From Blautia hydrogenotrophica DSM 10507 (lineage in GTDB: Bacteria > Bacillota > Clostridia > Lachnospirales > Lachnospiraceae), in assembly GCF_034356035.1 (NCBI RefSeq), contig NZ_CP136423.1:2294001-2358000 (forward strand): a stretch of DNA of 64,000 nt, read 5' to 3'. Made by a program: the position numbers and the translations under genes. Shown one piece after another: positions 1-64,000 of this stretch; position 1 is the stretch's first letter; every line of letters begins with the position of its first letter. Under the pieces are notes generated by a model. That model was given only the letters and a program-made list of their open reading frames with translations, was not told the DNA's origin and made no database searches.

Positions 1-1
1 T

Positions 2-1342
2 TCTGTTCTGACCGCTGTCAACACCGCATTGGATACCATAGATTCTGACAGCAGCCTGGCCGCCGAACATTTCAGCGATATCTCTGAGGATATCCAGGCA
101 GATACCGAAAAGCTGGCAGAATATCAGACCGCCTTAAGACAATTGAAAGTTGAATTGGAAGCCTTGCCTCTGCCTCCGGATACTTCTCTGATTGACTCTA
201 TGATCGCAAAGCTTCAGCAGGCAATCGACAGGGAAAATTCTCTGTCTCAGAGGCTGACTGATCTCTCAACTTCTGTCTTAGACGGAGCTGAAATCTCTTC
301 CCAGACCAGAAAAGATCTTCAGGCGCTAATACAAAATACCAACAGCGATCTAAGCGATGTGAAAGAAGACTATCACAACACCATTCAGCCCCAGTTGGAC
401 GAGCTTTCAACCTCTATCCAGACTGCCTCTGATAATCTGTCTTCCATCCTAAACCGCACTGGTGAAAATTTCACTCAACTAAGTGACCTGCTGGTCAATG
501 CCGATTCCTCCCTGTCCGATGCCCAGGCTGCTCTAGAACAGACTGGCTCACTCCTGTCCCATACCCAAGAACAGATCGAAAACACACTGACCAAGCTTCA
601 AAGGGCACAGAACGAAAACCCTGATTCGACAGTCTCAGAGCTGTTAAAGACAAGTCCTTCCACAATGGGTACTTTTTTGGCTTCTCCGGTTCAGCTAGAT
701 ACCCACCGGCTCTATCCCATAGAAAACTACGGCTCTGCCATGGCCTGTTTTTATTCCAGCCTGGCATTCTGGGTAGGTGGCGTCGTCATGGTCGCCCTCC
801 TGAAAGTGGAGGTGGACGAGGACGAGACTCTGAAAAATCTAAAGCCTTTTCAGAAATACCTAGGCCGCTACCTGATATTTTTACTGGCAGGCCTACTTCA
901 AGCAACCATCATCTGTATGGGCGACCTCTGGTTCCTGGAAATTCAATGCCTTCATCCCTTCTATTTTCTGTTGGCAGGTTGGATTTCCAGCTTTGTCTAC
1001 GTCAACATCATCTACACTCTCACCGTATCCTTCGGCGATATCGGCAAGGCGATCTGCGTCATCCTCCTTGTCATCCAGATTGCCGCCTCGGGCGGTCTTT
1101 TTCCCATCGAGGTGGAGCCTGCATTCTTTCAGAACGTCTACCCTGCCCTACCATTTACTTACAGTGTCAACGCACTGCGTGAATGTGTGGCCGGAATTTA
1201 CCAAAACAGCTATTGGCTCGACCTTGGCAAGCTAATGATCTACTATCTTCTCGCTCTGGCCTTGGGACTTATCTTCCGCCGCCCTCTGATCAAAGCTATG
1301 GCAAAGTTTAATCAAAAATTGGAGAGCACTCAGGTTATGTAA
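2..1342 (+). CDS. YhgE/Pip family membrane protein, C-terminal part (5' end outside window)
   Basis: The frame is already open at the first base, so the true start lies upstream; a TTG at 29 is only an internal codon. The first ~210 residues seen are Ser/Thr/Gln-rich and heptad-like, a long coiled coil outside the membrane. The last ~210 residues hold about six hydrophobic segments and resemble an ABC-2 type membrane domain. This coiled-coil-plus-ABC-2 layout is that of YhgE/Pip proteins (phage infection protein; related to ESX/type VII-like secretion and phage receptors). The cargo or partner cannot be told from the sequence. Confidence 0.75.
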   Translation, partial: SVLTAVNTALDTIDSDSSLAAEHFSDISEDIQADTEKLAEYQTALRQLKVELEALPLPPDTSLIDSMIAKLQQAIDRENSLSQRLTDLSTSVLDGAEISSQTRKDLQALIQNTNSDLSDVKEDYHNTIQPQLDELSTSIQTASDNLSSILNRTGENFTQLSDLLVNADSSLSDAQAALEQTGSLLSHTQEQIENTLTKLQRAQNENPDSTVSELLKTSPSTMGTFLASPVQLDTHRLYPIENYGSAMACFYSSLAFWVGGVVMVALLKVEVDEDETLKNLKPFQKYLGRYLIFLLAGLLQATIICMGDLWFLEIQCLHPFYFLLAGWISSFVYVNIIYTLTVSFGDIGKAICVILLVIQIAASGGLFPIEVEPAFFQNVYPALPFTYSVNALRECVAGIYQNSYWLDLGKLMIYYLLALALGLIFRRPLIKAMAKFNQKLESTQVM

Positions 1343-1418
1343 GGACTCCCTTTTCCTGTTGTCTTTTAAGAGACAGACATGGTATAATGAATGGTAAATT
1401 AAGAAAAGGGGACCACTA

Positions 1419-2522
1419 ATGAGAAAAACAAAATGTATTTTTACTTGCCTCCTTATCTGGGCACTTATTTTCACCGGAGAAGCCTTCGCTTTTCCACACT
1501 CAGCAGCTGGCAAATCCACTGCCAAAGAAATGGCCGTCCACTTCATGGATGTGGGACAAGGTCTGTCCATCCTCGTCCAATCAGGTGGAAAAAACCTGGT
1601 CTACGACGGCGGCGATAAGGAGACCTCCAGCTATGTCGTCTCTTATCTCAAAAAGCAAAAGGTGGAGTCCATCGACTACTTAATCTCATCCCATTACGAC
1701 TCTGACCACTTAGCCGGTCTGATCGGATGTCTGAATGCCTTTGATGTAAAAAACGTAATCGGTTCCGACTATGAACACAATTCAAAACTCTATCGCTCTT
1801 TCATGGACGCGGTTTCTGCTCAGGAACTGACTGTCCAGCATCCAAAAGTCGGGACTGAATTTAGCTTCGGCACCGGAGATTTCACAATTCTCTCGCCGGA
1901 GACTACTGACGAGGACAACAGCAATGACAACTCTGTGGCAATCAAACTCGACAACGGTGACAACTCTTTTATTTTTACAGGAGATGCCGAACATGGGAGT
2001 GAGTCCGATATGTGTGCCTTGGATGTCACCTTGGACTGTGATGTCTTAGTACCTGGACATCACGGCTCTGCAACTGCCACTAGCTGGGAATTTCTAAAAG
2101 AAACCGTCCCAGAGTATGCAGTCATATCCTGCGGCGAGGAGAACCAATATGGACATCCTGACAAGGACACCATGGATAAGCTTCAGAATATGGATATCGA
2201 AGTTTTCCGCACAGACAAACAAGGAACGGTCATTGCCGTCTCAGACGGAACAAAAATTGACTGGAATACCAAGCCCTGCAACGATTACACCCCGGGCGAC
2301 TCGCAGGATACTGGAACTCAGCCTCAGACAGCATCTCCAAACGCTACCGCTCCTGTAGTCACAGAAGCACCCGCACAGTCAAACAACGTCTGGCTGTCTG
2401 CAACCGGATCAAAATACCATCGTGTCCCTGACTGCGGAAACATGAATCCAGACACCGCAAGACAGATCTCCCAGACGGAGGCTCAGACACAGGGATACGA
2501 GGCGTGTAAAAAATGTTTCTGA
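1419..2522 (+). CDS. Secreted ComEC/Rec2-like metallo-beta-lactamase fold protein
   Basis: A hydrophobic N-terminal signal segment (about residues 5-25, ending near AFAFP) predicts export. Residues ~35-280 form a metallo-beta-lactamase domain of the type at the C-terminus of ComEC: MDVGQG near 47, metal motif SSHYDSDHLAG near 90, GDAEHG near 188 and PGHHGS near 208. A Thr/Pro-rich linker then leads to a ~45-residue tail with paired Cys (VPDCGN, CKKCF) seen on many Firmicute secreted hydrolases. It has no ComEC transmembrane channel, so it is a free extracellular hydrolase or nuclease; substrate unknown. AAGGGG ribosome site upstream; a hairpin terminator follows. Confidence 0.8.
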   Translation: MRKTKCIFTCLLIWALIFTGEAFAFPHSAAGKSTAKEMAVHFMDVGQGLSILVQSGGKNLVYDGGDKETSSYVVSYLKKQKVESIDYLISSHYDSDHLAGLIGCLNAFDVKNVIGSDYEHNSKLYRSFMDAVSAQELTVQHPKVGTEFSFGTGDFTILSPETTDEDNSNDNSVAIKLDNGDNSFIFTGDAEHGSESDMCALDVTLDCDVLVPGHHGSATATSWEFLKETVPEYAVISCGEENQYGHPDKDTMDKLQNMDIEVFRTDKQGTVIAVSDGTKIDWNTKPCNDYTPGDSQDTGTQPQTASPNATAPVVTEAPAQSNNVWLSATGSKYHRVPDCGNMNPDTARQISQTEAQTQGYEACKKCF

Positions 2523-2532
2523 TCTCATACAA

Positions 2533-2570
2533 ATATCGCTCAACCATCTATTCGGATGACTGAGCGATAT
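2533..2570 (+). terminator. Hairpin terminator after the MBL gene
   Basis: Perfect 10-bp stem (ATATCGCTCA at 2533-2542, TGAGCGATAT at 2561-2570), 18-nt loop, followed by a short T-rich tail. It lies 10 nt past the stop codon. Confidence 0.6.
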
Positions 2571-2621
2571 TCTGTTAAAGCAGAAACGGTCACACAGTAC
2601 CTGAATTCATAGGAGGATGTC

Positions 2622-3923
2622 ATGAAGTACGCAGGAATGGAACTGGTCTGGCTACTGCTGGCCTATTCGTTTTTCGGTTGGGTCATCGAGACCATTGCCG
2701 GAACAATAAAAAAGAAAAAATTCGTCAACCGTGGTTTTTCCAGTGGTCCCTTTTGTCTGATCTATGGTATCGCTGCGGTGATGATGACCACCACAATGCA
2801 GGAATTAATCGAATACCCTTTTTTCCTGTTCCTAGGATGTGCAATCCTAGCCACTATAATCGAATGGTTTGCTGGAAAACTGCTAGAGCGATTAAACCAA
2901 CATAAATGGTGGGATTACTCTGAAAAAAAATGGAATTTCGACGGCTACATATGTTTACAATATTCTATCCTGTGGGGAATTTTAGGTGTGCTGACTGTTC
3001 GTTTTGCAGACCGATGGCTGGTACAAATTTATGATTGGATTCCAGAACTCTTTCGTACCATCCTGATGACTTCTCTGTTGGTCTTGATGGCATTGGACCT
3101 GTCGGTGTCATTGGCAGCGGTTTTCAATATTCGCCGGCAGATACCGGCTGCGACAAGGCAGTGGAATCACCGTGTCGCGGTCTGGACACAACGGTTTTCC
3201 AGATGGATTATAAGCCGAGTAGAACGGCGTATGGAAAAGGCATACCCAGTCATTTTTGAAGCGACGGAGCAAATCGCAAAGCAGGGGACTTTCGCCGAAG
3301 GATGCTGTTTTTATAAGTTATTCTGGCTATTCTTCATCGGAGCTGTTCTAGGCGATTTCACAGAAACTATTTTTTGTCGGATAACGGCAGGAGAATGGAT
3401 GAGCCGCAGCAGCCTTGTCTGGGGGCCTTTCAGCATTGTCTGGGGGCTGGCGCTCGTCTTCGCCACAGTGCTGCTATATAAGGACCGAGAAAAACCTGAC
3501 AGACATATCTTTATCGCTGGAACACTTCTCGGCGGCGCCTATGAATACATATGCAGCGTTTTCACGGAGATCGCATTCGGTAAAGTGTTTTGGGATTACA
3601 GCAAAATTCCTTTTAACCTTGGAGGCAGAATTAACCTCTTATACTGCTTTTTCTGGGGAATAGCCGCAGTCCTATGGATAAAGCTACTCTATCCGCACTT
3701 TTCCCGATGGATTGAAAAAATACCAGTCTTATGGGGATATGTTCTCACATGGACTCTGGCAGTATTCCTGGCCGTAAACATGGCTGTATCCGTGATGGCT
3801 TTAGTGCGCTATGAGAGAAGGGCAGCCGGCGATCTGGCTGATAGCGCCTGGGAACGAATCATGGATGAACATTTTGACGACAACCGGATGGAGAAAATCT
3901 ATCCAAATGCAATAGAAAGATAG
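2622..3923 (+). CDS. Duplicated PF06541-type ('putative ABC transporter permease') membrane protein
   Basis: A 433-residue polytopic membrane protein. Two copies of the same unit are visible: residues ~8-125 (FFGWVIET, RGFSSGPFCLIYG, WWDYS, GYICLQYSILWG) and ~235-370 (LGDFTETIF, SSLVWGPFSIVWG, FWDYSKIPFNLGGRI). FxGWxxE, GP(F)xxxYG and WDYS are hallmarks of the family, which is annotated as ABC permease mainly by history and has no proven transport role. Most homologues carry one unit, so this is a tandem fusion. The mid-part (190-215) is basic and probably cytoplasmic. AGGAGG ribosome site 7 nt before the ATG. Confidence 0.75.
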   Translation: MKYAGMELVWLLLAYSFFGWVIETIAGTIKKKKFVNRGFSSGPFCLIYGIAAVMMTTTMQELIEYPFFLFLGCAILATIIEWFAGKLLERLNQHKWWDYSEKKWNFDGYICLQYSILWGILGVLTVRFADRWLVQIYDWIPELFRTILMTSLLVLMALDLSVSLAAVFNIRRQIPAATRQWNHRVAVWTQRFSRWIISRVERRMEKAYPVIFEATEQIAKQGTFAEGCCFYKLFWLFFIGAVLGDFTETIFCRITAGEWMSRSSLVWGPFSIVWGLALVFATVLLYKDREKPDRHIFIAGTLLGGAYEYICSVFTEIAFGKVFWDYSKIPFNLGGRINLLYCFFWGIAAVLWIKLLYPHFSRWIEKIPVLWGYVLTWTLAVFLAVNMAVSVMALVRYERRAAGDLADSAWERIMDEHFDDNRMEKIYPNAIER

Positions 3924-3935
3924 AAATGCTAGAAA

Positions 3936-4118
3936 CAAAGTGGGCATGCCCGTTTCAACTCCCCTTTTCCCTTCATCTTTAAGGGGCGCGTCCCACTTTG
4001 CGCACCGCCACAACACCGCTTTGCGGTGAAATTCCTCATTGTGGTGTGCGCATCCTTAACGGAGCGTTTATGTCCAGGAAAGAACTTTCACGCATTAGCG
4101 TGACAATGTCTTTCCCGG
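3936..4118. repeat. Three tandem nested hairpins in intergenic DNA
   Basis: Between convergent genes lie three imperfect palindromes back to back. The first is CAAAGTGGG/CCCACTTTG (3936-3944 with 3992-4000), enclosing CCCCTT/AAGGGG (3961-3966 with 3981-3986). The second is GCGCAC..CCACAA/TTGTGG..GTGCGC (4000-4051), enclosing ACCGC/GCGGT. The third is GGAAAGA/TCTTTCC (4077-4083 with 4109-4115), enclosing TCACGC/GCGTGA. A run ACAAAGTGGGCA recurs at about 20736-20747. It looks like a REP- or MITE-like dispersed element, unproven. Confidence 0.45.
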
Positions 4119-4129
4119 AATATAAAAAA

Positions 4130-4155
4130 GGAATCACCGCCTCCACGGTGATTCC
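4130..4155 (-). terminator. Terminator of the GntR-SIS-kinase unit
   Basis: Perfect 10-bp stem GGAATCACCG/CGGTGATTCC with a 6-nt loop; on the minus strand it is followed by TTTTTTATA. The kinase stop codon lies inside the stem. Confidence 0.75.
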
Positions 4156-5069
4156 TCCCACTCTCTCAAAAACTGTTCCACTTCCCATTTCTTTGGGATG
4201 GCAGCGACCACCCCGTCCCGGCTGACTGCCAACGCACTGGCCGCAGCTGCGTATCTCACGCTCTCCCGAAGTCCGATTCCTTCTGCAATCCTGGCTGCCA
4301 GAGCACCGTTAAAGGTATCTCCTGCTCCAGCCGAATTCACGCTTTGGACCGGAAAGGGCTTCTGGTGACTGCACGCTCCTGTGCGTTCTCTGAGAAAAGC
4401 CCCCTGACTGCCCATGGTGATCACCAAATCACCACATCCCAGCTCCTGGAGTCTCTGGCTGATTTCGGTCACCGGCGCTCCTTTTGCCGCCCCCGCGATC
4501 ATCCGCGCCTCCCCGCAGTTGGGGGTGAGCAGATTTACGTTTTGTAAAATCTCCCGGGGCAGCGAGCAGGCAGGGGCCGGGTTCAGAATCGTGTACGTCC
4601 CCGCGGCTTTTGCGGCTTTCAGCAGTCTGGCAGTCACAGCCAACGGCACCTCCAGCTGAAGCAGCAACACATTTGCCTCAGCAATCTCCTCTTCTATGGC
4701 ATTGGCAAATTCCTCGCCTATGGCTGAACATGCTCCCGAATGGACAATAACTTCATTTTCCCCTTCTTCATCAGTGATGACTGCGGCAAACGCTGTCGTC
4801 CACCTTTCATCTGAAAAGAGTCCGAACCGTTCAAGTCCATCCCGTTTCATACTCCCAGCCGCCTGCTCTCCGTAAAAATCCCTGCCCACTGCTGTGGCAA
4901 AATACACCTCTACCCCTGCACGCTTCGCCGCGACTGCCTGATTATATCCTTTTCCTCCCGGCTCATAGATCAGCCCGACCGCAGATACCGTCTCCCCCTC
5001 TTTCGGAAAGCGCCTGACCTGAAACAGGGCCGACATCCCATACAAACCAGCAACTACTACTTTACCCAT
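4134..5069 (-). CDS. PfkB-family (ribokinase-like) carbohydrate kinase
   Basis: 311 residues, the usual length of ribokinase-type sugar kinases, which phosphorylate a free sugar or nucleoside with ATP in the cytoplasm. The PfkB signature 1 region is present (EPGGKGYNQA, residues ~37-46), as is signature 2 with the catalytic Asp and anion hole (NSAGAGDTFNGALA, ~243-256). The N-terminus is slightly aberrant (GLYGMSALFQV instead of GSxNxD), so the substrate is probably not ribose. GGAGAA ribosome site before the ATG. It sits 16 bp after the SIS gene, so the pair is cotranscribed and presumably works on the sugar imported by the neighbouring ABC system. Confidence 0.85.
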   Translation of the reverse strand: MGKVVVAGLYGMSALFQVRRFPKEGETVSAVGLIYEPGGKGYNQAVAAKRAGVEVYFATAVGRDFYGEQAAGSMKRDGLERFGLFSDERWTTAFAAVITDEEGENEVIVHSGACSAIGEEFANAIEEEIAEANVLLLQLEVPLAVTARLLKAAKAAGTYTILNPAPACSLPREILQNVNLLTPNCGEARMIAGAAKGAPVTEISQRLQELGCGDLVITMGSQGAFLRERTGACSHQKPFPVQSVNSAGAGDTFNGALAARIAEGIGLRESVRYAAAASALAVSRDGVVAAIPKKWEVEQFLREWEESPWRR

Positions 5070-5085
5070 CGCACATTCTCCATTT

Positions 5086-5817
5086 TCACAGATGCTTGAT
5101 ACGACAGATATACTTCTTTACAATGTCCTCGTTATAACCGTCTCCTCCGTCTACATTTCCACTCTTATATACCGGCGGCTGTTCCCCCCGTGCCCTCATA
5201 TGTTCACAGGCAGCCAATGTCATGGAATTGGCGATAAAAAAGGCTGCGATACTAGAGACTGGGCCGGCCTTCACACCACCGTCCTCAATCTCTACCACCG
5301 CATCTCCATGGGGTACATAGTTATCAATGTACAGATCACACACGTCCTCCAGATGCAGCCCTCTTCTATCCCGGCTAGGCTTATCCTTATAGTTCCCGGA
5401 CGTGATTCCGATCACCTTCACTCCTTTTTTCCTGGCGCACTCCGCCATCTCGATGGGAAACGGATTAATCCCGGAGCTGGAAGATATGATCAGAACATCG
5501 CCCTTCTCCAACGGATACCGTTCCAGAACCTTCGGCGCGTAGCCTGACATCCGTTCGATCTGGCTGCTCTTATAAGCCCCGTCGTGCAACATTGTGCTCT
5601 CCTCAAAGATTGGGTCAATGGCCACCAGACCTCCTGCCCGGTAAAACATCTCCTCCGCAATCATATGTGAATGACCGCACCCAAAGACATGGATGAGTCC
5701 ATCCTGCTCCATGACCTCTGCAAGCATCCGGCCAGCCGTCTGAATCTTGTCAAACTCTCTCACATAGACTGTCTCAAGAAGGTCCCGTACGCTCTTATAA
5801 TATTCTCTGACAAACAA
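5086..5817 (-). CDS. SIS-domain phosphosugar-binding protein (UPF0309-like)
   Basis: One SIS domain of ~243 residues. The phosphosugar-binding signatures are HVFGCGHSHMIAEE (~42-55) and LIISSSSGINPFPIE (~109-123). Family members isomerise or bind phosphosugars (GmhA/UPF0309 group). Start is a TTG at 5817, chosen because GAGGTGATGAG lies directly in front and no in-frame ATG precedes the domain. Encoded between the GntR regulator and the kinase, it may isomerise the kinase product; the exact sugar is unknown. Confidence 0.8.
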   Translation of the reverse strand: MFVREYYKSVRDLLETVYVREFDKIQTAGRMLAEVMEQDGLIHVFGCGHSHMIAEEMFYRAGGLVAIDPIFEESTMLHDGAYKSSQIERMSGYAPKVLERYPLEKGDVLIISSSSGINPFPIEMAECARKKGVKVIGITSGNYKDKPSRDRRGLHLEDVCDLYIDNYVPHGDAVVEIEDGGVKAGPVSSIAAFFIANSMTLAACEHMRARGEQPPVYKSGNVDGGDGYNEDIVKKYICRIKHL

Positions 5818-5886
5818 CTCATCACCTCAAATACCGTCTCGGAGTCTGCCGGCGGCTTTCACCGCCGTCTCCCCCGTCTCTGTCTT

Positions 5887-6618
5887 CTATTCGTTGTCAT
5901 ACAGTTCAATGTAAAATTTGTACTTGTCACTGCGATATTTGGACTCGACATATTCCAGCGGCATTCCATCTGCGTCAAAGGTCTGTCTGTGTATCAGCAA
6001 AGAGACATTCAGCGATTCATTTCCCAGCAGGCTGGCCTCCCACTCCATCAAAGAGGACACCTCTACACTCTGAATGGCCTTCTTAGGAAAAATCCCCAGC
6101 TCTTCTTTCATAAACTGGTAGAGAGAATTACCGTCCGCCAGCTTGTCAAAGACACCGGAAAACAGGGCGTATCTCAGATAGGTGGTCTCGATGGCGATCG
6201 GCTCCCCGTCCGCCAGACGAAGTCTCCGAAGCATGATTACATCATCTCCCACTGGAATTCCCAGCTTGTCCGCAACCACCTCGTTGGCCATGAGCACGTC
6301 CAGCAGCAGAATCTTTGCCCCCGGAACCATTCCCCTTGTGCGCATATCCTCGGAAAAACTGGTGAGCTTGGATAAATTCTGGTTGATCTTCCCAGTATTT
6401 TTCACAAAGGTTCCCTTTCCCCGGACCTTGTACAGAATCCCCTCCTGTTCCAGCTCATTCACAGCTTTGCGCACCGTCATCCGACTTGCGGAAAACTCCT
6501 CGCATAACTCCCGTTCCGCCGGCAGACAGTTATTTTCCAGGTACCGGCCGCTCTCGATTCTCTCTCTCAGATTTTCCTTTAACGTCTGGTATTTCAACAT
6601 TTTTCTCCCATTTGCCAT
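5887..6618 (-). CDS. GntR-family regulator, HutC subfamily (UTRA domain)
   Basis: N-terminal winged helix (LPAERELCEEFSASRMTVRKAV, with the VRGKGTFV wing) followed by a UTRA effector domain of ~150 residues. HutC-type regulators repress sugar or amino-sugar catabolic genes until a phosphosugar-like ligand binds UTRA. Start placed at MANGRKM (6618, GGGAGAGG upstream); MLKYQT at 6600 is nearly as good. First gene of the unit with SIS and kinase genes, driven by its own promoter (6696-6724). Its likely targets are the repeated TATACA-N3-TGTATA sites at 13927-14087 (inference). Confidence 0.85.
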   Translation of the reverse strand: MANGRKMLKYQTLKENLRERIESGRYLENNCLPAERELCEEFSASRMTVRKAVNELEQEGILYKVRGKGTFVKNTGKINQNLSKLTSFSEDMRTRGMVPGAKILLLDVLMANEVVADKLGIPVGDDVIMLRRLRLADGEPIAIETTYLRYALFSGVFDKLADGNSLYQFMKEELGIFPKKAIQSVEVSSLMEWEASLLGNESLNVSLLIHRQTFDADGMPLEYVESKYRSDKYKFYIELYDNE

Positions 6619-6695
6619 TTCCTCTCCCACAACTCCTCCTAAACGCTTGCTTTCTCTACTCGATATTTGAGATCTATATTTTTCCATTTTGTCTT

Positions 6696-6724
6696 ATTAT
6701 ACTTTCTCAAATAATAGAAAACAA
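6696..6724 (-). promoter_or_regulatory. Sigma-70 type promoter of the GntR-SIS-kinase unit
   Basis: Read on the minus strand: TTGTTT (6724-6719), 17-nt spacer, TATAAT (6701-6696). Suits a start just upstream of the GntR gene. Confidence 0.6.
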
Positions 6725-6760
6725 GGATTTCAGATTCTCTTTCCTGTGAGATCGCGAATT

Positions 6761-8326
6761 TTATACACAACCATACTTGTTATTCGATAAAATGCCCTCC
6801 CGGATTGCCAGTTTCCCATTCAGGATAACCTCGTCCATCCCCACGGCAAACCGTTCTGGATGTTCATAATCTGCCCGGTCCCGGAATTTTTCCGGATGAA
6901 AGGCCAGGACATCCGCGAAATTTCCCGTTTTCAGCACGCCTCTGTGGGAAATTCCGAAAATTTCCGCCGTCCTGCCCGTCATCTTCCAGATCGCTTTTTC
7001 CATCGGAAGAAGCTTTTGTTCTCCCACGAAATCCCGGATGATTCTCCCGAAAGTCCCATTTTTCCTGGGATGTGTGGCTCCCGGCGCGTACAAGCCGTCG
7101 GAACCGATCACCGCGGCCTCGTCTAGCAGAATTCGCTGCACATCTTGCGCACACATACCCATGATCTTCACATTCACTTCCCCTTGTTCCCGGACCAGCA
7201 GCTCTAGTAGACTTCTCAGCGGCTCGGTTCCTCTCTCCTTAGCGACCTGACGGAGCGTCTTTCCCTGGACAGTCCCATCTCTCGAACCAGTCCTCACCAC
7301 AACCAACCGATCGTAGCCACAGGATTTCACCAGATTTTCCCAGCCAAGAATCCCATCCTGGAGATCTCCTGCAATCCTTTCGTATGCCGCCTCCTGCTGC
7401 AAAATCTCCATCGCCTCCTGCGTTCCGTGTTCCAGCACCCAGGGCGGCAGTAAAACCATCGCCGTGGAGCAGGCCGCAGTATAGGGATAGACATCCAAAA
7501 ACACCCGGATTCCCCGCTCTTTGGCCTCTCTTACTTTAGCCAGCGTCTGTACACTTCTGCCCCAGTAAGCCTCTCCCATGACTTTGTGATGAGAGAGCTG
7601 AACTCGAACACCGGTCATTTCTGCCACCCTTAACATCTCTTCTACCGACTGCAGCAGTCCGGCTCCTTCATTTCTCAGGTGGACTGCCAGAATGCGATCT
7701 CTCCTGGCCAGAACCTCGGCCAGCGCGCGGACTTCCTGCTCACCCGTATAGACTCCCGGTACATAGATCAATCCAAAAGACAGGCCTGCCGCCCCCTGTT
7801 CCAATAGCTGTTCCAACTCTTCACACATGGCCAAAAGCTCTCTCCTGCTGGCTTCCCTTCTGGCATATCCCAGATGTTTGATGTGCAGCGGGCCATGCCC
7901 GACCAGAGAGATCACATTCACCGCAGTTTTCTCCCTCTTCAGCATCTGCCGGTAGGAGCAAAAATCTTCATAGCCCCAGGAACTGCTGCCCAATATCCCT
8001 TCGCTGTAATGCAGGACCGACTTGTTTGTCTGTTTGGTCAGTGGAAACGGAGAAAACCCGCAGTTTCCAGCCACACAGGAGGTCACGCCCTGTCTGAGAC
8101 AGCCTTCCATCTCCCGAAGGCTCACCGCCGCTAGATCACAGTGACTGTGCGCATCCACAAACCCTGGGCACACACATTTTCCAGCGGCATCTATGACAAT
8201 GCCCGCTTCTCTATCTCCCTGCCCCACAGATACGATACGATCTCCCAAGATGTCTACACAGCCCCGGTAAGGAGCTCCGCCGGTCCCGTCATATATGATT
8301 CCATTGCGAATCTGTATATCCAACAT
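6761..8326 (-). CDS. N-acyl-D-amino-acid deacylase-like amidohydrolase
   Basis: 521 residues, typical of D-aminoacylases (zinc amidohydrolases that free D-amino acids from N-acyl forms). Visible: N-terminal beta-sandwich start (IRNGIIYDGTG), metal motif GFVDAHSHCDL (~56-66), CVAGNCGFSPFPL (~84-96), VQLSHHKVMG (His metal ligands, ~243-252), and IGSDGLYAPGATHPRK (~405-420, catalytic Asp and the D-aminoacylase HPR motif). Downstream of the Gfo/Idh gene by 45 bp with AAGGAAAAG before the ATG. In a sugar cluster the natural substrate may be an N-acylated amino sugar or a sugar-linked D-amino acid rather than a free D-amino acid (inference). Confidence 0.85.
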   Translation of the reverse strand: MLDIQIRNGIIYDGTGGAPYRGCVDILGDRIVSVGQGDREAGIVIDAAGKCVCPGFVDAHSHCDLAAVSLREMEGCLRQGVTSCVAGNCGFSPFPLTKQTNKSVLHYSEGILGSSSWGYEDFCSYRQMLKREKTAVNVISLVGHGPLHIKHLGYARREASRRELLAMCEELEQLLEQGAAGLSFGLIYVPGVYTGEQEVRALAEVLARRDRILAVHLRNEGAGLLQSVEEMLRVAEMTGVRVQLSHHKVMGEAYWGRSVQTLAKVREAKERGIRVFLDVYPYTAACSTAMVLLPPWVLEHGTQEAMEILQQEAAYERIAGDLQDGILGWENLVKSCGYDRLVVVRTGSRDGTVQGKTLRQVAKERGTEPLRSLLELLVREQGEVNVKIMGMCAQDVQRILLDEAAVIGSDGLYAPGATHPRKNGTFGRIIRDFVGEQKLLPMEKAIWKMTGRTAEIFGISHRGVLKTGNFADVLAFHPEKFRDRADYEHPERFAVGMDEVILNGKLAIREGILSNNKYGCV

Positions 8327-8371
8327 ATCTTTTCCTTGTTACCTGAAATCATAAACCATCGTAATACATTC

Positions 8372-9409
8372 TCAGAGCTTTACCACCTGACCGGTTCTCA
8401 AAGATTTCGCAATCGCACAGGCAATCCGTGTGGGTTCTATGGCATCCTGAAGTGTGATAGCCGGTTCCACATCCTGCAAAATACAGTCGATGAAATGGCC
8501 CACTGACCGCTCCACACATCCGGTCGTCTTATCATAGAACATGGGATTTACATAGACCGTACTCTGGTTCGCATGTTCAAAAGCTCCCTCGAATTCCGGC
8601 CGATAAATCTGAAGTCCCTGATAAGTCAGATTGATATAGGCAGTCCCTTCGGTTCCCACCAGCCGCACAAACTGATCGTTCAGCCCGTCAAAAGTCCTGG
8701 GCAATACCCAGTTGGAATCGAACAGCACCGTGGCACCGTTGTCGAAGGTCACCATGGCCTGAACCGCATCCGGCGTATTCTTCCCCTCCGCTCTCAGTTT
8801 CTTATGCTGCTGCTTGGCATAGACTTCCACCGCCTCCGCGCCCAGAATCCATCTCACGGCGTCGATGTTATGAATCATAATGAAGAAAATCGGGGAGCTG
8901 TCCTGGGACCAGCGGAGCATACTGGTGGGAACGCTAACGCAATCATCGATTCTCGCATACCCTTCGATGATGTCTCCTAGCTTTCCCGCCTCCATGGCCA
9001 GCTTCGCATCCCGAAACTGGGGGATAAACCGCATAAAATAGTCGGTCATGAACTTCTTCCCGGATTTCTTCACCGCCTCCGCAATGGCATTGCAGTCCTC
9101 CATATTGGTGGCCACCGGTTTTTCCAGAAACACATGGAGTCCGTGTTCCAGACAGGTACACACGGGTTCTCTGTGAGCGAAATCCGGCGTGGCCACTGAA
9201 ACGATGTCCAGTTCTTCTTTCTCCAGCATCTCTCGGTAGTCTGTGTATACTCTCGGTATCTGGTATTTCTCGGCCATCTCCTTTGCTCGATTCAGGTTCA
9301 GATCTGTCAATGCTTCGATTCTGGAGAAAGGATTCTGCTGATATGCGCCGATCACATTTTCGCCCCAGCCTCCTGCTCCGATCATTCCTACTTTCAGTGA
9401 TTTCAACAT
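8372..9409 (-). CDS. Gfo/Idh/MocA family NAD(P)-dependent oxidoreductase
   Basis: Start set at MLKSLKVGMIGAGGWG because the Rossmann motif GAGGWG must lie at the very N-terminus and a GGGGAAAGAG ribosome site precedes it; the frame is open further upstream but without homology. Residues 1-125 form the dinucleotide fold, with EKPVATN (~94-100) the conserved EKP lysine motif; the rest is the Gfo C-terminal substrate domain. Such enzymes oxidise or reduce sugars, inositols and their derivatives. Eighteen bp after the isomerase gene, in the same transcript. Confidence 0.85.
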   Translation of the reverse strand: MLKSLKVGMIGAGGWGENVIGAYQQNPFSRIEALTDLNLNRAKEMAEKYQIPRVYTDYREMLEKEELDIVSVATPDFAHREPVCTCLEHGLHVFLEKPVATNMEDCNAIAEAVKKSGKKFMTDYFMRFIPQFRDAKLAMEAGKLGDIIEGYARIDDCVSVPTSMLRWSQDSSPIFFIMIHNIDAVRWILGAEAVEVYAKQQHKKLRAEGKNTPDAVQAMVTFDNGATVLFDSNWVLPRTFDGLNDQFVRLVGTEGTAYINLTYQGLQIYRPEFEGAFEHANQSTVYVNPMFYDKTTGCVERSVGHFIDCILQDVEPAITLQDAIEPTRIACAIAKSLRTGQVVKL

Positions 9410-9426
9410 AGGTCTCTTTCCCCTTT

Positions 9427-10362
9427 CTAACAGAATCCTTCTTCCTCCAAATACAATTTCGCCTCGGATGCCACCATGTCGAAGTCCGCCAGGCCCAATC
9501 CGCCAGGATCTCCGACTCCGTTCAGACCGCCGTTTTGCCAGCCTTCCCATTCCACCGCACAGTAACCCTGATAGCCAATCTCTTTTAGTAATCCGGCAAC
9601 CTCCCGGAAGTCCACCAGTCCGCCTCCGAACCACACGTGCTGGCTCTGAATGATGTTCGGGAAGCCCACCTCATCCTTCACGTGGACACAGTTGATATGG
9701 CTACCCAGCTTCCGGATAGCGTCTGCAATGGGCATCTTCGGCTTCACCGTGGTATAGAAAGTTCCGGTGTCCACCGTCACATACACATTGTCCATGCCTA
9801 CTTCCTCGTACAGCTTGAACCACTGGTCTACGGAATTGATCAGCGTACCCTGAAGAATCTCCACACTGATGGTCATATCCTTCTCTCTGGCATATTCCGC
9901 ACATTCCCGCACGCCGCTGACGATCATATCCCAGGCTTCCTTCCTGGTCATGATGTTGTACAAAGCTGGGTCATAGAATCCCTGTGCGATCAGAGAGCAT
10001 ACCGTATCCGCGCCCAGATAAGCCGCCGCGTCGATGGCCTGTTTCATAGTGTTCAAGCCTGCCGTGCGGTCAAAATGCCGGGGAGTCACAAAGGTGGCGT
10101 GCGCGCCAATGGAAGCCAGATGGACACCGGTCTCTTCCAGAGCCTTCCTGGTTTTTTCCAGAGTCTCCTCATACTGCTCAGGTGGAATCTCCTGAATCTT
10201 CGAGAATACAATATCCATACCTTTATAACCATGTTCTTTCACCTTATGTACCAGATCATACAGCGGGATTTTTCCCCAGCTGTTCACCGCACACCCACAG
10301 ATCTCCAGGCGACCCCACGGCATGTTCGCCCATACTTCCATTGATAATTTTAAATTGCCCAT
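9427..10362 (-). CDS. Sugar phosphate isomerase/epimerase (xylose isomerase-like TIM barrel)
   Basis: 311 residues of the AP endonuclease 2 / xylose isomerase-like TIM-barrel family. Metal ligands typical of the fold can be placed: Glu in SVEILQG, Asp in TVDTGTF, HVKDE, and Glu in AVEWEGW near the C-terminus. Members include hydroxypyruvate isomerase, tagatose-3-epimerase and inosose dehydratase, and often pair with Gfo/Idh dehydrogenases as here. The precise reaction cannot be read from sequence. Confidence 0.8.
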   Translation of the reverse strand: MGNLKLSMEVWANMPWGRLEICGCAVNSWGKIPLYDLVHKVKEHGYKGMDIVFSKIQEIPPEQYEETLEKTRKALEETGVHLASIGAHATFVTPRHFDRTAGLNTMKQAIDAAAYLGADTVCSLIAQGFYDPALYNIMTRKEAWDMIVSGVRECAEYAREKDMTISVEILQGTLINSVDQWFKLYEEVGMDNVYVTVDTGTFYTTVKPKMPIADAIRKLGSHINCVHVKDEVGFPNIIQSQHVWFGGGLVDFREVAGLLKEIGYQGYCAVEWEGWQNGGLNGVGDPGGLGLADFDMVASEAKLYLEEEGFC

Positions 10363-10377
10363 TTTCTCTTCCTCCTT

Positions 10378-11367
10378 TTATTTTTTTCTCTCTCTCAAAC
10401 TGCCGAAGCCCACCGCAATCACAATGATCAAGCCTTTCACCATCTGCTGCAAATACGGGTTCATGTTCATCATATTCAGACCGTTCTCAATCATCGTCAG
10501 GATGAATACGCCGATCAGCGTCCCCCAGATACTTCCGATTCCTCCTGACACACTGGAGCCTCCCAACACCACGGCGGCGATGGAATTCAGGTCCATGGCC
10601 TCTCCGTTATATGGATGTCCGCAGTTTAGACGGCCCGTCAGAAGAATCCCCGCCACTCCGGCGGTAAAACCGGAGATGGTATAGATATAGATGCTGTATT
10701 TGTTCAGGGAAATTCCTGAGAGGCGGACTGCCTCAGCATTTCCGCCGATTCCATAAGTCACCCTGCCCATTTTCGTATATCTCAAAACCACGAAGAAGAT
10801 CAGATAAATGACGATCATCAGCACTCCCGACAGAGGGAAACCTGCGATCTTTCCCCTCCCCAGCACCTCCGTCAACGGATGCCCCTGGGGAAGATTGATT
10901 CCATATCCCTCGGAATACAGCAGGCACAGTCCCTGGAATGCCATGGACGTGGCCAGCGTCGCGATAATGGGAGGAATTTTCACGAAGGTAATCAATGCCC
11001 CGTTCAAGCAGCCCAGCAGTGCACAGATCGCCACCGCTATCAGGCAGGCCACCGCCAGGTTCATCTCATAGTTCACAATGCAGGCAGACACAGCCACGGT
11101 ACTGAGACTTACCATCGGTGCCACGGACAAGTCAATGCCTCCGCTGACAATGACAAACGTCTGCCCGATGGCCACGACAGACAACACCGCGCCTTGGCGA
11201 AGGATGTTGATGATGTTGTTCGTGGAAAAGAACACACCTTTCCCGAAGATCGTCATCACAATTAAAACCAGTACAAAGGCGACGGCCGCACCTGTGGATG
11301 GAGACCGTCTCATCCATTTCAGAAAACCCTGGGCCTCTTTGTTGTTTTTGCTTTTTTCATACGGCAT
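10378..11367 (-). CDS. RbsC-type sugar ABC transporter permease
   Basis: 329 residues with about nine hydrophobic segments, of the BPD_transp_2 family (RbsC, XylH, MglC). Family marks: GQTFVIVSGGIDLSVAPMV (~68-86), GCLNGALI, and the cytoplasmic coupling region GGNAEAVRLSGI (~208-219). Overlaps the end of the ATPase gene by 11 bp, so translation is coupled. It forms the membrane channel for the lipoprotein-delivered sugar. Confidence 0.9.
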   Translation of the reverse strand: MPYEKSKNNKEAQGFLKWMRRSPSTGAAVAFVLVLIVMTIFGKGVFFSTNNIINILRQGAVLSVVAIGQTFVIVSGGIDLSVAPMVSLSTVAVSACIVNYEMNLAVACLIAVAICALLGCLNGALITFVKIPPIIATLATSMAFQGLCLLYSEGYGINLPQGHPLTEVLGRGKIAGFPLSGVLMIVIYLIFFVVLRYTKMGRVTYGIGGNAEAVRLSGISLNKYSIYIYTISGFTAGVAGILLTGRLNCGHPYNGEAMDLNSIAAVVLGGSSVSGGIGSIWGTLIGVFILTMIENGLNMMNMNPYLQQMVKGLIIVIAVGFGSLRERKK

Positions 11368-12847
11368 AACGCATCATCTCCTCCACAGTAGAATTCATCG
11401 GCAGCTCTTTCGTGATTTCTCCTTCCCGCATCACGAGAATCCGGTCACTCACTGTCTGAATCTCTTCCAGCTCTGAGGACACAAAGATCACGCTTTTCCC
11501 TTCCCTGGCCAGCTGCCTTACCAGGTTATAGATCTCACCTTTCGCTCCCACATCAATCCCTCTGGTGGGTTCATCCATCAGAATGATGGACGACTGAGCG
11601 ATCAGCCATTTTGCAATCACGATTTTCTGCTGGTTGCCTCCACTTAAAGAGCCTGCCTGATCTCTCACGCTGCCTGCTTTCAGGCGAAGCTGTCTCCCCA
11701 TCTCCTCCACGGTCTGCCTCTGTCTCTTCGTGTTCAGCAGTCCGCCTCGGCAATAGAACTCCAGTCCCGCATAAATCTCATTGTCTGCCACAGACATTTT
11801 CAGCAGAAGCCCCTCACCCTTTCGGTCTTCCGGCATATAGGCGATTCCCAGTTTCACCGCCTGCCGAATTCCCAGCTTCCGGTATACCTTCTCCCCGACG
11901 ACGATCTCTCCGTCTGTAGGGGTGTACACGCCAAAGATCGTCTTCAGCAGTTCCGTTCTACCCGCGCCCACCAGGCCGGCAATTCCCAGGACTTCTCCCT
12001 GGTACAAAGACAGATTTAAATTCTTCAAACGGTTTTTATAGCAGAGGTTTTGAGTCTTCAGCACCACCGGGCCGATCTCCTTGTCATCCTCTTTCAGTGT
12101 GGCACTGGGTCTGACACGAATCATCATGTTCACCAACTGATCTTTATCCCGTATCTCTGCTTTTTCTAGGCAGCCGATGAGCACGCCATCTCTAAGAACT
12201 GTCACCCGGTCCGATATCCGGATAACCTCATCCAATCTGTGAGATATGAAGATGATGCTGACTCCCGTCTCCTTGATCTTCTGCACCATCCGAAATAGCG
12301 TCTGGGTCTCCTCATCGGTAAGAGAAGCGGTAGGCTCATCCATAATCACCACTTCCGTGTTCTTTGTAACTGCCCGCACAATCTCTACCATCTGCTGCTC
12401 CGCCACAGAGAGTTCTCCCACCCTCTGCCTGCCTCTAATGCTCCTGCTGACCGTCTGCATGTTCTCATCTGCCATCTCATAGAGCCGTTCCCAGTCAATG
12501 AATCCTCCCTTTCTGGGAAACCTTCCAAAATACAGATTCTCCGCCACCGTCAGCTCTGGAAAAAGCTTTAACTCCTGGTGAATCATCGCGATTCCATGTT
12601 CCAGCGCGGAAAGGGGAGATCTAAGATTCACCTCCTGGCCATTTCGCAGAATCTGCCCCGCATCCATCCGCAGGCCGCCGGACAGAATATTCATCAGGGT
12701 GGACTTCCCCGAACCGTTCTGTCCGATCAGCGCGTGAATTTCTCCCTTGCGCAGATTGAAATCCACATGATCTAGCGCGTGCGTCCCTGGAAAAACTTTG
12801 TCTATTCCTCTCATTTCCAAAAGAAATTCCGTATTTTCCATATTCAT
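11357..12847 (-). CDS. Sugar ABC transporter ATP-binding protein, double ATPase (RbsA/MglA type)
   Basis: 496 residues with two fused nucleotide-binding domains. Domain 1: Walker A GQNGSGKST (~38-46), signature LSVAEQQM, Walker B VVIMDEPTASLT. Domain 2: degenerate Walker A GLVGAGRTE (~290), signature LSGGNQQK (~405), Walker B IILMDEPTRGIDVGAK. Tandem domains with a changed second Walker A are the rule for ribose/galactose-type importers. It powers the adjacent permease. Confidence 0.92.
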   Translation of the reverse strand: MNMENTEFLLEMRGIDKVFPGTHALDHVDFNLRKGEIHALIGQNGSGKSTLMNILSGGLRMDAGQILRNGQEVNLRSPLSALEHGIAMIHQELKLFPELTVAENLYFGRFPRKGGFIDWERLYEMADENMQTVSRSIRGRQRVGELSVAEQQMVEIVRAVTKNTEVVIMDEPTASLTDEETQTLFRMVQKIKETGVSIIFISHRLDEVIRISDRVTVLRDGVLIGCLEKAEIRDKDQLVNMMIRVRPSATLKEDDKEIGPVVLKTQNLCYKNRLKNLNLSLYQGEVLGIAGLVGAGRTELLKTIFGVYTPTDGEIVVGEKVYRKLGIRQAVKLGIAYMPEDRKGEGLLLKMSVADNEIYAGLEFYCRGGLLNTKRQRQTVEEMGRQLRLKAGSVRDQAGSLSGGNQQKIVIAKWLIAQSSIILMDEPTRGIDVGAKGEIYNLVRQLAREGKSVIFVSSELEEIQTVSDRILVMREGEITKELPMNSTVEEMMRYAV

Positions 12848-12896
12848 CCTTTCCTTATTGCAACGTACACATCCACAGTGCGACAGCCCTGCCTAC

Positions 12897-13898
12897 TCAA
12901 TCATACACGTCGTAGTCCGCCGCGGTCTCCGGGGTGATCTCGATGGTTTCAATTTCACACAGTTGCCCTGCTTCAAAGGCTTCCGGGTTCTGCTGATATC
13001 CCTGGAAAATCTCCACCGCCTTCTTTCCAAAACCAGGCGTGTCCTGGCCATAGGCCGCCGACTTCCCCATTTTGCCTCCGGCCAGTAGCTCTGCCTCTTC
13101 CGGTAGACCGTCCACATCCACAATGCTGATGGAATTCGTATCTTTTCCCAGATTCTCCATGGCCGCATAACCAGCTGGAATTCCGAATCCGTTATAACAC
13201 AGAACCGCCTTCGCGTCCGGGCAGGCCATCAGCATATTCTCAATCGCTGAGGTGCAAGCTGCCACAGAATTCTCATTTACCATCACCTCATTGGCAATCT
13301 TCACGTCCTCATACTGTTCGATCACGTCCTTGTAGCCCCGAATACGGTCGATCACATCAGAAGTCTGCATTCCATTTAAGATCAGCACATCCCCGCTTTG
13401 GCCAATCTGTTCCATCGCATACTCTGCCGCCTGCTTTCCTGCGGTATAATCGTCAGATTTCACCGTGGCCAGGACTTCATAGTCTCCTTCTTCCAGCTCA
13501 GAACTGATGACCACCACCGGTATCCCCGCATCGTTGGCCAGCTTCACACTCTCGATGCTTCCCGAAGGATCATTCGGCGTCAGAAAGATCACATCCACAT
13601 CCTGGGAGATAAAATTCTCCACAATGGACATCTCCGCCTGTAAATCCAACTCTGAATCGGAGCGGACAATCGTGCCTCCATTCTCCTTCGCTGCCTCTAC
13701 CAGACCTTTCTCGATGGCATCAAAGAAAACATTCGCCGAATGGCAGACATAGCCTCCGGTCCAGCCGTCCCCGCTCCCTTCGTCCTTAGCTGCCGCCGCT
13801 GTGCTCTCACCGTCCGTGCTCTCTGTCTGGCTGCATCCCGTCAGCATCGCTGCTCCGAGGTATGTAGCCAACAAGATCCCCAAAACTCTTTTTTTCAT
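12897..13898 (-). CDS. Sugar ABC transporter substrate-binding lipoprotein (RbsB type)
   Basis: Lipoprotein signal with lipobox MLTGCS (~Cys22), then a periplasmic-binding-protein type 1 fold (RbsB/LacI-like): VDVIFLTPNDPSGSIE (~104-119), GIPVVVISSELEEGDY (~128-143), AVLCYNGFGIPAGYAAMENLG. Unusually acidic C-terminus. First gene of the long catabolic transcript, with AGGAGG before the ATG, a strong promoter at 13965-13993 and several operator-like sites. Ligand unknown. Confidence 0.9.
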   Translation of the reverse strand: MKKRVLGILLATYLGAAMLTGCSQTESTDGESTAAAAKDEGSGDGWTGGYVCHSANVFFDAIEKGLVEAAKENGGTIVRSDSELDLQAEMSIVENFISQDVDVIFLTPNDPSGSIESVKLANDAGIPVVVISSELEEGDYEVLATVKSDDYTAGKQAAEYAMEQIGQSGDVLILNGMQTSDVIDRIRGYKDVIEQYEDVKIANEVMVNENSVAACTSAIENMLMACPDAKAVLCYNGFGIPAGYAAMENLGKDTNSISIVDVDGLPEEAELLAGGKMGKSAAYGQDTPGFGKKAVEIFQGYQQNPEAFEAGQLCEIETIEITPETAADYDVYD

Positions 13899-13926
13899 TT
13901 GGAACCCTCCTTTAATAGATATATTT

Positions 13927-14087
13927 TATACAAAATGTATATTATCTTATTTTGTTTTACTGTAAATATACAAAACATCTATCTATTTGTCAATAATTTT
14001 ATAATTAAAATATTCTTTTTGTATATTTATTATAAATATCCTCCTTCGCTTTTGTGTCTTTCCACAGAAAAGTATACATTTTGTATA
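13927..14087. promoter_or_regulatory. Array of operator-like TATACA-N3-TGTATA sites
   Basis: Two perfect copies of TATACA-N3-TGTATA lie at 13927-13941 and 14073-14087. Weaker copies are at 13967-13981 (three mismatches; overlaps the -10 and spacer) and 14011-14025 (two mismatches). The dyads sit around and upstream of the binding-protein promoter. The best candidate ligand is the HutC-type regulator encoded at 5887-6618, whose family binds short dyads (inference). Confidence 0.6.
13965..13993 (-). promoter_or_regulatory. Promoter of the sugar transport operon
   Basis: Minus strand: TTGACA (13993-13988), 17-nt spacer, TATATT (13970-13965). An operator-like dyad overlaps the spacer and -10 and another lies just downstream of the start point, which suits repression. 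Confidence 0.7.
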
Positions 14088-14184
14088 TTAAATATCTCAT
14101 CCGATCAAAAAAGAAGAGAACATAAACTCTGCCAACAATATTTGCATTTCCATCGCAGCACGACACCTTCTTTATTGACAGAGA

Positions 14185-14238
14185 AAAAAGCTCATATATA
14201 AACTTACCAAAGCGGATAAGCTTATATATGAGCTTTTT
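14185..14238 (-). terminator. Terminator downstream of tRNA-Pro
   Basis: Perfect 17-bp stem (14185-14201 with 14222-14238) around a 20-nt loop, with a T run at the end of either strand. It lies 25 nt beyond the tRNA 3' end and can work in both directions, so it also insulates the sugar operon. Confidence 0.7.
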
Positions 14239-14262
14239 ATGTCTTTCACATATTCAAAATAA

Positions 14263-14336
14263 TCGGGGCAACAGGATTTGAACCTGCGACCTCACGGCCC
14301 CCAGCCGTGCGCGCTACCAAGCTACGCCATACCCCG
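14263..14336 (-). tRNA. tRNA-Pro (anticodon GGG)
   Basis: All four arms fold on the minus strand: acceptor CGGGGTA/TGCCCCG, D-arm with GGTAGCGC, anticodon stem CACGG/CCGTG with loop CTGGGGG (anticodon GGG), and T-arm GCAGG-TTCAAAT-CCTGT. Discriminator A at 14263; CCA is not encoded. Confidence 0.93.
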
Positions 14337-14338
14337 TC

Positions 14339-14750
14339 GAACTTCTATATTATATCATATTTCATGGAAATTTCAACTAAAAATAGAAAAAATTTTGACA
14401 CGCCTCTTTTTCGCTTATTAACAATCAACAACAATATTAATGGACTTCTCATCGCCGGTGTTCTCCCATTTTCCTCAGCACCCTTATTGTTTATCGGCTC
14501 GCTCTCCTCTCTGCCATTTTACAGTTCTCCTAAATTTTTTGTGTATCCTACCTTAATCATCTACCTCTTCCTTACAAAATCCCCCCAAAATTAAATAATT
14601 TCTCGGTTTTTCTAAACTATTTCTTCTTTCTATATTTATTTTATGTTTTATTAAAAAAGGCAAAGTATGCTGATTTTTATTGTGGCGGATATATGGAACT
14701 GTTATAATATGGGTATGAAGATATGGACAAAACGGAATTCGTGGAGGTAA
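14339..14750. other. AT-rich intergenic region, no gene seen
   Basis: No convincing reading frame or RNA. A possible TATAAT lies near 14703, about 45 nt before the acetyltransferase start, without a clear -35 box. Confidence 0.5.
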
Positions 14751-14751
14751 T

Positions 14752-15264
14752 ATGATGAATATAAGGGAATATGAAGAAGCGGATATTTACAAAGTAGCAG
14801 AATTATGTATCAATAATTGGAAAGAATCTTTTGTTGGAATATTAGAACAAAATTATTTGGATGGATTAACAATAAATTTCGGCATAAGACTTTGGAATAA
14901 TCATTTATTATTGAATGGTGCTAAGATATTTATCGCCGAAGAAGAAAAAAAATTTTGTGGCTTCATCGCAATTCATGACGACGAAGAAATTGATAATTGT
15001 ATATATATATCATCTTTGCATATACATCGAAATCAAAGAGAAAAGGGAATTGGAACTAAGTTGATTCGCTATGTTGGAAAATATGCTTATCGTAAATATC
15101 AAAAAATGAGCATATGTATCTTGAAAGGAAATGATGGTGCAAAAAGATTATATGAAAGGCTTGGGGCTGAACATTTTAAAGATTTTGAGGACAATTTCCA
15201 CGGTACCGGAACAATTACTCAGTCAGAGAAACTTATATGGCGAAATATTGATTGTTTTCAATAG
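14752..15264 (+). CDS. GNAT family N-acetyltransferase
   Basis: 170 residues, full length for a single GNAT domain. Acetyl-CoA binding motif A is at ~95-110 (HIHRNQREKGIGTKLIRYV, matching R/Q-x-x-G-x-G/A), preceded by the beta-4 strand IYISSL; motif B holds NDGAKRLYERLGAEHF (~125-140). GGAGG lies 5 nt before the first of two adjacent ATGs. Much more AT-rich than the sugar cluster, hinting at separate origin. Acceptor unknown. Confidence 0.85.
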   Translation: MMNIREYEEADIYKVAELCINNWKESFVGILEQNYLDGLTINFGIRLWNNHLLLNGAKIFIAEEEKKFCGFIAIHDDEEIDNCIYISSLHIHRNQREKGIGTKLIRYVGKYAYRKYQKMSICILKGNDGAKRLYERLGAEHFKDFEDNFHGTGTITQSEKLIWRNIDCFQ

Positions 15265-15311
15265 TAGATGATTGCTACAATTTCCAGTTTGACAAATACA
15301 TATACCTACAT

Positions 15312-15345
15312 AAAAAGCAGTTAGTCTTAGGATTGACTGCTTTTT
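15312..15345 (+). terminator. Hairpin terminator after the GNAT gene
   Basis: AAAAAGCAGT (from 15312) pairs with ACTGCTTTTT (to 15345) with an extended imperfect stem; T5 tail. Confidence 0.6.
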
Positions 15346-15548
15346 ACAAAAAACACCCCTTAAGTTCAAGGTGATCTTTTTAGTGCTATTTCATTGTCAT
15401 ATCAAGGCTCATTCAATCAAGGTAAATTCGTGGCAAAATGAGTGTTTTTCTATACTTTAAAATGCTTGAAAGTATAGTATTTATACGGATAATCACAAAT
15501 TTGAGATAAAATTTAATTCAATTCCATATTGTTCGGGGAGGTAAACTT

Positions 15549-16880
15549 ATGAGATTATCCATATCAAAATCCAAAAGTGCTGTCTCTTTCTATGTAATAC
15601 GTTCTGTCACCAGAGAGGGAAAAAATTCATCTGAAGTGTTTGAGAAATTGGGCACAGAAAAACAGATTAAAGAACGGTACGGATGCGAAGATGCATATCA
15701 ATGGGCCAAAAACTACGTAAAAAATCTAAATGCAAAGGAAATAACTAGCCGTCAAAAAATACTCATCCCTTTTATGACGAACAAGCTTGTAGAGCCAAAC
15801 ACACTTAACAGCTTTAACGTTGGTTATCTCTTTCTTCAGCAGCTTTACTGTCAACTGAAAATCCCTACGATCTGTAAAAAAATTTCTAATAGCTGCTCGC
15901 TTTCCTATGATCTCGACGCAGTTTTTTCCAAGCTTATATATGGCAGAATTCTCTTTCCATTTACCAGTCTCTCCTGTACAGAACAGACCAAAAGACTATT
16001 GGGACAACCTGAGTCCGCGCCGTACTATATCTCTCAGCGCGACGCCAAGATACTTTATTATGACTGCACCAACTATTTCTCTGATTCCTCCTCTGTTCAG
16101 CTTGGGTTATTCCTGAACAATTCCGGAATTCCTCTGGCTTTTTTTATCCGCGAAGGCAGCGAAAAAAGCTCCTCAATCCCTCAGCCTTTGGAAAAACAAA
16201 TCATGCATGATTTCCATTTTTCCAAATTCACGGTCTACACCAACGACATGAACTGCCCTGACATCAATATGTGGAACAACTTCGGAGGACAAAATTTTCT
16301 TACCACCCAGCCACTAAAAAATCTAAGACCAGATATCAAAGAATGGGCCCTTAGTCCTACCGAGTGGATTCTGGAAGGAAGCACGGAAACTTTTGACATT
16401 CGAACTATAGTGAATACAGAAGAAAACAAAGAGAAAATCTTTTTCAAACAACGCTTATTCGAAGGCTATGATGAAAGTCAAGAAATTGAATATATTCAAA
16501 ATCTGATTGTCACCTACTCCTTAAAATATAAAAATTACCAAATTTGCAGAAGAAACCGCAAAGCAGATACTTCCCTATCTCAAATGGAATCCCGTTATGA
16601 CGGATTTCATCTGGTCTACACGAATCTGGATGACGAACCTGAAGAAATTGCAAAGATCATTCATACCCACTGGGAGATTGAAGAATTCTTTCATATCATG
16701 TGTCCTGAATTTAAGTCCAAAGACCTTCTTCCGAAAAAAAGCATCCAATTAAAAGCACACTTTGTAACCTGTTTTATCAGACTGTTGATCTACCGAATCG
16801 CCCAAAATAGGCTGATGAAACACCCATACAACACGCTATCAGAAAAATCTGCCGAAAATCAAAAAAGTCATAAAAAGTAA
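15549..16880 (+). pseudogene. Degenerate IS1634/IS4-like transposase
   Basis: 443 codons with recognisable IS1634-type blocks: N-terminal region (VIRSVTREGKNSSEVFEKLG), LYYDCTNYF (first catalytic Asp, ~178), VQLGLFLNNSGIPLAF, the second-Asp strand (FTVYTNDM), and the Glu region HWEIEEFFHIMCPEF (~375). Compared with usual members (~550-600 residues) segments are missing before and after DCTNYF and before the C-terminal tail, yet the frame stays open. No terminal inverted repeats were recognised. Probably an inactive, internally deleted transposase; domestication is a less likely reading. Confidence 0.65.
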
Positions 16881-17176
16881 AGGAAACAAGCTCTTTCTTG
16901 TAACAAAAAAAGTCCACCCCTACAACAATACATAGCCAACAAATTTCTCACTACTCTAAAAAGGCTGCCGCATCATCTGCAACAGCCCAGACAGCACCCA
17001 ACTATCCTATAACTCCTCTTTCTGCTCCTTCTCCGGCTGCGCGGAAGACATTGCAGCAGAATTGCCACATATAGAATAGAATTGAATTTACTCACAGCGA
17101 ATAATTTACCATTGACAAGGATGTCGTAGCACAAAAACATTGGCTTTGCAACAAAGCGGTCTTCGCACAAAAACAA
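16881..17176. other. Intergenic region with no supported gene
   Basis: A short minus-strand open stretch (16973-17176) has no ribosome site and a low-complexity Arg/Cys-rich end. The sequence looks like remnant or repeat DNA between the transposase relic and leuD. Confidence 0.4.
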
Positions 17177-17212
17177 CGATACCGCCAGTCGCTAAAATGA
17201 CTGGCGGTATCG
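17177..17212 (-). terminator. Terminator of leuCD
   Basis: 14-bp stem CGATACCGCCAGTC at 17177-17190 and its complement at 17199-17212 with an 8-nt loop; on the minus strand a T-rich run follows. Lies 16 nt past the leuD stop. Confidence 0.75.
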
Positions 17213-17228
17213 CTTCTATTGGCACCTG

Positions 17229-17723
17229 CTATTTCTGATGTTGGCTGTTAATATAATTGACTAATCCCTCAGCTGCTATAATTTTCTGCATAAACTCAGG
17301 GAATGCCTGTCCTTTAAACTGCGTCCCTTTTGTACGGTTGTAGATCATACCACTGTCAAAATCCACCTCTACTTGATCCCCATCTTCAATCCCTCTAGAC
17401 GCCTCCGGACACTCAATAATTGGAAGCCCAATGTTGATTGCATTTCTATAAAAAATCCTCGCGAAAGTCTGAGCGATCACACAGCTCACCCCTGCGGCTT
17501 TGATCGCAAGAGGAGCATGTTCCCTAGATGAACCACATCCGAAGTTCTTATCCGCGACAATGATATCGCCTTTGCGTACTTTTTTGACAAATTCCTTGTC
17601 AATATCCTCCATGCAGTGAGTGGCCAGCTCTGCCGGGTCAGAAGAGTTCAGATAGCGAGCCGGGATAATCACATCCGTATCCACATTATCTCCATATTTA
17701 AAAACTGTTCCATTTGCTCTCAT
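17229..17723 (-). CDS. leuD: 3-isopropylmalate dehydratase small subunit
   Basis: 164 residues, the short archaeal/clostridial LeuD type. Swivel-domain marks: [13 protein letters not shown] (~14-26), [16 protein letters not shown] (~60-75, substrate-binding SSRE loop) and [15 protein letters not shown]. With LeuC it isomerises 2- and 3-isopropylmalate in leucine synthesis. Twelve bp after leuC, same operon. Confidence 0.93.
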
Positions 17724-17735
17724 CAGGTATACCTC

Positions 17736-19004
17736 CTATAATCCCAATTCTGCCGGAGCAGAAATCTTTCCAGTCACCGCACTGGCAGCCGCCACCGCCG
17801 GACTAGCCAAATAGACTTCCGAGTCTACATGGCCCATACGCCCCACAAAGTTACGGTTCGTAGTGGAAATACAGCGTTCTCCCTCCGCCAGAATTCCCAT
17901 GTATCCTCCCAGACATGGACCGCAAGTCGGAGTACTCACCACTGCTCCCGCCTCGATAAAGATCTCCAAAAGTCCTTCTTTCATAGCCTGCAAATAGATC
18001 GCCTGGGTAGCCGGAATCACTATGCAGCGGATCCCCTTCTTCACTTTACGACCCTTTAAAATCTCTGCCGCAATCCTCAGGTCTTCCATTCTTCCATTTG
18101 TACAGGAGCCAATCACTGACTGGTCAATCACCACATCCGCCGTAATCTCATCAATTGTCCTCGTGTTTTCAGGTAGATGTGGAAATGCTATCGTAGGCTT
18201 TAGTTGACTTAAATCAATCGTATACTCCTCTTCATAGACGGCATCCTCATCTGCCTCATAGATCTTAAACTCTCTCTTAGAATGTTCTCTCATATACGCG
18301 ACTGCCAGATCATCCACGGGAAATATTCCATTCTTACCTCCTGCTTCAATTGCCATATTCGCAATTGTAAAACGATCATCCATAGATAAATGCTGTATTC
18401 CATCTCCCACGAATTCCATGGATTTATAGAGAGCCCCATCCACGCCGATCATACCGATGATATGCAGTATTACATCTTTTCCACTCACCCACTTAGAAGG
18501 TTTTCCAGTCAAATGAAATTTGATCGCAGGAGGCACTTTAAACCAAGCTTTTCCTGTAGCCATCCCCGCAGCCATATCTGTGCTTCCCACTCCCGTGGAA
18601 AACGCCCCCAGAGCACCATAAGTACAGGTATGAGAATCTGCTCCGATAATTACATCGCCTGCCACCGTCAATCCTTTTTCCGGGAGCAGAGCATGTTCAA
18701 TTCCCATCTCTCCCACATCAAAGTAATTCGTAATATCATGACGACAGGCAAACTCCCGGACACATTTACAGTGCTCTGCCGATTTGATATCCTTATTTGG
18801 AATAAAGTGGTCCATGACCAAGGCCACCTTATCTTTGTCAAAAACCGTATCCACCGTCATTTTTTCCATTTCATGAATCGCTACCGGAGAAGTGATATCA
18901 TTCCCCAACACTAAATCCAAATCAGCCTCGATGAGCTGTCCGGCTTCCACATAGTCCAATCCCGCATGCGCTGCCAGGATTTTCTGTGTCATAGTCATTC
19001 CCAT
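17736..19004 (-). CDS. leuC: 3-isopropylmalate dehydratase large subunit
   Basis: 422 residues, aconitase fold binding a [4Fe-4S] cluster. Cluster cysteines are in SCTNG (~299) and PTCGPCLGG (~360-368); [13 protein letters not shown] (~125) and RNFVGRMGH (~390) are family motifs. Start chosen at 19004, where AGGAGGA lies 8 nt upstream. Read leftwards with leuD, divergent from the LysR gene across a shared promoter/dyad. Confidence 0.93.
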
Positions 19005-19131
19005 TTCCCATTCCTCCTAAATTTCTCCGTCTATTCTCACTATCACTTTGTGCTCAAGTTATGTTACCACTCACAGCAATCATTCGAATTTCATTTTAAA
19101 CCGCCTGGTGGCAACAGGAAATTACTTTTCA

Positions 19132-19165
19132 TGGACATTATAGCACTCCGAATGCTATAATACAA
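19132..19165. promoter_or_regulatory. Overlapping divergent leuC/lysR promoters on a LysR-type dyad
   Basis: Dyad TTATAGCA-N7-TGCTATAA (19138-19160). leuC promoter on the minus strand: TTGTAT (19165-19160), 17 nt, TATAAT (19142-19137). The LysR-gene -10 TATAAT lies at 19156-19161 with a weak -35 near 19132. The dyad has the T-N11-A look of LysR-family sites, so the regulator can control both directions. Confidence 0.6.
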
Positions 19166-19217
19166 ATACATATTATGAATATCTTCTATAACTTATAGAT
19201 ATATTACGGAGGTTTTT

Positions 19218-20099
19218 ATGTCAAATAATCTTTCTCTTTACAATATTTTTTACACAGTCGGCAAAACCAGCAATATTTCCAAAGCAGCCAAAGAGCTCTA
19301 TATCAGCCAGCCTGCCATCAGCAAAGCAATCCGAAGGCTGGAAGAAGAACTTCAAACTGTGCTTTTTAAACGTTCTTCCCGTGGGGTCTTTCTGACAGAT
19401 GAGGGAAAACTGCTTTTTCATCATGTGGAATCTGCCTTCAATTCTCTAAAAACCGGCGAAGATTTGCTAGCTCACAATCGCACTCTAGGAATATCCCAGC
19501 TTAGAATCGGAGGCAGCACCACCCTATGCAAATATATCCTTCTGCCCTATTTAAAAAACTTCATTCAAGCTCACCCACACGTAAAGCTCACAATCAGCTG
19601 TCAGTCCACCTACCAGACTCTTAGTCTGCTAGAAGAAGGAAAAATTGATATCGGACTAGTGGGAAAAACCCAGAACCTGAAAAACTTTTCTTTTCATCCC
19701 CTGTGTCCGATACAAGATACATTTGTATCCACAAAAGACTATCTCAGAAATCTCTCCTTGCGCTCTGAACGCAAAGATCTCTTCTCTAGCGCTACCTTTA
19801 TGATGCTGGATGAAGAAAACCTCACCCGCCAATACATCAACTGTGCCTTTGAGAAAAACGGAATCACACTCAAAAACATTCTAGAAATCACCACTATGGA
19901 CCTGCTAATTGAGTTTTCCAAGATCGGCCTGGGTATCGCCTGCGTGATTCGCGAGTTTGTCCAGGAGGAGCTCTCTTCAGGACTGTTGCAGGAAGTCAAC
20001 CTGGGGCTTACGTTTCCCCAGAGGACCGTCGGTTTTGCCTGCAAAAAGACGAATTTACATCTTCCCATAATAGAAAGCTTTCTCAAAAAAATCGGATAG
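19218..20099 (+). CDS. LysR-family transcriptional regulator (likely leucine operon regulator)
   Basis: 293 residues: N-terminal winged helix (NISKAAKELYISQPAISKAIRRLE, ~18-41, the LysR signature) and a C-terminal effector domain of two Rossmann-like lobes. Divergent from leuCD with a dyad between them, so it probably responds to a branched-chain intermediate and controls leuCD, as LeuO/IlvY-like or CysL-like regulators do (inference). GGAGG 7 nt before ATG. Confidence 0.88.
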   Translation: MSNNLSLYNIFYTVGKTSNISKAAKELYISQPAISKAIRRLEEELQTVLFKRSSRGVFLTDEGKLLFHHVESAFNSLKTGEDLLAHNRTLGISQLRIGGSTTLCKYILLPYLKNFIQAHPHVKLTISCQSTYQTLSLLEEGKIDIGLVGKTQNLKNFSFHPLCPIQDTFVSTKDYLRNLSLRSERKDLFSSATFMMLDEENLTRQYINCAFEKNGITLKNILEITTMDLLIEFSKIGLGIACVIREFVQEELSSGLLQEVNLGLTFPQRTVGFACKKTNLHLPIIESFLKKIG

Positions 20100-20258
20100 A
20101 GAAGATTTTTCCCCTATCCGCCACGATATTGCGACCAACTTATCGCGTAAATCCTTATGCCGCCTGTCGGTGGCACCTCCAAAAAGTATAAGCTGCGGAT
20201 TGCTCCGTGCATCGTACTCCTGCAATCCTGACAGGCCTTTGTGCTCATGCAGTAAATA

Positions 20259-20299
20259 CGCCCAGTGGACAAGACATGGGACCTCTTATCCACTGAGCG
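20259..20299 (-). terminator. Hairpin after the DUF4234 gene
   Basis: 16-bp stem (20259-20274 with 20284-20299); the two non-Watson-Crick positions are G-U pairs only in minus-strand RNA, so it belongs to the leftward transcript. The U tract is poor. The rest of 20100-20258 shows no gene with a ribosome site. Confidence 0.45.
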
Positions 20300-20301
20300 C
20301 A

Positions 20302-20667
20302 TTAATAGTATTTGAAATTACTATCACGGAAATAGAGATTTAACTCATTTTGCATAATCGCATACACAACGATCTGTAAACCGATGATAGACACCAGAAG
20401 GTAGAGCAGCCCTGAATTGTCTGTATGGCGCCCATACCTGTCATTCAGCCGGTCCACCCGTTTTCCCATCTGATAAATCCAGTATAATCCATAGATTCCA
20501 CAAGTAATCAGACTGAACAGAAATACCATTCCTCCGCTGGTTCCCTCTTCTTCTAGAGCATCCAGCATATCATCATTCAACACAATCATCCAGTAAATGC
20601 CATAAATTCCACAGGTAATGATTGTAAATATAATGCACAATACAATGCTTCTTTCCTTTCCCATCAT
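20302..20667 (-). CDS. DUF4234 small membrane protein
   Basis: 121 residues with three hydrophobic segments. The repeated ITCGIYGIYW/ITCGIYGLYWIYQ motif (~18-27 and ~53-65) is the DUF4234 signature. Function unknown. Confidence 0.75.
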   Translation of the reverse strand: MMGKERSIVLCIIFTIITCGIYGIYWMIVLNDDMLDALEEEGTSGGMVFLFSLITCGIYGLYWIYQMGKRVDRLNDRYGRHTDNSGLLYLLVSIIGLQIVVYAIMQNELNLYFRDSNFKYY

Positions 20668-20760
20668 ATCCCTTCTTTCACTGACAGAGGGATGTTGAAT
20701 TTATCAACACCCCTCTATGATGCCTTGGATTCTAACAAAGTGGGCAAGCGCTCTGTTCTT

Positions 20761-21849
<1,089 letters not shown>

Positions 21850-22353
21850 TTATAAAAACGTCACGTTCTCTGCGCCTCTGGACAGTCCCACAATTCCTGT
21901 TCTGGCCAGCTCCAAAATCTCATATGGCTCCAAAAGCTCTATAAATGCTTCCAGTTTGTTTTTACTTCCAGTCAATTCAATAACCAAGGAATCCTTGCTG
22001 ACATCCACAACTTTCGCACGAAAGATATCAGCAATCGCAGCAACTCCTTCTCTCTGCTCAGCACCTGTAGAAATTTTTACCATAATCATTTCTCTACACA
22101 CACTGTCTTCTGGGTCCAGTACCTTGATATCTCTGACATCCACTTGCTTTTTCAACTGTTTTGTGATCTGCTCCAAAATTAACTCCTCGCCGGTGCACAC
22201 TACTGTCATCCTCGAATATCTAGGGTCTGCAGTCACACCCACTGATAAACTGTCTATATTATATCCTCTTCGGCTGAACAACCCTGAGATTCGGCTTAAC
22301 ACACCTGCATTATTATTGACTAGCAGAGAAAGCACTCTCTTATTTTCCTTCAT
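21850..22353 (-). CDS. ilvN: Acetolactate synthase regulatory (small) subunit
   Basis: 167 residues: N-terminal ACT domain (VLSLLVNNNAGVLSRISGLFSRRGYNIDSLSVG, beginning ~8, where the valine effector binds) and the C-terminal ALS_ss_C domain (~85-160, ending TGIVGLSRG). It activates the catalytic subunit and confers valine inhibition. No catalytic subunit gene is in the window, so it must lie elsewhere. Promoter at 22443-22470. Confidence 0.92.
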   Translation of the reverse strand: MKENKRVLSLLVNNNAGVLSRISGLFSRRGYNIDSLSVGVTADPRYSRMTVVCTGEELILEQITKQLKKQVDVRDIKVLDPEDSVCREMIMVKISTGAEQREGVAAIADIFRAKVVDVSKDSLVIELTGSKNKLEAFIELLEPYEILELARTGIVGLSRGAENVTFL

Positions 22354-22442
22354 GTATATCCCTTCTTTCCCCCAAATTTCTCGGATTTATGCTGACTATT
22401 ACTCTCGTTCTATTGTTTCCGACAACTTTATATATTTTTTTA

Positions 22443-22470
22443 ATTATACCAACTAATTCGGGTTTGTCAA
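22443..22470 (-). promoter_or_regulatory. Strong sigma-70 promoter of ilvN-ilvC
   Basis: Minus strand: TTGACA (22470-22465), 16-nt spacer, TATAAT (22448-22443), both perfect consensus. The ~85-nt leader shows no evident T-box specifier or leader peptide. Confidence 0.75.
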
Positions 22471-22520
22471 TGGCAGACTCCACATAAATTAATCTCAGTC
22501 CTTCAAAGAATAATAGCTTT

Positions 22521-23567
22521 TCACACCAAATACCGATTTCGAAGCTGTTCCAACACTCTTGGAGACAAATACATTTTCTTCCTGAGATAATTTTCCATGG
22601 AATCAAACCTTTGTTCAATGACCTGGAAAACCGTTTCTAAATAGACCTTTCTCACACTGTAGAGTGCTTGAATATTGGAATAAGTCTGAGGACTGACCAC
22701 CATCTTAGTCTCTAAAAGCCGAACCAGATATTCTGCCTCTGATTCCAGATACTCGTTCGTTCTAAGATAGTCCTCTACAATCACCGGTCTGGGAATCCCC
22801 AGCGCACTCAGCAGTAAAACTGTGCCGATTCCAACCCGGTCTTTCCCCGCTGAACAATGATACAGCACTGCCCCATCATCCTGGTGAAGCAGTTCGTCAA
22901 AGAACTTGGCATACCGGTCCACAGCATAAGGCTCTAGTACTAGGTTCTGATATACCTTCTCCAAAAACTCTCCCATATCAATCTTAGAATCTACTACTTC
23001 GTCCAAAAGCCTTCGCTCCCTAGTGATTCCCATAGTTTCTTCATCCAAAATAGGATTCTGCACGTAGGTGACTCCCTTTAAAACTGTATCTGGTCTGCGC
23101 TCCTGCTCCTTCTCTGTGCGAAAGTCAATAACTTTCGTCAAGTGGTATTCCTCCAGAAGCACTCTCTGATCTTCGTTAGACAAATGGTACAAATCTCCGC
23201 TTCTCAAAAGCCGATGTGGTAAAATCACTCTGCCGTCAGTCGCTTTCAGAGCTCCAAGATCTCTGGTATTTGCCAAGCTTTGAAACGCAATCCTAGCCCC
23301 TTTTGGATACCCCACGGCTATTCGGGGATTTAACCTTTGAAGTTCTCTCAGGCAAGATGCCGCCTCTTCTAATGTCATCTCAAATTTATATTTTTTCCGC
23401 AGACGTGTCACCAGACAGAGCGCATGACCGCCTCCTGTATTTTTTCCTGTCGGCTCTTCTTTTCTGCGGTAAGCCCAGAGGATTTCGGAGCATGGGAGAG
23501 TGTTGGTTTTTACTCTTTTGGTAAATATTAGATTCCCGTCTTCAATTCTGATCTTTCCATATTTCAT
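22521..23567 (-). CDS. Tyrosine/lipid phosphatase (PF13350-type)
   Basis: The phosphatase loop HCSAGKDRVG matches C-x5-R (Cys/Arg ~residue 240) of protein tyrosine phosphatase-like enzymes of the Y_phosphatase3 group; ANTRDLGALKATDGR (~100) and VIDFRTEKEQERRPD (~152) are its usual N-terminal marks. Some members dephosphorylate Tyr and others phosphoinositides. Start MKYGKI (23567) or MTMKYG is favoured because GGGGGA lies just upstream. The first ~85 residues carry an extra small domain. Confidence 0.8.
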   Translation of the reverse strand: MKYGKIRIEDGNLIFTKRVKTNTLPCSEILWAYRRKEEPTGKNTGGGHALCLVTRLRKKYKFEMTLEEAASCLRELQRLNPRIAVGYPKGARIAFQSLANTRDLGALKATDGRVILPHRLLRSGDLYHLSNEDQRVLLEEYHLTKVIDFRTEKEQERRPDTVLKGVTYVQNPILDEETMGITRERRLLDEVVDSKIDMGEFLEKVYQNLVLEPYAVDRYAKFFDELLHQDDGAVLYHCSAGKDRVGIGTVLLLSALGIPRPVIVEDYLRTNEYLESEAEYLVRLLETKMVVSPQTYSNIQALYSVRKVYLETVFQVIEQRFDSMENYLRKKMYLSPRVLEQLRNRYLV

Positions 23568-23628
23568 GGTCATTTCCCCCATTTTTCTTTTTTTCATCAT
23601 ATCATATATGTATTTCTTTTTAAAGGGC

Positions 23629-23656
23629 TTGACAGGCGAACTCTTTCTGCTATACT
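23629..23656 (+). promoter_or_regulatory. ssrA promoter
   Basis: TTGACA (23629-23634), 16-nt spacer, TATACT (23651-23656), about 45 nt before the mature tmRNA 5' end. Confidence 0.7.
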
Positions 23657-23700
23657 GGTGATGTAACAGTGGTTCGTCTGTCAGCCAGTCGCTTCAATAA

Positions 23701-24050
23701 GGGCTTGTACTGGTTTCGACGGGGGTTTTGAAGTTGCGGAAGCCATTCGCAGACTCCGGCACTGCGTATCAAGCTGGAATTTTAAATATAAACGCAGACG
23801 AAGATTACGCGTTAGCAGCTGCCTAATTGCAGCTCGTCAGCCTTAGAGCACTCACACTTTAAGAATCTGGCGTCGACTATGTGAGAAACCTTACCGGCTA
23901 AGCTTTGCCCCGGTAGATGTATGATGAAGCTACTGAAGTCCTAAGCCTGTCACCGGGCGTGGGATCGAGGGAATGTCAAAACAGTGACTGTAATGGGAGA
24001 TGCCGCAAGGGATAGGCTTTCGGACGCGGGTTCGATTCCCGCCAGGTCCA
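23701..24050 (+). ncRNA. ssrA: tmRNA
   Basis: Rescues stalled ribosomes and tags the nascent peptide. tRNA-like ends pair: 5' GGGCTTG with 3' CAGGTCC, plus discriminator A at 24050 and T-arm GCGGGTTCGATTCCCGC; CCA is not encoded. Conserved TGGTTTCGACGGGGG follows the 5' end. The tag frame ends INADEDYALAAA then TAA (23824-23826); the exact resume codon is uncertain. The 3' end is the prophage integration site. Confidence 0.95.
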
Positions 24051-24060
24051 TGCATAAAAA
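24028..24060. other. Left attachment site (attL) at the ssrA 3' end, approximate
   Basis: A tyrosine integrase gene starts the prophage just beyond ssrA, and tRNA/tmRNA 3' ends are standard targets for such integrases. The element keeps ssrA intact. The core was not delimited because no second copy of the GGTTCGATTCCCGCC region is found in the window. Confidence 0.5.
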
Positions 24061-24098
24061 CGCGTTTTTTCTTGTAAAATCAAGGATTTCGCGTTTTT
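24056..24098 (+). terminator. Terminator after ssrA (prophage-side DNA)
   Basis: AAAAACGCG (24056-24064) pairs with CGCGTTTTT (24090-24098), inner TCTTG/CAAGG; T-rich end. Confidence 0.6.
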
Positions 24099-24148
24099 TT
24101 GATTATCAAACATTTTGATTACCCGTGATTACCTTTTTATTGCCTAAG

Positions 24149-25366
24149 TCAAATAATCTCGGATAATATCTCTCTTTTATAATCCATTTCAGAAATATCA
24201 TAACTATAATTTAAAGCATTAACTTCTTCTGTGTGTCCAAGCATTGATGCTGCAACAATGCTTGACACACCAGCACATCTTAATTTTGAATTTAATGTTC
24301 GCCTTAGTGATTGGATGCTTTTTTCTGGAATTCCGGCCTGTATACACCTATAACGTATACAATGAGCGATAGAAGAAGAATGGAGTTTTCCGTTTTCATT
24401 CTGGAATATGTATTCGCCAAGAAATCCATACTGCATTTCTATTTTTTTCACTTTATAAAGTAAGCTTGAAATTTTTTGAGTAATAGGGAATTGACGTTCT
24501 TTTCTGGTTTTTGTAGAATCAACGATGTATTCCTTAGTTATTCTATCGTGCTTTTCGGAGCAACATATTACAATAACCCCCAGATCTTCGCGAATATTTT
24601 CCCACCTTAATGCAGTTATTTCCCCAATTCTCATTCCGGTATATATAGCTAATTCTACCGCATAATTCGGTATATAATGAGGTTTTTGGGTTTGGCTAAT
24701 ATATAATTGTTTCAATAAAAGATTCAAATCGTTAGTATTAATGGTTCTTTCTTCAGGGTTTTTTTTATCCCGATTAAAAAACTTCGAAAAGTTTCTTGTT
24801 TCGACGTATTCGCAAGGGTTTTCTGATATTATTCTTTTTATTCTCGCGTGTTTAAAAACTCCGTTTATATATCCCATAAGCGATTTTCCCGCTTTTTCTT
24901 TGAGGTTCAGCTTTTTGATTTGCTGAATAACAAAAGCGGTAATATCTTCTTCATTGATTTTTCTTATATCAAGTTTTTCAAATTTCGAATTTTCAAAATA
25001 TCGCTTATAATCCGAATCATACTTTGTCAACGTATTATTTGAAACTCCATAAGAAACCTGCTTTTCTTTCCATTTTTGAAAATATGAATGAAAGCTATAA
25101 TCTTCAGTCTTTGCTTTTTCTATATTCTCGTAATAACTCACAATAATATTTTGCACTGCTTTTTTCGTCGAAAGCTTTTTTAAAATTCTTTTCCCATTTT
25201 CATCGAGAATATATGTTCTCCATTTTCCGTCTTTTCCTTCCCAAATTTTATACGGGTGTTTTTCTAATATTTCCTTTCTTTTGTTCATGTTTACTTGTTC
25301 CTGAATATATGACATACTTATCATATCATGTTCAAGAGCATACTGCAATAAATCACGATCTTCCAT
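24149..25366 (-). CDS. int: Tyrosine recombinase, prophage integrase
   Basis: 405 residues: an N-terminal arm/AP2-like and SAM-like core-binding part (~35-200), then the catalytic domain. Catalytic residues visible: Arg246 (TGMRIGEI), Arg355 (SLRRTL), His378 (LGHTEEV) and Tyr near 387-389 (NYSYD). The usual His of the HxxR box is Gln352 here (codon CAA). It lacks a clear ribosome site and lies just after the early-operon terminator, so it has separate, probably weak expression. No excisionase gene was recognised nearby. Confidence 0.88.
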   Translation of the reverse strand: MEDRDLLQYALEHDMISMSYIQEQVNMNKRKEILEKHPYKIWEGKDGKWRTYILDENGKRILKKLSTKKAVQNIIVSYYENIEKAKTEDYSFHSYFQKWKEKQVSYGVSNNTLTKYDSDYKRYFENSKFEKLDIRKINEEDITAFVIQQIKKLNLKEKAGKSLMGYINGVFKHARIKRIISENPCEYVETRNFSKFFNRDKKNPEERTINTNDLNLLLKQLYISQTQKPHYIPNYAVELAIYTGMRIGEITALRWENIREDLGVIVICCSEKHDRITKEYIVDSTKTRKERQFPITQKISSLLYKVKKIEMQYGFLGEYIFQNENGKLHSSSIAHCIRYRCIQAGIPEKSIQSLRRTLNSKLRCAGVSSIVAASMLGHTEEVNALNYSYDISEMDYKREILSEII

Positions 25367-25376
25367 ATTTTAAAAA

Positions 25377-25411
25377 GGAGCCGGGACGTCCCTTCGCTGG
25401 CCAGCGGCTCC
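25377..25411 (-). terminator. Terminator of the leftward early operon
   Basis: 7-bp GC stem GGAGCCG/CGGCTCC with inner pairing, followed on the minus strand by TTTTTAAAA. It separates the early operon from the integrase. Confidence 0.7.
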
Positions 25412-25426
25412 GACTCCTTTCTAATT

Positions 25427-25645
25427 TTACAAAATATCAAAGATATTTAATTGCCCATTAATTTCTTCCGGTACCGGTTCTTCAAAAAATTTACAAGCCA
25501 CATAATTTGATTTCCAACATACATCTGATTCAAACAGATCACATCTTAGTTTTTTTCCATTTTGATGGAAGTGTTTGCATTCTTCACAATTATGTCTCCA
25601 TGATGAGCCTCCTGATCTTTTATACATTTCACTAATTTTCCTCAT
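25427..25645 (-). CDS. Small Cys-rich phage protein
   Basis: About 72 residues from MRKISEMYK (GGAGAA upstream). Cys pattern CEECKHF-x8-CDLF..VCW..VACKFFE suggests a small zinc-binding domain. Ends with an FDIL tail. Last gene of the early operon; role unknown. Confidence 0.6.
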   Translation of the reverse strand: MRKISEMYKRSGGSSWRHNCEECKHFHQNGKKLRCDLFESDVCWKSNYVACKFFEEPVPEEINGQLNIFDIL

Positions 25646-25646
25646 A

Positions 25647-26066
25647 TCAGTATTCTCCAAAACCAAATTCTTTGTTAATATCCATTGAATCAAATTCTAA
25701 CTCAATTCCCATTTGCTTTTGCAATTCTTGATATGTTTTTTCAATGCCATTTCTGGATACATACTCTGTTGCCGCATTATAATTTTCGAGTAACCTTTGA
25801 TTGGCCTTTGTATATCCCCAAGTCATTTTAATGGCAACCAGAGTAATCAAAATGTTCGCCACTGCAATATAGTCTTCTGCTTTCTCTAGTTTTTCTCGTG
25901 CCTCTTTTTGATAAATATCTTCAAATTCTTTTTCTCTAGCTTCACACCAAAATTTAAGAGAATCTACTCTGCATTTTGTCAAATCTGATATTTGATTTAG
26001 AGTAAAATTTGCGACATTCATTGGATATCCCGATGATTTTACTTTTCTCCTCAGCTTATTACTCAT
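25647..26066 (-). CDS. Hypothetical phage protein
   Basis: Start at MSNKLRRKVKSSG (26066), since GGAGAAAGAAAA precedes it. ~139 residues, mostly helical and charged with a hydrophobic stretch IAVANILITLVAIKMTWG (~75-92) that could be one membrane span. Not recognised. Confidence 0.55.
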   Translation of the reverse strand: MSNKLRRKVKSSGYPMNVANFTLNQISDLTKCRVDSLKFWCEAREKEFEDIYQKEAREKLEKAEDYIAVANILITLVAIKMTWGYTKANQRLLENYNAATEYVSRNGIEKTYQELQKQMGIELEFDSMDINKEFGFGEY

Positions 26067-26085
26067 TTTTCTTTCTCCATTCATT

Positions 26086-26334
26086 TTATATATTTCCAAT
26101 ATTTCCGTTGTATAGAGAATTCCCCTGCTTTCTTTTCTTCAAAGCCTTTTCTGCATCTGCCAAGCTAAAATATAAATTGGGGTAGCTTAAATCTGTCCAA
26201 TCTCCACCATACATCACAGCTTTTGCTGATACATCCTCTACTGTATAGCTGTTTATGTAAAAATGGTGATACGGTACAGACTCTTCAATGATTTCGTATA
26301 CAGTACTTCCGACAGCAACGGGAAGAACTATCAA
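26086..26334 (-). CDS. Hypothetical phage protein
   Basis: 82 residues, no known domain; the C-terminal LADAEKALKKRKQG resembles the 'EEAEKALKEM' end of small phage proteins such as that at 31793. Overlaps the upstream MazG-like gene by 4 bp. Confidence 0.55.
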   Translation of the reverse strand: MIVLPVAVGSTVYEIIEESVPYHHFYINSYTVEDVSAKAVMYGGDWTDLSYPNLYFSLADAEKALKKRKQGNSLYNGNIGNI

Positions 26335-26696
26335 GCGTCCTTGTTTTTCCAGTTCCTCATACCTGTTATTCCGCAGTTCAGTTTTTCTAAGACTTTCTTT
26401 TGCCGCTTTTCCATCTCTTTGATTGTACGGTCAAGCTTATACTCCATCATCAGCTCCACATCATCCCCAATCTCTAACAAATATTCCACCTGCGGGGCCA
26501 CATTCTTTACGTCTGCGATCTCTTCAATCGCAGGGCACTTGTCCCCTGTCAATACATACTTGCTCAATGCCTGGACCAGCTCACCGCACTCCTCTGCCAG
26601 CTTCCAAAGCTGCTTTTCCTGGTAGTGATCTGCGATCTGGCGAAGCTTCTGCTGCCGTTCATCAATCATGTTTTCAATCTCTATCATTCTTATCAC
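26331..26696 (-). CDS. MazG-like nucleotide pyrophosphohydrolase
   Basis: 121 residues. The EECGELVQALSKY (~36-48) and EEIADVKN (~58-65) motifs give the E-x2-E...E-x2-D metal site of all-alpha NTP pyrophosphohydrolases (MazG/dUTPase type). Phage versions probably clean or adjust the nucleotide pool. Overlaps its neighbours by 4 bp on both sides. Confidence 0.7.
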   Translation of the reverse strand: MIRMIEIENMIDERQQKLRQIADHYQEKQLWKLAEECGELVQALSKYVLTGDKCPAIEEIADVKNVAPQVEYLLEIGDDVELMMEYKLDRTIKEMEKRQKKVLEKLNCGITGMRNWKNKDA

Positions 26697-26980
26697 CCTT
26701 TCTTTGGATATAGCCGTAAAACATCGTATAATCTCGATACAGCCTTTTGATTGCTTTCCTCAACCAATTTTACATATTCATCCAGATTAACCGTAGAATC
26801 GTCCATAATCGCTTTTTGTCGCTCTTCTAGATATCTTTCCGCCAAAGTTGTCATACTACCATAATACCCGATTGTACGCTCTACCTCTCTTCCGCTCTTC
26901 CTTGATGTGCCTCTCTCTTTCAAAATATAATTTAACCGATCTGTTTCAACAAAATATTTCTCGTCAAGATTAATTTTCAT
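26693..26980 (-). CDS. DUF5405-like phage protein
   Basis: 95 residues beginning MKINLDEKYFVETDRLNYIL with IGYYGSMTTLAERYLE in the middle, a layout seen in small early phage proteins (DUF5405-like). Function unknown. Confidence 0.6.
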   Translation of the reverse strand: MKINLDEKYFVETDRLNYILKERGTSRKSGREVERTIGYYGSMTTLAERYLEERQKAIMDDSTVNLDEYVKLVEESNQKAVSRLYDVLRLYPKKG

Positions 26981-27037
26981 ATATTTCTCCTTCTGGTACT
27001 CTCCAATCCCTAGTATGATATATATTTTTAATTCTAG

Positions 27038-27859
27038 TTACAAAATTTCAGAAAGCAATTTTTTATTCCGCTCCCTTGCCTGCGTCTGTCGCACGCTCTC
27101 CTCTGGAAATGGTATCTGATAAGTCATATCCTGTACTCGACTTTTTATCCGATCATCATAATCAAGGTGCTCAACAGCTACATTACTTGTGAAAAAAGTC
27201 AACTTTTTGTTTATGTATCGCTCGTTAATAATGTGATAAAATTTATCATTTACCCAGCCTGTGAGATTTTCACTTCCAAAATCATCAATAAACAAGATAT
27301 CTGTCGTCGCCAAATCTTCCAAAAGCTCATTTTCTTTTTGTTTACTGTCTTTGTCATAAGTTTTTTTGATTGCATTCAGAATGCGAGAACTTGTAGCAAA
27401 TTTAACCACATAACCATCATCCAAAAACTTATTTGCAAGACTAGCAGCCATTCTTGTTTTTCCGCTTCCCTTTGTCTCCGAATACAGATACAGGCCTAAT
27501 CCAGATTTTTTATATTCACTAAAATAATCGAGATATGTTTTTATTTTCTTACAGGCTGCTGTAGCAATCCTCTTTTCAGACGGATTTTGATATGCACTTA
27601 GTGTAAAGTTATTAAGTCGAGTTTCTTTATAAACCGGCGGAATATCAGCGAATGATATTCTTTGTTTCAAAAGTATGTTTTCTCGGCATTTACAAGACAC
27701 CGCTTCTTTTTGCCCAAACTCATTAATGCTTATTATCCAACCGATTCCGCCACATACAGGACACTCACTCAAATCCGTCGAAATCTCCGTTGTAAGATTC
27801 TGCGGCTTGTCTAAGTTCCTCAGAGAATGTAAGCTTTCCAATTTTTCTCTCAGGTTCAT
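27038..27859 (-). CDS. DnaC/IstB-like helicase loader ATPase
   Basis: 273 residues. A Cys-rich N-terminal segment (CPVCGG..CKCRE, ~33-60) is followed by an AAA+ core with Walker A ETKGSGKTR (~128-136) and Walker B ILFIDDFG (~192-199). Loads replicative helicase at the phage origin together with the organiser encoded just upstream; the genes overlap by 95 bp, and GGAGGA sits in front of this ATG inside the upstream gene. Confidence 0.85.
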   Translation of the reverse strand: MNLREKLESLHSLRNLDKPQNLTTEISTDLSECPVCGGIGWIISINEFGQKEAVSCKCRENILLKQRISFADIPPVYKETRLNNFTLSAYQNPSEKRIATAACKKIKTYLDYFSEYKKSGLGLYLYSETKGSGKTRMAASLANKFLDDGYVVKFATSSRILNAIKKTYDKDSKQKENELLEDLATTDILFIDDFGSENLTGWVNDKFYHIINERYINKKLTFFTSNVAVEHLDYDDRIKSRVQDMTYQIPFPEESVRQTQARERNKKLLSEIL

Positions 27860-28544
27860 CCTTCATTCCTCCTAGATAATCAACAAACGGAGTGTTAGGG
27901 CCTAAAAATGTAGCACCAAGTTTGATATAACGCTCCTCTGTGTGATTCTTTTTGCACTCATCAGCATATCTTTTAACTGCTGTCTCCAATTCGTCTTCCG
28001 AAAATCCATCCGCCAAACGTGCCATATAACACTTATAGGCCTTGGCCTTTTCTTTTTTTCTTGGGTATGCATTCCATACACGTTCAAAACCACACATATA
28101 TGTTTTTTTATCATTTTCATTTACATTAACATTTTCATTTACATTTTCATTAGGTTTTTTTTGGAGTTTTATTTCTCCAATTACTTCTTGTGTTTCAAAA
28201 TAACCTTCGGTTTTAGTTTGGTTATTTATCTCTTCCATATTTTTATAACCATCGGTTTCTATATTGTATCTATTTTTTGAAACCAATGGTTTTTGATTTT
28301 CATAACCGATGGTTTTTGATTTTTTGGGCCTACCACCCTTTTTCCCATTTGAATACCGTAAATTATTTGCATCAATTTGTACCTTTATCATGGAGAAAAT
28401 TCCTAGTTCTATCCCTTTCAATTCAGGTTCGCGTCCATTGAATACATATTCGAAAACAGCATTATAAAGAGAGTATCCACTTTTTTTCGGCAGTTCTTTG
28501 ATGCAATCATAAAATGTTTTATAAAAAATAAAGCTATCTCTCAT
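27765..28544 (-). CDS. Phage replication organiser (DnaD/DUF6291-like)
   Basis: 259 residues. N-terminal DUF6291-like domain (SFIFYKTFYDCIKELP ... YSNGKKGGRPKKSK, 1-95), an Asn/Glu/Lys-rich linker with repeated NENVNVNEN, then a C-terminal helical domain (FERVWNAYPRKKEKAKAYKCY) as in phage replisome organisers. Binds the origin and recruits the loader encoded next. Codon repeats in the linker (ATTTTCATTTACATT on the + strand) could mark the origin. Confidence 0.75.
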   Translation of the reverse strand: MRDSFIFYKTFYDCIKELPKKSGYSLYNAVFEYVFNGREPELKGIELGIFSMIKVQIDANNLRYSNGKKGGRPKKSKTIGYENQKPLVSKNRYNIETDGYKNMEEINNQTKTEGYFETQEVIGEIKLQKKPNENVNENVNVNENDKKTYMCGFERVWNAYPRKKEKAKAYKCYMARLADGFSEDELETAVKRYADECKKNHTEERYIKLGATFLGPNTPFVDYLGGMKDEPERKIGKLTFSEELRQAAESYNGDFDGFE

Positions 28545-28546
28545 CT

Positions 28547-28783
28547 TTATTCCTCAATTTTTTTGCAACGTTTCTTCTTTTTTGATTTAAAATATCCTAA
28601 CTCTTTGCACTTTCTCGGGTCACAGAGCCTACATTTCCCCGTATTTTCGCTATAATTGCAAAATCTATAAAGCATGTTATTTTTCTCTCCCATCCCTGAA
28701 AAATGTGCACATTTGGTACATAGTTTTCTTTTTATACTATTTACTTCAGGTTCTGTTAGTTCTTCCCAAATTTTGAAAATCAT
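28547..28783 (-). CDS. Small zinc-finger-like phage protein
   Basis: 78 residues with CTKCAHF, RFCNY, CRLCDPRKC. Lys-rich C-terminus (KSKKKKRCKK). AAGGAG ribosome site. Likely a nucleic-acid or metal-binding accessory protein; not recognised. Confidence 0.6.
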   Translation of the reverse strand: MIFKIWEELTEPEVNSIKRKLCTKCAHFSGMGEKNNMLYRFCNYSENTGKCRLCDPRKCKELGYFKSKKKKRCKKIEE

Positions 28784-28832
28784 TTTTTCTCCTTATAAAG
28801 TCACTAAAAAAGGTTCCATCATTATCCATTTA

Positions 28833-28952
28833 TTACTGTTTTGCATAGTGATCTAACATGATTAAATATTGGAATTTCGGGCAGAATCGCCTTTTATCTT
28901 TTGTAATTAGAATTGCCCCGTTTCCGGGTTTTATCTTTAGTAGAAATGTTAA
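28833..28952 (-). pseudogene. Possible gene remnant without start codon
   Basis: Between the BRO-like gene and the zinc-finger gene the frame following the BRO stop reads KPGNGAILITKDKRRFC..., protein-like in composition, but no ATG, GTG or TTG start exists. Either relic coding DNA or chance. Confidence 0.25.
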
Positions 28953-29276
28953 TTATTTCATCGCCAACTCTCTGTTAGCTGCCTCAAAAAATTTTAACTG
29001 TTGATACTCAGGAATTTTCACAAAATTGCTTCCAAAAATCAAAGCGTATAATCCAGATTCATTTACCACATACATCTCTCTGCTTTGACCTGAGTCGGTG
29101 AAATACCTTGTCAGCTTATCATCGTACTGCACATGTCGTTTTAATGCATCAGATGTATCCTTATAACCAAGTGCAGTAGCAACATCCTTTCCAACGAACC
29201 ATGATTCTCCATCAATAATAATTGTTCTAACTTTGCCAAATTCCTCATTTTCAAAAATTTGTAAATCATTTCTCAT
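28953..29276 (-). CDS. BRO-N domain protein, short form
   Basis: 107 residues: the BRO N-terminal DNA-binding domain (GKVRTIIIDGESWFVGKDVATALGY, ~12-36; GLYALIFGS, ~75). The usual C-terminal antirepressor domain is missing and the end (PEYQQLKFFEAANRELAMK) does not match the family, so it is shortened or diverged. May act as antirepressor fragment. Confidence 0.7.
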   Translation of the reverse strand: MRNDLQIFENEEFGKVRTIIIDGESWFVGKDVATALGYKDTSDALKRHVQYDDKLTRYFTDSGQSREMYVVNESGLYALIFGSNFVKIPEYQQLKFFEAANRELAMK

Positions 29277-29303
29277 ACTTACTGAATCCTCCGTTTCGTT
29301 TTC

Positions 29304-29501
29304 TTAATCCTTCTTCATCCGCAATGGATAACCGTCCGGCAAGGCTCTTATCAAATTTTTCGTGACATTTAATGATATTTCTTGTATAGATACAAAAGTG
29401 TTTCGCTCACAAGTGTTTAGTTCTGCAAGTTGACTGTTTATAGAATCATTGATTTCGCCCCTAAATTTTGGCGTCAAAGGCGTATAAAACTCTTGACTCA
29501 T
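29304..29501 (-). CDS. Hypothetical small phage protein
   Basis: 65 residues, MSQEFYTPLTPKFRGEIND..., no domain recognised. Overlaps the GIY-YIG gene by 4 bp (coupled). Confidence 0.55.
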   Translation of the reverse strand: MSQEFYTPLTPKFRGEINDSINSQLAELNTCERNTFVSIQEISLNVTKNLIRALPDGYPLRMKKD

Positions 29502-30085
29502 TCCTCATAACTCCTTTCATCCAACAATCTGTTGAACTTCTCCAATGCCTTTTGAGACACCTTATTGTTCTGCTTGTCCTCCCGGAGCTGAACGGTCAGG
29601 TGTTTGTCGATAATATGAGACAGCTCTTTTGCCAAATTCTTTCGACCCTGCTTTAACCCATCCATATATCCTTTTGCTGGCTTGAAATCCGCAATCTTGA
29701 CTTTCCCAACTCCCTGAGAACCGGCGGTCTTGTTCTTCAATGCCCATCCTTTTTCCGCATAAAGTTGAATGTAATACTGTTCCATTTCATCCAGCTTGCT
29801 TTTCGGGTAGTGCAAGAAATTCACTTTATATCCGTATGGGTTATCTTCTGAATACAAACCATGAGCTTTCAATGATCTATCTATGTGCTGTTCATATCCA
29901 GACAAGTGGCTTGCCAATCTCTCATCAAGGTGTCGCGCCTGTCCTATGTATATCTGCGGTTCATTCCGTGTCAGAAAGTATATGCCACTCTTGCTGTCAA
30001 TGTCTGGATTTAATTTCTTTAATCGCTGAATATTCTGCCGCTGAATGGATTTCACCCTTGCTATGTTCTTTCTGGCTTGGCTCAA
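29498..30085 (-). CDS. GIY-YIG endonuclease
   Basis: 195 residues. Catalytic GIY-YIG module: SGIYFLTR (~33-40), PQIYIGQARHLDERLASHL (~43-61) with the catalytic Tyr and Arg, and a Glu near EMEQYYIQLY (~100). Helical C-terminal part. Free-standing GIY-YIG nucleases of this kind are common in phage early regions as homing enzymes. Confidence 0.8.
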   Translation of the reverse strand: MSQARKNIARVKSIQRQNIQRLKKLNPDIDSKSGIYFLTRNEPQIYIGQARHLDERLASHLSGYEQHIDRSLKAHGLYSEDNPYGYKVNFLHYPKSKLDEMEQYYIQLYAEKGWALKNKTAGSQGVGKVKIADFKPAKGYMDGLKQGRKNLAKELSHIIDKHLTVQLREDKQNNKVSQKALEKFNRLLDERSYEE

Positions 30086-30088
30086 TAA

Positions 30089-30241
30089 TTATCGCTTCCT
30101 TTCCTCATACATTTCACAGCAGTAGGAATACTCTGTTTCCAGGGCATATTCCTCTGCCTCCGCATTATTGCAAATCCAGTCACTCTCACCCGGAATTTCA
30201 CCGGGAACATGGTATTCGCAGGTTCCGCAACATTCATTCAT
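30089..30241 (-). CDS. 50-residue Cys-rich phage protein
   Basis: Reads MNECCGTCEYHVPGEIPGES... with C-C-x2-C, CNN and YCCEMYEER; six Cys in 50 residues suggest a knuckle-type zinc site. It fits exactly between the GIY-YIG gene and the upstream gene, overlapping the latter's stop by 4 bp (ATGA), good evidence for a real gene. Confidence 0.65.
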   Translation of the reverse strand: MNECCGTCEYHVPGEIPGESDWICNNAEAEEYALETEYSYCCEMYEERKR

Positions 30242-30546
30242 TTTTCACCATTCCTTTCTATTTCGTCCAAACAGGCGTTCCAACCGCTAACGTAATCAAA
30301 GTCTTCGTAAGCGTTCCTACTGTCTGATTCTAGTTTATCTGGAATCGGACGTATCTTGCACCAAACAGGCTTTTTATGTAATATATCCTCTAAATATACT
30401 TGCTCAACTTCTTCCGGCATAATTTTGCATTTATACAGACGTTCATATTTGAATTTTCCGAGACTCATATCTTCTGCGTGATAATACATAGGACAATCTA
30501 CGCATGACTTTGGAATTTCGTCTAATACAATAATTCCTTTTGCCAT
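30238..30546 (-). CDS. Hypothetical phage protein (Cys-containing)
   Basis: 102 residues from MAKGIIVLDEIPKSC (GGTGG upstream). CVDCPMYYHAEDM and CKIMP give a possible metal site; the C-terminus ends FDYVSGWNACLDEIERNG, a phrase common in small Firmicute phage proteins. Role unknown. Confidence 0.6.
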   Translation of the reverse strand: MAKGIIVLDEIPKSCVDCPMYYHAEDMSLGKFKYERLYKCKIMPEEVEQVYLEDILHKKPVWCKIRPIPDKLESDSRNAYEDFDYVSGWNACLDEIERNGEK

Positions 30547-31063
30547 CAAACCACCTCTTTTCAGAATATTTTCTTACATCTTCTAACGAAGCAAACGACC
30601 ACATATAACCACCACATGTTTTACGCTTGTTTCTACAACACATAGAAATTCCTTGATATAATAATCCCAATGATTCCGAGGCTTCTTTTATACTTTCCTA
30701 TATTTTAATTGCATTCTCACACATATCATACTGTATAATCTTTGAATTTCTTTTCAAAGCTCCTTTTCCATATTTGCAATTATATTGATATGTACACCAT
30801 TCCAAATTATCAGCACTGTTATTTTCTTTGTTTTCATCAATATGATTTACACACCTGAAATTAAATGGATTTGGTATAAATGCTTCGGCAACCAATCTAT
30901 GTATTAGCACATTTTTGTTTATACCGTATTTTAATTGAATGTGTCTATATTTTCCGCTTTTAGATGGTTTCAATATATTTTTTGTTATTTTATTTCGTAT
31001 TCTACCTAAACTACTTATTTCATAAAATTCTTCCGCTCCAATAACATCTTTCCAGATTTCCAA
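30443..31063 (-). pseudogene. NUMOD4/HNH homing endonuclease with in-frame TAG
   Basis: Residues 1-121 (stop at 30698-30700) hold NUMOD4 (WKDVIGAEEFYEISSLGRI) and HNH (LIHRLVAEAFIPNP, CVNHIDENKENN, NLEW). After the TAG the same frame continues as a NUMOD1-like tail (ESIKEASESLGLLYQGISMC, then KRKTCGGYMWSFA), so the TAG most likely replaced a Trp codon and removed the DNA-recognition end. The catalytic part is still complete. The original end overlapped the next gene. Confidence 0.75.
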
Positions 31064-31078
31064 TAGAACACCTCCATT

Positions 31079-31519
31079 TTAATTAAATGGAAGCTCTTCC
31101 ATATCTGTCGGAATTTGCATAAATCCCTCTGAATCAACCATAGCATTTTGTGTATAAGATTGTTGTACAGGATTCTGTGAAGGAGTGAAATTCCCTTCGC
31201 TTTTGCTTTCGCAGAAATAATGCTCATTCACAATGCACTCATGCGTATACACCTTCTGCCCTTCTTTATTAGTATAGGAACCGGTCTGCCATGAACCAAC
31301 AATCAGCATTTTCATTCCCTGGTGTAAATACAACTGTGCAAATTCCCCTGTCTTTCCAAAACATACGCAATTAATAAAATCTGCCGTTTGTTCGCCTTTT
31401 TTCTTAAACCTTCTATCCACCGCAAGGGTGTATCTGGCAACTGCCATTGGCTTTTCGCCTGTAGTATATCTAACCTCTGGATCACGAACCAATCTTCCCA
31501 TCAAAATCACTTTATTCAT
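31079..31519 (-). CDS. ssb: Single-stranded DNA-binding protein
   Basis: 146 residues. OB fold start MNKVILMGRLVRDPEVRYT, FINCVCFGKTGEFAQLYLHQG (~49-69) and VGSWQTGSYTNKEGQKVYT (~75-93) are SSB motifs. The Gln/Asn/Ser-rich linker ends in DMEELPFN, close to the acidic DDxIPF-type tip that contacts partner proteins. Serves phage replication and RecT recombination. Confidence 0.92.
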   Translation of the reverse strand: MNKVILMGRLVRDPEVRYTTGEKPMAVARYTLAVDRRFKKKGEQTADFINCVCFGKTGEFAQLYLHQGMKMLIVGSWQTGSYTNKEGQKVYTHECIVNEHYFCESKSEGNFTPSQNPVQQSYTQNAMVDSEGFMQIPTDMEELPFN

Positions 31520-31796
31520 CGTAATTTACTCCCTTCTTTTCTTCCCACATTCTTCTAAAACGCTCTCCGGCAGCTTTCCGTTGTTCCTCTGATACTTTCC
31601 GTGGTGGGCTTAACTTTATGTAACTAATCGGGATATGGAAATACGCGGAACCATCTTCATTCTCTGCTATTACCTTTACTTCATCTGGTCTGCTTTCCGC
31701 ATACCTCATCAGTTTACTTTTCAACGCTGTTCCCGACTGAACCGTAACGCCTGCATAATCAGCTCCCTTGAGCCATTCAATACAAAATTCATTCAT
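31512..31796 (-). CDS. Hypothetical phage protein
   Basis: 94 residues; N-terminal NEFCIEWLKGADYAGVTVQSGTA, C-terminal basic helix RKAAGERFRRMWEEKKG. A small accessory protein often next to ssb in such phages; not recognised further. Confidence 0.55.
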   Translation of the reverse strand: MNEFCIEWLKGADYAGVTVQSGTALKSKLMRYAESRPDEVKVIAENEDGSAYFHIPISYIKLSPPRKVSEEQRKAAGERFRRMWEEKKGVNYDE

Positions 31797-32212
31797 GCCT
31801 TTTTCTCCATTTCTTTCAATGCTTTCTCTGCTTCTTCTCTAGTAAAGAAGAACTTATATCCAATATCCTGTTCAACTATCGTTATGTGCCAAAATTTATA
31901 ATTTTCTTCATCTCCGGCATACCACAATTCTATTTCTATCCTTTTTTTATAAATCCGTATGCAACGAGCCTTAAAAGGGTACACCTTTCCACGGCTAAAA
32001 CAAAATAAAGTATCTCCAACCTTACACGGTAATCGCACCAGAAGTCCTCCCTCATCGGCGTTTTCGTATTCTGCCAGTTTTTCCACGCAAGCTGTAGCTT
32101 CAAATACTCCACGACAATATTTTCCTGTCAGTTTATCTTTTGACACTCCCTCTGCTCCATGAGGATATTTTTCTTTCGTTGTCAGTCTTTTATGTTCTGT
32201 CACTTGCTCCAC
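31793..32212 (-). CDS. Hypothetical phage protein (beta-rich)
   Basis: 139 residues with LPCKVGDTLFCFSRGKVYPFKAR in the middle and TREEAEKALKEMEKK at the end, a pattern found in many Firmicute phage early proteins. Overlaps the 59-residue zinc-ribbon gene upstream. Confidence 0.6.
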   Translation of the reverse strand: MEQVTEHKRLTTKEKYPHGAEGVSKDKLTGKYCRGVFEATACVEKLAEYENADEGGLLVRLPCKVGDTLFCFSRGKVYPFKARCIRIYKKRIEIELWYAGDEENYKFWHITIVEQDIGYKFFFTREEAEKALKEMEKKA

Positions 32213-32369
32213 CTCCTACATAAGTTGTTTTGTTATCTGCTCTTGTATCTCCAACATCTTCTGAATACCCACATACACAAGCCCATAATGTATATGAATA
32301 TCCAAATTTGTATTGAAGATGCGGCGTCATATACCGCCCGCATTTCGGGCATCTCTTAAAATAGTCCAT
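32190..32369 (-). CDS. 59-residue zinc-ribbon phage protein
   Basis: MDYFKRCPKCGRYMTPHLQY... with CPKCG and CVCG, a minimal two-knuckle zinc ribbon. Follows the SANT-like gene by 2 bp and overlaps the next gene by 23 bp, matching the tight early-operon packing. AGGAGA upstream. Confidence 0.65.
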   Translation of the reverse strand: MDYFKRCPKCGRYMTPHLQYKFGYSYTLWACVCGYSEDVGDTRADNKTTYVGGGASDRT

Positions 32370-32371
32370 TA

Positions 32372-32611
32372 TTATTTTTCTATCTCCTTACTCAATCTAT
32401 ATCTTTTCATAACAATAGACTTCATTGATCTATGTATCTTTTTTGAAAGTTCGCGGTCACTGATATTTTCATCAAACAGCATTTGAATTTCGTTTTCTGT
32501 CCACTTTCTTGGCAAATATAACGCTGTCTTGTTATAATATTTTTTATTATACCTAGAAACCGTTTTCCTCCATTTTTCCAAATCGGTATATCCAGATTTT
32601 CTATACGACAT
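32372..32611 (-). CDS. Small helix-turn-helix/SANT-like protein
   Basis: 79 residues; PRKWTENEIQMLFDENISDRELSKKIHRSMKSIVMKR (~34-70) has the look of a Myb/SANT-like DNA-binding helix set found in phage genes. Starts at TAATG overlapping the broken XRE gene upstream. Confidence 0.6.
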   Translation of the reverse strand: MSYRKSGYTDLEKWRKTVSRYNKKYYNKTALYLPRKWTENEIQMLFDENISDRELSKKIHRSMKSIVMKRYRLSKEIEK

Positions 32612-32808
32612 TAAAAATCCTCCCTAAAACAAACCTCATAACTCAATCCCGTCACCGCCAGAATCTTATCTATCGTTCCTTTACTTGGCTCTGTTTATCC
32701 ATTCAGCAGCCGACACATGGTAGAACTTGGAATATCGCACCGTCTGGCAAATTCCCGCAGACTCAAATTATGGTCTGCCATATATTTTTCGATTGCTGGG
32801 TATTTCAT
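32611..32808 (-). pseudogene. XRE/HigA-like helix-turn-helix protein with in-frame TAA
   Basis: Reads MKYPAIEKYMADHNLSLREF, then ARRCDIPSSTMCRLLNG, TAA (32695-32697), then TEPSKGTIDKILAVTGLSYE in the same frame to a stop at 32611. The HTH (LSLREFARRCDIPSSTMCRLL) is complete but the fold is cut after residue 37 in the loop after the recognition helix. Homologues have a sense codon (probably Lys) at this place. Confidence 0.7.
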
Positions 32809-32811
32809 TCT

Positions 32812-33201
32812 TTATTCCTCAATTTCATAACAATCTGGGTGATACTGTAATAGTAATTCAATCTTGTGTTCCCTTCCTCCAAGTTTGATATAATGGTAAT
32901 ATCTTCTTGCAAGACCATTATCATCTGTAATCATTTCCCCATGCTTCAATCCCCAATAAAATGTACATTCTTCATTGCTGAAAATGTCTTTTCCATTGTT
33001 ATATCCATACGCACAATATTTATTGAAATAAGTGTTTGCTTCTCGTATCTCTGACTCTGTGGCTTTGTCTATGTAAAATTTCAAATAAGTAAATCTATCA
33101 ATTTTCAAAAGTTTATCTAAAGACATTTTAGGAACATTTTTATTTACAAGTTCTTTCAATTTTTCTTTGGCCATTTCTGCATTATTAAAATCAAACATCA
33201 A
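32812..33201 (-). CDS. Hypothetical phage protein
   Basis: 129 residues, charged, mostly helical at first, with EECTFYWGLKHGEMITDDNG in the middle. Overlaps the upstream gene by 11 bp. No known domain. Confidence 0.5.
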   Translation of the reverse strand: MMFDFNNAEMAKEKLKELVNKNVPKMSLDKLLKIDRFTYLKFYIDKATESEIREANTYFNKYCAYGYNNGKDIFSNEECTFYWGLKHGEMITDDNGLARRYYHYIKLGGREHKIELLLQYHPDCYEIEE

Positions 33202-33448
33202 ACCTCATTTCCTCCAACTTCTTAATTTGCTGTTTCAAACTCGCGATTTTCTTCTGGCGCATTTCTTCAGCATCTTTAATAGCTGAACTTTTAGATACAC
33301 TGTAATCAAGTATATTCATTAGCCTAAACATTCCTAATTTTGTACCGATGTATTTAGGGATTATGATGTATGTCCTATATGTCAACTTAAATGCAAGAGC
33401 CTCAATAATCCCATCTGTCAGAGCATATTTTGTAATCCAGACTTTCAT
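33191..33448 (-). CDS. Small phage protein, paralogue of the one at 43488
   Basis: 85 residues. Begins MKVWITKYALTDGI and ends with the coiled RQKKIASLKQQIKKLEEMRF; the gene at 43488 shares both ends but has a different centre. GGGAGGAAC upstream. Function unknown. Confidence 0.6.
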   Translation of the reverse strand: MKVWITKYALTDGIIEALAFKLTYRTYIIIPKYIGTKLGMFRLMNILDYSVSKSSAIKDAEEMRQKKIASLKQQIKKLEEMRFDV

Positions 33449-33480
33449 TTTTATTTGTTCCTCCCTAAAACGGATATTTA

Positions 33481-33813
33481 CTAAGTAATCAATTTGAACC
33501 TTTTTCTGTTTCTTTTTGCGCCATGATCGGACATGATAAAATTCTCACAGTCTAATTTCCGGCAAATCTTATGATTAGATTCTCCGGAATACACTCGACA
33601 TTCATCACAAATAAAACAAGGTTCATCTGCGACTTCTTCCAGTTTTACCGTATTGTATAATTCCTCGACATTATGGGTGCAATACCGGCAAAGACAATTT
33701 GCACAAGGAATAAGTGGATTTTTAATCACAGGCAGTATCTGTTCAAACAATGTTTCTTTTTTCGGCTTATCCTTTTTCTGTTCTGAATCAAATAAACTTA
33801 ACTGTTCGTACAT
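33481..33813 (-). CDS. Cys-rich phage protein
   Basis: 110 residues starting MYEQLSLFDSEQKKDKPKK (a QLSLFD clamp-binding-like box near the start), then CANCLCRYC..CFICDEC..CRKLDC, a multi-Cys metal site. Possibly binds the sliding clamp through QLSLF (inference). Confidence 0.55.
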   Translation of the reverse strand: MYEQLSLFDSEQKKDKPKKETLFEQILPVIKNPLIPCANCLCRYCTHNVEELYNTVKLEEVADEPCFICDECRVYSGESNHKICRKLDCENFIMSDHGAKRNRKRFKLIT

Positions 33814-33822
33814 AGATAGTTC

Positions 33823-34566
33823 CTACCACGGATATTTACTTAATTTCAGTCCCATTCCGGCTTTTGCAACCGCAATATTACACCACTTCCCGGCAACTTC
33901 CTGTATCTGCTTCTGCATTTCCACTGGGTCTGCGTTATCTCTGGACAAATGGCATAGAATCACGTTTCGCAAGTCCGGCGTTTTGTTTACCTCAATGATT
34001 TTCTTAACTGTTGACAAACTGCTATGCCCTTTAATAACATGAGAATATTTCGCCGAATCCCTATTCACCATATCGTCCATGTGGTTGCACTCAATTAACC
34101 AATGTTGCACTCGCTGCACTTTGAATCTAAAAGGTATGTATTCAAAATCTGTGGCGTATATCAACTTTCCCATTTCTTCATGCTCAATTAAGAAACCAAA
34201 ATTAGGTGTTCCATCATGGGGCAAGTAAAACGGAATAATGATATAGTTTCCTACTTTGAATGGTATTTTCTCAGGTTTTCCTATCATCTTCTCGCCAGCG
34301 ACAATCTCAAAATGTTCTTCTGCTTCATCGTTAGTGTAAATCGGTATTCCATTCTGGAAAAGCCACTTATAAGACTTTGAGTGATCGCCCAGTATTTAAC
34401 CATGTTCATGACTTAACACCGCACCTACAACATTTGAAATTTTATAGGAGATTCCTCTCAAAATACGATTTGCTTCACATCCAAAATCCAAAAGTAAAAT
34501 TTCGCCGGAATCAGATGTTAAAGCATAGCAATTACCTGACTGAGAACCCGTTGATATAACTTTCAT
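33823..34566 (-). pseudogene. Phage metallo-beta-lactamase-fold hydrolase interrupted at its metal site
   Basis: N-terminal half from 34566: MKVISTGSQSGNCYALTSDS ... GAVLSHEHG, then TAA at 34396-34398. Four codons later the frame goes on as DHSKSYKWLFQNG and the remaining ~180 residues to 33823 (LIYATDFEY, IKGHSSL, VILCHLSRDN). Removing 12 nt (34388-34399) restores HEHGDHS, the family's HxHxDH metal motif. Without bypass the product is a 56-residue stub, although an ATG at 34287 could start the C-terminal part. Confidence 0.75.
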
Positions 34567-34571
34567 GAACA

Positions 34572-35150
34572 CTACTGCACCACCTCGCTTTCATCTTTGA
34601 ATTTCCAGATAAACCCTCCGGCTGTGCTCCGTATCTTTCCTGGTTTGTATTCATCTTTACTTGCAACCTGAAGTATATTTCTATGGCACACACCAGTTAT
34701 TTCTTCTGCAATTTTTGAGTTTGGAAATGAAGCTAAGTAATTACCATCTTTATCAAACATCAAAATTTCTCTTGGTCTTTCGTACTGATTATAATGATTC
34801 ATTCCTGATACAATCTGAGGATTTGTTTTTAGAGTCTCTTTATAATGTTTTGCTGGATGTATAATTTCCAAATTTGTAACCACATTGTTTTGCCTGTTTC
34901 CGTCTTTATGATGAACGTGATAACCTTTTGGAATTTCTCCAATAAAATGTTCAGCAACAAGAACATGAATTCTTTTTGTTGATGATTTTCCATACTTATC
35001 TTTCAAAACGACTGTAAAATACCACCCAAATTGATTAGTCTGCGATAAAACCATTCCATTTTTATTTTTTAGATAACTTTTCAACCTTCCCATGTTGGAA
35101 ATGGCATATCTTCCTTCGTAACCTTTTATCCATTTCCATTCTTCTTTCAA
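34572..35150 (-). CDS. NUMOD4/HNH homing endonuclease
   Basis: 192 residues, complete. NUMOD4 (WKWIKGYEGRYAISNMGRLKS, ~5-25), HNH (HVLVAEHFIG, YHVHHKDGNRQNNVVTNLEI, ~62-97) and NUMOD1-like tail (IAEEITGVCHRNILQVASK ... AGGFIWKFKD). A free-standing homing nuclease. Confidence 0.8.
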   Translation of the reverse strand: MKEEWKWIKGYEGRYAISNMGRLKSYLKNKNGMVLSQTNQFGWYFTVVLKDKYGKSSTKRIHVLVAEHFIGEIPKGYHVHHKDGNRQNNVVTNLEIIHPAKHYKETLKTNPQIVSGMNHYNQYERPREILMFDKDGNYLASFPNSKIAEEITGVCHRNILQVASKDEYKPGKIRSTAGGFIWKFKDESEVVQ

Positions 35151-35154
35151 TCTA

Positions 35155-35631
35155 TCACCCGCTTTCTGCCGGGCTTTTCAGCCATTTTAAATAGCATTTA
35201 CAGTTTTTACAGATTGAACTTTGACATTCTTTTGTATATTGATAATCTTTACAATCAAACAAACTATTTCCTTCACTTTTAACTGCGTTCAATAAAAACT
35301 TTGCCAATTCCTCATCCGTCATATTCCTGATTCGGTCGGCGTTGGTCTGATTTCTATTCTTCATAATCTCACAATCCTTTAATGCCACACGGATAACTTT
35401 CGATTCATCAATCCCACAGTGAATGACATTTAAAACATGTTCCAAACTATCCAAGCCTGTAAATGGTTTTTCATGTGGAACAGGGATGGATGAGGCTACA
35501 ATAGGAACATCACAGTATACATTGCTTTGAAAATGTGACACTACTTTATATATGTGCAACTCCTTGTTATATCCTGTTGGTATCTTCACATACTGACCAA
35601 ACATATCTGTATTTACAACAAATTCACTCAT
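35155..35631 (-). CDS. Hypothetical phage protein
   Basis: 158 residues. C-terminal third: NADRIRNMTDEELAKFLLNA then a Cys cluster (CKDYQYTKECQSSICKNCKCYLKWL), the common 'MTDEELAxxL..C..W' phage module. N-terminal part unlike known domains. Confidence 0.6.
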   Translation of the reverse strand: MSEFVVNTDMFGQYVKIPTGYNKELHIYKVVSHFQSNVYCDVPIVASSIPVPHEKPFTGLDSLEHVLNVIHCGIDESKVIRVALKDCEIMKNRNQTNADRIRNMTDEELAKFLLNAVKSEGNSLFDCKDYQYTKECQSSICKNCKCYLKWLKSPAESG

Positions 35632-36056
35632 TCTGCACCTCCTAATAATTCTGGATTGTCAAAAATGTTCCCGATCACCACACATTCATCCCACATCTCA
35701 TCTGTGAATTGCTGTTTACCAAGATATTCATCATTTACCCACCAGCCGACGTAATCTTCTGCATACCATTCTACTGCGCCAAGCACAGAGGAGATTTCAT
35801 GCTCGACAATATCATTCTCCCAAATCCGCTTACCGTTCTTGTCGGTCAGTCCTGTGTACTGGCAGAGGGTTTCGGGGTTGATTTCCACTATATCAAAATC
35901 CTCCACTACACCATCTACTACACCAAATAGATAACCAATATATGCTTTTTGATCGTCTTTTTCATCTGTGATAAAATTTCCCTCAACCCACCATTCCTCT
36001 TGCGACAGCTCCCGCCAGTTCTTACGCTTTGCCTTAAATAAAATTTCTCTGCTCAT
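35628..36056 (-). CDS. YopX family protein
   Basis: 142 residues: REILFKAKRKN, WWVEGNFI, ETLCQYTGLTDKNGKRIWENDIVE and IGNIFDNPELL are the YopX hallmarks. Widely present in Firmicute phages; function unknown. Overlaps the downstream gene by 4 bp. Confidence 0.88.
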   Translation of the reverse strand: MSREILFKAKRKNWRELSQEEWWVEGNFITDEKDDQKAYIGYLFGVVDGVVEDFDIVEINPETLCQYTGLTDKNGKRIWENDIVEHEISSVLGAVEWYAEDYVGWWVNDEYLGKQQFTDEMWDECVVIGNIFDNPELLGGAE

Positions 36057-36061
36057 TCACA

Positions 36062-36205
36062 TCACCTTTTCTTTCTTCCTTTATCTACGTTCAATTTGCA
36101 ATATCCGTACTTGCAGCCTTGAATCATACTTATTTTTCCTGCGTAAAATGATGTTATCATTGATCGTGATTTATGATATTTGCACCTATGATTTTTGCAC
36201 TCCAT
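36062..36205 (-). CDS. 47-residue Cys-containing phage protein
   Basis: MECKNHRCKYHKSRSMITSF... with four Cys (C3, C8, C31, C36) in two C-x4-C pairs, very basic. GAGGAGAG lies right before the ATG and the gene fits between YopX and the gene at 36208. Confidence 0.6.
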   Translation of the reverse strand: MECKNHRCKYHKSRSMITSFYAGKISMIQGCKYGYCKLNVDKGRKKR

Positions 36206-36207
36206 GA

Positions 36208-36711
36208 TTATCTCTCCTCGAAAAATTCTTCCCGTTCCCTCAGACGTTTTCCGTCTGGACCTTCCTGTGACTTTTGCGGAATAACACCAGAATGTAAAAT
36301 TTCAATCGCACGATTTTTCTCAATATATTTCCCATACACTGGATATTCGCTTACAACAAATTCCATCTCGTTTTTCAACGCCTTGGAAACTGCTTCCACA
36401 TCATATGCAGTCGGCACTTCTTCGAGAATACAGCTTATATCATCATTCAGTGTATTATCTTCATTTGTGTGCTTGTCTACCGCTTTTATTACATCCTTTT
36501 CGTTAAGTAGTCTCATTTTCTTCGACTTCTGCTTCTCGCTAGCCTCCCGGCATTCTTCCACCGTTCCGATTTCCCGGTACTGCTGGATTTCTTCGAGGGC
36601 TTTGATTGCCATATCGTATGCCTTGCACAATTCCCCTTCTGTGTATGTCGGCTTCTCGCCGCAACCTGGTCTCATACTTTTGATAATTTCAACTGCTTCA
36701 TCAATTCCCAT
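36208..36711 (-). CDS. Hypothetical phage protein
   Basis: 167 residues with two common phage phrases: an N-terminal DEAVEIIKSMRPGCGEK ... YDMAIKALEEIQ segment and a central LLNEKDVIKAVDKHTNEDNT ... EVPTAYDVEAV segment, both found as separate proteins in other phages, so this may be a fusion. Function unknown. Confidence 0.6.
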   Translation of the reverse strand: MGIDEAVEIIKSMRPGCGEKPTYTEGELCKAYDMAIKALEEIQQYREIGTVEECREASEKQKSKKMRLLNEKDVIKAVDKHTNEDNTLNDDISCILEEVPTAYDVEAVSKALKNEMEFVVSEYPVYGKYIEKNRAIEILHSGVIPQKSQEGPDGKRLREREEFFEER

Positions 36712-37198
36712 AATTTTCTATCCTTTCAAAGTGAAAACCTTTATGAGTATCTCTTTCTCCCGTAATACATTTTCCTATATTTGCGTCACTTCCATTTATC
36801 GACCTAGCACATTCGGATATACTTGAAAATTCCTGTCCAGTTTCTACAATTCTTACACCGACTCCATTTCTTAGTCCTACCGCAAATGCATGGCGTGCAT
36901 TTTCCGAACAATAATTCCATTCCAAATTCCATACACAATTATTTTTCTTATTTCCATCAATATGGTTTACCTGTGTTTTATTCAATGGATTGGGTATGAA
37001 AGCGCTAGCAACTATTCTATGAACCTTTTCTGTTTTTTGTTTTCCATTCTTGTATAGACACACATTCATGTACCCAAATCTATTAACGCATGGAGACAAT
37101 TTCTTTTTACTTTTTACACTATATATTTCGCCTAAAACATTAACTGTATACAGTCCCTCATACCCTATAACATCACGAATACAATCTTTCTCTGTCAT
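36701..37198 (-). CDS. NUMOD4/HNH homing endonuclease
   Basis: 165 residues from MTEKDCIRDVIGYEGLYTVN (37198). NUMOD4, HNH (KVHRIVASAFIPNPLN, QVNHIDGNKKNN, NLEW) and a C-terminal NUMOD1-like helix-turn-helix (SSISECARSINGSDANIGKC). Its ATG overlaps the stop of the upstream gene. Confidence 0.8.
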   Translation of the reverse strand: MTEKDCIRDVIGYEGLYTVNVLGEIYSVKSKKKLSPCVNRFGYMNVCLYKNGKQKTEKVHRIVASAFIPNPLNKTQVNHIDGNKKNNCVWNLEWNYCSENARHAFAVGLRNGVGVRIVETGQEFSSISECARSINGSDANIGKCITGERDTHKGFHFERIENYGN

Positions 37199-37455
37199 TC
37201 CTCTACCTCCACTTGACCAGATTCTTCCAGCCAATTTTCTATACATTTCAGGCATGTATAACTACTAACAGGCTCACCATCCATAAAGCCGCTCTCATAT
37301 AACGCCCTGTCACCTTTATTTATCGTGCTTTGACACACAGAACATTTATGTTCTTTCCTACATTTCACTATTTTTTCTTTGCGGTGTTCCACATCACAAT
37401 CCATGTCGCCATCATACAGCCCTGCGTCTAAATACATTTCTTCCGGGTATTTCAT
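37195..37455 (-). CDS. Small zinc-finger phage protein
   Basis: 86 residues; CRKEHKCSVCQSTINKGDRALYESG ... YTCLKCIENWL gives a four-Cys zinc finger; acidic ends. Role unknown. Confidence 0.65.
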   Translation of the reverse strand: MKYPEEMYLDAGLYDGDMDCDVEHRKEKIVKCRKEHKCSVCQSTINKGDRALYESGFMDGEPVSSYTCLKCIENWLEESGQVEVEE

Positions 37456-37664
37456 TCCTCTACACCGTCCTCTCCTGCTCGTTTATTCCATGCTCGAATA
37501 GCTATATTTCTATCTTGATTGTATTCGGTTGTTGCATGACATTTTTTACAACTCCCCGCAAATCCTCTCATTTTCCAACCAACGTCCAAAAAATCCTCAC
37601 AAATCTCATGTATAAATGCCTCGCCTCCACAAAACGGACACGGCTTTAATTTGATTTCTCCCAT
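37452..37664 (-). CDS. Lar-like restriction alleviation protein
   Basis: 70 residues: LKPCPFCGGEAFI at the start and CKKCHATTEYNQDRNIAIRAWNKR at the end are the Lar family marks (zinc ribbon plus AxxxWNxR). Lar of Rac prophage lowers host type I restriction; small homologues in Firmicute phages are assigned by similarity only. Confidence 0.75.
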   Translation of the reverse strand: MGEIKLKPCPFCGGEAFIHEICEDFLDVGWKMRGFAGSCKKCHATTEYNQDRNIAIRAWNKRAGEDGVEE

Positions 37665-37666
37665 GC

Positions 37667-37930
37667 TTAAATACCACCTTTCTCGACAATCTCAATCGCT
37701 CTTGTGTATGCGTTCATTTCTCCGAAAGCGTCTTCATCATCAAATTCATTCCAATATTTTCTGGAATCCTCTGCTAGACTTTTTAATTCCTCAATCACCT
37801 TTTTCTTGTCAAATGCTGTCGGTTGACTGTCGATTAAACTTTTTGCTCCGTCTATTATGTCTCTTGCAAATTCTGAATTACCACCAAACACCTTTTTAAA
37901 ATCTATCTTGTCTGCGTCAATCAGTCTCAT
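37667..37930 (-). CDS. Hypothetical phage protein
   Basis: 87 residues: MRLIDADKIDFKKVFGGNSEF ... LIDSQPTAFDKKKVIEELK, the common 'RLIDADK...QPTAFD' early-phage family. Function unknown. Confidence 0.65.
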   Translation of the reverse strand: MRLIDADKIDFKKVFGGNSEFARDIIDGAKSLIDSQPTAFDKKKVIEELKSLAEDSRKYWNEFDDEDAFGEMNAYTRAIEIVEKGGI

Positions 37931-37933
37931 GCT

Positions 37934-38317
37934 CTATCTTCTCCTTTCCGGGTGGTATGGCTCATGGATTTTCCACGCTATGACATTTTCAATTTTTCCA
38001 TATCTTTTATCAAACCATTTGCAACCATCATAACATCCGTGTATGTATTCCACGGTATCTGTCATATATGCAATTTCTAAACGTTTAAGCCACGGGATTC
38101 CCCTGCTGTCCCCGCCACAATATTCCTCCTTATCCGGCATCCTCTTCTCGCACGGTATCCAGCCGCCATTCATGTGCTTGCGGATGATGTCTTTTGCTCT
38201 ATTCATCGTTTTTTCGTACAACCTCCATCCAGGTGTATCTTCCAAGTCTTCGCATATTACACGTTCCTTTGCAATTTCCTTATCTATCTCTTCCAAAATC
38301 TTCTCTAATTCCTGCAT
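37934..38317 (-). CDS. DUF551-containing phage protein
   Basis: 127 residues. Helical N-terminus, then DUF551 (GGWIPCEKRMPDKEE at ~50-64, VIAWKIHEPYHPE at ~112-124). Function unknown. Overlaps the PAPS-reductase-like gene by 13 bp. Confidence 0.75.
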   Translation of the reverse strand: MQELEKILEEIDKEIAKERVICEDLEDTPGWRLYEKTMNRAKDIIRKHMNGGWIPCEKRMPDKEEYCGGDSRGIPWLKRLEIAYMTDTVEYIHGCYDGCKWFDKRYGKIENVIAWKIHEPYHPERRR

Positions 38318-39063
38318 AATTTCACCTCCTCACTTTCTAACTCTCTATTAATTTCATATAGACTTTTACCAAATACATTGAACTTATTGTTAGCTACATT
38401 AGGTACATTCTCTAACCCTATAAATTGCTCCCACACATCCGGGAATATCCTCTTTATTTCTCTATGCTCTGCTAATTTAGCGTTTGGACAAAACCAACAA
38501 CCGCCCCTTTTCGAATAACTGTATACTGGGCTTAACAGTTCATATTCTTCGCATTTTTCTTTTGCCATTTTTTCTGTAATATTGTATTTTTCTAAAAGAG
38601 AAATTCGATTATTTTGTTTGTGAAGGGAATCGAGTCTTCTTCTTTCATCAGCACATATACCAACATATTGAATAATTTCATCGTCTATAGTTTTATAAAA
38701 ATCATCCATAGGTTTCAGTTTTAGATCTCTTTTTACTCCGCATCTCCCATATGTTGGAAATCCAAATTTTTTCCCTTTGTGATCCATATGTTTCCGTGGC
38801 TTTTCTATGACTCTGCTGAAAAAATCTAAAAAATCTCTTGTCGCTCTTAAAATTTCAACTCTATATCCCCAACTTTCAAACAAAGGTTTTGCCTTTTCCC
38901 GAATAAATTTAATGTGATTTGGATTTTCCCCACTGATTCCATTCTTGAGATCGTACATAACCTCTACGAAAATGATAGAATCCAGGGGTTCTTGATGTTC
39001 GTGTGCCAAAATGATGCTTGCTGTACTATCTTTTCCACCAGACCAACTTAATGAATAGTGCAT
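38305..39063 (-). CDS. PAPS reductase-like (ATP pyrophosphatase-fold) protein
   Basis: 252 residues. N-terminal PP-loop SGGKDS (residues 8-13) of the adenine nucleotide alpha-hydrolase fold; later GRCGVKRDLKLKPMD (~110), GICADERRR and CWFCPNAK (~190), a Cys pattern as in phage PAPS reductase/sulfotransferase-like proteins. It could activate a nucleotide or thiolate a substrate, perhaps nucleic acid; real phage role unproven. Confidence 0.78.
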   Translation of the reverse strand: MHYSLSWSGGKDSTASIILAHEHQEPLDSIIFVEVMYDLKNGISGENPNHIKFIREKAKPLFESWGYRVEILRATRDFLDFFSRVIEKPRKHMDHKGKKFGFPTYGRCGVKRDLKLKPMDDFYKTIDDEIIQYVGICADERRRLDSLHKQNNRISLLEKYNITEKMAKEKCEEYELLSPVYSYSKRGGCWFCPNAKLAEHREIKRIFPDVWEQFIGLENVPNVANNKFNVFGKSLYEINRELESEEVKLCRN

Positions 39064-39163
39064 ACCGGATTGTGTTGATACACATATCCGTTACCTCTTG
39101 ACTACCATTAGGTTGCATCCAACCCGCAAAGGCTTTGGTATTACATTGTTCGCCGCTCGCCAT
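39026..39163 (-). CDS. Possible 45-residue phage protein
   Basis: ATG at 39163; MASGEQCNTKAFAGWMQPNG... to a stop at 39026, overlapping the next gene by 38 bp. No good ribosome site. It fills a 110-bp gap, but may be chance. Confidence 0.3.
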   Translation of the reverse strand: MASGEQCNTKAFAGWMQPNGSQEVTDMCINTIRYALFIKLVWWKR

Positions 39164-39173
39164 CACAATACGT

Positions 39174-39473
39174 TTAAGCGTTCAACAACATCCTCCTCTG
39201 CACCTTATTTCCCTGGAGAAGCTTTCTCCAAAAGAAAATTTCATCTTTGTTATTAACGTCGATGGAATATTGTAACATCGCAATGCAGTCATCTATTGCT
39301 TCGTCTAGTTCTTCTATTGTTGATTGATTATTATCACCATTGCAGCATACATCTTCACCCATAAGTGCAACATAAAAATCTTCCTGTTCTTTTAAAGTAA
39401 TCTTCCTCCCTAGTTTCTGCATTTCAGTCCTCCCTATTAAAAACGTCCGCAGCATCCGCTCCCGGTAGTCCAT
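39174..39473 (-). CDS. Hypothetical phage protein
   Basis: 99 residues, acidic, helical: KITLKEQEDFYVALMGED ... STIEELDEAIDDCIAMLQYSIDVN. No domain recognised. Confidence 0.5.
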   Translation of the reverse strand: MDYRERMLRTFLIGRTEMQKLGRKITLKEQEDFYVALMGEDVCCNGDNNQSTIEELDEAIDDCIAMLQYSIDVNNKDEIFFWRKLLQGNKVQRRMLLNA

Positions 39474-39493
39474 TTCTCTTATTCATGATTCCC

Positions 39494-39805
39494 TCATCTC
39501 TCTTTCTGGCTGTCGATGAACTTCTGCGACATAGCTGCTACTTGGATTACTTCACAGGCAAGATTGATAGCCATGAGTTTTAATCTGCCCGATATAATTA
39601 CGGACATCTTATTGTCAGATTTAACACGACTCCACAAGGCTTCAAACTGTATTTCTAAGTTTTCCATCTCCTGTTTGCATTCTTCAATTTCCTCAAAAAT
39701 CACCGCTGCACCCTCATGGTCTGACCGGAACATCGGAAATTTCTGATTTGCTGATTTCAGTTCCTTTTCTACCAACTTCTCTACATCCGCTCTTACAGCG
39801 TCCAT
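39494..39805 (-). CDS. Hypothetical phage protein
   Basis: 103 residues from MDAVRADVEKLVEKEL (39805), the ATG overlapping the upstream stop. KFPMFRSDHEGAAVIFEEIEECKQEM ... AINLACEVIQVAAMSQKFIDS resembles a widespread MazG-like helical phage protein without the full metal site. The frame is open further upstream but not needed. Confidence 0.6.
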   Translation of the reverse strand: MDAVRADVEKLVEKELKSANQKFPMFRSDHEGAAVIFEEIEECKQEMENLEIQFEALWSRVKSDNKMSVIISGRLKLMAINLACEVIQVAAMSQKFIDSQKER

Positions 39806-40194
39806 TATGATTCCTCCCAAATTTCCTTTCTCAAATCTACTACACGATACCTCGCATGGAACTCCCGCTTCGTCGCCCATATACCATTTCTAGGATTAGA
39901 ACACAGAAAACTTCTACAAATCTGCGGCCTTACTTCATAAGCCATACATTTCCGTTCTGCGTCATTCCGCAGAGGACAGGTCATGTCAATGGTAGGCTCA
40001 ACCGTTGGCATTAAATGTTTCTGTGGTTTAATATGATGTTTCTTGACGTACCGCTTAATTTCCTTTAATCCCTTTTCTGACATAGGAAGAAAGTTTGAAC
40101 AGCATTGTCCACACTGACTGCACTTCCCGTCTTTTGTGAAGTCATAAACACCATGTTCCATATCCTTAATCATTTGTTCGATTGTGCCGATCAT
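39805..40194 (-). CDS. YkgJ-type CxxCxxCC metal-binding protein
   Basis: 129 residues. CSQCGQCCSNFLPMS (~25-39), TCPLRND, CMAYEVRPQICRSFLC (~88-103) form the zinc/iron-chelating YkgJ domain. Function in phages unknown; often in early operons. Confidence 0.82.
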   Translation of the reverse strand: MIGTIEQMIKDMEHGVYDFTKDGKCSQCGQCCSNFLPMSEKGLKEIKRYVKKHHIKPQKHLMPTVEPTIDMTCPLRNDAERKCMAYEVRPQICRSFLCSNPRNGIWATKREFHARYRVVDLRKEIWEES

Positions 40195-40718
40195 TCTCCC
40201 AACTCCCTTATATGCTCATAAGACCACATAAGCCTTTTGAACAATTTGTTATTTTCTTGTATTGTTTTCTGGATAACATCAATCTCATCAAGCAAAACCG
40301 TAAAATCCCCGTTGTAATTCATCCATTCAACAGTGAACAAATCATGCTTTGAAATTGTCATGTTATTCTCGCCGAATTGGATTCTTAAATGCCCTGACAG
40401 AGCCATTGATACACTACAGTTTTCCCCTGTGGCATCAAATAGAAGTTTCTCACACGTCAATTCCAGCGCTCTTGCTTCTTCTCTTGTCATCTTTCTACCA
40501 ACAACCGATTCTTCATATGGTTTCCATGCTACAATAGCTGACCTATAGAAATAATCCGGATCGCCTTCATAGCATTTTCCTCTTGTTATAAATCTTCCAT
40601 TATCAGTAAGTGTTCCGACAAACTCCATCTGCGGAAGCAAAAAACAATTATCAGCGGATAATAACCTTACTTTTGTATCAAGTGGGCAAGAATCAATATC
40701 ATAATTCCAATCGTTCAT
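40191..40718 (-). CDS. Hypothetical phage protein
   Basis: 175 residues. First half LDTKVRLLSADNCFLLPQMEFVGT ... IVAWKPYEE resembles a DUF551-like beta domain; second half is helical. No family assigned. Overlaps neighbours on both sides by about 3-4 bp. Confidence 0.55.
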   Translation of the reverse strand: MNDWNYDIDSCPLDTKVRLLSADNCFLLPQMEFVGTLTDNGRFITRGKCYEGDPDYFYRSAIVAWKPYEESVVGRKMTREEARALELTCEKLLFDATGENCSVSMALSGHLRIQFGENNMTISKHDLFTVEWMNYNGDFTVLLDEIDVIQKTIQENNKLFKRLMWSYEHIRELGE

Positions 40719-40992
40719 ATTTTCACCTCACTATTCAGCCAGTCTTTCATGTTACGGTACAAACCGATATAATGCTCAATGTGACCTTCTATCCACTGAC
40801 TTCTTACTTCTTTTGAAATATGATAGAGTAACATGCCCACTGCCTGTTCATCTATCACTTCTGCCCTTCCCGGGATGTCTAATAATTCATAATTTTTCGC
40901 TCTTCATCATCCTCCCAACTGTCATAATTTCTTCTGACATTTACCGAATACCAGAAATCAAATAAATCTATTTTTATGATTTTCTTTACTAT
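40715..40992 (-). pseudogene. Frameshifted early phage gene
   Basis: Two abutting frames complement each other. Frame one reads VKKIIKIDLFDFWYSVNVRR ... SWEDDEERK and stops; frame two continues NYELLDIPGRAEVIDEQAVG ... DWLNSEVKI to a stop at 40715. They join if one A is added to the A5 run at 40893-40897. There is also no proper start codon (ATA where a start would fit). A disrupted gene, unless the A run is a sequencing error. Confidence 0.6.
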
Positions 40993-41264
40993 TACTCCAC
41001 CAACTCATATGTCTTTTCAAAAATATCGGGTTTACATGGATAGAGTTCTCCGTTCACTCCCTTGATAACATAATCTCCCACCGTCACATGATGGTCTCCC
41101 TCAAGTGTGCGGATAAAAAGTTCAGGACCATCATAATACATGATGTTATCATTCGTTGCAGTGATCGCCCATTCTGGAACATACGGTTGACCAAAAGAAT
41201 CTATCATATCTCCATCATATTGAAATGCTTCAATTACAACTGGTTTCTTTCTGTATCTCGCCAT
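40992..41264 (-). CDS. PGDYG-type phage protein
   Basis: 90 residues beginning MARYRKKPVVIEAFQYDGD, with LEGDHHVTVGDYVIKGVNGELYPCKPDIFEKTYE at the end. This small family is found across Firmicute and mycobacterial phages; function unknown. Confidence 0.8.
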   Translation of the reverse strand: MARYRKKPVVIEAFQYDGDMIDSFGQPYVPEWAITATNDNIMYYDGPELFIRTLEGDHHVTVGDYVIKGVNGELYPCKPDIFEKTYELVE

Positions 41265-41266
41265 TA

Positions 41267-41512
41267 CTAATTTCCTCCTACTATTTTTCTCATTCCCGTT
41301 ATGGGTCTAACATTGCTGAAATACTTGCAATTTACTGGCGGCAAATTTTCAATTTCCTTTGCCATCTTATTAAGATATTCCAATGTCGGTTCCTGTTCTG
41401 TGTTAAATGATATAACCACTGCAAAACCAATATTTTCAACTTTTGCCACCGCCTTCATAATCCTGTCGGTTCTTAAATCTCGTTGCGTGGCTCTGAATCT
41501 TACAGTATACAT
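41267..41512 (-). CDS. Hypothetical phage protein
   Basis: 81 residues from MYTVRFRATQRDLRTD (41512; AAAGGAGAAAT upstream). Ends at TAG (41267-41269) followed by TAATGG of the next gene, showing that TAG is a normal stop in this prophage. Not recognised. Confidence 0.6.
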   Translation of the reverse strand: MYTVRFRATQRDLRTDRIMKAVAKVENIGFAVVISFNTEQEPTLEYLNKMAKEIENLPPVNCKYFSNVRPITGMRKIVGGN

Positions 41513-41672
41513 ATTTCTCCTTTCAAATCCCGGCATAACCATATCTAAAGCACGTTCACTTATTGGCTACTCCGGTTACTCGGCAACATTTATTTGATAG
41601 TTGAAGCATTTCATAAATATAATTAAGTTGCATACAGCCATTCGTAAAATCCTTGGTTACTATAAAACCGTA

Positions 41673-41873
41673 TTATAGGGTTGGGCGCATTTCTGCTTTT
41701 TCCCACGACAAATCCCTGACATCAATGGTGTACTTTAAGCCGTACCTGTGATTTATTTCTGTATGTAGAGTGAATTACGGGCTTTGTTCATAAGATACCG
41801 CTTCAGGCTCACTATCTCCGCACCTGTCGATTATCAAATATCTGTTGCCTTTCTCCTTTACTCCAAACTTTCA
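41673..41873 (-). pseudogene. Early phage gene with in-frame TAA and lost start
   Basis: One frame reads KFGVKEKGNRYLIIDRCGDS ... SYEQSP, TAA (41775-41777), then FTLHTEINHRYGLKYTIDVR ... AEMRPTL to a stop at 41673. Both halves look like protein and share the frame. No start codon precedes the first half. The rest of 41543-41672 shows no gene. Confidence 0.55.
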
Positions 41874-41886
41874 GCCGCCGAAAATA

Positions 41887-42048
41887 TTAAATAATCACAT
41901 TTACCAAAGCCAAACTAAGCATAATTATTACGCATATAGACATTATCTCTGTTTTATCCTTGTAAATTAGATTCAGAACGAAGCTAACTATCCAAGCAAT
42001 AAACGCTATCGCCCATAAAATAAAAATAACTAATTTTAAAATTTCCAT
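41887..42048 (-). CDS. 53-residue two-span membrane protein
   Basis: MEILKLVIFILWAIAFIAWI... and a second hydrophobic stretch IMSICVIIMLSLALVNVII, a hairpin of two membrane helices joined by a short polar loop. Lies directly after recT. Could be a superinfection or holin-like small protein; no evidence which. Confidence 0.6.
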   Translation of the reverse strand: MEILKLVIFILWAIAFIAWIVSFVLNLIYKDKTEIMSICVIIMLSLALVNVII

Positions 42049-42052
42049 ATCG

Positions 42053-43081
42053 CTACTCCATATTTTTCATTTTCATAAACGCCGGAATGTCCTGCTTCTG
42101 CTCTTTCTTCTCCACCTTAACCGGTTCTTTCCCCTTCTGCTGTCCGACTACATCAGCAACCGTTTTCGGTTCTGCCTTTTCCTCAATTTGGGCCGGGGAT
42201 TCAATTACAAATTCTTCTTTGTTGGAGTTTTCGCTAATTTCTGCTTCAACTTCTGCAACAATATCTGAATCATTATCCACGTATCGAACTGTTCCATCTT
42301 CATCCAGAACACCCATATCGGCTTCATACGCTCTCTGCATTTCAATACTCATGATTCCCCACTTACTGATAAGTTGGCGAATCAAAGTTTTCTTCGCCAT
42401 AGCGTCGAAATTTTTTGTCCAGAATGTATAAGATGTATTTTTCCTTAAATCGCTTGCATATCCTTTTGAATATGTCTTTGCATGTTTTTCCATCTGCTCC
42501 TTCGGCCAATACAGTTCCTTCCGAAAACCATTTGTCAGTTCAAACATCCCATAATATCCAACAACCGGAAGTTCTTGTCTTTTTTCCATATCCAGAACTG
42601 GGTTCATTCCGAATTCTTCTGTAATAGGATTAAAAAATCCAACTTCTCCGTCCTTTACATCAGATACAACTATTTTTCGATATTGTCCGCTTCTAATGGC
42701 AAGCTGGATATATCCTTTATATCCAATCTGAAATTGAGCTTCATTCACTTTCACTTTTGTTTCGCGTCCTGTTTTGGGGTCTGTAACCATTTTGTTATTT
42801 TCATACGGAACCATATAAAATTGCCCCAACTGCGGACTTGGTGTAAGCTGCAATGATTCCCCTAAAAGCGCCGCCGAAAAGATACTTGCATTTGTACATT
42901 TTTGTAAGTTTGCATTAGTTTGTACCGCCGATACGACAGAAGAAATAAAGCGTGTAGCGTTTTTTTCTCCCACTACATTCACAATCTGTTCTTTTACTTT
43001 TTCATTGCTCAAATATCCTGTGATACCTACTTTTACCGGTTTTTGCTGTGCTACTACCTGTGTGTTTTTGTTCTCTGCCAT
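42053..43081 (-). CDS. recT: RecT-family single-strand annealing protein
   Basis: 342 residues. RecT core: ATRFISSVVSAVQTNANLQKC (~42-62), LLGESLQLTPSPQLGQFYMVPY (~71-92), QFQIGYKGYIQLAIRSGQY (~113-131), KKTLIRQLISKWG (~232-244). Acidic, Lys-rich C-tail. Anneals complementary strands in phage recombination; the neighbouring SbcC-like ATPase, SSB and metallohydrolase form the recombination set. Confidence 0.92.
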   Translation of the reverse strand: MAENKNTQVVAQQKPVKVGITGYLSNEKVKEQIVNVVGEKNATRFISSVVSAVQTNANLQKCTNASIFSAALLGESLQLTPSPQLGQFYMVPYENNKMVTDPKTGRETKVKVNEAQFQIGYKGYIQLAIRSGQYRKIVVSDVKDGEVGFFNPITEEFGMNPVLDMEKRQELPVVGYYGMFELTNGFRKELYWPKEQMEKHAKTYSKGYASDLRKNTSYTFWTKNFDAMAKKTLIRQLISKWGIMSIEMQRAYEADMGVLDEDGTVRYVDNDSDIVAEVEAEISENSNKEEFVIESPAQIEEKAEPKTVADVVGQQKGKEPVKVEKKEQKQDIPAFMKMKNME

Positions 43082-43084
43082 TTT

Positions 43085-43305
43085 CTATTCCTCCACTTCT
43101 TCAATTTCAAATTCGTTATCACCATATTCCGTATCTTCACAGGAATAGTCATCCAAAACAAAGTCAAGGTGATCTGTGTACCCCTCATTTTCCAATTTGT
43201 TCAACGCATCCTCTTTCGATTCGGCTTTGATTATTCCTTCTCGATGGCCGTACCTTAAATGTCCCATTACATAATCTGCGTCCTGCGATACTCTAAATTT
43301 GCCAT
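43085..43305 (-). pseudogene. Small phage protein with frameshifted N-terminus
   Basis: The frame from an internal ATG (43267) reads MGHLRYGHREGIIKAESKED... Upstream the same frame holds KFRVSQDADYV, but its start ATGGCAAA (43305, with GAGGAAAA) is out of frame by one base; adding an A to the A3 run restores MAKFRVSQDADYVMGHLRYG. The 60-residue internal start may still be used. Confidence 0.55.
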
Positions 43306-43487
43306 ATTACTTTTCCTCGCTTTCTTATTTTTGATATTCTGCCCTCAATTTCTCGACAATCCATATCTACCCTTTTCTTGTTCTACATAGATTTTTTTGC
43401 CATTTCAGAGCAATAACTGTCATATGTCATTAGAAAGTTATACTGTTTTTTCGAGTAAAATTCAGATAAGTCCGTCAAACTGTCCCA

Positions 43488-43730
43488 TCACTCAAACTTC
43501 ATCCTTTCTAACTTCTCAATCTGCTTTTTCAAACTGGCGATTTTCTTCTGGCGCATTTTCTCAGCTCTAACGAGGGCAGCTTCTTTTGTTCTGTGCCATT
43601 CTTTTCCTTCGCCATGATAGCAGTCACTCCACGCTTTCCCATACACTCCAGTTCCGTCTTCTGATTGTGATTCAACTTCCATTTCAAAAATCCCTGTTGT
43701 CAGCGCATATTTGGTAATCCAAACTCTCAT
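43488..43730 (-). CDS. Small phage protein, paralogue of the one at 33191
   Basis: 80 residues: MRVWITKYALTTGIFEMEVE, KAWSDCYHGEGKEWHRTKEA, then the coil RAEKMRQKKIASLKKQIEKLERM. Middle unlike the paralogue. Downstream (43306-43487) there are only protein-like stretches without a good start and with a TAG, probably relics. Confidence 0.6.
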   Translation of the reverse strand: MRVWITKYALTTGIFEMEVESQSEDGTGVYGKAWSDCYHGEGKEWHRTKEAALVRAEKMRQKKIASLKKQIEKLERMKFE

Positions 43731-43740
43731 AATTTTCTCC

Positions 43741-43911
43741 TTATTTGTTTTCTACTGGCTCTCTGAACAAAATACACTGCTGCTGTATAGCCTCATGACC
43801 ATATGAGCAATAGAAGAAAGTAGCCACTGGGTCATTGTCTCGCTTATCTGAAAACTTTTCATTTACAAAATCTATCAGGTCTTTCTTTGTTAATGTTTCC
43901 ATTCCCTGCAT
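43741..43911 (-). CDS. 56-residue phage protein
   Basis: MQGMETLTKKDLIDFVNEKF..., ending EAIQQQCILFREPVENK. Its ATG overlaps the ATPase stop codon (TAATG), showing coupling. Not recognised. Confidence 0.6.
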   Translation of the reverse strand: MQGMETLTKKDLIDFVNEKFSDKRDNDPVATFFYCSYGHEAIQQQCILFREPVENK

Positions 43912-45977
43912 TACTCCATTACCTCCACTTTCAAACTACAATTCGCTCTTTCCAAACAAATCAACTGCTGTTCCAAATCCTGCGGAATCCGTTCCGGGTC
44001 AATCGTGTTGCTTTCGTCTAGCCAAATCGGCAGACACAAGTTATTGATTTCCTGCAAGCCTCGGCACAAATCCAATTCTACAAGTCGCTGATCGCCACCG
44101 TTTAAGCCAGAAAAATAATCCGTTCCTTCTACCATAAGCCGAAGCGTTTCAACCGGATTCCCCTCCTGCGTAAATTCAAGAAAGTTAAACTGAAAATGTC
44201 TAAAATGCGGATTCACGGCTGCCGCCAGCGCTTCATTCTTCTTAATGGAGAAATTCTTTAAGGTATCAATATCTTTCTCAATATCGGCCACTCTCTGATT
44301 TTCCGCTTTGAGCTTTTCTTCCAACTCCGAAACTCTGCATTCCTTTTCTACCTCATCAGAAATCTGCTTCTTGATAAGGGATTTCTTGTCGGAAATCTCG
44401 TTCAGAAGACCGTTACGCTTATTTCTTAAAATAAACCTTTCCTCGGAGCCGTTGTTCATTTGTTTTAGAGCCTCCTCTGCCATTCCAATCTCTGCTGTGA
44501 CTTTCTGATACTCAACATTGTCAGATAAATCAACCGATTCCGGGATTTCCGATAATTTCTTTGATTCTGTCTGAATCTGCATAGCAAAATCAGCGATTGC
44601 CTTTTTGCAATTAGAAATCTTCTGCTCTGATTCTTCCTTTGTTTCTTTGGCTCCATTTAGGTTCGTGCTAGCTCTATTTCCCGCTACAATAACATTTTCA
44701 AGTTCCTTATCTCTGATTTCATAAGCATTTTGCTTTGTACTTTTTATTCCTTCTATCCGAAGTTTTTTCTTCTCTTCAAATTCTGCTCTAATTTTTTCTG
44801 CTTGTTCTTCAGGCAATTTCTGTCCACAAGTCGGACAAATAAGAGAATTTTCATCAAAAATTTCCCCTTCAATGATTTTGATTTCAGAATCATCAAATTC
44901 GTATACAGATAGCCTTGAATAATCTTCCTGCATTCTCGTAAGTTCTGTCTCATGTCTTTCAATCGCCATTGTAGCGTGTTTTAAATCCATTTCAGCCATA
45001 CGTAAATCATTTTCCGCAGACTTTTTCTCCTGCTTCAAAGAGAAAATATCACCCTCAATCTCTTTTCTCTGCGCCACAATTCCCTCATTCGCTTTACGAA
45101 CGATTTCAGACTGTTCAAACTTCAAATCCAGAACGTTTTTGGACTTTTCATCATATGACTTAATCGCCTCATCAAGAATTACTTCCTGCTTGTCCAGTTC
45201 TTCAATCTGGTGGTTTAAATCCGCAATCGCAAGTTCCAAATCTGAAATTTCAATCTCACCGAAAGCGCCACGGTTCTTTTCATAGGTAAGTTGTGTCCTA
45301 ACGGTTTCCGCCACCTTCTTCTGCGCTGTCAGATTTTTTCTTAACTGTTTCAGAACATCCTCAATGGCGTGTCCTTTTGTAATATTCTCAATGTGCGTGT
45401 ACTCTGGATTTTGAGTAACAAAATCTTCTATCTTAAATCCAGAAATCCATTCCAGTAGTTTTCTTGCTTCTGCTGTAGATTTTTGCACCATATTCAGGAA
45501 TGGTCTGGCATTGGAACACATCAGCAAAATATCCGGATCCGCAATGGATTCCTGCCATTTCTGGTAATCTTTCTGTTTTGCTTCAAATCCATCAATGGTG
45601 TATGTAGTGATGTTTCCGTCAAATACTGCCTCCGACTGTCCTCTTGGCTTTCTCCACTTTTGCGCCGTTTTCTTTGTAACTGTCACCGGCTTTCCGTCAA
45701 TTTCAAGTTCCAGGTCTCGGATAATATCAACCCGATCAATGTCAATTCCGTCTTTTGTATGTGGCCGAACTTTTGCATCCGGTTGTGAACCATCCGCTAA
45801 CTTCGATGTAAGAACATCGAAAAAAGCATCTTTAACTGTTGACTTCCCCTCTCGGTTTCTCCCAGAAATCTTTGTCCTTTTCCCAAACTCACAAGAAAAA
45901 TCTTTTCTTCCCGGAAGTGAACTGGAAAAGGATTTATAGTTTTCTAATAAGATTGATTTAAGAATTACTGTTTTCAT
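43911..45977 (-). CDS. SbcC/RecN-like AAA ATPase
   Basis: ~688 residues from MKTVILKSILLENYKSFSSS. Walker A GRNREGKST (~39-47), long coiled coils with a zinc-hook-like CPTCGQKLP (near 380), and a C-terminal part with the ABC signature/Walker B region (FSGLNGGDQRLVELDLCRGL, LPIWLDESN). An SMC/Rad50-type ATPase as found beside recT in Firmicute phages, thought to act in DNA end processing. Confidence 0.82.
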   Translation of the reverse strand: MKTVILKSILLENYKSFSSSLPGRKDFSCEFGKRTKISGRNREGKSTVKDAFFDVLTSKLADGSQPDAKVRPHTKDGIDIDRVDIIRDLELEIDGKPVTVTKKTAQKWRKPRGQSEAVFDGNITTYTIDGFEAKQKDYQKWQESIADPDILLMCSNARPFLNMVQKSTAEARKLLEWISGFKIEDFVTQNPEYTHIENITKGHAIEDVLKQLRKNLTAQKKVAETVRTQLTYEKNRGAFGEIEISDLELAIADLNHQIEELDKQEVILDEAIKSYDEKSKNVLDLKFEQSEIVRKANEGIVAQRKEIEGDIFSLKQEKKSAENDLRMAEMDLKHATMAIERHETELTRMQEDYSRLSVYEFDDSEIKIIEGEIFDENSLICPTCGQKLPEEQAEKIRAEFEEKKKLRIEGIKSTKQNAYEIRDKELENVIVAGNRASTNLNGAKETKEESEQKISNCKKAIADFAMQIQTESKKLSEIPESVDLSDNVEYQKVTAEIGMAEEALKQMNNGSEERFILRNKRNGLLNEISDKKSLIKKQISDEVEKECRVSELEEKLKAENQRVADIEKDIDTLKNFSIKKNEALAAAVNPHFRHFQFNFLEFTQEGNPVETLRLMVEGTDYFSGLNGGDQRLVELDLCRGLQEINNLCLPIWLDESNTIDPERIPQDLEQQLICLERANCSLKVEVME

Positions 45978-46575
45978 TGATTGCCTCCATTTTTCTAATT
46001 GAAACTTCATAGGTTGTCATAACTTTCATGTTTTCATCAGGGATTTTTTTTACATACTGCCTGCTTTGAATTCTTCCATAAACACGTAACTTACTTCCGA
46101 CTCCCAGCATACTCGCACAGTGAGCAGTATCTCCCCAGCAAATGCAAGGAATACAAGATGTTCTTTTTTCGGTTCTCGGAACAATAAGGAAAATATCTGT
46201 AATGAATTTTCCTTTCGGTGTTTCACGATATACTGGTTTTTTACCTATATATCCAGTTATAATCACTTCGTTTTCTTGGATATCCTTTTCTGAAAGGCAT
46301 AGCTCTTTTACAAATGCTTTTACAATTAAATGTTTTCCTTTTGTATCGAGTAAGTTATAAGAACGTAAATCTCCATATATTAGTGCGGATGCATTTTGGT
46401 AGTCTTCCTTTGCGTTAACTAATTTTTCTGTTATTAATATGGGGACTTCATCATATATTCCGCTTTTTCTCCTGGTTAAAATGACATTTTTGTAGAATCT
46501 TTCCCCATAAGCTGTATGATCGTATTCAAATTCTTTTTGCAATTTTCCTGCAACGATTACTTTGTTAATTTCCAT
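45958..46575 (-). CDS. Tandem OB-fold single-strand DNA-binding protein
   Basis: 205 residues from MEINKVIVAGKLQKEF. Two OB/SSB-like units: ~1-93 (INKVIVAGKLQKEFEYDH) and ~97-195 (ENEVIITGYIGKKPVYRETP, FLIVPRTEKRTSCIPCICWG, GSKLRVYGRIQSRQY). Resembles a doubled PriB/SSB domain. Works with RecT/ATPase genes downstream. Confidence 0.7.
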   Translation of the reverse strand: MEINKVIVAGKLQKEFEYDHTAYGERFYKNVILTRRKSGIYDEVPILITEKLVNAKEDYQNASALIYGDLRSYNLLDTKGKHLIVKAFVKELCLSEKDIQENEVIITGYIGKKPVYRETPKGKFITDIFLIVPRTEKRTSCIPCICWGDTAHCASMLGVGSKLRVYGRIQSRQYVKKIPDENMKVMTTYEVSIRKMEAINENSNS

Positions 46576-46753
46576 TTTTCTCTCCACTTTTGTCAATTTT
46601 GATTAATGCCATTACTCCAAACACACTTGATATCGCAATATTAATGAGAGCTATATCAACAATGTCTAATTGTGTAAATACCCACAAAGTTATAAAGATC
46701 ATTACCCAAATTCCTATTTGTGATAACATCACAAGAAAGTATATAAATTTCAT
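46565..46753 (-). CDS. 62-residue membrane protein
   Basis: Two hydrophobic helices (IYFLVMLSQIGIWVMIFITL and IALINIAISSVFGVMALI) and a charged tail KIDKSGEKNGN. The first small RNA gene of this prophage (46822-46895) lies just upstream on the opposite strand. Function unknown. Confidence 0.6.
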   Translation of the reverse strand: MKFIYFLVMLSQIGIWVMIFITLWVFTQLDIVDIALINIAISSVFGVMALIKIDKSGEKNGN

Positions 46754-46785
46754 TTTCCAGTTTCCTTTTTGTCAATTAAGTTTCT

Positions 46786-46815
46786 CTTGCTAAAAACCGA
46801 AAGATAAACTACAAT
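46786..46815 (+). promoter_or_regulatory. Promoter of small RNA copy 1
   Basis: TTGCTA (46786-46791), 18-nt spacer, TACAAT (46810-46815); hairpin A begins 7 nt later, exactly as in copy 2. Confidence 0.5.
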
Positions 46816-46821
46816 ATTTAT

Positions 46822-46895
46822 GATTATAGTAAGTCCATCTTACTGTGGCCGGGGTTACTGATCTGTCACATCGGTATCCCCGCTTTTATATTTTC
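46822..46895 (+). ncRNA. Two-hairpin small RNA, copy 1
   Basis: Hairpin A: GATTATAGTAAG (46822-46833) with CTTACTGTGGCC (46839-46850). Hairpin B: GGGGTTACTGAT (46851-46862) with ATCGGTATCCCC (46870-46881), then the T-rich tail GCTTTTATATTTTC. Odd pairs are mostly G-U on the + strand and would be A-C on the minus strand, so the RNA is read rightwards, opposite to the operon. Homologous to 47646-47715 with compensatory changes. Target unknown. Confidence 0.55.
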
Positions 46896-46923
46896 TGCTA
46901 TATAATAGGAAGAAACTTTTATT

Positions 46924-47097
46924 TCAGATTGCATATACATTCCTAGTGTCGCTATCATATTTAAGTATTAAGGTATCTCCGTTGCTATCTGTTACAAAAG
47001 CTTCTCTGGAATCTGTAAATTTGATATCGAGGTTGCAGATTCCAAAATGATTTTCAATCCAATTCATAATTGCTAACTGTGCTATTGTTTTAGGCAT
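46924..47097 (-). CDS. Small hypothetical phage protein
   Basis: 57 residues from MPKTIAQLAIMNWIENHFG (47097; AAAGGAGAAAAG upstream). Beta-rich second half (REAFVTDSNGDTLILKYD). Role unknown. Confidence 0.6.
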   Translation of the reverse strand: MPKTIAQLAIMNWIENHFGICNLDIKFTDSREAFVTDSNGDTLILKYDSDTRNVYAI

Positions 47098-47365
47098 ATT
47101 CTTTTCTCCTTTGTTCATTATTTTTCAACCATGCTGGAAGCGCATATGTATCTATTGCTTCATGGATAGCGTATAAAAATTCCGGTCTTGCATATTCAAG
47201 TCCAAAAGCTCCTGATTCGCGCATGGCCATATTGTATACATCTTCATATACCTTTTCTTCTTCGGTAGAATCGGCAATACCAGATATACTTTTTACTTTT
47301 CTTTCGATGTGGCACATGATTTCGCATTTTTCTTTAACGCTTAATACTTTTACTACTTCAATCAT
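47090..47365 (-). CDS. Hypothetical phage protein
   Basis: 91 residues. GGAGGA stands directly before the ATG at 47374 but 9 nt before the ATG at 47365, so the latter start (MIEVVKVLSVKEKC) is preferred. Helical, ends PAWLKNNEQRRKEYA. Not recognised. Confidence 0.55.
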   Translation of the reverse strand: MIEVVKVLSVKEKCEIMCHIERKVKSISGIADSTEEEKVYEDVYNMAMRESGAFGLEYARPEFLYAIHEAIDTYALPAWLKNNEQRRKEYA

Positions 47366-47367
47366 TT

Positions 47368-47583
47368 TTACCATTCCTCCATTTTCTTTTCCGCTTTATT
47401 TAAGAGTCCAATAGTCAGGGCCATAAAGACTATGGCTATAGTTAGACACGTAATAATAAAGTTCTTAGTTCTAATAAGACGTCCGGCATCCGCAAGTGTT
47501 TCTGTGGTCAGCTTTCGATCTTTCACATATTTTTCTTCCCACTGTTTCCATGTATTAATGGAATGATTTTCTTTTTTCTTCAT
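47368..47583 (-). CDS. 71-residue single-span membrane protein
   Basis: Start MKKKENHSINTWKQWEEKYV (47583) with AAGGAGG. A charged N-terminal helix and one membrane segment (FIITCLTIAIVFMALTIGLL, ~43-62). The promoter of small RNA copy 2 lies just upstream and diverges from it. Confidence 0.6.
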   Translation of the reverse strand: MKKKENHSINTWKQWEEKYVKDRKLTTETLADAGRLIRTKNFIITCLTIAIVFMALTIGLLNKAEKKMEEW

Positions 47584-47609
47584 AAAAAATATCCTCCTTG
47601 AATTTGTTC

Positions 47610-47639
47610 TTGCCAAAATCAAGAGGACTATGGTAATAT
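47610..47639 (+). promoter_or_regulatory. Promoter of small RNA copy 2
   Basis: TTGCCA (47610-47615), 18-nt spacer, TAATAT (47634-47639); the hairpin begins 7 nt on. GACTATGGTAA occurs twice 20 bp apart (47626 and 47646), the first over the -10. Confidence 0.5.
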
Positions 47640-47645
47640 ACTCTT

Positions 47646-47715
47646 GACTATGGTAAGCGCTGTTTACTGTAGTCACGGGGTTATCTGTGGTCTAGACAGG
47701 TAGCCCCATCTTTAT
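47646..47715 (+). ncRNA. Two-hairpin small RNA, copy 2
   Basis: Hairpin A: GACTATGGTAAG (47646-47657) with TTTACTGTAGTC (47663-47674), all 12 positions paired on the + strand including G-U pairs. Hairpin B: GGGGTTATCTGT (47677-47688) with ACAGGTAGCCCC (47696-47707), fully paired; then ATCTTTATATATT. Same layout as copy 1. The tail overlaps the stop codon of the opposite ORF6N gene. Confidence 0.58.
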
Positions 47716-48422
47716 ATATTAATTTTCGCATTACATTCCTTAATTGCCATTCTCGTATTGCTGCATGGTGTCCAATTCCGTATGTAGTCAACCGCATCAT
47801 CAAATCGTAATCGAGGAATGTTATTCCTAGAATTGACATGGAAGTAATCTTTCACGTCCCGATTGCATTCAGAAAATACTTTCTTGCTGATTTCGTGGTA
47901 TGCAGTACTGTCCTTACCTCCAAGTGATTCAATAACAACTGCTGCGACTTCCTTTTCGAGAACCCTTTGTTGTCCATAATCAATATTCATGGTGTTTTCC
48001 AATCTGGAAATTCTTTCTTCATGCCCGTCTAACATTCCAAGCTGAACCCTCATCATTTCCTCCGGTGTCATTCTCCTATTCACCCTGAAATACGAATCGA
48101 CAAGCTGCCTTTGAACCGTCCACGCCAAATCATCGGTGAAGGACTTGACAAGCATAAGATAACCTGATTCAGTTATGAACACCTTGTCCATAAAATCGCT
48201 GTCGGATATAGCTATTATGTGGCTTTTCCGAATTTCGGAATTGCTTACAATAAAATAATCCTCTCCTTTTATGAAACGTTTTTTGTTATCGAGGAATCTT
48301 TTATTCGCTGTTCCATCTGGTCTTTCATGGACCGTATCAATATCTTTAAATGTGACAACCCTTTTCCCCTTGTATGTTTTTACTGAAATCTCATGATTTC
48401 CAATTTTCTGTAACTCTCCCAT
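47712..48422 (-). CDS. ORF6N/ORF6C antirepressor-like protein
   Basis: 236 residues. ORF6N domain (VVTFKDIDTVHERPDGTANKRF ... ITESGYLMLVKSF, ~15-105) and a C-terminal ORF6C-like domain (EVAAVVIESLGGKD ... FSECNRDVKDYFHVNSRNN). Such proteins relieve repressor control or regulate early genes. GGGGAAAGAG before the ATG. Confidence 0.78.
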   Translation of the reverse strand: MGELQKIGNHEISVKTYKGKRVVTFKDIDTVHERPDGTANKRFLDNKKRFIKGEDYFIVSNSEIRKSHIIAISDSDFMDKVFITESGYLMLVKSFTDDLAWTVQRQLVDSYFRVNRRMTPEEMMRVQLGMLDGHEERISRLENTMNIDYGQQRVLEKEVAAVVIESLGGKDSTAYHEISKKVFSECNRDVKDYFHVNSRNNIPRLRFDDAVDYIRNWTPCSNTRMAIKECNAKINI

Positions 48423-48997
48423 TCTCTTTCCCCTTTCTTCCTTAATTTAATAATCTCTTTTCTCTTGAGTAACTCCTGAATAGTCTTTTGAACCTCCAGA
48501 ACTGCTAGAGCCAAAAGTTCTTTGCCTTGTGGCACATGGTTCTAAATAACTTCTTTCATGGCGTTTTCCAATTTTGTAAGCCTCTCGTCTGCTTCTACCT
48601 GTTTCTGGTCTAGCATCAGGATGGCCTTCAATTCCTTTGACATATTCTGTATCTGATAACCGCCGGTCTTCCGTATTGATGGGATAATTTCATCAGCGAC
48701 CTTAGCTTGGAATTTCTCCGAAACTTCATTTTTAGCTTTCATTGCAAGGCGGTAGAATATGTTTTCTGGAATAAATTCGGGGCAATCTTCCTGATAACAA
48801 GAGCCGTTGCGGGAAGTTGCAACGCCCAAATCTTTCAAATATCCATGAACCACATTCCATCGAACAACCTCGTTACCGCTTTTAGCAATAAAAGTAAATC
48901 CAAGCCCCCTTGCTACCGCCTCCAGCTTTAAATAAGCCGTTCCATCTTTCTCATAGCACTCAACGCCACCAATATTTAAAATCTGTAACTCATTCAC
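48380..48997 (-). pseudogene. BRO-type antirepressor cut by an in-frame TAG
   Basis: GTG start at 48997 (AGAGGTGAG upstream). BRO-N domain (YLKLEAVARGLGFTF, EDCPEFIPENIFYRLAMKAK, VADEIIPSIRKTGGYQI) up to KLENAMKEVI, then TAG (48542-48544). The same frame continues NHVPQGKELLALAVLEVQKT, the well-known link to the KilAC part of antirepressors, to 48380, so the TAG likely arose from CAG. The 151-residue BRO-N product may persist. Confidence 0.75.
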
Positions 48998-49043
48998 TTT
49001 CTCACCTCTTTCTGATATAATCACCTCATAGGAGGTATTTTCC

Positions 49044-49373
49044 ATGTTAGATAAAAAATCTTATAAGCTACTTAAAAAATTATCCAAAGTTCCTTTTTTA
49101 ACCTATTCTGAAATCAACGGTGTTCTTAAAACAAATACCAACTTTGAACATGAGATCAATGAATACACGCAACATTTATGTACTCTTGGCTATATCCAGC
49201 CGCATTCGTCTGGCGTGAAAGGGGATTTTAATTCCGATATATATGACGGATACGAAATCAACCTTAACGGGCAAGGTTATGTAGATGATAAGCAAGAAAA
49301 GTTCTGGCAGTTCTTGATACCATACTGTATTACTACCCTAGTTGCCATCATTGCTCTCTTTGTAGCAGCCTAA
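49044..49373 (+). CDS. Membrane-anchored phage protein of unknown function
   Basis: 109 residues on the + strand, AGGAGG 9 nt before the ATG. N-terminal winged-helix-like segment (KKLSKVPFLTYSEINGVLKT) and a C-terminal membrane span (FLIPYCITTLVAIIALFVAA). Divergent from the BRO gene and in the same direction as the repressor, so possibly lysogeny-expressed. 3' end overlaps the opposite gene by 36 bp. Confidence 0.6.
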   Translation: MLDKKSYKLLKKLSKVPFLTYSEINGVLKTNTNFEHEINEYTQHLCTLGYIQPHSSGVKGDFNSDIYDGYEINLNGQGYVDDKQEKFWQFLIPYCITTLVAIIALFVAA

Positions 49374-49700
49374 GAATTTTTCGTCCATATGGCATCTTCT
49401 CCACCATGCTTCAAATTTTTCTTCGCTGCAACCGAGATTTTTAGTGTGGAGGTGATGGTAATATTCTTTTGCCGTTAGACAAGACTGCAAATTCCATTGG
49501 ACTTGTTGCAAATACTGTTTCTTTGTTCTTCTTTTCATCAGCTTATGCCACCAATGAATGTTGTACCTTGGCAAGTCATCAAAATCCTCACAAGGCTTTT
49601 CTCCCAACCTGTCATCCCATCTCCATCCATTTACGTTGTCAAGCATTTCGCAGATTTCTTCTTTTGAATACTTCTCTGCTATTTCTTTTTGGTATTGCAA
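49338..49700 (-). CDS. Hypothetical phage protein
   Basis: 120 residues; TTG start at 49700 chosen for the AAGGAGAAG just upstream. Trp-rich, KWRxD-like composition (NGWRWDDRLGEKPCEDFDDLP, KFEAWWRRCHMDEKF). Not recognised. Second gene of the leftward early operon. Confidence 0.55.
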   Translation of the reverse strand: MQYQKEIAEKYSKEEICEMLDNVNGWRWDDRLGEKPCEDFDDLPRYNIHWWHKLMKRRTKKQYLQQVQWNLQSCLTAKEYYHHLHTKNLGCSEEKFEAWWRRCHMDEKFLGCYKESNDGN

Positions 49701-49727
49701 TAGTTCTTCTCCTTTTAATCCTATTTT

Positions 49728-49943
49728 TTAGGATTCTCTTTGCACAAAAATAAAGTCCATAGGGATACCTGAAAGATTGCTGATTGCTCGTAACTCACTT
49801 AAATCAGGCTCAGTTTTACCACTTTCCCAATTTGTAATTGTCGCAAGCGAAACTCCTATTTTCTCAGCAAATTCTCTCTGGCTAAGACCTGCATTTACTC
49901 TACATGCAGCTATGCAAATTCTCGGAATTGTGTTATTCAACAT
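49728..49943 (-). CDS. Cro-like XRE regulator
   Basis: 71 residues, a single XRE helix-turn-helix (AACRVNAGLSQREFAEKIGVSLATITNWESGKTEPDL). First gene of the early operon, facing away from the S24 repressor, the standard Cro position. AGGAGG upstream and promoter at 49968-49996. Confidence 0.85.
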   Translation of the reverse strand: MLNNTIPRICIAACRVNAGLSQREFAEKIGVSLATITNWESGKTEPDLSELRAISNLSGIPMDFIFVQRES

Positions 49944-49967
49944 ACTGTACCTCCTTTCTGTGGATAC

Positions 49968-49996
49968 AGTATAATCCTATATTTTCGGATTGTCAA
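49968..49996 (-). promoter_or_regulatory. Early (lytic) promoter
   Basis: Minus strand: TTGACA (49996-49991), 17-nt spacer, TATACT (49973-49968). An operator-like TTTCGGATT lies within the spacer. Confidence 0.75.
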
Positions 49997-50053
49997 TATA
50001 AAATTTAATTTTTTCGGATTTTAATTGAATTATTTCGGATTTTATGATATTAT
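49983..50053. promoter_or_regulatory. Lysogeny operators and repressor promoter
   Basis: TTTCGGATT occurs three times: 49983-49991, 50012-50020, 50033-50041, spaced 29 and 21 bp. The repressor promoter on the + strand is TTGAAT (50025-50030), 17 nt, TATTAT (50048-50053), with the third repeat in its spacer. Repressor and Cro-like protein are the expected ligands. Confidence 0.65.
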
Positions 50054-50087
50054 ATCCATATCGAAAATGAAAGAAAGGACGGTTTTT

Positions 50088-50750
50088 ATGAAAAAAAGCG
50101 CACCGAATGATAACTTACAAAAAAGAATATTCGCAAAGAATCTAAATTTCTATATAAGTAAAAGTAACAAACAGCAGAATGAAGTCGCAAAAGATTTAGG
50201 ATTTCCACCGACTACTTTTAATACATGGTGTGTGGGAAAGGTAATGCCAAAAATGGGAAAAGTACAGGCGTTGGCAGATTACTTCGGAGTATTGAAATCA
50301 GACTTGTTGGAAGATAAAAACAAAGATGATTCACTACACATTTCCAATATCTTCCCGATCACCACTCACAAACTTCCGATGCTCGGAGAAATAGCCTGTG
50401 GAAAACCTATATTTATGGACGAAAATAGAGATAATTATACCATGATCGGCTCTAACGTGAAAGCCGACTTTTGCTTAAAAGCAAAGGGGGATTCCATGGT
50501 CAATGCCAGAATTATGGATGGAGATATTGTATTCATTAGAAGCCAGCCAGAAGTGGAAAACGGAGAAATTGCCGCCGTTGCTATTGATGATGAGGCAACT
50601 TTAAAACGATTCTATAGAGATGAAATTACTCAAACTGTTACGCTGATCTCTGAAAACCCAATATATGCACCCATGGTATTCACAAAAGAATGTCAAAAAA
50701 ATGTCTATATTTTGGGTAAAGCAGTTGCTTTTCAAAGCGATGTGAAGTGA
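50088..50750 (+). CDS. LexA/CI-type repressor with S24 peptidase domain
   Basis: 220 residues from MKKSAPNDNLQKR (GAAAGGAC upstream). XRE DNA-binding domain (~18-70, QQNEVAKDLGFPPTTFNTWC), then an S24 latent protease: Ser in KGDSMVNARI (~140), Lys in EATLKRFYR (~180), cleavage region likely EIACGKPI (~108-115), an Ala/Cys-Gly site. RecA-stimulated self-cleavage would induce the prophage. Confidence 0.9.
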   Translation: MKKSAPNDNLQKRIFAKNLNFYISKSNKQQNEVAKDLGFPPTTFNTWCVGKVMPKMGKVQALADYFGVLKSDLLEDKNKDDSLHISNIFPITTHKLPMLGEIACGKPIFMDENRDNYTMIGSNVKADFCLKAKGDSMVNARIMDGDIVFIRSQPEVENGEIAAVAIDDEATLKRFYRDEITQTVTLISENPIYAPMVFTKECQKNVYILGKAVAFQSDVK

Positions 50751-50783
50751 TTTTAACTTAAAATTCTAGTTTATTTGATTATA

Positions 50784-50818
50784 AAAACCGCCCCCTTAAA
50801 TTTATGAGGGGCGGTTTT
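50784..50818. terminator. Bidirectional terminator after the repressor
   Basis: 11-bp stem AAAACCGCCCC (50784-50794)/GGGGCGGTTTT (50808-50818); T runs on both strands. Confidence 0.8.
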
Positions 50819-50879
50819 CGTATAAAAGCTGAAAAAAAACGAAAGCATCTATATTGTAACAAAAAATTATTAAGATTCA

Positions 50880-50990
50880 AAGCCCCTATAAAAACAGGGG
50901 CTTGTGTGATTATGTGACTTAAATCCGACGCAGCTCTTTGGCAATGTTTAAACGTCGGTACAGTCCTCAAAAAATACGTCCGTAACGACA
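50880..50990 (-). ncRNA. Candidate ~110-nt RNA between endolysin and repressor
   Basis: Minus strand: extended -10 TGGTAAAAT (ATTTTA at 50998-51003 on +), a CCGACG/CGTCGG stem (about 50927-50960), and an end hairpin AAGCCCCT/AGGGGCTT (50880-50887 with 50896-50903). No ribosome site or plausible protein. Could also be just the late-operon 3' region. Confidence 0.4.
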
Positions 50991-51056
50991 CATTCTTATT
51001 TTACCATATTTTGGCATTATATTCATAAAAAAATATCGACATATATCGACTATCAT

Positions 51057-52916
51057 CTACACCCTTTTAATGCTATCAGCCCAAGCATACCCTATGTACT
51101 GATCGGCCACACAGACCTTGTACCAGTTGTCCTCATAACCATCCCGGCCCAGGATATCCACACGATTTCCTTTGACAAGCTTCGGCCACCCAGTAATCGC
51201 ATCCGAGGCCTTCTTCGGCTTCAGGTGAACCACACAGGTCTTCTGCACCTCGCCCACAAACCGAACAAAGCCCTGCTCTGTGAGGTTATCTTTATAGCTC
51301 TCTGCATCCACGGGCTTGACGCTGTCCGCCCAGACATAACCGATATGCTCATCCGCAACGCAGACCTTGTACCAGCCGCTTTGATAACCATAACGGCCTA
51401 AGACATCCACCAGGTTTCCTTTGGACAATTTCGGATATCCCATAATCGCAGGAGAGGCTTTCTTGGCAGCCTCATGGACCACACAAGTATTCTGTACTTC
51501 GCCTACAAATCTGGCAAACCCTTTTTGTGTCTGTCCTATCTTCTTTATCTCTGCATCCAGCTTCGCTTGCGTTGCAGGTCCCGCATTTCCGTCCTGTACC
51601 AGGCCATAGTCGCCCTGAAACTCCTGGGTTGCTTCCTTGGTAGCTGGACCGAAGTCCCCATCCGCTCCGTTCTTTCCGCAATCATAACCAATCGAGATCA
51701 GATTCTTTTGGTAGACTCTCACCGCCTCTCCCTGGTCTCCTTCGCATAGGAAATCCTTAGTCGGTGTTTCGGAGCTGCCAGATGTTACAATATAATCAAT
51801 CCATACATAGCCATCAATCCCCGAATAATTCCGGGTGTAGACTTTGTCGGCCACACAGCCTCCGTTTGCCTCTACGTTATTCAACCCACCTTTTGAGGTA
51901 TTCCCTTCGTTGGTGTAAATTTGAGTGGAAGTAACTTTCGTCACCCTGCCGATGTGGGCTCCGTTACGGAAGATTACCAGTGCTCCAAGCTTTGGCTCGC
52001 TATGCCAGGTTCTTTTGGATTTTGCATGGTTTTTGATACTGTTGCAGTTGTAGAAACCGCCTCCCATAATCTCTAAAGCCCTGGACAGACCAAAGATTTT
52101 TACACAAATCCAGAACTGGTACACGGCGCACCACGGCTGCCCCTGGCATCCAGGCTGTCCCCAGGCATTTACATCCCGGGCATACTTGGTATAATTCCCA
52201 TAGCCAGCGTTGCCGGTCTTGCTGTCTAAATTACTTTCCGATGCTTTTTCCAGATATCCAGACTCCGCCGCCATCAATTCCGCTGTTTTACTCCACAAGT
52301 CTTCCGCCACGTTCGTTTCCTCCTTTTCGCCGTAATAATAGTTCATGTCCACGTTGCCTTGGATTCCTGCAACCCTCCCACTACTGGTATACTGTTGATA
52401 GAGGCAAGGGTAATCCGGCCCGCCCGTGTAATCCGCCAGCCACAGCGGATATTTGTTCAGGACATCTTGGCGATACCAGTTTGTATAGTAGTCCCCATTA
52501 GTGTAAATACCAGTGTTGTAACCTCTTTTTTTGAAGAAATCGCAAAATGTCTGGGTAAACAGATTGCACTCATTGGGGCCAAGATTCACTCCTTTTTTGG
52601 CTGCGTTGGAGACGGTGTCATACTCAAAGTCCGCCCATACATAGATAGTTTTCGGCAGCCCCGCCTTTTCGATGTTAGCTAGACAGCTTTCCGCCTCTGC
52701 GATCACATCCTGGTTATTTAAAGCGTATAGGAGATGGTACACGCCATGGATGGGTACCTGGTTATTTTTGCACCCCTCTACATTTCGGAAAAAGTACTTA
52801 TCCGCTGCTTTCCGGTACCCTTCCCGTAGGATTACAAAATCAATCTGAGACTTTACAGCAGCCCAGTCAATGGACTTCTGCCATTCAGATACGTCAATTC
52901 CTGTTATTTTTGCCAT
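51057..52916 (-). CDS. Three-part endolysin: GH25 lysozyme, CHAP-like amidase, PG-binding and SH3 repeats
   Basis: 619 residues. 1-200: GH25 muramidase (GIDVSEWQ, VWADFEYD near 95, DMNYYYG). ~205-380: CHAP-like cysteine amidase/endopeptidase with Cys263 (QPWCAVYQFW) and His321 (GAHIGRV). ~390-455: PG_binding_1 (LCEGDQGEAVRVYQKNL ... DGDFGPATKEATQEFQ). 465-535 and 545-619: two near-identical SH3-like repeats (FVGEVQ.TCVVH...LGR.GY...WYKVCVAD..IGYAWADS). No signal peptide, so a holin is needed, yet none is found beside it. Confidence 0.88.
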   Translation of the reverse strand: MAKITGIDVSEWQKSIDWAAVKSQIDFVILREGYRKAADKYFFRNVEGCKNNQVPIHGVYHLLYALNNQDVIAEAESCLANIEKAGLPKTIYVWADFEYDTVSNAAKKGVNLGPNECNLFTQTFCDFFKKRGYNTGIYTNGDYYTNWYRQDVLNKYPLWLADYTGGPDYPCLYQQYTSSGRVAGIQGNVDMNYYYGEKEETNVAEDLWSKTAELMAAESGYLEKASESNLDSKTGNAGYGNYTKYARDVNAWGQPGCQGQPWCAVYQFWICVKIFGLSRALEIMGGGFYNCNSIKNHAKSKRTWHSEPKLGALVIFRNGAHIGRVTKVTSTQIYTNEGNTSKGGLNNVEANGGCVADKVYTRNYSGIDGYVWIDYIVTSGSSETPTKDFLCEGDQGEAVRVYQKNLISIGYDCGKNGADGDFGPATKEATQEFQGDYGLVQDGNAGPATQAKLDAEIKKIGQTQKGFARFVGEVQNTCVVHEAAKKASPAIMGYPKLSKGNLVDVLGRYGYQSGWYKVCVADEHIGYVWADSVKPVDAESYKDNLTEQGFVRFVGEVQKTCVVHLKPKKASDAITGWPKLVKGNRVDILGRDGYEDNWYKVCVADQYIGYAWADSIKRV

Positions 52917-52930
52917 CGTTTTTCCTCCTG

Positions 52931-53443
52931 TCAGATCAAAAGTTCTTTCTGTTCGATAACCTCATCCGCTTCCAGTTCGCCTTTTAAAATTCCTTCTGCT
53001 TGCTCTTTGGTAATCTCTTTCCAGAATCGTTCATCTACTCCCATAGTACCAGGCTCCCAGGTGTTCATGATATCTTTTAAAGCGTTAATCCAGTATTTGG
53101 TGTTATGCTCCACGACATCTCCGTAGCTATACCATTCCTGGGCAATGCCGTCCCAAGGTTCCCAGGCCGGTACTGTAACCTCACCCGGCTCTGGTTCCGG
53201 TTCCCCTTTTAGCTTTTTCACCTCTTCTTCTAGTTTTGCCGCTCTGCCTTCCAGACGTTTGTAGAGTTCTGCCTCTTCCGGGGCTTCTGTCCCTGGGTTC
53301 AGGTGGGAGGTAATCATCTGGTGCAGTTCTGTACGCTGTTCGTCCGTCAAATCCCCGTTGACCCAGAGCACATCAATCTTATTTGTGATGTCTGTGACCT
53401 TAAAATCTCCTGATATGATAATACTTTTAATCATTTCATACAT
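52931..53443 (-). CDS. Tail-fibre accessory protein with carbohydrate-binding module
   Basis: 170 residues. Coiled middle (AELYKRLEGRAAKLEEEVKK), Glu/Pro-rich linker, then a CBM5/12-like module (AWEPWDGIAQEWYSYGDVVE, YWINALKDI, WKEI, ~92-145) with aromatic sugar-stacking residues. Overlaps the fibre gene by 8 bp. Either chitin/glycan-binding fibre part or chaperone. Confidence 0.65.
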   Translation of the reverse strand: MYEMIKSIIISGDFKVTDITNKIDVLWVNGDLTDEQRTELHQMITSHLNPGTEAPEEAELYKRLEGRAAKLEEEVKKLKGEPEPEPGEVTVPAWEPWDGIAQEWYSYGDVVEHNTKYWINALKDIMNTWEPGTMGVDERFWKEITKEQAEGILKGELEADEVIEQKELLI

Positions 53444-56400
53444 GTTCGATGTCCTCCATAATTACTTTGTTTAATACTTGTGTGTTTGTGTTTACCAGGG
53501 CTTTTTGCAGTTCCTCGAATTTTTTGTCGATGTAAGACTTGGTATCTGCTACATACTCCATTTCTAAGCCTGCCTGCGGGGTGGAATCTGTAGAAACGTT
53601 CGTGGTTGGGTAATTAGTGTGGAGGGCGCGATAAGCTTTCAGTTGTTTTTCCAACAAATCAGTTTCTGTCTCAGGTATCCCTTTATATGTAAAGTAGAAC
53701 ACAGCATCTTGAAGTTTTGCGTTGAAAGCATCAAGGTCTCCAACATCCTTTATTCTCGCCCAGATTCCGCCATAACTAATATAAAAACCAGTTTCATTTC
53801 TATTAAGCACAGTATTTGTATACTGCATATATGTAGATATCCCTGTTCCAGGAAGAGCCATTTCTTTTGTTTCTGAAATTTCTGGAATACTACAAAAATA
53901 CAATTCGCTTCCTTCTACGGCATAATCACCATTCTTAGCAAAAACAGGATTTTCCTTTTTAATAACTCTCTGGATATATTTTCCACGCTCAAAATCCGCC
54001 TCATCACAAATCCATTGCTGGCCCTTCTCATCTGTATAATTGCCGCCTGAATCTACCGGAATTCCTGGGAGACCGTTAGGAGTGGAGAGGGTGAGGGGTT
54101 GTAGTTTGCAAGGTTCCCATGGAAGAGCGGTGGAACCAGCGTTTAGCATCGGACGGATTATTTCATTTGTTACTGTCGTCCCTTCGGTAATTTGTATTTG
54201 GATTCTTGAATTAGAATATTTTTCATAGTCAAATTGATTTGGTATATAAATTCCATTACCTACGTCCTTATAACCTTTATTTACCATATTTGTATATACT
54301 ATCGAGATGCTTTCACTTTTTCCTCCACTTAGAAAAACATCGTTAGCCTTTGGTAACATTGACAAAAGGAAAAAGGAATTGCTTGTTGCCTTACCATTTG
54401 CAGTTACACTTCCGTCATCATTAACGGTATATGTTATCCCGTTAATCGTTGCTGATGCATATGTTTTTGCAATCAACTGCGCTCCAAATACACGAACCTC
54501 TAAACTCCCATCACTCCCAGGAATCTTAATCTCCTGCGGATAATCAGGATTCGGACTAGGTTGATTGCCGGCGTAAGGTTCATACGGAGCTTGTGTTTCG
54601 CCCACGTTAAGCATCGGATATATGGTATAATTTGTTTTCTGTAAATCTGGTGAATCATATTTAATCATAACTCTTCTTAATTTATCATCCGCTTTAAATT
54701 CTATTGCAGTGTTTCTTAAATATTCTATAGTATCATCCTGCCGTGTTATATCCACCTGAAAGGTTAATGTACTGACTTCATGGCTTCCTCCTGATATGAA
54801 ATATTTGCCTTCTGGGAAACTTGAAACATTTTCAAAATAGGCTTGTGCATATCGTTTGGTAGGTGTCCCTGTCACAGTGACACTTCCATCAGAATTTATC
54901 ACACCCGTCAAACCATCATTAGTTGTTAAGTTTTCTTTTTTTGGTTGAAATAACTGCGCCCCAGTTGTCTTCGCTTGTTCACCCTTTCCAAACACCTTCA
55001 GCCCTTTTAGTCCCAGATCAGAGCTATCCGTAACATTCAGCATTTCCCCGCTTGCCTTCTCCACAATCGCCGGGGCTTTCTGGGTATTTTCATTGATGGA
55101 CTTTTCTATGTATTGTTCTGTCTCAGGGACATAATCAACCTCTATTCCAGGCATGAGAGATTCCGCTGTAAAGACGTTTACTACAGGATTGTACAACTTT
55201 AATGCCCGGTAAGCTGCGATTTCTTCTGGGGAAAGATCGGTTTCTATAGGTTCGGCAAGAATTCCATACATGACTGCGTCGTTCATGATATCCGCAATAT
55301 ATTCAATGGTATCTGTCGTGTTTTTATAGTTTAGCCTGATGTTCCCGTTGTTATTTACAAACATCGTATTTTCTGATGCTCCCGTGTCTTTTCCCAACAT
55401 ATGCGAGCATATCACTAAGCTATCTATTTTATACTTATCAAAATCTTTGTTTGTATAATATTGGCCGGAATTATTTCTAATCCAACTCGTCTCAACAAAA
55501 TTTGTCTTTCCTATTCTCTGAATATATTTCCCTCTCACAAAATCAATCTCATCGCACACCCACTGTTGTCCATCCTCATCCGTATAATTACCGCCGGATT
55601 TTACCGGGATTCCAGGTAAACCATTTGGAGTGGAGAGGGTGAGGGATTGGTCCTTATAAGGCGCCCAAGGGAGGGCCGTGGTGCCTGCATTAAGCATCGG
55701 ATTTATAGTCACATTATCTACTATTTCATTTGTCGGAACAACAAGTGCAATATTATAAGGAGCTGTAACATTAGTAAAAACAAAGGAAATGCCTTCCCCA
55801 TTATCTTTCACCGCACTGTTATTTCCATCATAATTCCAGCATTGCAATGTTACGTTCGTCCCCGCCTTGTTCCCGCTCAAATATAACGTTCCGATTTTGG
55901 CAAACTGTCTTGCCAATAAAGCATCATTCGTAATTAGATTATAAACAGAATTAGCTTCTCCTGTATTTTGTCCATTGATTGTAACAGAACCGTCCGCGTT
56001 TTGTTTGAACGTCACACCATATTGTGTTTTTTCTTCATTTTCATTGAGTGGTATCAGATTCGCCGCTTTTAATTCCACTCTAATCTCTTTATCACTCCCA
56101 GGAATCTCAATCTCCTGCGGATACTCCGGGCTGGGAGAGGGTTTCTCACCGGTGTAAGGCTCCCAGGGTAAAGCCTTAGAACCAGCATTTATCATAGGGT
56201 ATATGGTTTTTGGTGAAGAATCTGTGTAAGTATACGCAACACCTGTGATCTGTATTTCTGTCTCACTGGTTATCGCGCCTGTTTTTAATGCACTGTTTCC
56301 CAGCGTTTGCATGGAACAGTTCTGTAGATAGTATCTGCCGGCTGGCAAAGTCATTACTACATCCGTTCCATTATAACTTCCAATGAACCAGAATGTTGCA

Positions 56401-57599
56401 TTGTTTGATGACAACGTACCACTAAAAGATGCTATCCCCCCAGAAACACTCATGGTTACTCCAAATATTTTATTAGTTTTATCTGGTGCATTGAGTAACT
56501 GTGCCCCTGTCGTTGTATTCTGTTCGGCCTTACCATATACTCTCATCCCTACTGGCGGCTGTTCTGATGGATTTTCAATCTGCAAAATTTCCCCGCTGAC
56601 TGTCTCAACTGGCCCTCGTAATTTTACAGCATCAATTTCATGCAGTCTTGCTCCAACCTTCTCCGCATCCGCAGCTTGCCCCGTCTGGCTTAGAGTATCA
56701 TCTACTTTGATTGGGATTTCCCCCGGCTTTACTGTTCCGTCTTCCCCAACAACAAGAGCTTTCCCTGCATTTTCCTGTCCCTGGTTCTTGTCTAGTTTAT
56801 TCCTTATGTCTTCGGTGTTTTTCTGTATCTGCTGTATATTTGTGTCTTCCGCTATCTCTTTTAATGCACTGTCTTTTGCACTGTTCACGGACTGCACAGC
56901 TTCTGTTTTTGCAGTTGCAATACTTTCTTTTGCACCAGTCTCCGCACTTGATACCGCATTTACTGCCTCTGTTTTCGCGGTCCCAATTTCTGTTTTCGCG
57001 GTTTCCGTCTGAGATTCTATCTCTGACTTAACTTCCGTGCCAGCGTCTGTTACCGACTTTATTACATTCTCTTTCGTATCACTTATAGCATCCAGCGCCA
57101 CTGCACCTGTGCTTTTGATTTGTTCCTTCCAGCTCTCTCCTGCCGTTTGTACTTCCAACGTTGCTTCTGCCAGCTTGGCGGCAATGCTTTCCAGCGCTTT
57201 GCCTAACTCTGTCCCTATGGACTTTTCTGCCGTTGTTTGTGCCTGTGTTACCGCTGTTGTTGCTGTGATCTGTGCCTTAGAAACCGTTTCCAAAGCTTCC
57301 GCCTCAGCGGCATTTATATTCTTTAACCCGCTTGTGATTAAATCTGTAAGCTCCTGTACCTTAACGTCCGCGCTTTTCAAAGCTTCCTTTATGGTTTCCG
57401 CCGCCGCTTCCACCTGTACCACAAGCTCCTTGTATTCCTCGCTTGACACATATTTCAGGGATTCCAACCACTCTTCCAGCGTCCCTTCAAAGCCCTGCTG
57501 TACTACCAGCTCGTAGGCGTTCAGCCCAACCACACGCCCCAGGTCGGCAAGCTCGATTCCGCCCGCCTGTAGTAAATCCTTCATTTCCTGCTCTGTCAT
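53436..57599 (-). CDS. Large receptor-binding tail fibre with internal duplications
   Basis: 1387 residues. 1-75: short N-terminal attachment domain. ~75-270: Ala/Thr/Glu coiled coil with TAKTEAV and SAETGAKESI-like repeats. ~330-1350: modules present twice: SGEIL/SGEML..GK.EQ.TTGAQL, PMLNAG..PYEPY.G, PSP.PDYPQEI.IPGSD, DGSVT.NG, LTLSTPNGLPGIPV.SGGNYTDE, GKYIQR. The C-terminus (KSYIDKKFEELQKALVNTN) is again a coil. Binds the host surface; the repeats suggest alternate ligand modules. Confidence 0.82.
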   Translation of the reverse strand: MTEQEMKDLLQAGGIELADLGRVVGLNAYELVVQQGFEGTLEEWLESLKYVSSEEYKELVVQVEAAAETIKEALKSADVKVQELTDLITSGLKNINAAEAEALETVSKAQITATTAVTQAQTTAEKSIGTELGKALESIAAKLAEATLEVQTAGESWKEQIKSTGAVALDAISDTKENVIKSVTDAGTEVKSEIESQTETAKTEIGTAKTEAVNAVSSAETGAKESIATAKTEAVQSVNSAKDSALKEIAEDTNIQQIQKNTEDIRNKLDKNQGQENAGKALVVGEDGTVKPGEIPIKVDDTLSQTGQAADAEKVGARLHEIDAVKLRGPVETVSGEILQIENPSEQPPVGMRVYGKAEQNTTTGAQLLNAPDKTNKIFGVTMSVSGGIASFSGTLSSNNATFWFIGSYNGTDVVMTLPAGRYYLQNCSMQTLGNSALKTGAITSETEIQITGVAYTYTDSSPKTIYPMINAGSKALPWEPYTGEKPSPSPEYPQEIEIPGSDKEIRVELKAANLIPLNENEEKTQYGVTFKQNADGSVTINGQNTGEANSVYNLITNDALLARQFAKIGTLYLSGNKAGTNVTLQCWNYDGNNSAVKDNGEGISFVFTNVTAPYNIALVVPTNEIVDNVTINPMLNAGTTALPWAPYKDQSLTLSTPNGLPGIPVKSGGNYTDEDGQQWVCDEIDFVRGKYIQRIGKTNFVETSWIRNNSGQYYTNKDFDKYKIDSLVICSHMLGKDTGASENTMFVNNNGNIRLNYKNTTDTIEYIADIMNDAVMYGILAEPIETDLSPEEIAAYRALKLYNPVVNVFTAESLMPGIEVDYVPETEQYIEKSINENTQKAPAIVEKASGEMLNVTDSSDLGLKGLKVFGKGEQAKTTGAQLFQPKKENLTTNDGLTGVINSDGSVTVTGTPTKRYAQAYFENVSSFPEGKYFISGGSHEVSTLTFQVDITRQDDTIEYLRNTAIEFKADDKLRRVMIKYDSPDLQKTNYTIYPMLNVGETQAPYEPYAGNQPSPNPDYPQEIKIPGSDGSLEVRVFGAQLIAKTYASATINGITYTVNDDGSVTANGKATSNSFFLLSMLPKANDVFLSGGKSESISIVYTNMVNKGYKDVGNGIYIPNQFDYEKYSNSRIQIQITEGTTVTNEIIRPMLNAGSTALPWEPCKLQPLTLSTPNGLPGIPVDSGGNYTDEKGQQWICDEADFERGKYIQRVIKKENPVFAKNGDYAVEGSELYFCSIPEISETKEMALPGTGISTYMQYTNTVLNRNETGFYISYGGIWARIKDVGDLDAFNAKLQDAVFYFTYKGIPETETDLLEKQLKAYRALHTNYPTTNVSTDSTPQAGLEMEYVADTKSYIDKKFEELQKALVNTNTQVLNKVIMEDIEHV

Positions 57600-58216
57600 G
57601 TGCTGTCTCCCTTCGTTCCAAAAATTAAATGCCCTTGTTCGTTGATATATGCCGCTGGGGGCTTATCTGCGGAATTATAAATCAAGTGTAAATTATTCCC
57701 TAAAATTCGAAAGGCAAACATTCCGTTTGCTGGGATTACAATGCCGGGAATCCCCTGTTCCCCCTGCGGACCTGGTGGTCCCGTAAACTTTCCTGCATCT
57801 GCATCGTCCCGAACACCCTGCGCTATTTCCTTAGTATCTTCTACGATACCAATTAATTGTTCATAGACATCCGGCGACGGCGGGTTGGAAGTGCTGCTTT
57901 TGGTGTAGCCGGATTTTAAAATCCTGACAAACGCTTCGTTTGCTGTCCGCAAGTCCTCACAAAATACAGATACGCTTCCCACACATTCTCGGTCTGTGTC
58001 CCAGAATTCCCACGGAATTAAACATTCGTTGTTGTCGTCCAAGACTGCCGCTTTGGTCTGCTTGCCTTGGGTAAATAACGCTGTTTTAATACCCGTCCAT
58101 TCCGGTGTCTGAAAATCGAAATGTGCATAAAAATAATTCCGAGATTTTGCTACTGGGGCCAGGCTATCTATCCGGGTGATATATTGGCCCTTTAAAACAA
58201 ATCGTAAGGTTGGCAT
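57596..58216 (-). CDS. BppU-like baseplate/fibre protein with collagen-like stretch
   Basis: 206 residues. N-terminal BppU-like domain (MPTLRFVLKGQYITRIDSL ... FQTPEWTGIKTALFTQG), a helix, collagen-like GPPGPQGEQGIPG (~143-155) and a C-terminal beta part (NNLHLIYNSADKPPAAYI). Links baseplate to fibre. Overlaps the fibre gene by 4 bp. Confidence 0.7.
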   Translation of the reverse strand: MPTLRFVLKGQYITRIDSLAPVAKSRNYFYAHFDFQTPEWTGIKTALFTQGKQTKAAVLDDNNECLIPWEFWDTDRECVGSVSVFCEDLRTANEAFVRILKSGYTKSSTSNPPSPDVYEQLIGIVEDTKEIAQGVRDDADAGKFTGPPGPQGEQGIPGIVIPANGMFAFRILGNNLHLIYNSADKPPAAYINEQGHLIFGTKGDST

Positions 58217-58258
58217 CTAACCACTCCTTTCAAAAAAAATAAAACTACGTCAGTCTTT

Positions 58259-59299
58259 TTAATACCCTATCGCCAACCACAGGATACTCCTATCATTATG
58301 TGCTGCGCCGTCTGCTGCCCGCACCCGGAAGGATGCCTGTGACAAGTTTACGTTATTCGTGGGGTTTGCCGCCAGATAATAGTTTCCCAAGGGGATACAA
58401 GTCAGGAACGGAGGCGCCCCATAGGCATGTGGAAACGTGATCGCATCTGTCTGGATAGAACCCGAAGCAGGCACATCCAGATTGTCGATACGTCCCCATT
58501 GGATTTTTAGGTTTCCCAAAAGAAACGCTCCGCTTTGAGCCGACTCGCTTTCTGCATCCTGTTTTAGCTTTTCAAACACTTCTGACTCTACATCCGAAAA
58601 ATATTTTTTGATTTTTCCAAATAAAATAGCCAGAGTTTCCTCTGACTGAATGTTCTGCCTCTGTGATGCTTCAGAAAAATCCACCTGCTGCTGAGACAGG
58701 TTTTCAACTGCGCCCGTATCACCTCTTGGTATGGCAAAATTCAAAACTGCCGCATTTTCTGTCCCGGTATTTGTCACGCTTGCTTGTGTCCCTGGCTTAC
58801 CGGTGGTCACTGTTCCGATCTGAATGGTAGCTGCGGGGCCTTGTGGACCAGTTGCTCCTGTTGCACCTGTGTTTCCTATGGAGCCTTTCGGTCCAGTTGG
58901 TCCTTTAATGGAACCAATGTATTTCCATTTAGCTACAGACGCTAATCCGCCCACCGTGCAATAATAGACATAGCCCGTTGATATATTTAAATAGTAATCT
59001 CCTTTATTTGCATCATTAATCCCTGAATTGCTGAATATCTGTTCCGACGTTGATGTTCCTGTAATTTTGGTTCCATAATCCCATCTGCTTCCGCGTTCTC
59101 CTTTTGCAGCACTTTGAACATTTTTCTTCATATCTTCATATGTAGCCATCCGTTCAACAATCCCGGCAATATAACACAAGTAAATTGCTCTTCCATCAGG
59201 GTCATTCGGATCGCCAGATGTTACTACCGCCCATTCCCCAGGAAGCATCTTATTGGGGTCGAAATCAGCATATGCTCCTCTTCTACTTTGTATTGCCAT
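58259..59299 (-). CDS. Tail fibre protein with collagen-like region
   Basis: 346 residues: N-terminal domain with RGAYADFDPNKMLPGEWAVV (~6-25, typical of structural phage proteins), YYLNISTGYVYYCTVGG, collagen-like GPTGPKGSIGNTGATGATGP (~133-152), a coil (SEASQRQNIQSEETLAILFG), and a C-terminal beta domain (AITFPHAYGAPPFLTCIP). Confidence 0.75.
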   Translation of the reverse strand: MAIQSRRGAYADFDPNKMLPGEWAVVTSGDPNDPDGRAIYLCYIAGIVERMATYEDMKKNVQSAAKGERGSRWDYGTKITGTSTSEQIFSNSGINDANKGDYYLNISTGYVYYCTVGGLASVAKWKYIGSIKGPTGPKGSIGNTGATGATGPQGPAATIQIGTVTTGKPGTQASVTNTGTENAAVLNFAIPRGDTGAVENLSQQQVDFSEASQRQNIQSEETLAILFGKIKKYFSDVESEVFEKLKQDAESESAQSGAFLLGNLKIQWGRIDNLDVPASGSIQTDAITFPHAYGAPPFLTCIPLGNYYLAANPTNNVNLSQASFRVRAADGAAHNDRSILWLAIGY

Positions 59300-59499
59300 T
59301 ATGCATCACCTGAAAGCCTTTCTGTCACAATATTTTCGATTGATTTTACTTTATCGTAAATATCGCCAACTGCATAAAATGTCGGCGCTTTTTCATTTTT
59401 TTTGACAATATCTCCATTTTCATTTACTTCATTGTAAGTAGCTGTCACTGCATATTCGCCTCCTTGATTAATAATACTGATGATTTTAATTGCTTTCAT
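59299..59499 (-). CDS. Small phage structural-region protein
   Basis: 66 residues, MKAIKIISIINQGGEYAVTA ... FYAVGDIYDKVKSIENIVTERL. Overlaps both neighbours. Not recognised. Confidence 0.55.
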   Translation of the reverse strand: MKAIKIISIINQGGEYAVTATYNEVNENGDIVKKNEKAPTFYAVGDIYDKVKSIENIVTERLSGDA

Positions 59500-62233
59500 T
59501 TATCAATTCCTCCATTTCCAAATCATATTTATAAATAACTTCATCTAACATCCCATGAATCTCTGCGTCTGATTCCTCTACTAATTCATTGATATTTTCA
59601 TCAATTTCATCGTCATAGTCTAAATATGCATTTTGGTACAAATAATATAATTCAACATTATTTAATCTATAGCTCTCAAAATTACGCTGGATTGCTTTTA
59701 TTTCCCAGGAAAACTCTAAATTTGGTGTTCCTTTAACAATGAAATAATCTCCTTCTTTTTTAGAAACCCATATATCTCCTTCCCCTTCCTTCTGGAGAAA
59801 AACATGATAATTAGCCACTGCACAGACCGTATTCGCAAATATAGGGTCTATGTCAATAATTGCAATCCCATCTGAATTTATCTGGCCGCCTCCTATATCT
59901 CCAAACATTGGGGTTGGTGTCTCATAGCAATATTGAGCAACTGTTTCGTAATTATCAGTTTCGACAATGCGGCTTTTTGAGCCAATTACTGCTGCGTCTC
60001 CTTCTATTAAAATTTTATTTCCTTTTAAATGAATCGTTCCATTTTCGCAGGAAAATGCAGCATGGCGACGTCTATCTTCATACTGAGCAACCAAATCTAA
60101 AATTGTCCATTGTGTATCACCTAAACCGCCAGAAATAATTGCATCTGTAAGAGAAATATATTCCACTCCCCAAACATTTGCAGACTTGCTCGTGAATTTT
60201 CCATTGAGTTCTGAACCGGATTGATCTATCTTTCCGACTAACCCTCCCGAACTATTAAGAACTCTTAATATCCCATTTTTATTAGAACTTCCACCGAGTG
60301 TCAGAGTTCCACCTTTCGCCCAATCGAAATAAAACCCTATAACAGCCAGCACATTAAGAAATGCGTTTCCTGATGAATCTATACCTGCATTCCATGTCTT
60401 TCCACCATCTGTAGAAACTTCGAAACCAAGTTCCGTTTTCTTCCATATCGTGTCCGAATCTTCTAGTTTCGGTTTATTGTGCTGGTAAACAATTACACCG
60501 CCATTTTCTGTCCTTTTTACCGTCCTAAACATACCCAGACTATTGGCTATAACGTCGGTTATCTGATTTACGATTTTTTCATACTCTGTTAGCTGCTGTT
60601 CTGTCTGATTTCGGTTATCGACATAGGCCTGTGTGATCTGACTATACCTTGATGCACTGTTTCTGGACGGTGTTTCAGCCCCACAGCTTAACTTCTGTTG
60701 ATTTCCAACCTGAAAAGTAGAGCTAGTAATGAATGTCTGGTATGTGTTATTTTTTCGGTCAGTGATATAAGCACAATCTCCTGCCTCAATAGAAGGGTTT
60801 GATAATGCGGAAATAGAAAAAGGACGAAATCTAAGACCAATCAGTTTTTCACCAAGATAATCTGCCACATCTTGACCGTTTCCAGGTAAAATAAATTTAT
60901 TGTTGGAAATCTCAAGCAAATATCCTTCTTCTCCTGACTCATAAGTCCCGGCTTTTTTTGAATCTTTGGCAAATTCTTTCACATGTATTCCTGTTATCAC
61001 TACATCATCCGTAAATACTGTGGCAGAAAAAAAGGAATGCAGGTGATGAATACTTTCCTGATCTTCAAAAGTCCCGGCATCAACGACATCTCCTGTATCG
61101 AAATCAAAGGTTCCGCCATCTGCGCAATCAGCCATTTCATATTGTTCCTCTCCCTGCGCAGGAGTCCAGTACAAAGGAGCATCTACGTTTCCCTCGTATA
61201 AGCAAGCCCATCGACTTACTGTTCCGCTTCCACTATTTCCGAAGACAACAAATTTTACAGAATTTCCAGAAACACTTTGAGGGGTTGTGAACACAACTTT
61301 CTCTACCCCATTTTGCCCGTTTGAAAAATTACACAAAATATTACTGCTGGTTTTGTCATATACCCGAATAAATGCATTTTCATTCGGCACTTTCGCACTG
61401 GACACAAGTGTATATGTAGTATTGGCTTTTAATGTTTTAGATATAAAGTCTCGAATAACTCCTTTTGAAGCTGGCGCATATATAGATGTCCCAGAATTGC
61501 TAAGAAGATTTTCGAATTTCCCGCCTGGCTGATCTTTGAATGTTCCGCCATTTAAATTTCCGGTCTGCTCAAAGGTGGCCTGCTCATACCATTTTAAAGC
61601 TAATCTTCCGTAAACATCCATTCTAGCCCATTTGCAGGATATTTGGCAAATCCATTGAAGAACTTGGCGAAATGTAAGAGCCGAATCATCAGGTCTTTCT
61701 TTTACTACGTAATCATCATTATCAAATCTTGCTGTTATGTATGTAATTCCACAATTTTTGCAAGCATCTAAATAAATTTCTAGTAATGTAGCTGGATATT
61801 TCAATGTACTAATCGAATAATCTTTATCAAATTTTGATAGATAATCCAAGCAGGTAATTGATATTAAACTTCCATTATATTTTGCTTCATCAACAATAAA
61901 TGTGCCTTTTCTTATTTTCTCTATTGTTCCATTTGAAAGTTCCATGCCAACATAAACTACAACATTAGCCTCTGAAAAATCATAAATTGAATAATTATCA
62001 TATATATTATTAATTATAAAAGAACACTGATTAATAATTGCTGCACCTATATCAAAAGAGTTCTCCGATGATACTGCATCTTTGATAGCAAGAGAATTTC
62101 CCCAGAGCTCCTTATTTGTTAATTTTATTTCCGTTTTGTCTTTTAGCGTAATATCAACATATTCCAAATAGTTCCGATTATCTTTATTTAATTCTTTTTT
62201 GAAATCACTTGATAAATTAAGTATGATATTCAC
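59486..62233 (-). CDS. Tail-associated protein (tail tip/hub)
   Basis: 915 residues. 1-200: hub-like phage tail domain (LEYVDITLKDKTEIKLTNKE ... ISITCLDYLSKFDKDYSI). ~225-360: inserted carbohydrate-binding-like jelly roll (LKANTTYTLVSSAKVPNENA). ~380-520: rest of the hub (GNGQDVADYLGEKLIGLRFR, GDCAYITDRKNNTYQTFITS). The C-terminal third is fibre-like and ends in an acidic helical tail. Belongs after the tape measure and distal tail protein in a normal siphophage. Confidence 0.75.
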   Translation of the reverse strand: MNIILNLSSDFKKELNKDNRNYLEYVDITLKDKTEIKLTNKELWGNSLAIKDAVSSENSFDIGAAIINQCSFIINNIYDNYSIYDFSEANVVVYVGMELSNGTIEKIRKGTFIVDEAKYNGSLISITCLDYLSKFDKDYSISTLKYPATLLEIYLDACKNCGITYITARFDNDDYVVKERPDDSALTFRQVLQWICQISCKWARMDVYGRLALKWYEQATFEQTGNLNGGTFKDQPGGKFENLLSNSGTSIYAPASKGVIRDFISKTLKANTTYTLVSSAKVPNENAFIRVYDKTSSNILCNFSNGQNGVEKVVFTTPQSVSGNSVKFVVFGNSGSGTVSRWACLYEGNVDAPLYWTPAQGEEQYEMADCADGGTFDFDTGDVVDAGTFEDQESIHHLHSFFSATVFTDDVVITGIHVKEFAKDSKKAGTYESGEEGYLLEISNNKFILPGNGQDVADYLGEKLIGLRFRPFSISALSNPSIEAGDCAYITDRKNNTYQTFITSSTFQVGNQQKLSCGAETPSRNSASRYSQITQAYVDNRNQTEQQLTEYEKIVNQITDVIANSLGMFRTVKRTENGGVIVYQHNKPKLEDSDTIWKKTELGFEVSTDGGKTWNAGIDSSGNAFLNVLAVIGFYFDWAKGGTLTLGGSSNKNGILRVLNSSGGLVGKIDQSGSELNGKFTSKSANVWGVEYISLTDAIISGGLGDTQWTILDLVAQYEDRRRHAAFSCENGTIHLKGNKILIEGDAAVIGSKSRIVETDNYETVAQYCYETPTPMFGDIGGGQINSDGIAIIDIDPIFANTVCAVANYHVFLQKEGEGDIWVSKKEGDYFIVKGTPNLEFSWEIKAIQRNFESYRLNNVELYYLYQNAYLDYDDEIDENINELVEESDAEIHGMLDEVIYKYDLEMEELINESN

Positions 62234-62622
62234 CTCTCAATAAAGTCGAAACTGACGCCTTCCATTCTCTGATTTCCTATCCACCAGCACTTAAAAGGCG
62301 AACTTCTGTCTCCGACATAAAAAGTTCTTACTGCATGTTTGTTTCGATCTAATAAATCTGGATATTCAACTTCTATGTACTCTGGATTTACTGCTTGTAT
62401 AATGTCACAAGCCGTATCCCAGTCTGGTGCGTTCCAACCGATACTGAGTTTTCTTTTCTGCCCCACCCGGTTCTTATGCATAATAGTATCGTCTGTCCGG
62501 CCCGATTCCGATGCTGAAATGTCTTGCAAACCCCATGTAAATGACGAAGGACAGGGCATTGCTACCCCGTCCACTTTTAAGAATACATCTTTTATTTGTT
62601 TAGTTAATTCCAATACAACCAT
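62230..62622 (-). CDS. DUF6711-like tail protein
   Basis: 130 residues: KVDGVAMPCPSSFTWGLQDI ... GQKRKLSIGWNAPDWDTACD ... YVGDRSSPFKCW. Small tail protein usually placed between the tape measure gene and the tail-tip gene. Here nothing of the tape measure precedes it: 47 bp upstream a terminator ends another transcription unit. Confidence 0.75.
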   Translation of the reverse strand: MVVLELTKQIKDVFLKVDGVAMPCPSSFTWGLQDISASESGRTDDTIMHKNRVGQKRKLSIGWNAPDWDTACDIIQAVNPEYIEVEYPDLLDRNKHAVRTFYVGDRSSPFKCWWIGNQRMEGVSFDFIER

Positions 62623-62668
62623 CTCCGTTCTTTCTGGTCAGCGACTAAATCCATTTATTAGCCGGAAA

Positions 62669-62696
62669 AAAGCACCTGCTTTTCGGCAAGTGCTTT
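62669..62696 (-). terminator. Terminator between the Fic unit and the tail genes
   Basis: 11-bp stem AAAGCACCTGC (62669-62679)/GCAAGTGCTTT (62686-62696) with one mismatch; T-rich on the minus strand. Its place right before a tail gene is abnormal for a late operon. Confidence 0.65.
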
Positions 62697-62756
62697 CTAT
62701 ACATTACATATATTTTATATTATACTTCATTTTTCAGTTCTGTAGGTACTCACATT

Positions 62757-62975
62757 TCACATATAGTCGTATGGTGTCCGTTCTTTTTTTATAGGTTTAT
62801 ATACCAACTGCTTTTCCGCTTCCAATCTAGTCTTATATATTCTTCCTCTAGGAAGGCGTATTGCTCCCCCAGTCGGCAACAATACCGTATACAAATTCCC
62901 AGTAATTGAACGTATCACAACCTCTGTCACCTTTCGGCGGTTTTCCACAATGTACACAATATCGCCTTTTTCCAT
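62757..62975 (-). CDS. Small beta-rich protein, Fic neighbour
   Basis: 72 residues: MEKGDIVYIVENRRKVTEVV ... NLYTVLLPTGGAIRLPRGRIYKTRLEAEKQL, resembling a KOW/SH3-like strand set. Three bp after the Fic gene, so cotranscribed. Unknown; possible accessory of Fic. Confidence 0.6.
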   Translation of the reverse strand: MEKGDIVYIVENRRKVTEVVIRSITGNLYTVLLPTGGAIRLPRGRIYKTRLEAEKQLVYKPIKKERTPYDYM

Positions 62976-62978
62976 ATA

Positions 62979-63713
62979 TTATCCCTCAAAATACCTACAT
63001 TTTTCCCTATAATCCGACTGCTCCTGTAAGAATAAGTTGACCATCTTTTGGGTTGTTCCTTCTTCTCTATATTCTCTAAAAGCTTCCAGGTATCTATTTC
63101 TATTCCGGTCTTCAATAATGAGAGGCACCAAACCATTTCTCAAACATTCTCTGAAAACAATTAATCGGCCAGTTCTTCCGTTTCCATCTTGAAATGGATG
63201 GATACTTTCATATTTCATGTGAAACTCAGCTAAGACTTCTAAATTTACTTTCTGGGTGAAATACCAATCAAGTAATTCTGTCATTCTCTCCGCAACTTCT
63301 GAAGGTGAAACTGTTTGATACATTCCAATCATATTAGGACGTTTTTTATAATCTCCGATTGCATATCCATTTGCTCTATCCTCAAATACCCCTGACTTTA
63401 ATTCATAGTGAAATTCCTTGATTAATTCCTGGTTCAACGGCTGTTCTAAAGTATCTAGCATTTTATTGAACATCAGAAAATGCCCATTCATCTCTTCTAC
63501 ATCTTTCGCTCGATAATAATCGTTTGATTTAGGCAAATATCCTGTGTCAAACAAAGAAGCTGTTTGTTCTTCAGTCAATGTGCTGCCTTCGATCTTATTT
63601 GAATTATAAGCCAAAAGTTTTTGCGTATAAGCATACACCCCTGAACGGTCGGTTCTTGCTCTTTCTATTTTAAATCTATTTAACAAAAAAACTAAAAATT
63701 CAGAATTAGACAT
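62979..63713 (-). CDS. Fic-domain AMP-transferase family protein
   Basis: 244 residues from MSNSEFLVFLLNRFK (GAGAAGGTG upstream). Complete Fic motif HPFQDGNGRTGR (~172-183) with catalytic His172. An inhibitory-helix motif SNKIEGS (~38-44, S-x3-E-G) precedes the domain, so it carries its own autoinhibition (class II). Transfers AMP or a similar group to Tyr/Ser/Thr of a target, often a topoisomerase in toxin-type Fics; target here unknown. Confidence 0.85.
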   Translation of the reverse strand: MSNSEFLVFLLNRFKIERARTDRSGVYAYTQKLLAYNSNKIEGSTLTEEQTASLFDTGYLPKSNDYYRAKDVEEMNGHFLMFNKMLDTLEQPLNQELIKEFHYELKSGVFEDRANGYAIGDYKKRPNMIGMYQTVSPSEVAERMTELLDWYFTQKVNLEVLAEFHMKYESIHPFQDGNGRTGRLIVFRECLRNGLVPLIIEDRNRNRYLEAFREYREEGTTQKMVNLFLQEQSDYREKCRYFEG

Positions 63714-63776
63714 ATGGCACCTTCTCTTTTCTATCTTAATACTCCTTGCATATAAAACAAAAAACATACGACGCAT

Positions 63777-63936
63777 TTAGACAAAAAGCGTATTGATTCA
63801 GACAAAAAATTTTGCTATGATAAAGACGGGCGTTATCGTCGGGAGGGCGATGGCGGTTAGCCTTCCGCCAGGAAAACTGAATTTCCTGTTTACATAGAAA
63901 TCCTTTGGGAAATCTTATGTATTGGAGGGATGCTTC
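63777..63936 (+). promoter_or_regulatory. Promoter and structured leader of the holin-like toxin
   Basis: TTGATT (63793-63798), 17 nt, TATGAT (63816-63821). The leader folds into GACG/CGTC and GGCGG/CCGCC hairpins (about 63825-63872). AGACAAAAA occurs twice 20 bp apart (63779 and 63800). Long structured leaders are usual for type I-like toxins. Confidence 0.5.
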
Positions 63937-64000
63937 ATGATTACGTATGATAGCCTATTTGCCTATACGGTAATGATAGCTACAATCATCAAGATTGTGT
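63937..64000 (+). CDS. Putative holin-like toxin (Hol_Tox), 3' end outside window
   Basis: MITYDSLFAYTVMIATIIKI... with GGAGGG 7 nt before the ATG; 21 codons seen before the edge. The MxTYExLFxxxxxxxxxIxxIV pattern is that of the small hydrophobic Hol_Tox peptides, single-span membrane toxins of Firmicutes. Divergent from fic. Confidence 0.7.
   Translation, partial: MITYDSLFAYTVMIATIIKIV

Follow-up and report, generated by a model that had tools for sequence, protein, structure and literature searches.

Two short elements in the 64,000-nucleotide stretch of Blautia hydrogenotrophica DSM 10507 DNA analysed here (the window) are copies of a structured element that is almost certainly a genuine RNA family, and judging from sequence its members are probably phage cis-antisense RNAs with a promoter of their own, which would pair with the leader of a neighbouring gene and keep translation of a small membrane protein low. 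The family is supported by covariation, occurs in Blautia prophages, relatives and phage contigs, and comes with an identified gene partner, which makes its role directly testable. Opposite both window RNAs, the - strand carries a phage early operon with antirepressor-like, 71-aa, 94-aa, 64-aa, 62-aa, SSB-like and SbcC-like genes. The features concerned are the following, R2 being a covariance model and A5 a protein family, both taken up below:

46565 to 46753, - strand: gene for a 62-aa hydrophobic protein beyond copy 1; in L104 and G074, similar small proteins come after that of the A5 type (by eye)
46787 to 46815, + strand: promoter of RNA copy 1, -35 TTGCTA at 46787-46792 and -10 TACAAT at 46810-46815, with a 17-nt gap (hexamers by eye)
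46822 to 46896, + strand: RNA copy 1, with hairpin A at 46824-46848, hairpin B at 46850-46882 and a U-rich tail (folds and R2 match)
46924 to 47118, - strand: gene for a 64-aa protein, phrog_34638, relatives of which adjoin the RNA in G062 and G074
47368 to 47583, - strand: gene for a 71-aa single-TM protein, a short A5 relative lacking the C-terminal tail; copy 2 presumably targets it (A5 alignment, and profile match with E=1.1e-4)
47591 to 47598, - strand: Shine-Dalgarno (SD) region of the 71-aa gene, arm S3, able to pair with arm S2
47610 to 47639, + strand: promoter of RNA copy 2, -35 TTGCCA at 47610-47615 and -10 TAATAT at 47634-47639, with an 18-nt gap (hexamers by eye)
47619 to 47647, no strand assigned: inverted repeat TCAAGAG (47619-47625) / CTCTTGA (47641-47647) around the -10, giving the - strand leader arms S2 and S1, with locus-specific complementarity
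47646 to 47720, + strand: RNA copy 2, with hairpin A at 47646-47674, hairpin B at 47677-47707 and a U-rich tail (folds and R2 match)
47712 to 48422, - strand: antirepressor-like gene with ORF6N-ORF6C, upstream of copy 2 when read along the operon

Sequence and folds bear out the earlier note: on the + strand each copy carries a promoter, of the sigma-70 type, followed by hairpins A and B and a U-rich end, and each is situated upstream of one of the genes for the 62- and 71-residue proteins with hydrophobic stretches and points away from it; the shared promoter spacing of 18 that it described is found in copy 2, but the spacing in copy 1 is 17 nt. The RNAs would start at about 46822 (copy 1) and 47646 (copy 2). 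On the + strand the copies fold with z-scores of -4.09 and -6.08, and 0 of 200 shuffles were as good for either. The reverse strand also beats most shuffles (z -3.02 with 0 of 200 for copy 1; z -2.66 with 3 of 200 for copy 2), which is what any inverted repeat would give, and it is less stable, at -18.8 and -19.5 kcal/mol against -25.3 and -36.0 kcal/mol for the + strand of copies 1 and 2. Hairpin B with its U-rich tail is terminator-like on its own. In copy 2 the 11-mer GACTATGGTAA occurs twice, at 47626-47636 running into the -10 and at 47646-47656 at the RNA start.

Covariance models gave two different outcomes. R1, built from both window copies and searched against 64 genus and 392 order genomes, yielded no convincing relatives, its matches outside the own genome (in 2 genus and 9 order genomes) being judged terminators, coding sequence or chance, with L022 the least clear; the model is not sensitive, since in the genus search it overlooked G062, G074 and G007. 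R2, on the other hand, was seeded with G074 and L080 only and contains no window sequence, and it retrieved both window copies independently of them, as well as members found by other routes. In the window it matches copy 1 at 46786-46893 (E=1.8e-5) and copy 2 at 47609-47718 (E=4.7e-15); copy 1 is not listed when R2 is run over the whole own genome, though the window search found it.

The 17 accepted members were reached in several ways. A DNA search of the 64 genus genomes gave G062 and G074, a promoter/Shine-Dalgarno pattern gave L080, and the 64-aa protein family led to L076, which is on the same contig as L104, the RNA architecture being recognised there by eye. The A5 alignment of small proteins led to L099, L105, L106, G668 and own2, the last being another prophage-like region in the own genome (G000:C1:2155657-2155766; L110, and L124 near 5158), where the RNA adjoins the gene for a 51-aa TM protein and two XRE-type genes are nearby (by eye). 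Searches with R2 itself added G575 among 397 family genomes, G007 among 64 of the genus and, among 151 order genomes, G140, which belongs to a different family. Furthermore, tblastn with the A5 member P0102 pointed to four phage records, and three of these, GenBank phage scaffolds located by protein alone, were then matched by R2 at the expected place (over 21,926 bases): MT838609 at E=6.5e-10, MT837305 at 3.4e-4 and MT835739 at 2.0e-3, the scores of the latter two being weak at 20.2 and 17.7 bits. The fourth, Dulem virus 35, has an A5-type gene and no R2 match.

The RNA family is uncommon. Genomes with accepted R2 matches number 3 of 397 in the family (own, G668, G575), 4 of 64 in the genus (own, G062, G007 and the seed G074) and 2 of 151 in the order (own, G140), matches in four more family genomes and one order genome being rejected as members, and the RNA is present at 4 of the 18 viral loci found with A5, many of the remaining 14 being near-copies of each other. 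Blastn of copy 1 against phages returned 64 records with a best E of 0.4, the 20 matches listed covering query bases 10-51, the promoter end, and copy 2 and the L080 and G668 copies gave no phage matches. A strict pattern matched viral contigs once, within a repressor gene, which was judged chance. The SSB-like neighbour is common as a lead, being present in 270 of 397 family genomes, and gave no finds in the genome-contig collection; searches with the 62-aa and 71-aa proteins gave no viral loci. The earlier note had recognised no known family by eye, and the Rfam search likewise has no match at either window copy or at any other of the 17 members (window and 15 other loci, E up to 1); three weak Rfam hits at members' loci all fall off the RNA and below the gathering score.

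Since plain multiple alignments are structure-unaware, covariation was counted on two alignments fitted to the R2 structure, A10 with 13 members and A11 with 17 members and one unaccepted L099 row (18 rows). Such fitting favours paired and G-U cells, and with this built in, 93.6% of cells are paired in A11 and 93.5% in A10. Changes on both sides are found in 27 of 30 pairs in A11, in 109 cells as opposed to 33.7 in shuffles, which ignore relatedness, and 14-22 in slid structures, and in 24 of 30 pairs in A10 (70 cells versus 21.1 and 8-15); the A11 covariation score is 0.613, compared with 0.219 for shuffles and 0.061-0.148 for slid structures. Helix by helix, 12 of the 13 pairs in hairpin A, 11 of the 13 in hairpin B and all 4 in the repeat that flanks the -10 change on both sides. 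Covariation, which had been claimed from the two copies only, is thus upheld by the homologues. Two stem-loops and a 3' tail are kept across these, and hairpins A and B keep their pairing more than their sequence, pairwise identity being 0.26-0.84 with a median of 0.53 (13 members).

The sense of the strand follows from the non-canonical pairs, and here too the reading of G-U pairs on the + strand has held up: hairpins A and B have 4 G-U and 0 A-C pairs in copy 1 and 5 and 0 in copy 2, and the fitted alignments hold 85 G-U cells, 2 A-C cells and 24 other mismatches (A11) or 67, 1 and 19 (A10). When the 17 members and G057 are folded freely, the + strand gives the more stable fold at all 18 loci, and it forms 85 G-U pairs to 11 on the opposite one. 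The sequences thus argue strongly that the + strand is the RNA, and the selection on a + strand RNA proposed at the outset is supported by homologue covariation and strand polarity together.

The neighbouring gene on the opposite strand is of the A5 type in 14 of the 17 members, some of them assigned by eye: for own2, G007 and G140 the assignment draws in part on a weak profile match or on seeing the motif by eye, and for the three scaffolds on partial tblastn matches. The exceptions are copy 1, with its 62-aa protein, G575, with another single-TM protein (by eye), and G062 (L069), where an interrupted gene comes after the RNA: behind the SD there is a frame of three codons, followed by a gene of transposase type (IS30-like by eye). 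One gene order is shared by L104 and G074 (by eye), namely 64-aa type, RNA, A5 type, 62-aa type, SSB type, L104 having an extra small ORF, which lies between the phrog_34638 relative and the RNA. In the window, copy 1 occupies the site expected for the A5-type gene, and copy 2 with the 71-aa gene is upstream of the 94- and 64-aa genes, an arrangement that looks like duplication and loss.

This linkage also bears on the notion that the element is a trans-acting small RNA of the same fold, with its main targets elsewhere in the phage or host. Copy 1, which retains the promoter and both hairpins with no A5-type gene adjoining, is what such a role would lead one to expect; the strong tie of the family to one kind of gene, the differences among members' loops (by eye) and the keeping of pairing over sequence in both hairpins are not, and we regard action in trans as rather unlikely. 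Of the three roles put forward in the earlier note (antisense, trans-acting, type I antitoxin relative), the first, antisense regulation of the operon, agrees best with the data, given the link between the RNA and one family of membrane proteins and its complementarity to their leader.

The A5 proteins are small single-TM phage proteins sharing the C-terminal motif SYDYVSQDGEGYNYYN, and the family comprises 75 proteins at E up to 0.001. It has no solid Pfam, PHROG or PADLOC name, the best being DUF3918 in 3 of 21 members (E=3.5e-4) and three PHROGs and four PADLOC models with one member each, and it is worth testing for exclusion or toxicity. The latter would be expected of a type I toxin-antitoxin pair, in which the membrane protein is the toxin and the RNA the antitoxin, and a small TM protein, an opposite-strand RNA and a hidden SD are all type I features. 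In the available text of PMC8167048 such pairs are reported to occur in prophages and their toxins to be hydrophobic and typically <60 aa. The proteins beside the RNA measure 71, 51, 110, 109, 79, 92, 92, 127, 88 and 94 aa (L099, whose start is uncertain, and three scaffolds are outside this count); the 71-aa protein of the window and the 51-aa protein of own2 are without the conserved acidic, aromatic tail, which would suit a toxin, but most are 71-127 aa and most A5-type proteins beside the RNA carry that tail. Many A5 homologues moreover have no RNA, namely those in G667, in Dulem virus 35 and at 14 of 18 viral loci, a good number of which are near-copies. We consider a type I pair unlikely, and we return to an antisense RNA acting on the leader of the A5-type gene.

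The promoter of the RNA lies beside the SD of the opposite-strand gene. Its -35 and -10 are spaced by 17 or 18 nt in 18 of 18 loci (hexamers hand-picked), and in 11 of 13 loci a TG stands one base before the -10, which makes it an extended -10. Complementary to the leader of the neighbouring A5-type gene, the RNA overlaps neither SD nor start codon, and copy 2 would start about 63 nt upstream of the latter. On the mRNA strand, the mean energy of S1:S2 is -11.3 kcal/mol within a locus and -6.4 between loci and that of S2:S3 -13.3 and -9.9 (n=16, copy 1 and G057 excluded), and each observed mean was reached by 0 of 20,000 permutations, which ignore relatedness. Because the sRNA-strand reading of the arms also beats all 20,000 permutations (-10.2 against -6.7 and -10.1 against -7.8), these tests speak for paired arms as such, whichever strand uses them. 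S2:S3 is weak in G007 (-6.4 kcal/mol), MT837305 (-5.8) and L099 (-7.7), where the 29-nt S3 window missed the SD. At copy 1, where there is no A5-type gene, both pairings are poor (S1:S2 -1.2, S2:S3 -5.8 kcal/mol), and this one case suggests that the arms serve the leader of the A5-type gene and hairpins A and B the RNA.

Arms that co-vary, span the -10 and lie about two helical turns apart are also what operators of differing specificity would present, so that the repeat could serve a phage regulator as its operator, with the RNA no more than a short by-product that stops at a terminator. Such a DNA-level element has no need of hairpin A, which nevertheless shows both-side changes in nearly all its pairs, offers no explanation for the 85:2 polarity of G-U over A-C, and leaves the match of S2 to the SD region unexplained, all of which makes it most improbable. 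Chance or plain terminators, suggested by the resemblance of hairpin B and the U-rich tail to one and by the R1 matches to presumed terminators or coding sequence, are in our view already refuted by the independent R2 recovery and the covariation in both hairpins, the conserved promoter and the gene linkage adding to an exceedingly low probability.

What can be seen in the sequences, namely structure, strand, promoter match, linkage, complementarity and arms, leads us to infer the following for the cis-antisense RNA, from its transcription and start site to repression, its timing and the role of the protein. Each element would be a non-coding RNA gene of about 75 nt with its own promoter, terminated by hairpin B and encoded opposite the phage early operon; the RNA would pair with the untranslated leader just upstream of the small membrane-protein gene, lowering its translation and silencing, for example, stray operon transcripts in lysogeny. 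S2 may pair with S1, leaving the SD free, or with S3, which holds the SD and would thereby hide it, and pairing of the RNA next to S1 might tip the leader into the form with the SD hidden, or make it a substrate for RNase III. We put such a switch forward only tentatively as the route of repression, cleavage of the duplex by RNase III being another possible one. In a simple fold the SD is mostly hidden without the RNA in 9 of 13 leaders (P unpaired <=0.21), and masking the RNA-complementary stretch cut SD access by at least 0.09 in 4 of 13 (c1, G062, L104, own2), strongly in L104 and own2; for both reasons the switch step is not general. The membrane protein might, as a guess, exclude other phages. 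It is possible, if rather doubtful, that the whole represents a new class of riboregulator, a two-hairpin antisense RNA whose promoter lies within an S1/S2/S3 switch hiding the SD of an unstudied membrane-protein family, and if true, a single stretch of DNA would be promoter, antisense RNA and translational switch together.

The best-studied phage antisense RNAs are those of lambda and P22. In its working the element is, by analogy, most like these and the plasmid RNAs FinP and RepX. The latter two are described in parts of PMC8136791 and PMC9977716 as cis-antisense RNAs of two stem-loops in which the fold outlasts the sequence, and the present RNA resembles them in its two stem-loops, 3' tail, cis-antisense position and conservation of fold over sequence; theirs, however, covers the ribosome-binding site, whereas here the RNA is upstream and its promoter is beside the site, and working with FinO is a feature of FinP. 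From what PMC12197685 offers in the portions at hand, P22 sar is a 68/69 nt phage antisense RNA that pairs with an mRNA and hampers translation initiation, which is similar, but its target is the antirepressor gene ant and here probably a membrane protein, sequence being compared via Rfam only. Copy 2, upstream of the 71-aa gene, is found beyond the antirepressor-like gene's 3' end, and thus lacks a sar-like pairing with the antirepressor start region. P22 sas, a 105-nt phage antisense RNA acting on the superinfection-exclusion gene sieB (excerpts of PMC12197685, PMC13397905), differs in switching between two sieB products, of which there is no sign here. Lambda OOP, according to passages in PMC12197685 and PMC5869508, is a phage RNA of 77 nt that lies opposite cII and has a promoter and a terminator of its own; it is alike in these respects, but it covers the C-terminal end of cII and here the 5' leader is complementary. 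Type I RNAs are alike in lying on the opposite strand next to a small TM protein gene with an SD that can be hidden, and differ in that most proteins here are larger and have a conserved tail. A literature search on Blautia prophage antisense small RNAs found no paper, and those found on Lachnospiraceae phage antisense or stem-loop RNAs look unrelated as far as their accessible text goes; the two-hairpin family could be, unnamed, among the 3,161 candidate RNAs of human microbiomes given in the accessible part of PMC8040213.

Several R2 matches were not counted as members. Hairpin A is poor or the gene different at G598, G537 (two places), G569 and G350, L083 (18.4 bits) is beside an integrase, and further matches are at L099:1988-2065 (20.0 bits), L106:2040-2132, window 52830-52917, L080:2500-2580 on the reverse strand and G000 C1:14832 (E=0.014). 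The match in G057 (L126), likewise uncounted, adjoins a serine-recombinase-like gene, and the same architecture at such a gene hints at reuse for other genes by phages and mobile elements. L126, L083, L117, L118, L082 and L085 all have, by eye, a promoter match, an inverted repeat around the -10 and one or more terminator-like hairpins next to other genes (serine recombinase, tyrosine integrase, Lar-like, rep-like), and may be a wider class or partly chance. Elsewhere the window contains two ordinary RNA genes, for tmRNA at 23701-24053 (+) and for tRNA-Pro at 14263-14336 (-).
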